A DNA stretch of 27,487 bases from Chromera velia. Lineage: Eukaryota; Sar; Chromeraceae. The stretch is taken from contig JAHBMJ010001236.1 in the NCBI GenBank assembly GCA_018398765.1, positions 1 to 27,487 of the forward strand. The letters are read 5' to 3'. How positions within the stretch are numbered: the stretch's first letter is position 1; each line of letters opens with the position of its first letter. This document shows positions 1 through 27,487 of this stretch, piece after piece. Below the pieces are notes generated by a model. It saw nothing but the letters and a program-made list of their open reading frames with translations. It was not told where the DNA came from and searched no databases. Made by a program: the position numbers and the translations under genes.

Positions 1-63
1 CGCCAAGAACTCGCACACATCATAGACCGATTCAAAGTCTTCAGGGCGTTCCATCTTTCATAA
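1..63 (+). CDS. 3' end of an unidentified gene (partial)
   Basis: The first 20 codons form an open frame from the window edge to a TAA at 61-63. The peptide is mixed charged and hydrophobic (RQELAHIIDRF...), unlike the low-complexity peptides of nearby noncoding frames. The 5' part is outside the window, so nothing can be said about function. It could be chance, because 60 bases open in one frame is weak evidence. Confidence 0.25.
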   Translation, partial: RQELAHIIDRFKVFRAFHLS

Positions 64-640
64 TTGAATGTGTGTGTATCAATCAGTTCAAACTCAATAT
101 GCCTTTTGAAGACAAATAGGCTTGAGTTTCCAACGAGACGGGCGTACTAGACGGGCATAGCCGAGTCATTCACAAGGGACAACTTTTAATTTGACTCTTC
201 ATATATTTGAAATTGTAAGGCACTAATATATTATTTGAAGCTGAGTTAGTGAGTGAGTGCCTAGTCCGTCCCTAAACGGAAAATCAAATAAAATTCTAAC
301 TTGTAAAATTAGACAGGGGTGTAACATTTTTTTCAAAAAAAAATATTTGTACAGGGGTGAGAAGCGAGCGATAGGTGCAACCAAGCGCATTCCCGGTGTT
401 CCAGTGAGTTGAGACCCCTAAGTGACTGTCTGCAGAGAATCCCTCTGTTGTTGCATGCGTGCACGTACGTGCCTGCATGGTCCTATTCTGGTCGGACGTC
501 GATCTCCTCGTATGATGACATTTTCTCTTTTTGTTCTGCACCTGCACCCATGCATCCCCAGTCCTGTTTTCTCTCGTCACTGTAGATTATCCCTCTTCCA
601 TCACCTCTCAACTGATTTGTGTTCTCATGTAATCCAGCAG
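64..640. other. No convincing gene; intergenic or intronic
   Basis: The stretch is AT-richer at 180-340 and becomes pyrimidine-rich toward 640, as expected for sequence before a plus-strand splice acceptor. Open frames exist on both strands (for example minus 296-580), but they lack recognisable motifs and splice context. No RNA gene or repeat was recognised. Confidence 0.4.
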
Positions 641-697
641 GGGGAGTGTGTGCATTCTAAAGTGTATCATGCGTTCTGCGTCTCCTGTACAAACCTT
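641..697 (+). CDS. Candidate exon with one CxH-x7-CxxC module
   Basis: Nineteen codons lie between a CAG acceptor and a GTAAGT donor at 698-703. The peptide contains CVHSKVYHAFCVSC, i.e. C-x-H-x7-C-x2-C, which could bind one zinc ion. The spacing nearly matches the two modules of the exon at 2985-3130, so both may belong to one gene or to related genes. The alternative frame is also open, so frame choice rests on the Cys/His pattern. Function unknown. Confidence 0.3.
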
Positions 698-730
698 GTA
701 AGTGCAGGCAGGGCCTTCATACACCTTCAG

Positions 731-770
731 AAAAAAAGACTCCAAAGACATCATCGTGGGATTCTTGCAA
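731..770 (+). CDS. Candidate 40-nt exon
   Basis: It is bounded by a pyrimidine tract plus TTCAG and by a GTAAGT donor (771-776). One frame gives KKDSKDIIVGFLQ, which looks protein-like. The phase does not join cleanly to the Cys/His reading of the preceding candidate exon, so at least one boundary or frame is wrong. Confidence 0.18.
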
Positions 771-943
771 GTAAGTGCAGACCGAATTCAGAATTTCCTT
801 ACCCAAGTCGCCTCCTAGAGTGATGTCAACATGACGGTCGGTCAGTGGATCGGTCGGTCCGCTGGTGGGCGCTGGAGGGTGGTCACATGCACCACGGAGG
901 ACTTGGTGACCGGGGCCACAGGCGACGTATGCTATAACTGCAG

Positions 944-1360
944 GTTCTTCAGCTGGGCGTCGTCCTCGATCCTCCAATTGACTCCGTTCAGAGCATCAAA
1001 GTCCTTGAGGGTCGGCCGAGGCTTTCGAGGAAGCCCTCGTCTCTCCGTGCAAGAGACACAATTAAGAGAGAGCTACTCGAGAAGGAGAAGGAGACAGCGG
1101 GAGAGGGGGAAATACATCCGAAGGAAGGACGCAGCCGCTGCTCGCCAACGAGACCTGGGGCCATGAAGTGGAACCCCGGTCTTGACCTCGGAGCTATGTG
1201 ATCATTTTGCACCTCCAGGGTTGTCCTGCCGGAGGACGCCATGCAGGGACAAGCAGCATCGGGTGGAGAGTCGAGGAGGGGAGTGGACCGGTCGGGATTG
1301 AGCGTGGCACCGGGGCAGTCCACCAAGGGGAGACGGACCGAAGTCTCCTTTTCGGACTGA
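944..1360 (+). CDS. Coding segment of unknown protein, interrupted by in-frame TGA
   Basis: After a CTGCAG acceptor (ends 943) a frame stays open for 85 codons, giving a charged, Lys/Glu/Arg-rich peptide, and meets TGA at 1199-1201. The same frame then continues for 52 more codons of coding-like composition to TGA at 1358-1360. The stop lies in a 21-nt stretch beginning GTGATC and ending CCAG, which is too short for a normal intron. Possibilities are a real C-terminus at 1198, a nonsense mutation in a decaying gene, or an unseen splice. A minus-strand frame (988-1398) is also open, but its Ser/Phe runs look like antisense of acidic/basic codons. No domain recognised. Confidence 0.33.
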
Positions 1361-1495
1361 CAATCCTCATTGCTGTCTGTGCGCTTGTCTGCGTTCACAG
1401 GGTGGTTGAAGGCTCGATAAGGGTCAGTCCACTAAATCTCAATTGTCCCTCCAACGCTCGTCCCTCTACTGAAAAAAGAGACCAGTGCATGTCAG

Positions 1496-1720
1496 GCATT
1501 TTTCGAGACATCGGACAGGAAGTGGCTATTCCGTGAGGCCAGTACCGTCAAGCAGAAGGCGGATGCATGTCTTGGTGGAACGAAAAGCCTGCCTCCGAAG
1601 CCCCCCCCCAGAAAAGACGCAACAGAGGCCAAAAGGAGACGGGTGTCCGAAAGCGTCGAGATGAGAGCAGATAGCAAGCAGCAGGAGGAGTCCAAGGTGA
1701 GCCCAAAATTGCCCTTCTGA
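1496..1720 (+). CDS. Terminal exon or segment of an unidentified basic protein
   Basis: Following TGTCAG (ends 1495), 74 codons run to TGA at 1718-1720. The peptide begins AFFETSDRKWLFREAS and becomes rich in Lys, Arg, Pro and Glu, with a KRRR cluster that could be a nuclear signal. A GTGAGC inside (about 1697) could be a donor, but it lacks the +6 T seen in the synthase introns. No family recognised. Confidence 0.33.
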   Translation, partial: AFFETSDRKWLFREASTVKQKADACLGGTKSLPPKPPPRKDATEAKRRRVSESVEMRADSKQQEESKVSPKLPF

Positions 1721-2024
1721 GTTTGTTTCAATGCGACATATGTCAGAGTATATGTGTCACAGGAGGTGGTTGTTGGAAGTGCGCTGACGACGGCCAGTCA
1801 TGGAAAAGGTTCTTCAGCAGGGGGGGTGGGGGGGTTGACTGTGGGGGACACTGGTAGTGGTGGCACAGGCTTGGCAGGGGGTGAAGGATACCGAGACAGC
1901 ATGCCGGATGCCAGTGGCAGGGCATAGCTGTAGGCGTGCAGGGTCGTCCCTTCGTCTGCATGTGATCGCTGAGTATGCTGGCCAAAGAGGGCTCTTAGGC
2001 GTTGCCACACGGGCCACATGACCA

Positions 2025-2079
2025 TGCAGGATGGGTGAGGAAGACCACATGATTGCTTTCTCGACTGCACTCTCGTTCC
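2025..2079. repeat. 55-bp dispersed repeat, copy 1
   Basis: A 55-bp block starting TGCAGGATGGGTGAGGAAG recurs in the same orientation at 6269-6323 with one mismatch (G/A at the eighth base). The flanks differ completely. This copy lies just upstream of the acceptor of the next coding segment. It may be a short mobile element or an old duplication. Confidence 0.9.
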
Positions 2080-2092
2080 AACAAAGACAGTG

Positions 2093-2251
2093 AGATTCGA
2101 GGATCTGTTTCCATCCCCGGAAAAGGAGACTCTGGAGAAGGTGTTGGCATGTGAACCACAGGGAGCCTCAGGGAAGATGGAAAGAAGAGGAACGACGGTG
2201 ACATTTTGCACAGGTATGCCAAAAGCCGTGTTTGAAACTCAGCTCAGTTGA
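2093..2251 (+). CDS. Coding segment of unknown protein
   Basis: After AAAGACAG (ends 2090) the frame starting at 2093 is open for 52 codons to TGA at 2249-2251. The peptide begins RFEDLFPSPEKETLEKVLAC and is followed by a basic stretch. An AATAAA lies at 2324-2329, about 75 nt after the stop, consistent with a gene end. No domain recognised. Confidence 0.33.
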   Translation, partial: RFEDLFPSPEKETLEKVLACEPQGASGKMERRGTTVTFCTGMPKAVFETQLS

Positions 2252-2323
2252 CAAGAAAAAGCCTCTGCAGGCGGTATTTTGGATGGAAGCGTACGTGGGC
2301 GGTCCCTCCTGGTCCAATCGGAA

Positions 2324-2329
2324 AATAAA
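2324..2329 (+). promoter_or_regulatory. Possible polyadenylation signal AATAAA
   Basis: A canonical hexamer lies about 75 nt downstream of the TGA at 2249-2251 on the same strand. A hexamer alone is weak evidence, and usage in this lineage is unknown. Confidence 0.2.
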
Positions 2330-2442
2330 TGACGCTTTGTCGGTGTTTGGCCGGTTTCAAGTTTTGTGTGTCCCGACGTTCTGGTGGAACGAGCTAGGCG
2401 TATACGTAACCCTTTTTTTGACCTTTTTTGGCTGCACCACAG

Positions 2443-2828
2443 AAAACGCAACAAATTAAAGCACAAGAGCGATTGAAAGAGATAACAGTGGGGCAGAAAA
2501 GCGATTGCTGCTTGTACTGCTACATCGCGAAGCCGCATAAGATCACAGCACAAAGAATGGCTTCTACTGTGTGTCCAAGTCTGAGGACAACACTAAAGTG
2601 GACAACTTCATTAAGCACTTTTCGAGAGAGTCCGCCATTGCCCATCCTTCGAATCTGTAGGAGGCCCAGAAACTACGAGCACACCTTAAGAAAGTCTGCA
2701 GCTGCGTACCAACCAACGGTCCAATCAAGAAGGAAGCATCGATCCAGGTTGTGCGATCATGCAATTGCGGTCAATTCCTACGGGTCTTTCGAAGCTCCAG
2801 AACCAGTGTCAAGTATCCTGACACATAA
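2443..2828 (+). pseudogene. Cys-rich coding remnant with a frameshift and a stop
   Basis: After GCACCACAG (ends 2442) one frame reads KTQQIKAQERLKEITVGQK and then a Cys-rich part (CCLYCYIAKPH). Near 2540 the coding signal moves to another frame, which continues with NGFYCVSKSEDNTKVDNF, meets TAG at 2658-2660, and stays open beyond it to TAA at 2826-2828 with more CxC pairs. The pattern suggests an old Cys-rich, perhaps zinc-binding, protein that lost its frame, or an exon with an unrecognised splice. Family unknown. Confidence 0.33.
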
Positions 2829-2984
2829 GAAAGAGCGGTGGGATATGAAGTTTGAATCAATCTGTACATTAAATTTCACTTCCAAAGCGGTGACCTGCAT
2901 GGCACTCACACATTCTTTTTGAGCACCCAAAGATCTAAGTCCTGATTCAGCTCTTTTGATTCCAGTCTGATTGAGAGAGTGCAG

Positions 2985-3130
2985 CAGAAATCAGAGTGCG
3001 CGCACGGGTTTCCTCGGCAGCTGTGCACTGCCTGTGCCCCCAACCGACGATGCAAGCACGGGAGAGAGGTCCGCAAAGGTTGCTCAGACTGTCCCGTTCA
3101 TTCGTTTTGTGCTTCCCCTGGACGCGCTTC
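2985..3130 (+). CDS. Exon with two tandem CxHG...CxxC zinc-type modules
   Basis: The exon follows GTGCAG (ends 2984) and can end at a GTCTGT donor (3131-3136). Its start encodes two consecutive modules, CAHGFPRQLCTAC and CKHGREVRKGCSDC, i.e. C-x-H-G followed by C-x2-C after 5-6 residues. Short Cys/His repeats of this general type recur in hypothetical proteins of algae and oomycetes and are presumed to bind metal; that comparison is from memory. The leftover phase (2 nt) would join the RING-like segment at 3667 in frame, so the two could form one zinc-rich protein. Confidence 0.42.
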
Positions 3131-3666
3131 GTCTGTGCATGCAGGGCTCGCCCGCTTTTTCTTTTTCCAACAGCCTCTTCCGAGGGGTGTGGCCTGGCAG
3201 TACGAGGAACAACACCAACCACACGCCTACACGCTCTCCTCCTCCCCCACCCCCGTCCCTCTCTGGGGAGTCTGAAGACAGAACGGACTCTCCCCACAAA
3301 TACTTCTGCGACTGCTACAAGTCTTAGACGGTGGGAAGGGAGCAGGCACGAGTGCGAGGCGGTTGCCTTCGGTGCGTTCGCCCTGACGAGCTTTGAGAAC
3401 ACAAGAAGGTCACACGAATGCCGAAAGCACTGATTTCAAAGGTACAAGAGGCCCCACGCGGTGTCGAGCGCTGCCCGTTGTCCGATCGTCATTGGACACC
3501 TTGAAGTGTGAGAGCAATGAGAGACGCCCCCGATTGTCACTTTGTGATCCCTATGTGCATTAAACCTGCATATGGTGCAATAAGACATCATGTGACGACC
3601 TGCTTAGTGGCTCAAAATCGAAGTCTGATTCAACACGATTCAGCCATCTTCACTGCTTGAGTGAAG

Positions 3667-4120
3667 AATTCAGTCAGACCGCTTGATTCGGGAAGTGTCC
3701 CTTCTCGATCGTCTCCCGTTGAACTGCGTACGCCAAATCATGCCACAGCAGGTCTCCTTTGACATGTCTTTGACCTTGAGTGAGAGGGCGATTATGGAGA
3801 ACTTGCAATGCCAAATTTGTATGAACCTGGCTGAGGAACCATGCACAATAAACTGTCAGGCGCGCCACACGTTCTATGTCCATTGCATAAGACAATGGGT
3901 GTGTCAAGGAAAGCGGTGCTGCCATGAGTGCATGGCCTTGCGCTTGGCTTCAAACATTGCGGTTCTGGCCGATCAAGAAGAAGACAACCTCTGCTACATA
4001 TTCGCTGCCCAGCAAACGTACGAGCTGCTCAGAAACGTAGAGCTCATGAAGACGACAGATGCAGACACGCTGAGCCAATACCTTCTTGGGATGCTACAGC
4101 TTGCGCCACTCCGTCATTAG
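3667..4120 (+). CDS. RING-type zinc finger protein segment, one ligand substituted
   Basis: The frame is open from 3663 and ends at TAG 4118-4120. The first ATG is at 3740 (126 codons to the end), but the reading before it also looks coding, so an upstream exon is likely. Around residues 30-65 from that ATG lies CQICMNLAEEPCTINC, then H-T-F-Y-x2-C-I-x2-W, then CHEC. This matches RING-HC order (CxxC, C, H, C, CxxC) except that the fifth ligand, normally Cys, is Tyr. RING domains usually recruit ubiquitin-conjugating enzymes; the missing ligand may reduce metal binding or make this U-box-like. The C-terminal ~60 residues are helical-looking without a known motif. Confidence 0.58.
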
Positions 4121-4363
4121 AAATCTCTCCTGATGCATCAAGAGAGGGGAGGAGAGGAACAGAGAGGAACGAAGAGGCGTTTTGAAGCAATTTGTGGGGG
4201 TCCCGATATTGGTTGGTTAGTTGGTTGGTTGGTAGGGGTGTTCGGATCTGGTTCTTCGAACGGCATTCTGCCATGAGGTTCTGAAAGTTTCACGCTTCTG
4301 CCGACGCGACGCGTGTAAGGAAGCAAGCGAAAGGGTATGCGGGGGGGTTGAGCTAAGTAATGA

Positions 4364-4407
4364 AGGGAACGAAAGATCGACAATCGGGAGGGAACGAAAG
4401 ATCGACA
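4364..4407. repeat. Short tandem duplication
   Basis: The block GGGAACGAAAGATCGACAA occurs twice, about 25 bp apart, with a few bases between the copies. It is local and has no coding meaning that I can see. Confidence 0.8.
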
Positions 4408-5016
4408 AGTCGACTTCTTTGCTTCTCCATCATTCACCTTCCATCAGTGACCGGAGAGAAGGCAAACGACGGTGCCAACGCACTCGACCTACAACAGAGG
4501 GCTGCATGCACTCACGGGGACAGAGGAGGCAGAGGAGGTACATGCAGCGTTTTTGGGAGGGGGTCTGTTTTGTTGGAGGAGAGTTCATGCAGACCGTCTA
4601 CGAGGGCGAACAGGAACCGAAGAAATTCTCAATCCCCTTCCCGGGGAGGGTCTGGGTTTTTTTTTCGCTTGCGCTGTATACATATGTGGGGGTCGGGCAC
4701 GGGGGCAGCCATTCACAGACGTCTCTAGCATTGGTCTGTTTTCATTTGACTTCGGTTGGCTGCTGTGCATTAGATTGGCCCCTGCGAGCAGGGTACGAGT
4801 GAGGCATCACGCAACGCACGACCGCGCACGACAGATAGGAGGTGTTTCCCCTTTTCTTCTCAATTTTTGGCACGTGCTCCTTGCGTGATACAACGGTCTG
4901 TCTGAGCCACAACTCTCTGAGGTCGCCTTTTCTTCCTTGCGTGCGGTGCGTTACACAGACTAGTCTCTTGGTTCTCCCCTTCGGTGCATGAGTGGCCAGA
5001 GTGAGTGGCCGACTCA

Positions 5017-5310
5017 CTGAGTGCCCCGCCTCTCAGGAGGTGGTGTGTGCACCGGGGTCGTTTGTTGGCTGCCGTGGGTCTTGTGGTGCCGCGCTGCGTA
5101 CCTGTGTCTGCTCTTCCAAGCTCAATCGCCTGAGTGCCCTGCCTCCTTTAGGAGGAAGCGTGTACACCTCGATGGTTGGGGGGGGGAGCATGCAGTCTCA
5201 CCCACGCTCGTTTGCCCATGCAGTCTATTTTCGGCGTGCCCCCGCCTCTTTGTGGTGTGCCTCTGCATGCTTGTCCAGTCCGCGCTATCGACTGAGTGCC
5301 CTGCCTCCCG
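5017..5310. repeat. Three degenerate copies of a CTGAGTGCCYYGCCTC block
   Basis: Blocks starting CTGAGTGCC occur at 5017, 5130 and 5292, each followed by GCCTC and then a GGAGG- or GGGGAC-like and AAGCGTG-like tail. Spacings of 113 and 162 bp show this is not a clean tandem array. Each copy can read ECPAS in one frame, but surrounding frames are not conserved. Confidence 0.5.
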
Positions 5311-5797
5311 TGGGGACGAAGCGTGGGCAGCTTCGATTGTCCGACTTGGTAGATCGGCAGTTTTTCGCGTCGAGGTTGTACGAACAACGTTCATACCTAC
5401 ATTGCCATTCACTATGTAAGGAAGATCAACATTCTGTAACACAGACCATCTTTCTTTGACCGCGCCCTGTCCGCATGGGTCCTTGTACATGCAGGCTTGT
5501 AACGCTTTGCAAGCCCGTGAAGAAGGTGTCTGCATGGAGGTCGCGATACATGCTCGAACGGAATTGTGGATTACCCTTCATTGCCTGCCTGCCTGCCTGC
5601 CTGCCTGATTTTCCCATCACACTCTGCGTGATCAGCCTGACGAAAGCAGCCATGCACTTATCCTGCAGCTGCCTGCAGATGCTCGAGGTAGCCGTCTCTT
5701 CTAGAATAGTCTCGTGTCCCCTTTTCTCGTCCTCCTCTTCGCAGATTATCTATCAATGATTAATACATGCACTAATAATTCTCTTTGCATGCAGAGA

Positions 5798-6175
5798 ATG
5801 GTGGAAGAGCCAGCTCGTCCTGGCGGCAAGGATCGGTGGATTGGACCCATCGCCCTATCTAGACGACACGAAAGGCCCAGAGCCTTCGTCCTCCTAGGAG
5901 GGCCTCGATCCATGGGCGAGCTCGGCGGCCATGCATGTCACCAACTGTCTTTTCAGTGGATTCTGATATGCAAAAATGCAGGAGAGAGTTTCTTTTTCTC
6001 TGACGAAAGGATGAGCTCTTTTGAAATTTCACGGTTTTGCGCCATGGCTCAAGAATGGTTCCCCAACCTTTCCGGAAATGAAACGGCTGCAGCTGAGGGA
6101 GTGCTCCTTTGCTTTACCGTCAAAAGAGCCAAAGGGCAAATGATCTTTTCGACGGACCTCAGCGTGAAACTTTAA
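5798..6175 (+). CDS. Hypothetical protein, 125 codons
   Basis: ATG at 5798 directly follows a TTGCATGCAG acceptor-like site and the frame runs to TAA at 6173-6175. The second half reads like real protein (WILICKNAGESFFFSDERMS and on to SVKL). The first half is basic and in competition with another frame that hits a stop near 5898. No family was recognised. If the acceptor is real, the true start lies upstream. Confidence 0.35.
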   Translation: MVEEPARPGGKDRWIGPIALSRRHERPRAFVLLGGPRSMGELGGHACHQLSFQWILICKNAGESFFFSDERMSSFEISRFCAMAQEWFPNLSGNETAAAEGVLLCFTVKRAKGQMIFSTDLSVKL

Positions 6176-6268
6176 AAAAAAAAGACCGTCTCGTCGGGTG
6201 GGGGGGGCGGGGGTGGAAGGAGAAACGTCGTTCGCTTGGAGGGGGGGCATGTTTGACGGGGAGGTAAA

Positions 6269-6323
6269 TGCAGGATAGGTGAGGAAGACCACATGATTGC
6301 TTTCTCGACTGCACTCTCGTTCC
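6269..6323. repeat. 55-bp dispersed repeat, copy 2
   Basis: Differs from 2025-2079 by one base and lies in the same orientation. It sits about 90 bp after the TAA at 6173-6175, in noncoding sequence beside G-rich tracts. Confidence 0.9.
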
Positions 6324-6491
6324 GCTCGTGGAACTTTGTGCGCTGGCTGCGCCTGGAGTGTCAAGGTGCCATGGTGCAGCACAAGAGGGTCCCGTCGCGT
6401 CTCTGCAGATTTATTTTGCGCTTTTGCATTGTCCCTTTTCATCCCTCTTTATGAAGCCCCCCTTCGTTGACGACGACGGACAACTATGCAG

Positions 6492-6868
6492 TATCTGGTG
6501 GAGAGTCGGGGAGTGGAGTGCATGGACCGTGCATTCTTGGCGAAGAGGTTGGCGACTTGGTTGAGCAAGCACACACCGCCGCAGCAGCGAAAATGAAGAA
6601 GGACCTGACCAAGCAGATCACCACAAAGTTCCACCAGAAGCTCAACGAGGCTGTCTCGGCAGCAACTCAAGCAGCCAACGCACAGTTTGCAGCACAGATC
6701 GTGGAGAAGGAGGAAGAGATCCGTCGCTTGAAAGAACTGGCACTCCTCGAAGGAAGGACCTGCTGCTGGTGGGAGGGTCCTTCGATTGCATGGGGGGGGG
6801 CAGACAAGAATTTCCGCGTGTTTGTTGCATGGTTCGCCCGGCTTCATGAAAATGAGAGTGCCTTTTCA
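6492..6868 (+). CDS. Exon encoding a coiled-coil protein segment
   Basis: The exon begins after CTATGCAG (ends 6491) and can end at a GTGTGT donor (6869-6874). Residues ~30-95 are Ala/Lys/Glu/Gln-rich with heptad character: KMKKDLTKQITTKFHQKLNE, later IVEKEEEIRRLKELALLE. This predicts a long helix or coiled coil. Downstream of that helix the peptide turns Trp/Gly-rich and less convincing, so the exon may really end near 6760. It ends in phase 0 and joins the next candidate exon (6990). No catalytic motif; likely a structural or adaptor protein. Confidence 0.48.
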
Positions 6869-6989
6869 GTGTGTGTGCCGCGTGTATCACTTGAATAGGA
6901 GTGCGCCGATGCGTGTGTGGAATTCAGCTATACATGGTGGGTGCGTTCGGATGTGTTCCATTCCCTTGCTCAAGTGACGCGGCCCGCAG

Positions 6990-7067
6990 AAGTGTTTGCT
7001 GATCTGCGTTTGCCGGGGGAACGTGGACATCCCCATTGAAGACGTCAAGTCTTTCATCCCGCGCGCC
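6990..7067 (+). CDS. Candidate 26-codon exon
   Basis: It starts after GCCCGCAG (ends 6989) in phase 0, matching the end of the previous exon, and can end at GTCCGT (7068-7073). The peptide KCLLICVCRGNVDIPIEDVK reads like a protein core. Joining it to the segment at 7129 fails in phase, so the downstream partner is unresolved. Confidence 0.33.
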
Positions 7068-7128
7068 GTCCGTCTCTCTCTCTCTCTCTCGATGGGTTCG
7101 ATGCATGGGGATGCCCCGCCCTTCACAG

Positions 7129-7549
7129 ATTCGTGAGTGAAGTTCACGCAGAGATCAGGGAGGCAGAGATCGCGGGGCAGTATCCATTCGCCTTTTTCCG
7201 TGATGAGCTCCTGAGGAAGACTCGGGACACTGAGCTCTGGTTCCGTGATGAGCTCCTGAGGAAGACTCGGGACACTGACCTCTGGTTCCGTGATGAGCTC
7301 CTGAGGATGACTCGGCACACTCAGACCTGGAAAGAGGCAGTGGATCGGGGAGGAAATCTCTGGGAGATCAGCCTTGAGAAGGGCTCCGATGCAGGATCAC
7401 TCCATGGGTCCGTCCCCTTGACGGGGACGAGATGCTCGCAGAGACCATTCCAGGTCAGCTTGCCTGGGCGGTGCTCGTGGAGGAATGCATGGCGTCGCGC
7501 TGCGTCGGTGTGTGGGGTGATGCCCCAGAGAAGGTTTGATCTCCTTTAG
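7129..7549 (+). CDS. Segment with three 15-residue repeats
   Basis: The segment follows TTCACAG (ends 7128) and ends at TAG 7547-7549. After EVHAEIREAEIAGQ it carries three adjacent 15-residue units of the form FRDELLRKTRDTELW. The DNA repeat is exactly 45 bp and in frame, and the last unit is the most diverged. The tail after about residue 85 is Arg/Ser-rich and less protein-like, so the true exon could stop earlier. Amphipathic DELLRKTRDT units suggest a helical repeat. Family not recognised. Confidence 0.42.
7196..7330 (+). repeat. In-frame 45-bp tandem repeat, 3 copies
   Basis: Three head-to-tail copies start TTCCGTGATGAGCTCCTGAG. Copies 1 and 2 differ by one base over 45; copy 3 has several changes. 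The period is a multiple of three, so the repeat keeps the reading frame. Confidence 0.95.
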
Positions 7550-8265
7550 TCCGCACGGAGGGTGGAGGTTTGGGTCTGGGGGAGGGTGGAAGCAGTTGGG
7601 AAGGGAATTCGCGGCCCCCCTTCCCATCTGCCTGGCGTCCCGGCAACTGTGTGGGAGGGAGGGAAAAGCGTGCTCGCTTTGATGAGAGGAAAACCATTGA
7701 CAAGATTGTCAGTCCCGTATTGCATTTCCGCTGCCCGGCCCGCTCAAACGCCCTAGCTGTTGAAAAGTCTGCTCCAATGCAGTAAAGTAAACCTCCGTTG
7801 CATAATAACCACTCTCTTTGCCGAGCTCTTTGCAAGCAGAAAGATGAGAGGGCCTGCACGGCGGCACAAGCGATGCTGACCGTGCGCGATTGTCGAGGCC
7901 CCGCTTGGGGGGGCGATTATCGTGTAGAACTGCATGATGAAGGAGGTCGTGTGATGCTTCGATAGTGTTGCAGGAGCTCGGGAGGGAGCACACAACAAGG
8001 CAAAGCAACAATACAACTGCATGGCGCTGGTCGCTATAGTGGAGAATCATCGAGCCGTCGCCGGATGTTCTTCGACCGAAAACTTTCAACGTCCGATTGC
8101 ATGGCACATAAATGCAGATTCATGCCCCTGATATGCAGAAAGACGCATGATTTAGCTGTCATGGGTCCTTGACCCTGCAATGACTTTCATGTTTGTTGCG
8201 TCTTGCCTTTGTGTTATGAAACGTTCAATGTCCATGCATCATTGTTATATGTGCCGTGCGTGCAG
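7550..8265. other. No gene recognised
   Basis: Frames on both strands are open for 60-130 codons but encode unconvincing, overlapping peptides with no splice context. The last 100 bases become T-rich and end in GTGCGTGCAG, an acceptor for the next exon. The stretch may be intergenic or the first intron of the gene that follows. Confidence 0.35.
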
Positions 8266-8323
8266 GAGCAGGCTTTTAACGTCTCTCAAGCACCCCGTCA
8301 GAGGTTTTAACTCGGAAGATCTG
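8266..8323 (+). CDS. Exon a of an Arg/Ser-rich protein gene
   Basis: A TGCAG acceptor (ends 8265) and a GTTAGT donor (8324-8329) enclose one leading base plus 19 codons, SRLLTSLKHPVRGFNSEDL. The donor and acceptor match the signals of the well-supported gene on the other strand. It ends at a codon boundary and joins the exon at 8621 in phase. Confidence 0.42.
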
Positions 8324-8620
8324 GTTAGTTTTCTTCTCTTTCTTTCTGTGTCTGCCTCGGTGTGTGTCTGTCCGCCTGTCTCTCTGTCTTTCTCTTGGTC
8401 TCTTTCTTTGCAGTGCGTCTCTCTGTTTCCTTGTGAATGTGTAAGTTTTAGTCTATGAGTAAGAGAAAAGGAAGAAGAAAACGGCAAAGTTTCGAGGTCC
8501 GATATGCTGCATGTCTGTCTGTCAGTCTATCTGTTGGACCTTCATTTGTCTCTCGATTTTTTCCGAGTCGCCTCCATCAGCAATACCACCCCAAACTCGA
8601 TCGTCTAATGTGCCTTGCAG

Positions 8621-8695
8621 GATGCTTGGGGGGAGGTTAAGAGCACTGCAGATGTGCACAAGCTCCTTGCCCTGAGACAACGCGAGGCCTACCGA
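8621..8695 (+). CDS. Exon b of an Arg/Ser-rich protein gene
   Basis: CCTTGCAG (ends 8620) and GTCAGT (8696-8701) enclose 25 codons, DAWGEVKSTADVHKLLALRQ and five more residues. The peptide is hydrophilic and helix-prone. The preceding intron (8324-8620) is strongly pyrimidine-rich. The frame also continues past the donor, so a retained or alternative end is possible. Confidence 0.45.
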
Positions 8696-8916
8696 GTCAG
8701 TCAACTTGCCAGTCTGACACCATGCAGAGAGAGATGGAGACAAGCAGGAAGAGGGAGAGAGAATCAGGGCCCTTCTTTCCTTTCTACCTGGACATTCGCT
8801 AATCCTCTCCTCCCTCCCTCCCTCCCTGTTGTACGTGGTGTATGGATGTGATGAATCAAAGTTTTGACCGGCGTCGACCTACACCCATGCAACTCTCCAC
8901 CACCTTCTGCATGCAG

Positions 8917-9005
8917 GCAAAAGCAAGCTGAGATATTCGCAAAAAGTGCATGAGACCCGTAGTCCCGGCCCCGCTGGGTCCGATTTGAGCCAGCCAGCCG
9001 GACAA
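8917..9005 (+). CDS. Exon c of an Arg/Ser-rich protein gene
   Basis: TGCATGCAG (ends 8916) and GTGAGT (9006-9011) enclose two leading bases plus 29 codons rich in Lys, Ser, Arg, Pro and Gly (KSKLRYSQKVHETRSPGPAG). The phase does not follow from exon b, so a short exon is missing between them or one boundary is off. Confidence 0.4.
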
Positions 9006-9370
9006 GTGAGTCTGAGAAGATAAAGTGGCCTGTAAGTGAATGCGCATGTGCCCGTCTGTACGTCAGTGCTCCTCTGAGCAGCTGTTTCCTTCCATGAACT
9101 TCCTCTCCCTCTCTCACTTTGCCTGCCTCTTCACGCCACTTCTCCTTCATTGTCTGTGCATGAAATCGAAAATGCGCGCCAGATGCTTCTCTTCTTACAA
9201 CGCGAGCATCGCCCTGGCTCGATCGCCTCCCGTGCACCCGCTCTGCCGCTCTGCATGCGTGCGTCTCGATCCATCGATCCTTCCTTCCTTCCTTCCTTCC
9301 TACATTCATTTGGATCCCCCATGCATCGTTTCCTCCCTCGATCTGCCTGCCTGCATGTGCGTGCATGCAG

Positions 9371-9436
9371 GGTGCAGTAGGCTGGAAGTGGGGCCCTGCA
9401 AGAACATTCGCGCCACTGACAGAGAGGCGTACTCAG
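9371..9436 (+). CDS. Candidate exon d of an Arg/Ser-rich protein gene
   Basis: Phase 0 at both ends, 22 codons (GAVGWKWGPARTFAPLTERR...). The acceptor is GTGCATGCAG. The donor would be GTAAAC, which departs from the GTNNGT rule, so this exon is less certain than its neighbours. Confidence 0.28.
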
Positions 9437-9490
9437 GTAAACTTGTTTACTGATGTCTCATCTATACCGATTGATTGATTAAATGAATGG

Positions 9491-9859
9491 ATGGCTGGCC
9501 GCCTGCATGGGCTGGGGCCTATGAGCATGAGCCCAGGCTCCCTGCAGGACAGAGAGTTCGTTTGGGGGGAAGGTGTGCGGCCGTTTTGCTGCTCTGCTGG
9601 CCGGCTGCGGTGGGGGTCCCTGCAGACCCTCTGGCGGGTCGCGGTGGCGGCTTTTTGGGGGGCAGAGAAGGCCCTCGACCCCCCCTCTGCATGGGTGTCG
9701 CTGCTAGTTCTCTCGCTGGCGTTTGGCACGTTCGTGCCTTTTACTTCCCTCGAGAAGCGGGAGACTGCAAAGGAGGACCCGGTGGGGCAGGACCCTTGGG
9801 GAACTTTGAAGGGGGGGGGAGAGAAAGGAGAGAAGAAAAAAAACGGGTCCGCTCAGTGA
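9491..9859 (+). CDS. Uncertain ORF with one hydrophobic segment
   Basis: ATG at 9491 opens 122 codons to TGA. Residues ~73-92 (SAWVSLLVLSLAFGTFVPF) could span a membrane, followed by an acidic/basic tail. A longer overlapping frame (9487-10068) is Gly/Arg-rich. The interval is GC-rich and lies within what may be an intron of the Arg/Ser-rich gene. Neither frame can be called real from sequence alone. Confidence 0.2.
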   Translation: MAGRLHGLGPMSMSPGSLQDREFVWGEGVRPFCCSAGRLRWGSLQTLWRVAVAAFWGAEKALDPPSAWVSLLVLSLAFGTFVPFTSLEKRETAKEDPVGQDPWGTLKGGGEKGEKKKNGSAQ

Positions 9860-10179
9860 GCAAAGTCTTACCTCGCGTCTCTCGCTCCCAAAACCGCAAC
9901 GGGGGGGGCAGCGGGGGTGTCTGCGTTGTCGAGAGAAGGGGGCATGGGTTGGCGGTGGGTCTCTTGATGGTCTCGACTCTCCCTTTTAAAGTGAACAGCT
10001 TCGGTCGGTCCGGATTGAAAATTCTTGTTTATGAAGTGTCCGTCCACTCACTCGAATTTCGGAGGTGATGAAAAGGGCATTCGCGAGCGCCACATCCCGG
10101 GTCCATCTCTGATTGGCACGGGCCGCATGCCTATCTCCCTGCTTCTGTGCCCCCCCCTCTCTCTTTCTCTCTTTCTCTC

Positions 10180-10193
<14 letters not shown>

Positions 10194-10215
<22 letters not shown>
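10194..10215. repeat. (TG)n microsatellite
   Basis: Eleven TG units follow a pyrimidine tract inside the presumed intron before exon e. On the inferred sense strand it reads GT, as do the AC/GT tracts in the minus-strand synthase gene. Confidence 0.95.
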
Positions 10216-10216
<1 letters not shown>

Positions 10217-10293
10217 ATATGAAAGTTTGATCTGCCTGCTATACATGAGAGATTCGCTCAAAGGTCTCCACTCATTTTGTTGTTTACTTGCAG

Positions 10294-10455
10294 GGATATC
10301 TGCAAGTGTCCAACCCGAACGCCGCAGGAGCAAGAAGTCGGTCACCTGTGCGCTCTCCTGTACACGCACACACCCACAAACATCGACGCTCTCGTACCCC
10401 CCTCCCCGTCTCGGCGTATGCAGTCCCCGACAAGAAGAGAAAAGGTACGACCGCT
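10294..10455 (+). CDS. Exon e: Arg/Ser/His-rich segment with a basic nuclear-signal-like cluster
   Basis: CTTGCAG (ends 10293) and GTGAGT (10456-10461) enclose 54 codons. The peptide has SR/SP pairs (ARSRSPVRSPVHAHTHKHRR) and later DKKRKG, a classical basic cluster. SR-rich tails occur in splicing and RNA-binding factors, but no RRM or other domain is visible. The frame also stays open past the donor to TGA at 10576-10578, with AATAAA at 10488-10493, so this may instead be the terminal exon. Confidence 0.5.
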
Positions 10456-10487
10456 GTGAGTGTCCAGCCAGCACTGTGCTCTATCAG

Positions 10488-10493
10488 AATAAA
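10488..10493 (+). promoter_or_regulatory. Possible polyadenylation signal AATAAA
   Basis: The hexamer lies just downstream of the Arg/Ser-rich exon on the same strand. It lies within the read-through frame, so it only marks a gene end if the exon at 10294 is terminal or the frame ends earlier. Confidence 0.2.
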
Positions 10494-10813
10494 GCCCTCG
10501 TCGGTCTACTTGTATCTCTCTCCGTCTTTGCCTTTGCTATCGATCTGTGAGCTCTTTATTCACTTAATTCATGGCTGAAATTTCATTACGGATGGGGGGT
10601 GGGCGGCACTGATCGTTTTTCTTTCTTTCCTTTCCCGCCCGGTTGCCTGCAAGCATGCCTACATGCCTACCTGGAAGAGCGTTCCTATACTGGTCGATAT
10701 GCAGAGACCCGTCTCCCACCTTCCGGTCTTCTCTCCTTTCTGCCTGTCTGCCTGTCTGCTTGGTTTCGTTCTTGCAGGTGGTCTGAGATCTGACGACCTG
10801 ATGGACTCTGACC

Positions 10814-12145
10814 TCCCTTGAGGCACCCTTGAGGCACCCTTGAAACACTCTTTCAGGCGCCATTGAAACACCATTTGAGGCGCCATTGAAACACCATTTG
10901 CGGCACCACTGAGGCGCCGGGTTTGCACTCAATTGGAGGGTGTTACTATACTTTTCGGGGGCAAATTGATAAAAGATGACATTCTGAGGGACAATCAAAC
11001 ACTCGTACATATTTCCGCATTAAAACCGCATTGAAACACTCTTTCAGGCGCCATTGAAGCACCATTTGAGGTGCCATTCAACACCATTTGAGGCGCCCTT
11101 GAGTCGCCCTTGGGGCACTCTTGAGTCGCCATTGAAACACAATTTGAAACACCTTTGAGGCACCCTTGAGGCACCTCTGAGGCACCTCTGAGGCACCCTT
11201 GAGGCACCCTTGAGGCACCCTTGAAACACTCTTTCAGGCGCCATTGAAACACCATTTGAGGCGCCATTCATCACCATTTGCGGCACCACTGAGGCGCCGG
11301 GTTTGCACTCAATTGGAGGGTGTTACTATACTTTTCGGGGGCAAATTGATAAAAGATGACATTCTGAGGGACAATCAAACACTNCATTTGAGGTGCCATT
11401 CAACACCATTTGAGGCGCCCTTGAGTCGCCCTTGGGGCACTCTTGAGTCGCCATTGAAACACAATTTGAGGCACCTTTGAGGCACCCTTGAGGCACCTCT
11501 GAGGCACCCTTGAGGCACCCTTGAAACACTCTTTCAGGCGCCATTGAAACACCATTTGAGGCGCCATTCATCACCATTTGCGGCACCACTGAGGCGCCGG
11601 GTTTGCACTCAATTGGAGGGTGTTACTATACTTTTCGGGGGCAAATTGATAAAAGATGACATTCTGAGGGACAATCAAACACTGGTACATATTTCCGCAT
11701 TGAAACCGCATTGAAACACTCTTTCAGGCGCCATTGAAGCAGCATTTGAGGTGCCATTCAACACCATTTGAGGCGCCCTTGAGTCGCCCTTGGGGCACTC
11801 TTGAGTCGCCATTGAAACACAATTTGAGGCACCTTTGAGGCACCCTTGAGGCACCTCTGAGGCACCTCTGAGGCACCTCTGAGGCACCCTTGAGGCACCC
11901 TTGAAACACTCTTTCAGGCGCCATTGAAACACCATTTGAGGCGCCATTCATCACCATTTGCGGCACCACTGAGGCGCCGGGTTTGCACTCAATTGGAGGG
12001 TGTTACTATACTTTTCGGGGGCAAATTGATAAAAGATGACATTCTGAGGGACAATTAAACACTCTTACATATTTCCGCATTGAAACCGCATTGAAACACT
12101 CTTTCAGGCGCCATTGAAGCACCATTTGAGGTGCTATTCAACACT
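10814..12145. repeat. Satellite array: 11-bp subunits in ~380-bp higher-order units
   Basis: The basic unit is about 11 bp, TTGAGGCACCC / TTGAAACACCA and variants. These are interspersed with a longer conserved non-decaying block (GGTTTGCACTCAATTGGAGG and following ~100 bp). The marker CGGCACCACTGAGGCGCCGG starts at 10901, 11281, 11581 and 11961, giving units of 380, 300 and 380 bp. The short unit contains an N at 11384 and lost subunits. Minus-strand open frames run through the array with repeats such as GASRVPQ, but this follows from the low stop content of the 11-mer and is not evidence of a protein. The array ends abruptly at the 203-bp repeat. Confidence 0.92.
11384..11384. other. Assembly gap (single N) inside satellite
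   Basis: The N replaces roughly 59 bp present at the same place in the other units, so it marks an unresolved join and not one unknown base. Confidence 0.9.
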
Positions 12146-12348
12146 ATGCCATTTGGGGTCCATTGCTTTCAAAGTGCAACTAGCCAGTATGATGGACTAA
12201 GCAGAAACGGTTCGATCTACGAAGGGATCTCACCGCTGGACTATGCATTAGCCTCCGGCTTCTGCCCCGGCCTGGCTCCGTCGTAGCTATTGTCTTTTCA
12301 TTGGTATACTCAGGCACTAAGCTAGGAAGGTATACACAAATTTCAATT
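12146..12348 (+). repeat. 203-bp dispersed repeat, copy 1 (possible solo LTR)
   Basis: Aligned without gaps to 17180-17382, it differs at about 8 of 203 positions. It begins ATGCCATT and ends TTTCAATT, and the flanks differ outside these limits. It abuts the satellite on its left. A TAGCC...GGTTCGATC pair resembles pol III A and B boxes, but the spacing (about 28 nt) is too short for a tRNA. It may be a solo LTR or a SINE-like element. No clear target duplication was found. Confidence 0.85.
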
Positions 12349-12506
12349 GCGGTTAACAGCCGCAACCTCGATCAATCCGCGTTCACTCTTTTTTTTCTCT
12401 GGTGTTCGTTGGGTCGCTCGCTGGTGCTTTTCTGTCCTGAGTACTATCTTTGAGAAGTACAATTTTGATCTCTCTTGCGTGTGTAGTGCTTGGCTGCTGC
12501 AGCAGA

Positions 12507-12634
12507 ATGGTTGTGAGTCCAATCTTCTTCTGCATGCTCTCTGAGTTACTTGTCCGGATTTTGTTGACCCTCTTGCCTGCCTTGTCGAAGCGTCGTCGTA
12601 AAGATTTCGTCTCCAAGTGTCAGGCGAGTCAGAG
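12507..12634 (+). CDS. Candidate first exon with hydrophobic N-terminus
   Basis: ATG at 12507 opens 42 codons to a GTGAGT donor (12635-12640). The peptide starts with a hydrophobic run (MVVSPIFFCMLSELLVRILL) that could be a signal or membrane segment, followed by KRRRKDF. The next exon was not identified with matching phase. Confidence 0.27.
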
Positions 12635-13202
12635 GTGAGTCTCTCTGTCTGGCTGCAAGTGCATGCCGTAGCATATTCCTGCAGAGGGAGGGCAGGACAA
12701 CGTTTTATTCTTTCTGTCGTCTGTGTTTTCGTTTGACTTCGTTCTTTCTGGAAAAGCCACTGCCTCCTCGTCTCTGTGAATTACCGTCATCTCCGTGAAC
12801 AGAAAAGGAAAGTTGGGAGGGGAAAAGACATCTGCTTAGCTTTCCGCGCGTCTCTTTCTTCTTGGCTTTGTCTGAAACAGAGCTCCTCTCTTACGGAGCG
12901 CCTGTGTGACGCAAGCCGCAGAATGAAGGAACAATTTGGTTGGGCGATGGCTGTGTTCTTTCTTTCTCCCGTCTCTCTGCATACCTGTGTGTCACGAGAA
13001 AGAATGTGCTTGTCTCGGCTGTCCTCGCTGTCCATCTTTGCGTCTGTCAACTTCTGAAGAAAGCTTTCCGTCGTGCCGTCCTCTCCTACTGCCCGTATCG
13101 ACCTTTCCCTTCCTTTGTCTACTATGTTTCAGTGTCGTTCAGTCTGGTTCTTTCTCTGCCTTCTTCTTCTTCTGATCCATTTTTTGGCTTGTCTCTTTTC
13201 AG

Positions 13203-13316
13203 CTTTCTGGAGGGAGGCAACTGGTTTTGAGAAAAGAAGGGGTGGTGTTCGAGCTTCTGTTCGCACTATGCAACTTTGTGTATAGGAGAACGAAAGAGAG
13301 GAAATGGGGGGGTCGT
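13203..13316 (+). CDS. Candidate 38-codon exon
   Basis: CTCTTTTCAG (ends 13202) and GTGGGT (13317-13322) enclose a phase-0 segment whose peptide reads LSGGRQLVLRKEGVVFELLF and a basic tail. This is the most protein-like block in the pyrimidine-rich region. Function unknown. Confidence 0.32.
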
Positions 13317-13482
13317 GTGGGTCTGTGTGTGCAGGGAGGGATTCACACGCTTGGTTAGACTTTCTTGGAAGAGACGGAAGGCTTTGGGGATAGGGGGGGG
13401 TGTTTCTTTTGATGCATCTTGTCGATTGACTTGCTTTGATGGTCTTGTGTCTGTTCTTTGTCTCCGTTTCCTTGCATGTCAG

Positions 13483-13557
13483 AAATCCGAATTGAAGATA
13501 CCTTCAAGAAGGAAGGGGGGGGGGACGTTGAAACAAAGCTAGATGAGCTTGGCCCTT
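13483..13557 (+). CDS. Candidate acidic/basic exon
   Basis: GCATGTCAG (ends 13482) and GTCTGT (13558-13563) enclose a segment reading IRIEDTFKKEGGGDVETKLD. A G9-10 run encodes the Gly triplet. Charged composition differs from the pyrimidine-rich flanks. Confidence 0.3.
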
Positions 13558-13826
13558 GTCTGTTCTTCTTTTCTTTCTCGTTTTTTCTTTCCTCTTTCTG
13601 CGCTCTCTGCTTGCTTTGCCCACAGAGGGCAGGGGGGGAGGAGTGAAAAAAGAAAAATGAGGAGGTGTGAGGAGCGGGGGGGGTTGTGTTTGTCTTTCTT
13701 TTCTTTCTCTTCCTCTCTCTCTCATGCCGTCTCCATGCCTTTCTCACTTGGTTGTGCTTTTCGTCTGCATGTCGGAAGAGGAAGGCGAGCCAAGGGGGGT
13801 TGGGTTGCAAAGCAGAAAAGCAGAAG

Positions 13827-13937
13827 ATGAGACAAACTTGGGAGGGTGAACTCAGCCAACGAGCCACAGATTCGGGGGGGGTCTATGTCAAGTCACTGCT
13901 CGATCAGCGGCACGTTCGAGTTCATATGCCTGAATGA
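13827..13937 (+). CDS. Candidate terminal coding segment
   Basis: ATG at 13827 opens 36 codons to TGA at 13935-13937 (MRQTWEGELSQRATDSGGVY...). The frame is open further upstream through Lys/Gln-rich codons, so this could be the end of a last exon. No motif. Confidence 0.25.
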   Translation: MRQTWEGELSQRATDSGGVYVKSLLDQRHVRVHMPE

Positions 13938-14054
13938 GTGAGTTCTGCAGAGCAGCCTGAATGCATGATATGGATGGCATTTCTTCCTTTCTGATTGTGT
14001 TTCTTCCTCTGTTCTCTGACGTCCTCTGGCTGTCCTGAGCGGTCCTGAGGAGGC

Positions 14055-14306
14055 ATGATGAAGTGGAAGGCGGGAAGACAGACCTCGACAGACCTGTTTG
14101 CAGAGAAGAGAGGAGCTGTTGAGTGGTGTGGTTGTTTCCGCTGGTTTATGGAGCACCAGGGTGAGAGACGCCGTCAGGAAGTAATGAAGTCGATAAACGA
14201 AAACTCGGGAAAGAAAGAACCTGAACGCAGAGAAAGAAATGAGCAGTGCTGCCAGGATCATGACCTGAAAGAAGTGCGCTCGTCTTTCTTCTGTATGAGT
14301 GCATAG
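14055..14306 (+). CDS. Small charged hypothetical protein, 83 codons
   Basis: ATG-ATG at 14055 opens a frame to TAG 14304-14306. The peptide is hydrophilic, rich in Arg, Glu and Lys (GERRRQEVMKSINENSGKKE), with Cys pairs near each end. A TTTGCAG acceptor lies inside near residue 16, so it may be an exon instead of an intact gene. Family unknown. Confidence 0.3.
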   Translation: MMKWKAGRQTSTDLFAEKRGAVEWCGCFRWFMEHQGERRRQEVMKSINENSGKKEPERRERNEQCCQDHDLKEVRSSFFCMSA

Positions 14307-15097
14307 TCTGCGTGCAGCGATAAGTGTGCGCTGGCTGCTGTGTCTGCATATGAGGATTTGACTTTCAAGCATCCAGCAAGGCTTGCACTCCTTGTCCGTC
14401 TCATTCAAATGATCGATTGGCATTGTGTTGTTTCTAGCGGCTGGGCTGTGGGGGACTCACGTGAGTTGAAGAAGTTAGGTTGGTCGCACGTCAGACTCTT
14501 CCTCCGTCTCCACAGTGATTGCTGAGAGGGAATGCTCAAGTGCATGATGAGCGCCGACCTGCTCTATGCAGAACGGAGCGGAGAGAGTGTGTGTCTTTTG
14601 TTTTGTTGCTTCCTTTTGCCACCTGGCTGGATGAACGCTCTTCTGCCGTCGGAGCGGCAAGCCCTTTGTTGATCTAGTTTTTCAACTTGGTCCTTTGTTG
14701 ACTTGCACGCGCGGGCGACGGTAGTCTCTGTTTTCCTCTTTTGTCTTTAGCTTCTGTCTTCTTCATAAATCCGTACATGTCTCTCTCTTTCCGTCCGTCT
14801 CTCTTGTCAATCGTTTCTTTCTCTGTTCTTTCAAGCGTCATGCACACATATGTAGTTATGTGTTGTACGGCAGCTTTGATTTGAAATGAAGAATAGAATT
14901 CTGAGGGCAAAAAGGGATTGTGGGGGAAGTAGTTTGGCTTGTCATGTATTTCTGTAAAGACGGAGTCTGACTTCCTTGAGTCTGTTCTTACTTTTTTTTC
15001 TGCTTTGGTCTTTCTGCAATCTGTTGTGTGCTTCTTGCTTTCGCTTCAGCGCTGCCCGCCTTCGCTTTGCTTGTATCAAGGTTTGACTGTTCTGCAG

Positions 15098-15187
15098 GAA
15101 GACCTTAGTCGCATTTGCGTTGGCGGGTGGAGATGGATGTGTCAGCAGGTGACATTCTCAATGAGCTCGCTCCTTGAATCAGTGTAG
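15098..15187 (+). CDS. Candidate terminal exon
   Basis: TTCTGCAG (ends 15097) is followed by 29 codons and TAG 15185-15187 (EDLSRICVGGWRWMCQQVTF...). The peptide is plausible but short. Confidence 0.22.
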   Translation, partial: EDLSRICVGGWRWMCQQVTFSMSSLLESV

Positions 15188-15329
15188 CTAGACCGAATAG
15201 CGGCAAGAGGGAATTTTTTTTTTGAGTGTGAGTGCTTCTGTTTCTCCTTCTGTCTCTTCACTTCTGTTTTTTTTTTCTTTCTGTCTTTCATCTCTTCTTT
15301 CTGCCTTGTTCCTTCACTTTGCTTTCCAG

Positions 15330-15472
15330 GCCTTAATTTGTCTGGGGAGAAATGTGTTTGCCCAAAGGAAGTAGGAAGCAAGCGGCAAGGCAAAAGGAAA
15401 TTAAGCAGTGTGCGGGTGTATGAAGGAAGGAAACTTTTGTGCTTGCCAAAGAAGAAAGGAACAGAAGCTTGA
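15330..15472 (+). CDS. Candidate Lys-rich terminal exon
   Basis: CTTTCCAG (ends 15329) is followed by 46 codons to TGA 15470-15472, reading LNLSGEKCVCPKEVGSKRQG and on through KRKL and PKKKG. The basic clusters could be nuclear signals. The segment is purine-rich against pyrimidine-rich flanks. Confidence 0.28.
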
Positions 15473-16476
15473 GGAAGGGATGAAGAGTTGAGAATATAGA
15501 ATGAGCTCCCTGCTTGGCAAAAGTATGAGAGCACACAAGCATTTGATGCATGTTCAACCAGAAAGCTCCCAACTCTCTTTCCTGATCTGCCTCGCCTGAA
15601 GCAACCACGACTTGTGTGCTTTGCCTGGTTTGAGAAGTAAGATCAGAGAAAGGTCTGTGTGTCTTGGTTCCGTCGCTTTGGCGAAGCGGACAAGAAGCAC
15701 ACACAAAGAAAAGAAACGAAAACAAACCAAAGAAAAGGAAAGAAATGTGAACTTTTTCCCTATTTGTTTTTCTTTCTTTCTATCTCTGCTTCTTTTATTC
15801 AATTCACTTTTGTCTCTTTCGTTTTCTTTCTCTCACTTCAACTGACTTCTTCTTTGTATGTCCGAAGTCCCTGACAAGTCCACAGATGAAGGGGGGGCAC
15901 TGGCATCCAAGTTCTCTTCGGGCGAGTTTTTGTTTGTTTGCATTTCGACCGCACCACCTCCGACCAACTCTTTTTCTTTCTGATTGGTTGTTTAGCCGGT
16001 AATGCGTCCGAGAGGGGGGAAATGTTGCATGAGCGTTACAGTGACCGTGTCTCTTACACTGCTTGCTTCTGCTCTGCGTTTTTTTTTCTTCTAGTTGTGC
16101 ATCTTTTTTTTCCGCCTTTGCATGTCCTCATCCTTTAAATTCCTTCTGTCTTCCATGCATATAGATCTGACCGTCGTCTCCCGTCTCGATCGTTTCCCAC
16201 TGGTCTGATTCTCTATGCCCGACCAACAGTCTTTCGTCTCATTCGTCTCTACAGTCTTTCTGTCTGTAGTTTCTTGCCTTGTCTTTCTTGCTGTCTGTTA
16301 AGTGAACAAAACAGTCCAAACCACTCAAAATGAGTGCGACAAATGCCATTACGTTCCATCTACGTGTGAATGACCGTCTGTACGCTGCTTTCTTCTGTGA
16401 GTTCTTGTCTCACTGATTGTCTCTTCCGTTTGTCTGCATCTCTCTTTTCTCTTTTCCATCCTGTCGATGCATACAG

Positions 16477-16600
16477 AGAGCAGCCATACATAGTGACTTC
16501 AGGGGGGCGAAAAAAGATTCTGAAGAAGTTGAGTCAGACTGACAGAGTGTATGCTCATGCATGCATTCCTTTGAAGAGGACCACCACCTTCTACGCAGTA
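16477..16600 (+). CDS. Candidate basic exon, end uncertain
   Basis: After GATGCATACAG (ends 16476) the peptide EQPYIVTSGGRKKILKKLSQ continues for about 40 residues. A second frame is also open and acidic for 21 codons, so the frame is not certain. No GTNNGT donor was found close by. Confidence 0.22.
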
Positions 16601-17179
16601 GTAACTGTTTGGTCTCTCTTATTCTCTCTTTGCTTTTGTGGGCGAACGTCAGTCAGGGGAGTGCCATTGGGAGGAAGTCTGCTTATGTAAGTCTGTATCT
16701 CATGTGTGAGATCAGCTCTGATTTTTTAATTTCTTTTATGCGCTCTTGATGAGTTGAAGCCTGGTTCATTTTGCTTCAATCTATCGCGCTTTTGCAGTTT
16801 GAGTTGCTTTTGATCGAAGTGAGGGACATTAAATGAAGTGGGTATTGATTTGATCAAATGATCTTGAGCTTTGACATGCACGAACATCCATCACTGTATT
16901 GTGAGTGTGTCCGCTGTCTTGTTTGCACTGTTGTCAACACGAGTAAACGTGAATGTTCTCGGTATTCTTTGCGATCTGAGTGACCGTCCGCTCTGTCCGC
17001 CTCTTGGCAATGCTTTGTTTTTTTTTTACTGCTGCTGCATCGACTGCTGCGCATCGGTACGTTGTTTTGAATTGCCTGGTTGCGTCCAGAATGCTTCCGG
17101 CCAAGGGGGGAGTTGATTTGATCGCAATGCATGCGCTGTATCTTTGAGTTGTTCCGAGATAAGCTGATTTATGTTGAGC

Positions 17180-17382
17180 ATGCCATTCAGGGTCCATTGC
17201 TTTCAAAGTGCAATTAGCCAGTATGATGGACTAAGCAGAAACGGTTCGATCCACGAAGGGATCTCACCGCTGGACTATACATTAGCCTCCGGCTCCTGCC
17301 CCGGCCTGGCTCCGTCATAGCTATTGTCTTTTCATTGGTATACTCAGGCACTAAGCTAGGAAGGTATACACACATTTCAATT
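17180..17382 (+). repeat. 203-bp dispersed repeat, copy 2 (possible 5' LTR)
   Basis: About 96% identical to 12146-12348 over the full length without gaps. It ends about 90 bp before the ATG of the gag-like N-terminal reading frame at 17472, the position expected for a 5' LTR. No tRNA-complementary primer binding site was recognised after it, so the LTR reading is inference. Confidence 0.85.
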
Positions 17383-17471
17383 CTTCTACGTCAACAAACG
17401 TATGGTACGACACGCCTAACTTTTACGGCCATCCACAACATCAGCAGTAGCCGTATACGAACGAGCAGACC

Positions 17472-17655
17472 ATGAGTGTTTCTTCGGGGACGCCCCCCCA
17501 AGACGTTTTAGAAGACGGCCACTCTGGCGAATCTCTCTCTCTCCGAGAGGAGAACAAACGCCTAAAGGCCCGACTGGCTGAAAAAGAGCTCGAAGAACTT
17601 CGCCGAGAAAACGCAGCTCTGAAGGCTGCCGCTCCTCGTACTATGACTCACCAGA
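17472..17655 (+). pseudogene. N-terminal gag-like coiled-coil fragment
   Basis: ATG at 17472 (context ACCATGA) opens a frame with a Ser/Gly start and then a clear heptad coil: LREENKRLKARLAEKELEEL and RRENAALK. Leucine-zipper-like N-termini occur in many retroelement Gag proteins. The frame runs into the GATATG satellite and ends there at a TAG near 17700, so the protein is cut off from the rest of gag (18020-19093). Confidence 0.45.
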
Positions 17656-17995
17656 AATCTCATATCCGAGATATGAGAAATATGAAAAAAGGTCATATTT
17701 AGATAGTGATATCCACTCATATCGCTCATATCTAAGATATAAAACAGATATGAGCTCATATCTGCTTCATATCTCATCATATCACATATGTGTGATATAC
17801 ATATCTGTCCATATCTCATATCAGATATGCATATCCGCTCATATCCCATATCGGATATGCATATCTGCTCATATCCACTCATAGATAGATAGTGATATCT
17901 CAATGAGATATGAAGCTCATATCTCGGTTCATATCGCTTCATATCTTGATATGACGATATGCAACGATATGATATCCAGATATGTTATATCAATT
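17656..17995. repeat. Palindromic GATATG/CATATC satellite
   Basis: About 340 bp built from GATATG and CATATC hexamers in both orientations. It contains long perfect palindromes, for example the 20-bp CAGATATGAGCTCATATCTG at 17745-17764. It lies between two parts of a gag-like coding sequence, so it probably expanded or inserted there. Confidence 0.93.
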
Positions 17996-18019
17996 TAGAT
18001 CATAGTCTCTAAGATGTAG

Positions 18020-19093
18020 CGGCGGCGGCGGTGGCGCAGTAGTAGTAGTAGTAGTAGGAGTACCGTCTTCCACCCTCATGATCTCAAGACTTGGGTCTGT
18101 GGCATTAAGAAAAGCGAGAAGGAATCCTGAAACATCGCCTTGAAGGAGATCTTTATTTTGTTCTGCCGCTTCGAGGAAAATCACCTCATGTACGCCATCC
18201 CAGCCTAAAAGGCAAACGCTTTTGTCACGGGCATCGAAAAATACTCTGCCCTCCGTGCCGTCATCTCTCCGATGGACGACAATGACCAGAAAAACCTCGA
18301 GACCGTCCAAAACAAGCTCACAAATTTTTTCGGCGGGCAGAAAGATCTCCACTTCGACCACACTATCACCGATCTCATCAACCTCCCGCAGACTGCTCCG
18401 TCTCTCCCACCAACTGCCCTCATTCACACCCTTGAACTCAAGTGCGCCCACCTCAAGAACCTCAATAAGAAGTATGAGATGGTTGCTGTGTACAACGGTC
18501 ATGGAGATCCGAATGACGTCACCAGCTTCCATGTCAAACGCCGTCTCCAAGCGCTTCTTCACCTTCTCTCTCACCACGAGGGAGAGCTTGCTTCTTTTTT
18601 TCTCCTTCGTTCCATCCCTGCTTCTTTACAAGGCCCTGTTGCGACGTCGGCAACAAGTCGCACATGGCACTCCCCCCAGGGCATCAAAGACACGTTCCTC
18701 ACGCATGTTCAGCGTTTGGGCTACAGTTTCGGCACCACCGAGCAGACTCTTACTGTTTTGACTGTCTTGAACCCTTCATTTCCCCCTTCTGATTCTTTTT
18801 TGGCTGCTTCACGCACTCAGACAGATACCAATCACTCCACTACTCGGAAGAACTCCCTGTGGTGTGACGACTGCAAATCAGACACACATACCAAGAAGTT
18901 CTGCCTGCAGCAGTTCTTTTATCCAGATTAGACACAGAAAGCCCATAAAGCAGGCCAGTGTCATTTTTTGGTCCGGAAACGTCTCGAATTGTGCTTTCCG
19001 AAAAAGTATTCGAATACTGCTTCTTCTCTGTCTGCCGCCGAGCCCGAGTCTCCGCGGCATGCTCTGCTACGCTTTGTTGACAACCTGATCTGA
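18020..19093 (+). pseudogene. Decayed retrotransposon gag with CCHC zinc knuckle
   Basis: One frame carries Gag-like sequence from about 18020 to TGA at 19091-19093, with in-frame stops TGA 18128-18130, TAA 18206-18208 and TAG 18929-18931. The open core (18209-18928, first ATG 18272) is helical and hydrophilic. Near its end is a zinc knuckle, CDDCKSDTHTKKFC, exactly C-x2-C-x4-H-x4-C, which binds nucleic acid in Gag proteins, notably of Ty1/copia elements. Sequence after the TAG still looks coding (QCHFLVRKRLELCFPKKYSN). No protease, integrase or reverse transcriptase was seen, so the element is truncated. A minus-strand frame over 17990-18577 is antisense. Confidence 0.6.
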
Positions 19094-19654
19094 CAGTTGC
19101 ATTTTTATATGACCTGCGATCTCTTCTTCTTTTCGTGAGAGCAGAGTCTTGCTTGCATGCTACGATCATTCATGTTTTCGTATGCTTTCTGATATGAGTC
19201 TTGCGCTACACCACCCAATCTCGTATAACCGTCGATCACACGTATGCACTCTGTCTTTTTATGCGATTGCATGTTCATTCTCTGCATCCGAATGCTCCCG
19301 CACAGCGTCTTTCTTCTTGCCTCTTTCTTTCGGATGCCTCACAACTCTATCAGATCAGCTTATTTCCCTATCGTAGCACGAAAACAGAAAAACAAAAGAA
19401 AAGGAATGTGTGGTGTGTTCCAATCGCATGTCCTCTTGTGATTGCGTAACCATCCCTGCATGTGCGGGGGCCGCGCCTGACTCTGAGCCCCGCCCTACGC
19501 AAGGCATGGCCTGCCATCCGCGTCACAGAATTATTTATCGCTCGCCATCCGTCCGTCTCCACATCCCAATTCACACAGAATGTATCCAAATGATGCGTTT
19601 TAATAGATTGAACGACTTCACTCTCCATTGTCACTTTTAAGAGCGTCCGGATCC

Positions 19655-19975
19655 GTTAGGCCTGACTGAGCTCATGAACTGACCATCCAACACTAGCCTA
19701 CCGTGTATAACATAATGAAGTTTTTATGCGCTGAGTATAAGTTATGCGTCATTCACAACTTTAAAGCTATGCATTAAACAATTATCACTAGAATCATTAT
19801 CACTAGAATCATTTAAGACTGATTCGAACTAGGATTCGAAGCATCATGTTACGATTCATATAAAGAATTACTATAGTGTACGTAACTTTTAAGTTAATAA
19901 GTTTAAGTTCTTTGATCAGCTTAGATTCTTCCTAACGTTCTCTGGTAAGGATTGTGCAGCAATTTGTGCTTTCTT
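19655..19975. other. AT-rich intergenic stretch
   Basis: The most AT-rich part of the window, with a direct repeat TATCACTAGAATCAT twice at 19788-19817. No open frame of note and no RNA gene recognised. Confidence 0.5.
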
Positions 19976-20060
19976 AAATTTGTATTCCAACTCTGCTTTT
20001 GCATCCGGCACTGCTTTCTCCTCCAGTGAATCTGAAGCAGAGTTTCAATCAAGACCACCC
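19930..20060 (+). pseudogene. Diverged copy of the gag C-terminal region
   Basis: The DNA around ATTTGTGCTTTCTTAAATTT (19961 on) resembles ATTGTGCTTTCCGAAAAAG (about 18990) in the gag remnant. In a shared frame, LYSNSA followed by a Ser/Glu-rich run corresponds to KYSNTA followed by Ser/Ala/Glu. This suggests a second, older gag fragment. The similarity was judged by eye only. Confidence 0.28.
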
Positions 20061-21410
20061 CTCTGTCTTAAAACAACCTGTCATCTCCTAAATATACTGC
20101 CAGAAGCAAACGTTACAAAACGGGAAGCGCGCTGCGAAGGCAGTCACGCAGACAGGCAAAGAGGAGCCAGGCCGGCAGTGCAGGCAAAAACGAGCGGACG
20201 GTCTGTAGATCCCCTAGTGTCCTACTGTGCAGGTCTATACTTCGTTTTTCCCTCCCTTCTTCCTTCTCTTCCTCCCACTGCTTCCCTCCTCCCTCTGATC
20301 AAGGTGCTTTGTACCTTGCCCGTGCGTAGATTCCCAAACGAATTAAAATCCACAACCGAGCAGACGAGTGAATGAATAGTAACAGAATGTACAGGAAAGA
20401 GAAGAGAGAACAGCCAAGTCAAGCAAAAGTCGTGCACACAAAAAGCGTGCATGCATGCATATCATGCATGAATTATGTTATCAATCAGTCTTTCAATCAA
20501 TCATTCGCTGGTGATGACGGGAGACTGGCAGGCAGCTAGGCTGGCAGGAGGCTGAGATGCATAGTTGCGCAAGCCTTTCCTTTTCAAGTCATCGTTGGAC
20601 TCCAGAAAAAGCAGGCAGGCAGTCTAAGAGAGTGCATCATTAATGTCTTTCTTTTCTGCTTGAAGTCTTTCTTTGTATTTCGTCTCCTCTGTCCCTTTGA
20701 TCTGCATTCTCTCCTTTCCTCCCTCCCTCCCGCCATCGATACTTCTTCACATTCACTTACATGAACACTCACTCGAATGAATTGATGCACGAACAGGAAT
20801 CAAAGAAGGAATGCACGCACCGACAGACAGTTGCTGTCGTGCTACGTGCACTCGCCCACGCGCCTTCCTTCACAAACTGGCCGGACCCTCCTCCCCATGA
20901 CTCTCTTTCATTTCACTTCTGTCTCTCGGATCTGCCCTTCCATCCTTCCTTCCATCCTTCCCTTTTGTTTTTCGTCTTCACGGCATGACACTCAGTGAGC
21001 GAGTGGGTGGGGGGAGTTCCGGAAGGAAGGAGGGAAGCAGGAGACTGCTGAATTCTTCACGTCAATTCTTTTCTTTCGTGGAGGGCGCCACGCATACTTG
21101 CGAGCATGCATGCACACCAACGAACGGCCTTGCTTGCTTACTTACTCACTGTATACACATGCATACAAACAGATGATCGGTCTGTCCTCCCTCGCCCATC
21201 GCTTAGTGACAACTTCTCTCCCTCCATCCATCCATCCCTCCCTCTGTCGGTTGATCTTTCGAATGATCATCTGATCATTGCATGACATCGGGAATCATCC
21301 TGGGCGTTTCCATGGTGGACTGCAGGCAGACAGGCAGGCAGGCAGGCAGAAAGGCAGAAAGGCAGGATGGGAGGGTGTGCAGTTGCATGGGTTTCGTCTA
21401 TGCATTTCGT
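20061..21410. other. Intergenic stretch with simple repeats
   Basis: Contains TGCATGCATGCA near 20446, CCTTCCTTCCATCC-type runs (about 20715, 20940, 21225), a perfect palindrome AATGATCA-TC-TGATCATT near 21262-21279, and (GGCA)n at about 21321-21345. Open frames here are low complexity. It separates the plus-strand region from the convergent synthase gene. Confidence 0.45.
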
Positions 21411-21416
21411 TTTATT
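21411..21416 (-). promoter_or_regulatory. Possible polyadenylation signal of the synthase gene
   Basis: AATAAA on the minus strand, about 170 nt past the stop codon at 21588-21590. Canonical sequence and sensible distance, but no transcript evidence. Confidence 0.27.
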
Positions 21417-21587
21417 CTGTGTTTCCATCCATCTGTCTCTTTCATTCAACAGAAGAAAGGAGAAGGGAGGCGATCGAAAGAGAGGGCCGGGTGGAGAGAA
21501 CAAAAAGGGAACGAAACTGGAAACGCGAGGAAGGAAATCCAGGAAGGAATGAGAGGAATGATATTGAAGGGGAAGAGATGCGAATGT

Positions 21588-21753
21588 TTATAAGAGAGGA
21601 AGGCAGAGAGACACCTCCACCCATTGAGACCGTCTTTCTACGACCCTGCAGACTGCCTCCCTGCCTGCCTGCCTGACCTTCACCAACGCCTCCACGAATT
21701 CGTCCATGTCCTGCTTGCTGTACGCGGACGTCGCGGTGATCCGAAATCTCGGC
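21588..21753 (-). CDS. Synthase exon 11, C-terminus
   Basis: 166 bp ending in TAA. Encodes PRFRITATSAYSKQDMDEFV, the conserved R-hydrophobic-S/T-x-T motif and final helix. About 28 residues beyond EALVKV exceed the usual end and include a (GGCA)n microsatellite. No GTNNGT donor is present there, so I take the stop as real. Confidence 0.82.
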
Positions 21754-22143
21754 CTGCATTCATTTCCATACAGAAAGAAAATGTCCAAAAATATCCAAAA
21801 TCTCATTTGGCCTGATTGGACATGCAGAAGGGCAAACAAGGAATTAGGGAAAGATATTCATAGGTGGGGTGGATAAATCTCGGTGGTCTGTCTGGCGAAT
21901 TTTGCTTCGGTGACGTACAGGACGCATGCAACAGAACAACATTCGGCTTCGTCTAACCGCCTCCCTCCCCCCCCTTTTTTTTTTAGATTTGACTTGTCAG
22001 CGAAGAAGCTCCAAACCGTGAGTGAGGGGAAAACTCGCCACTGGCTGAGTAAAGTTAAGGTCGACACAAACGTAAGAGAGAGAAGACACAACACTCTGCT
22101 CCTTTTTTGTGTCGATCGACAACCCGGCCCCCCTTCCGAAAAC

Positions 22144-22178
<35 letters not shown>

Positions 22179-23006
22179 CCTCCCAAACTTCTTCTCTACA
22201 ACTCCGTCCAAAGACCGACGTACGTACCTCCGTACGGGGCAGGCGGGTGCGCAGACTGCCGCCATGGCAAATCCCTTCTGCCGCATTCGTTCGGCCAGGG
22301 AGAGGACCCTGATGGGGTCGTCAGGCAACACCAGAGGCATCACGCACGTCGAGGCGTCACCCTCCAGGACATACCTGTACACACATAGACAGACAGACAG
22401 AGAGATCGTCTTTTCTTGCCTACACAACATCTCAGATCACTCAGTGGGTCTTCTTTTTCGTTCCACAAAACGAAACGATTCTTCGCGTGAAACGGAACAC
22501 AACTTTTTTGGCTGATTTCCTTGAGAGGAGAAAGAATCAAAAAACCAATCCGTCAGTGCCGCTTTCTCCCTCCCGCCCAGTTACCTCCTTTTCAGACCAA
22601 ATGGAAGGATCCCTCCCTCCACACACCCAGATGCCGTCAATTCTCTTATTCTTCCATCACCCATTTACTCCCCCACCTAGCCACTCACTCACTTGAGTTC
22701 TTGAGGGTATGCATTCATTTTCATACAGAATTCTTTCAAAAAATGAATGCACTCACCCACCCACTCACCCACTCACTCGCTCACTCACTGACTCACTTGA
22801 GTTCTTGAGGGTAGTCCTCCCTCCAGTGTCCGTTCCCCGTCTCGAGGGCCCTCCGGAGGTACCGCATGTTCTCTTTCAAAGAGTCTAAACGGCATTGCTC
22901 CGTCTGCAGAAAGAAACAACGCAAACAAACCACCAAGCAAGCAAAGGAGTGCGTGTATGCGAGCATACGTACTAGCAGCCCAAAAGTGCTTCTGCATGCA
23001 TGGCTC

Positions 23007-23038
<32 letters not shown>

Positions 23039-26000
23039 CTCGGGAGGGAACCCCGTCTTCTCTCGGTCACGTGCATCAATGAATGAATCCCGGCCGTTCG
23101 TTCAAAAAGTCCATTCAGAGAATCGAAGAAACCCTTCAGACAACTTAATTCGATGGCAGGTCCTTTTCTCGAACTGATCGATCGATCGAAAACCCACGAG
23201 CTGCCTGGTCTGCAGACAGAATCCTGTGACCCTTCAATTTTCATGAATTATCTTACATTATTTTTGCATTTTCGAAAGAATCTCTTCTCGTCTCGTGTCC
23301 TGAACTGCTGCAAGCAGACAGAATCCTGTGACCCTTCAATTTTCACGAATTATTTTACATTATTTAGGCATTTTCGAAAGAATCTCTTCTCGTCTCGTGT
23401 CCTGAACTGCTACAAGCAGACAGAATCCTGTGACCCCTCAGGTGTCTGTCAGTCACTTTTCGACTGACCTACCTGCATGAGCTCCAGAGCCTTGAGTGCT
23501 GCCCCTGCGTGATAGGCCGAGAGGGGGGCCGAGAAGACATTCCCCGGGGCGTGGAAGTCCAAAAACTCCACAGTGTTCCTGTCAGACACAATGTACCCCC
23601 CCACAGAGGAAAAGGACTTCGAGAACGTCCCTACGATCACATCTGCAAGAATTAAGGCGGAAAGGAGAAAAGAAAGAAAGAGAGAAAGAAAGAAAGAAAG
23701 AAAGAAAGAAGTAAATAAAGAAAGAAAGAAGGAAACGGGAAGTCAGGTCAGGTCTTTCTCCGGAGAGAAATTAATGCAGCCATACACTTATATCAATCGA
23801 CAGTCAGTTTTTTTCGGCAGGGAAAATACACACAGAGATGCACACCAGAAACGCAGCCCACAGAAACAAAGACACCCGAATAGACAGAACACCCTTTAGA
23901 ATGCTTAAAGATTCAGCAAACAAGACCTGGGCAAAGGGGAGGGAAGGGAAGGGATTTCAGTACAGGATTGTACCAAGAGTTGTCCTTTTGTCTGCAGAGA
24001 GATTCCGAATACATACACACACTAACGAAACCGCTTGCTCAAACGGAAGAAAGTGAGAGAAACAAGAATGCGGAGGAGCCGTCTTGTACGCCTTCCTGCC
24101 TGCCGAGCTAACAACGAACCGACCAACCTGCAGCTCCGGGACATCCGAAGTGTTCCTCCGCCCCCCTCCCCCCCTCTCCGAGCACCCCAAGTCCGTGAGC
24201 CTCATCGAGGATGATCTTCATCTGGTGCTCATCGCACAACCTGTTGTCGTTGTATGTATTGATTCTTTTTCATACATATTTATACATATACATAGAATTC
24301 TGTATGAAAATAAATGCATGCATCGAGGATGATCTTCATCTGGTGCTCGTCGCACAACCTGTTGTTGTTGTATTGAGGAGACGGGCGGGAAGGACGGAAA
24401 AGAGAAATTAATAAAATTTGAAGCAAAAAGTGACGTACGAAAGCCGTGCTGCGAAAAAGAAACTTGGAGACGACACCAATGCAGGGGGGAGACATCAAAG
24501 AGAGAAGACAAACAGGGATCGCAGCGAGAAAGAAAGGACGGACGGACGGAGGAAGCGAATGAACCAGTGAGCAGAAACACGCAAAAGCAAGCAACGAGTG
24601 CGGCCTGTCTGCCTGTCTGTCTGGCTGAAAGAAAGAAAGACTAACTTCCGTGCCACGGGCAGATTCCCGATATCGCCATCCATCGAGTAGACGCTCTCGA
24701 TGATCACCCACGCGTTCCTGTACTTGTGCCTGTTCTTCTCGACCAACTTCTTGCACTGCAGGCAGCAATGGAAGGAAGGAAGAAAGAAGGAAGGTGTCGC
24801 GGAGGGAGGGAGGGAGGGAGGGAGGCGGTTTGGATGGGAAGAGAGAGAGACAGAAAGACAGAAAGAAAGAGGCATGAGACATCCTCCCTTCCTTTCAATT
24901 TCTTTCCAGAAAACAAAAGAACACCACAAAGAAGCCTGCCAGTCATATACTACAGGAGAGACAAACAGACAAACAACCAACGCGTGTGCGAAAGAAAAGA
25001 AAACGACTGCATGGGAGGGATTTGTCCGTCCAGGCGCAACAATGATGCTTCGTTCGGCACGGGGCCTTCCACCCTCTAGAAAGGAAAACATTTTTCAGTC
25101 GACTCACTGACTGCATCAAAGTCGTTGTGTCGAAAAAAGAAGGTCTTCACTCCTGAAAGTTTGATACCCGCACGAAGGGAAGCGTGCGCATAGGCATCTG
25201 CAAAAATAACCTGCAGCAGACATCGATCAGCAGGGTGGCGGCGGAAGGAGGGAAAAAGACAGGTAAACAGATGCGTTTATATGAGACAACGAGTGTAATG
25301 AGAACGGACAGTTGCAGATGTGCTCTTGCAGCCTCCTTTGAGAAAAAAGTGAAACAACAAACCCAAAAGACGAGGCAGGCCAACGAAAGAATCGAAAAAG
25401 GAAGGCAAGAAGAAGAGAAAAAAAGAGAAACCGAAAGAAGAAGAAGAAAAAAAACGGCTGGCTGACTGACATCCCCCTTCCGCAGCAGCCCCGCAATTGC
25501 AGAAGCGCAAGCGAGGTACCCGGCAGAAAGGCACAACGCATCATCCCTGCAGGCAGGCAACATCCCCCCCAATTGCATTCATTGAAGAAAAACTCAACTC
25601 AGCGCCCCAACTGGTAGTCAACTTCCAAAATAAACTCTCGCACGGCAGGAAAATAACTGACGCACGCAAGGACCCATCAAAATTTGCGTGCGTCAACAAA
25701 CTCTCATTGCACGGCAGGAAAATCGCGTCCTCCCACCCACAGATATACCGACATAAGGATGGATGGACGCACGGGTGTTTCCTTCCTTCGGATTTTTCTC
25801 TTTTTTTGTTTCCTTCCTCATTCCTTCTGATGAAGAAAGAAAGCGCACCTCCATCCGAATTCATTGGCGCTCTCTCTTGCGCCCTATCCCACCGACCCAC
25901 CTGCCGAGCCACGTTGCGAGTTTCTTCTCCAATTCCCGAAGAATCAGCGTGTTGCCCCCGAGCATTCGAGGTCCGTGGTTGCCGCTCGCGTACTGTCGTG

Positions 26001-26388
26001 CCGCTGTAATGGCGGCCTCCTGCAGGAAGGAACAGCGAGAGAGTGTACACACACCTTCACAAAGACATTCACACAAACGCACACGTATATGTACACTGAT
26101 GGCGGCATCCTGAGAGCGCGAGTGCGTGTGCCGCCCTCATCGCTGCATGTACAGAAGAATCGTCTGACCGACCGATATACAGCAGCAGCCGTATGCTTCC
26201 TCTCATGCCCTCTCTGCATTCAATACTCGATCCTGTCCCTTCCTCTTCGCAGACACTCAAAGAAGAAGTGTTCAGGATACCCAAAATCTCACTGCCCTTC
26301 CTCACGACCCGACCAAGCAGATTCTGTGAACGATCGAACGACTTCGAGACGAGAGAGCCTCTCTCTCTCTCTCACCGTCCCATCCCCT

Positions 26389-26451
<63 letters not shown>

Positions 26452-26664
26452 CGAGACCGACCTGAACTCGGTCGTCCCTTACGAAGTCCAGGTAAGCGTA
26501 CGAGGAGTACACGCGGCACGGAAGGTCATTCACAATCACCTGCACTCACACAATCCCCCACCCACACGCAAATCGCATCGCACTTCTTCTCTCGAAAATC
26601 ACTCAAGTCTCCAGACAGCAAGCACGGAGGGACGAGAAACTGGATAAGCTGTATGCCCTCAGAT

Positions 26665-26699
<35 letters not shown>

Positions 26700-27275
26700 C
26701 GGGGGAGCGAGAGAGAAATGCCACTCCAATCCCCCACTTGCCCATTTGATTTCCAACCGAAGAGACTTTCTGCCGATCTAAATGCACTCTCCATCTATCA
26801 GTGGGTAGTTTCTTTCCCTTCCCTCTTTTCTTTATCTATCTAATTGCCTGGATACGTCGGAATGTCCCGATTCTGTCCGCAGCATGCATTTGCTTTCATA
26901 CAGAATTCTTTTGTTGTATGTATGTATGTATGTATGTATGTATTTAATTGCCTTGATACGTCGGAATGTCCCGATTCTGTCCGCAGCAAGGAAGGACGCA
27001 CATCCAAATTTCCTTCCGGTCATTCCTTCCGACCTTTGTGTGTGCTTTCTGGTTCAAAGGTGGCTGTGCGTCTTTTCGTCCATGAAAAAGAAAAACAGTC
27101 ACAAGCTCATATGCAGACAGACAGACACACGCACCTCGTCTCTACTCCGCACAGAGTTCATGGTCCACATGAATGGCCACTTTGGGCCCATGCTTCTCTT
27201 GAGGTCTAGGTAGGACTTCTGCTCGCTCTCCTTCTCCTCGATCGGAAGACCGAGAGCCAGCTTGCCCAGCAACAC
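21588..27275 (-). CDS. Alpha-oxoamine synthase (serine palmitoyltransferase-like), 11 exons, 5' end missing
   Basis: Eleven exons join in phase to 441 codons plus TAA. The family is PLP-dependent fold-type I and condenses an amino acid with an acyl-CoA, losing CO2. Landmarks in order: YASGNHGPRMLGGNT, a GY segment after DDALCLSAGY, DAYAHASLRAG, ESVYSMDG, DEAHGLGVLGEGGRG (Asp pairs with the pyridine nitrogen), GTFSKSFSSVGGY (Lys forms the aldimine), and RFRITATSAYSKQDMDEFV at the C-terminus. Length fits the ~400-residue family. Serine palmitoyltransferase is my preferred call because of GTFSKSFSSVGGY, but AONS (BioF) or KBL cannot be excluded; ALAS looks unlikely. All ten donors are GTNNGT. 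The 47 residues of the first visible exon precede the usual domain start, and the start codon is outside the window. Confidence 0.9.
21741..21814. repeat. Element copy E at acceptor of exon 11, with imperfect flanking duplication
   Basis: TGCATTCATTTCCATACAGA begins at 21755 and matches copy A over 21 bases with one change. On the sense strand its end supplies the TGCA of the acceptor TGCAG. The first exonic bases (CCGAAATCTCGGCCTG, 21741-21756) recur with four extra bases at 21795-21814. Confidence 0.6.
22148..22175. repeat. (CA)n microsatellite in synthase intron 10
   Basis: Fourteen CA units; reads GT on the sense strand. Confidence 0.95.
22228..22374 (-). CDS. Synthase exon 10
   Basis: 147 bp, acceptor GTGTACAG, donor GTACGT. 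Encodes CVMPLVLPDDPIRVLSLAER and then GFAMAAVCAPACPV, matching the C-terminal domain pattern of a conserved Pro-hydrophobic strand and a later P-P/P-x-C loop. Confidence 0.9.
22687..22813. mobile_element. Element copy A with 23-bp direct flanks spanning the exon 9 donor
   Basis: Identical 23-bp direct repeats lie at 22687-22709 and 22791-22813; the second includes the last 17 bp of exon 9 and the GTGAG of its donor. Between them is a 42-bp core (22710-22751) with perfect 12-bp inverted ends, TGCATTCATTTT and AAAATGAATGCA, then a CTCACCCA-type simple repeat. Confidence 0.8.
22797..22903 (-). CDS. Synthase exon 9
   Basis: 107 bp, acceptor CTGCAG, donor GTGAGT. Encodes CRLDSLKENMRYLRRALETG, the family's linker helix to the C-terminal domain. 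Its last 17 bp and the donor are duplicated in the following intron at 22687-22709. Confidence 0.88.
23007..23038. repeat. (GACA)n microsatellite in synthase intron 8
   Basis: Eight GACA units in the intron between exons 8 and 9. Confidence 0.95.
23212..23441. repeat. 102-bp intronic tandem duplication, 2.25 copies
   Basis: Units start GCAGACAGAATCCTGTGACC at 23212, 23314 and 23416 (partial). Full copies differ at about 5 positions. It ends about 25 bp from the donor of exon 8. The period is divisible by three, so an open plus-strand frame runs through it by chance. Confidence 0.95.
23473..23642 (-). CDS. Synthase exon 8, catalytic lysine
   Basis: 170 bp, acceptor CTTGCAG, donor GTAGGT. Encodes VGTFSKSFSSVGGYIVSD; the Lys of FSKS is the expected Schiff-base residue. 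Continues with DFHAPGNVFSAPLSAYHAGA and the helix ALKALELMQ. Confidence 0.95.
23667..23733. repeat. (GAAA)n purine tract just upstream of exon 8
   Basis: On the sense strand this is a TTTC-type polypyrimidine tract ~25 nt before the CTTGCAG acceptor of exon 8, placed where a splicing polypyrimidine tract is expected. Confidence 0.9.
24128..24240 (-). CDS. Synthase exon 7, DEAHGLG cofactor motif
   Basis: 113 bp, acceptor ACAACAG (not TGCAG), donor GTTGGT. Encodes MKIILDEAHGLGVLGEGGRG with the PLP-contacting Asp and His. The first 38 bp plus 14 intronic bases are duplicated upstream in the intron at 24321-24372, around an inserted element. Confidence 0.93.
24203..24372. mobile_element. Element copy B with 52-bp direct flanks spanning the exon 7 acceptor
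   Basis: Two 52-bp direct copies, 24203-24254 and 24321-24372, differ at two positions. The first holds the functional start of exon 7 and its acceptor. The second is a decoy exon start in the intron. The 66-bp insert (24255-24320) has a 10-bp inverted pair TTTTCATACA/TGTATGAAAA, and its right end (reverse complement) carries the family core TTTCATACAGAATTCT. Confidence 0.85.
24646..24755 (-). CDS. Synthase exon 6, ESVYSMDGD motif
   Basis: 110 bp, acceptor CTGCAG, donor GTTAGT. Encodes VIIESVYSMDGDIGNLP, a highly conserved family strand. It leaves two bases (AA) completed by the G that starts the next exon, giving Lys. Confidence 0.92.
25112..25210 (-). CDS. Synthase exon 5, HAS motif
   Basis: 33 codons, acceptor CTGCAG, donor GTCAGT. 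Encodes DAYAHASLRAGIKLSGVK. The His stacks on the PLP ring in the family; the usual preceding Asn of NHAS is Ala here. Confidence 0.9.
25471..25546 (-). CDS. Synthase exon 4, cofactor-domain GY segment
   Basis: 76 bp, acceptor CTGCAG, donor GTCAGT. Encodes DDALCLSAGYLACASAIAGL, matching the family's D-A-x-x-x-x-S-G-Y block that contacts the cofactor phosphate. Confidence 0.9.
25632..25723. mobile_element. Different hairpin insert (D) with 23/26-bp direct flanks
   Basis: A perfect 12-bp inverted pair TGACGCACGCAA/TTGCGTGCGTCA (25658-25669, 25684-25695) forms a hairpin. It is flanked by AAACTCTCGCACGGCAGG... (25632-25654) and the same block with three extra bases (25698-25723). It lies inside intron 3. 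Confidence 0.75.
25901..26019 (-). CDS. Synthase exon 3, GNHGPRMLGG motif
   Basis: 119 bp, acceptor CTGCAG, donor GTGGGT. Encodes YASGNHGPRMLGGNT, the glycine-rich block shared by serine palmitoyltransferase, AONS and KBL, followed by the helix ILRELEKKLATWLG. Confidence 0.92.
26393..26448. repeat. (CA)n(GA)n microsatellite in synthase intron 2
   Basis: CA units are followed directly by GA units, close to the donor of exon 2. On the sense strand it reads TC then TG. Confidence 0.95.
26462..26539 (-). CDS. Synthase exon 2, substrate-loop start
   Basis: 26 codons, phase 0, acceptor GTGCAG, donor GTCGGT. Contains RVYSSYAYLDFVRDDRV, which corresponds to the family's conserved N-x-YLG region, with Asp in place of the usual Gly. 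Confidence 0.82.
26668..26696. repeat. (AC)n microsatellite in synthase intron 1
   Basis: About 14 AC units; GT on the sense strand. Confidence 0.95.
26841..26988. mobile_element. Element copy C with 44-bp direct flanks in synthase intron 1
   Basis: 44-bp direct copies at 26841-26884 and 26945-26988 differ at one position (G/T). The 60-bp insert starts TGCATTTGCTTTCATACAGA and GAATTCTTTTG, the family end, and its other side is a (TATG)n run. It is wholly intronic and spans no recognised splice site. Confidence 0.85.
27135..27275 (-). CDS. Synthase exon 1 (of those visible), upstream of core domain
   Basis: 47 codons in phase 0, acceptor CCTTCCAG, donor GTGCGT. The peptide (VLLGKLALGLPIEEKESEQK to SVRSRDE) is hydrophilic and not part of the classic fold. 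It may be an N-terminal extension or the end of a fused domain. Confidence 0.75.
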
Positions 27276-27487
27276 CTGGAAGGAAGTGAGGGGAAAACGC
27301 GAAATTAAGCAAACAGAAGAAGGCACGGGGAGTTATGTGGGAAAGAAATGAAGCCAAGGTGCCCCCCGCCCCCCCCTCTCTCTCTCTTGCCGTCAGGACT
27401 TTTCTTCTTGCCGCCTGGAGGTTCTCCTGTCCCCTCCGTCTCCCCATCTCTTCCACTTCTCCTCATGCCTTCCTCCCCCCCCCCCCC
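27276..27487 (-). other. Intron upstream of the first visible synthase exon
   Basis: Pyrimidine-rich on the sense strand near 27290-27350, and ending in a run of 15 C at the window edge, which may be a sequencing or contig limit. No further exon recognised. Confidence 0.45.

Follow-up and report, generated by a model that had tools for sequence, protein, structure and literature searches.

A high-copy palindromic element with long, site-specific flanking direct repeats in the genome of Chromera velia

The stretch of Chromera velia DNA analysed here (27,487 nucleotides, contig JAHBMJ010001236.1 of assembly GCA_018398765.1, hereafter the window) carries several copies of a 25-bp core that belongs to a genome-wide, high-copy family with private flanks. 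We propose that the sites of this family are probably insertions of a copied, non-autonomous, hairpin-forming mobile element, made between nicks about 25-55 nt apart. The core lies in the window at 21755 (1 mismatch), 22710 (exact), 24299-24318 on the minus strand (exact) and 26885 (2 mismatches), which are the four sites E, A, B and C of the initial annotation; in 100 shuffles it was matched 0 times. All four sites fall in a serine-palmitoyltransferase-like gene whose exons are predicted by a model built here. The features of the window are as follows.

21755..21784 (right limit approximate), plus strand: element E, degenerate or truncated
22682..22709, plus strand: left direct repeat of A, 28 bp strong, with a gapped alignment that reaches 22657
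22710..22764, plus strand: element A, palindromic, with an exact 25-bp core end and an inverted second arm, hairpin z -3.16
22786..22813, plus strand: right direct repeat of A, straddling the predicted 5' splice site CTCAA/GTGAGT at the end of exon 22903-22797 (minus strand)
24203..24255, minus strand: direct repeat copy of B, holding the modelled start of exon 24240-24128 and straddling its 3' splice site
24256..24320, minus strand: element B, palindromic, with the core end on the minus strand, fold z -1.9
24321..24373, minus strand: second direct repeat of B, upstream in the gene and within a modelled intron
25655..25694, plus strand: F2, second palindromic family, TGACGCACGCAA..TTGCGTGCGTCA, hairpin z -6.1
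26833..26884, plus strand: left direct repeat of C, 52 bp, 3 mismatches to the right copy
26885..26936, plus strand: element C, with a core end, without a convincing inverted arm and with a TGTA run at its end
26937..26988, plus strand: right direct repeat of C; the site lies inside the modelled intron between exons 27275-27135 and 26539-26462

The long flanks described in the initial annotation were recovered at A (28 bp, or about 50 bp when the gapped alignment is followed into low-complexity sequence), at B (53 bp, 2 mismatches) and at C (52 bp). The 16/20-bp flank of E is not significant alone: it scores 19, short of the 23.5 that marks the 95% control level. A and B contain inverted repeats, as had been claimed; when folded as single strands, A is the one clear outlier (z -3.2), with -1.9 for B, -0.75 for C and -0.6 for E. 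The placement of the sites in introns of one gene applies to C. In the gene model the repeat of A and that of B each span a splice site, at the borders of introns with much further sequence, and E abuts a splice site, its end supplying the TGCA of the putative 3' splice site TGCAG/G of exon 21753-21678 (minus strand). In this one modelled gene exon edges are duplicated. At B the open frame is continued only by the copy at 24203-24255, while a frame that runs on through the second repeat and the element would be 118 bp longer (1 mod 3) and is interrupted by a stop. A new intron with its splice sites at the element ends or in the duplication was not found in this one gene.

The shared end has 1443 matches in the window's own 177.8-Mb genome, counted at up to 3 mismatches to the 25-bp core and with array units included, against 0 for a reversed control. 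A conserved 15-mer gave 1925 matches against 6 for its control (up to 1 mismatch, array units again included). From the copies we constructed an ideal element, inferred to be a 50-bp palindrome centred on GAATTC, TGCATGCATTYATTTTCATACA-GAATTC-TGTATGAAAATRAATGCATGCA. The 26-bp centre of this constructed palindrome matches exactly at one place, and individual copies have middles that are altered relative to it. Parsing of 47 elements, with L009, L017 and L039 left out, showed an inverted second arm in 34 and none in the other 13; most copies thus share the terminal-inverted-repeat feature. A 29-bp interior variant with the arm in direct orientation has 201 matches (up to 2 mismatches, array units included; control 0), and such recurrence of interior variants suggests that copies descend from copies. 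Some elements contain simple-repeat stretches. Variants of the two arms agree within elements under a stricter pattern, with 6 C/C, 17 T/T and 2 mixed among 25 elements (p 0.0006 once the array copies of L019 and L050 are collapsed). Under a looser pairing of 33 pairs the co-variation is not significant (p 0.19).

Flanking direct repeats exceed the cut-off, set at the 99th percentile of 1892 mismatched flank pairs, at 39 of 44 distinct sites, A and B among them; three of the five sites below it have exact repeats of 11-15 bp. In a second sample, chosen by the internal 15-mer and lying outside the first set, repeats were found at 16 of 18 sites. Displaced controls in the same loci passed the same cut-off in 13 of 252 cases, two of which are other copies of the element and the rest simple, tandem or coding repeats. 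The repeats measure 16-65 bp at 37 of the 39 sites, and 26-53 bp at 34 of those 37, around spacers of 22-132 bp (39 sites). Their two copies are 80-100% identical (median 95.5%, 6 of 37 pairs identical), from which it follows that the ages of the insertions vary. At single-unit sites the element has a repeat copy close by on either side, and the junction listing shows neither a clear motif at either repeat edge nor an inner constant short duplication. In one listing of 75 sites, 11 are tandem arrays.

The flanks are private to each site. In an all-against-all comparison of the retrieved loci no pair shares flanks at both sites; of six partial matches one adjoins the site in L008, its partner in L032 lying more than 400 bp from the site there. 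Copies without direct flanks, or flanks shared among copies, had been named beforehand as evidence against insertion with duplication, and among the sites examined after the genome search by shared end, which had been suggested together with them, neither outcome was seen. A full nucleotide empty site was not found among paralogues of L055 and L049: L055 has no paralogue, and the five paralogous matches of L049 cover most of the repeat, stop at the inferred border of the exon or slightly beyond it and match the exon side only. At the protein level, the segment duplicated at B is present once, in line, in one relative aligned, which corresponds to the empty state.

A scan for repeat-plus-spacer arrangements that did not use the core returned 60 rows, of which 27 lie away from a targeted match. 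The core or a core-like spacer occupies 11 of these 27 rows; 16 lack a core, and 12 of the 16 are satellite, tandem-array or coding repeats. Either palindromic family is present in 42 of the 60 rows, 31 of the 42 being the targeted matches themselves. The second family, F2, is flanked in the window by direct repeats at 25629-25654 and 25695-25723 (score 38), and a search with TGACGCACGCAA at 2 mismatches gave 398 matches against 137 for the control; most of the 30 loci from this search show no repeats around the match.

Overlap with splice sites is firm in the window's gene model and suggestive genome-wide, because a general splice-site matrix gives only a modest excess and the word found in excess was chosen post hoc. 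The matrix gave either-site p values of 0.18, 0.07, 0.03 and 0.06 at four thresholds. TGCAG is in excess in the repeats (13 of 39 against 4.6 expected, p 0.001), as one of eight motif sets tried and picked once 13 words had been inspected. The idea that tandem duplication makes new introns was considered through AG/GT enrichment and rejected, the repeats holding this word in 9 of 39 cases against 7.1 expected. Among 20 single-frame stretches beside sites, Pfam returned five EGF-type matches, all under curated cut-offs and all in one frame of L049 away from the repeat, and two sub-cut-off matches at L050.

Insertion could be achieved in several steps. A short palindromic element has been copied to many places, and because of the palindrome one of its strands can form a hairpin. 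Insertion would start with a nick in each of the two strands, some 25-55 nt from one another; a copy of the element would be synthesised or joined between the nicked ends, and fill-in of the long overhangs would duplicate the target. If the duplicated stretch includes the border of an exon and the splice site there, the exon may use one copy, and the other would become intron together with the element. The duplication would also permit unequal exchange, which may produce the arrays in which duplication and element recur in tandem. A reverse transcriptase that copies a hairpin RNA by target priming appears about as likely as joining of hairpin DNA by a nuclease, and if pressed we would guess the former. 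The genome holds at least 150 scored matches to the reverse transcriptase family RVT_1 and only 7 to the LINE-type endonuclease family PF14529, none of them tied to the element. That this analysis linked neither an autonomous partner nor a transposase or other mobilising enzyme to the element ends counts against our reading. An Rfam scan of positions 21500-27200, which covers the window's elements alone, found no Pol III-derived head (tRNA, 7SL, 5S); it gave five miRNA matches, all below gathering scores, and no other family at E ≤ 1.

Host repair could account for the pattern if both overhangs of natural staggered breaks were filled in, giving tandem duplications, and a hairpin DNA present in abundance was captured as filler at the joint, a version of which the initial annotation had offered beside a small mobile family with widely staggered cuts. 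As enzymology this is possible: in the passages of PMC8355091 that concern us, breaks by paired nickases give tandem duplications, 3' overhangs with random tips lead mostly to duplications of nearly the entire overhang, and 49-bp overhangs were used at one pair of sites. The long repeats are moreover common to the two palindromic families, and at L016 pieces of both lie between one repeat pair. Against repair as the general process, filler-free duplications without the core (gap below 15 bp) are scarce, with 5 rows in 241.6 kb, of which L084 and L088 are one segment and L039 and L059 belong to arrays, compared with the 11 untargeted rows that hold a core; this comparison is small and most of the 241.6 kb was taken around the core. 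We therefore consider repair a rather unlikely source of the family as a whole, and the mobile family with staggered cuts is well supported by its high copy number, its private flanks, the site-specific long duplications and the untargeted rows.

Still less probable is an ordinary MITE moved by a DDE transposase, to which long repeats were added later by replication slippage at the hairpin. The inverted second arm of most elements agrees with it, and the arrays show slippage or unequal exchange at work. However, the repeats flank the element closely at single-unit sites, without an inner constant short duplication, and slippage requires a pre-existing repeat, which short constant duplications hardly provide. 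Minisatellites that converged on a common AT-rich unit without mobility would explain why some sites are arrays and agree with the simple-repeat stretches of some elements. This idea is already contradicted by the presence of the same core at many places with private flanks, since the flank part of the unit is local while the core is common to all, and we regard it as extremely improbable.

Among known systems, MITEs and other TIR DNA transposons resemble the family in being short, non-coding and high in copy number, with inverted arms in most copies. Their duplications are short and of fixed length, 2-11 bp. Here, in contrast, the duplications are site-variable, so that a constant short target duplication is not found, and the interiors are mosaics of one arm. 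A range of 10-15 bp for MITE duplications is given in a passage of PMC7789003. Introners share with our element the inverted repeats and the direct repeats at exon-intron edges, and their duplications can carry splice sites. According to passages of the literature, direct repeats measure 3-5 nt in the hairpin introners of Amoebophrya (PMC7789003) and 3-9 bp in earlier introner families (PMC7789003, PMC9860276). Unlike introners, the element of the window adds length to introns already there and makes up only part of an intron, and AGGT is not enriched in its repeats.

Retroposition of LINEs and SINEs is like the present case in its template jumps and chimeras. It also agrees in its target duplications of variable and sometimes considerable length, as expected for SINEs and TPRT retroposons. 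These are mostly 18-24 bp in the young class of Entamoeba SINE1 (PMC2996970) and 126 bp in R9 (as cited in PMC6895275). In contrast to LINEs and SINEs, the palindromic element is about 60 bp long, was linked to no partner LINE and shows no visible A-rich or simple-repeat 3' tail in the junction listing. The absence of a tail from view and the inverted second arm are unlike a typical SINE. The 'patch-mediated' insertions in rice reportedly described by Vaughn and Bennetzen in 2014 may be set beside break-induced tandem duplications. The latter, made by CST/Pol alpha fill-in of long overhangs, are similar in size to ours in the part of PMC8355091 concerned; they differ in that the joint here very often holds one specific palindromic family.

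Tentatively, and with more doubt than for the mobile family itself, we speculate on a new kind of mobile element, in which a hairpin palindrome is re-made from one arm in each cycle, the strands are nicked 25-55 nt apart and the route is shared by two or more palindromic families. Re-making from one arm would leave matching variants in both arms. The long duplication would then work as an inbuilt safeguard, since an element landing on the border of an exon would still leave one undamaged border together with its splice site.

As far as the consulted passages describe them, neither introners (3-9 bp) nor MITEs (10-15 bp) have duplications like those found around the 60-bp palindrome, which are mostly 26-53 bp. 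If the insertion step is as we propose, the family would preserve many natural instances of paired nicks set far apart and then filled in, and through it a mobile element could lead directly to longer introns and displaced splice sites. A testable explanation of how a genome tolerates insertions at exon edges is suggested as well.

The core, a 25-bp element end, lies at the four positions in the window where the initial annotation had placed it (A at 22710, B at 24255-24320, C at 26885 and E at 21755), whereas none is expected there by chance. The long direct repeats described around the short palindromic insert are present at A (28 bp, or ~50 bp with gaps), B (53 bp) and C (52 bp). The repeat claimed for E, with a score of 19, falls short of the 23.5 that marks the 95% control level; it should not be counted alone.

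The element proved to belong to a large family. In the 177.8-Mb assembly (4040 contigs, the window being contig C1234), the 25-bp end TGCATTNATTTTCATACAGAATTCT gave 692 + 751 matches with up to three mismatches and its reversed pattern none, while the 15-mer TTTCATACAGAATTC gave 934 + 991 matches with up to one mismatch compared with 3 + 3 in the control; all these counts take in tandem-array units and are not counts of distinct insertion sites. From 60 sampled loci (the first 30 exact 25-mer matches and the first 30 places of the internal 15-mer by contig order), 44 distinct sites including A and B were kept after removal of array copies and refetches. The left and right flanks were compared by gapped local alignment with a cut-off of 31, which is where the 99th percentile fell in a control of 1892 mismatched pairs. 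Direct flanking repeats, for which the initial annotation had advised searching, exceeded the cut-off at 39 of the 44 sites, and at 16 of the 18 15-mer-derived sites absent from the first set. A lone score slightly above 31 is no proof because the mismatched control reached a maximum of 56. Among the five sites below the cut-off, three carry exact repeats of 11, 13 and 15 bp (L011, L027 and L018), L034 has a weak repeat and L059 no convincing one. Displaced positions in the same loci scored above the cut-off in 13 of 252 cases, two of them other element copies and the remainder simple, tandem or coding repeats, including a 102-bp tandem repeat of the window. No pair among the fetched loci has flanks in common at its sites, as copies within one larger repeat would have.

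Repeat length was 16-65 bp in the 37 sites left without L009 and L039, whose repeats contain element sequence, and 26-53 bp in 34 of these 37, some of which are arrays. Across all 39 sites the spacers ranged from 22 to 132 bp, with the median at 61 bp. No clear motif was found at the repeat edges, where every position held at most 0.25 bits. Identity between paired repeat copies runs from 80 to 100%, the median being 95.5%, and is complete in 6/37; the insertions thus differ in age, and some seem young. Among the titles and abstract beginnings listed in searches of open-access literature, none describes such a family, whether in Chromera or in another organism; as these searches covered open-access papers, novelty is unproven.

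A scan that ignored the core was run over 69 mostly core-fetched loci (229 kb) for repeats 19-75 bp long that enclose a spacer of 15-160 bp. It returned 60 finds: 40 with core or core-like spacers, two of a second palindromic family and 18 others. When matches used for fetching were removed, 27 untargeted finds remained, and in 11 of them the spacer was the core or resembled it. The other 16 comprise six inside a window satellite (~11.0-12.1 kb), three in tandem arrays (one at window 7196, two in L059), three coding repeats in L041 and four others, of which L015 resembles a degenerate core by eye. Duplications with neither filler nor core amounted to five finds in 241.6 kb; L084 and L088 are one segment and two others are array members. 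From the untargeted core finds (11/27) and the scarcity of filler-free non-core duplications it follows that spacer-bearing long duplications accompany this element far oftener than any other sequence seen, in a small untargeted sample. The satellite-like array itself (window 10820-12140) is, by eye, a higher-order repeat of GAGGCACC / TTGAAACACC units that contains a single N near 11384. Near-identical ~200-bp stretches at ~12147-12350 and 17186-17390, in direct orientation 5 kb apart (by eye), resemble an LTR pair; 17472-19000, after the second copy, has no Pfam match.

The ideal element would be a perfect palindrome with GAATTC at its centre, as we infer from the copies. Counting array units, its 26-bp centre was found at 44 places with up to three mismatches, and at one of these the match is exact; four fetched centre matches (L091-L094) have repeats of 45, 15, 28 and 43 bp, with no control applied. 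Most copies have altered middles. Among 47 elements split into 29-bp arm copies, of which the 39 sites contributed 36 and the core-independent scan 11, 34 had an inverted second arm and 13 one arm or direct arms only. One direct-arm variant has 201 matches with up to two mismatches, arrays included, so that some interior variants are inherited. At one diagnostic position, the two arms within an element agree in 23/25 elements (6 C/C, 17 T/T; Fisher p 0.0003) and in 20/22 with array copies collapsed (p 0.0006); under looser pairing of 33 pairs the agreement is not significant (p 0.19).

The second family is also represented in the window:

25655-25694: 40-bp palindromic element TGACGCACGCAA..TTGCGTGCGTCA, between imperfect 26-29 bp direct repeats with a gap, whole 25629-25723 (score 38)

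A stricter pattern for this family gave 17 matches, five in one array on contig C74, and none in the control. Two small loci have repeats (L095, 17 bp, in the scan; L096 by eye) and L064, L074-L077 and L079-L080 contain arrays of the family; most other loci fetched in the first search showed no repeats. Insertions cluster locally in L064, where 3 kb carry a second-family array with long repeats alongside two elements of the core type. L016 is a chimera in which a second-family half (TGACGCACGCAAGGAC) is joined to a core element inside one repeat pair.

Arrays also occur in the core family: the first 100 places listed for the 15-mer form 75 clusters, and in 11 clusters the copies stand head to tail at a period of 68-120 bp. 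In four fetched arrays the period is the sum of repeat and element (L003 31+46, L019 19+54, L036 26+42, L050 65+55), a pattern that would be accounted for by unequal exchange between long repeats. On contig C3687 (11287-14612), at least 22 exact core copies among the matches listed follow a 119-bp period with gaps, perhaps a satellite arising from a single insertion. The unit of the 102-bp tandem repeat at window 23212-23440 (2.2 copies, 95%) contains ATTTTCATGAATT..GCATTTTCGAAAGAAT; perhaps this repeat, too, is an old array of similar origin.

Because the element does not set the length of the duplication, an ordinary DDE transposase is disfavoured. Two nicks ~25-55 nt apart followed by fill-in would yield the duplication whether the template were RNA or DNA. 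Target-primed copying of an RNA template is a tentative possibility, to which the variable long duplications of LINE/SINE systems lend weight: PMC2996970 gives mostly 18-24 bp for the young class of Entamoeba SINE1, and PMC6895275 cites 126 bp for R9. Template jumps could then be the source of the L016 chimera and of the directly reiterated arms; however, no tail is visible at the junctions, the arms are inverted and matches to a LINE-type endonuclease are few (PF14529, seven in the genome). The hairpin capacity of the element and the matching of arms within elements point instead to nicking and joining of DNA by a putative nuclease, which might equally be the route, while capture of a hairpin by host repair seems unlikely. 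Reverse-transcriptase domains number at least 150 in the genome (150 scored of 1759 first-look candidates) versus only those seven endonuclease matches.

The window gene was modelled, by eye and homology, as 11 minus-strand exons; in this predicted structure the joined exons have GT-AG edges throughout and form a single open frame of 412 aa. Its matches include structures of serine palmitoyltransferase, at E 3e-48 for the best, and the Pfam family Aminotran_1_2, at E 1.7e-42. The intronic location originally assigned to the sites holds for C, in the model's first intron. The A and B repeats, however, straddle splice sites, namely the 5' site of exon 22903-22797 (A) and the 3' site of exon 24240-24128 (B), and the end of E forms the TGCA of the 3' site of exon 21753-21678. 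At B only the downstream repeat copy continues the frame; a frame read through the element and the copy upstream of it gains 118 bp and runs into a stop. The duplicated segment occurs once in the relative 8guh. The 3' splice-site word TGCAG is enriched in the repeats (13/39 versus 4.6 expected), with weaker support from a splice-site matrix, which is suggestive of overlap between insertions and splice sites beyond the window gene.
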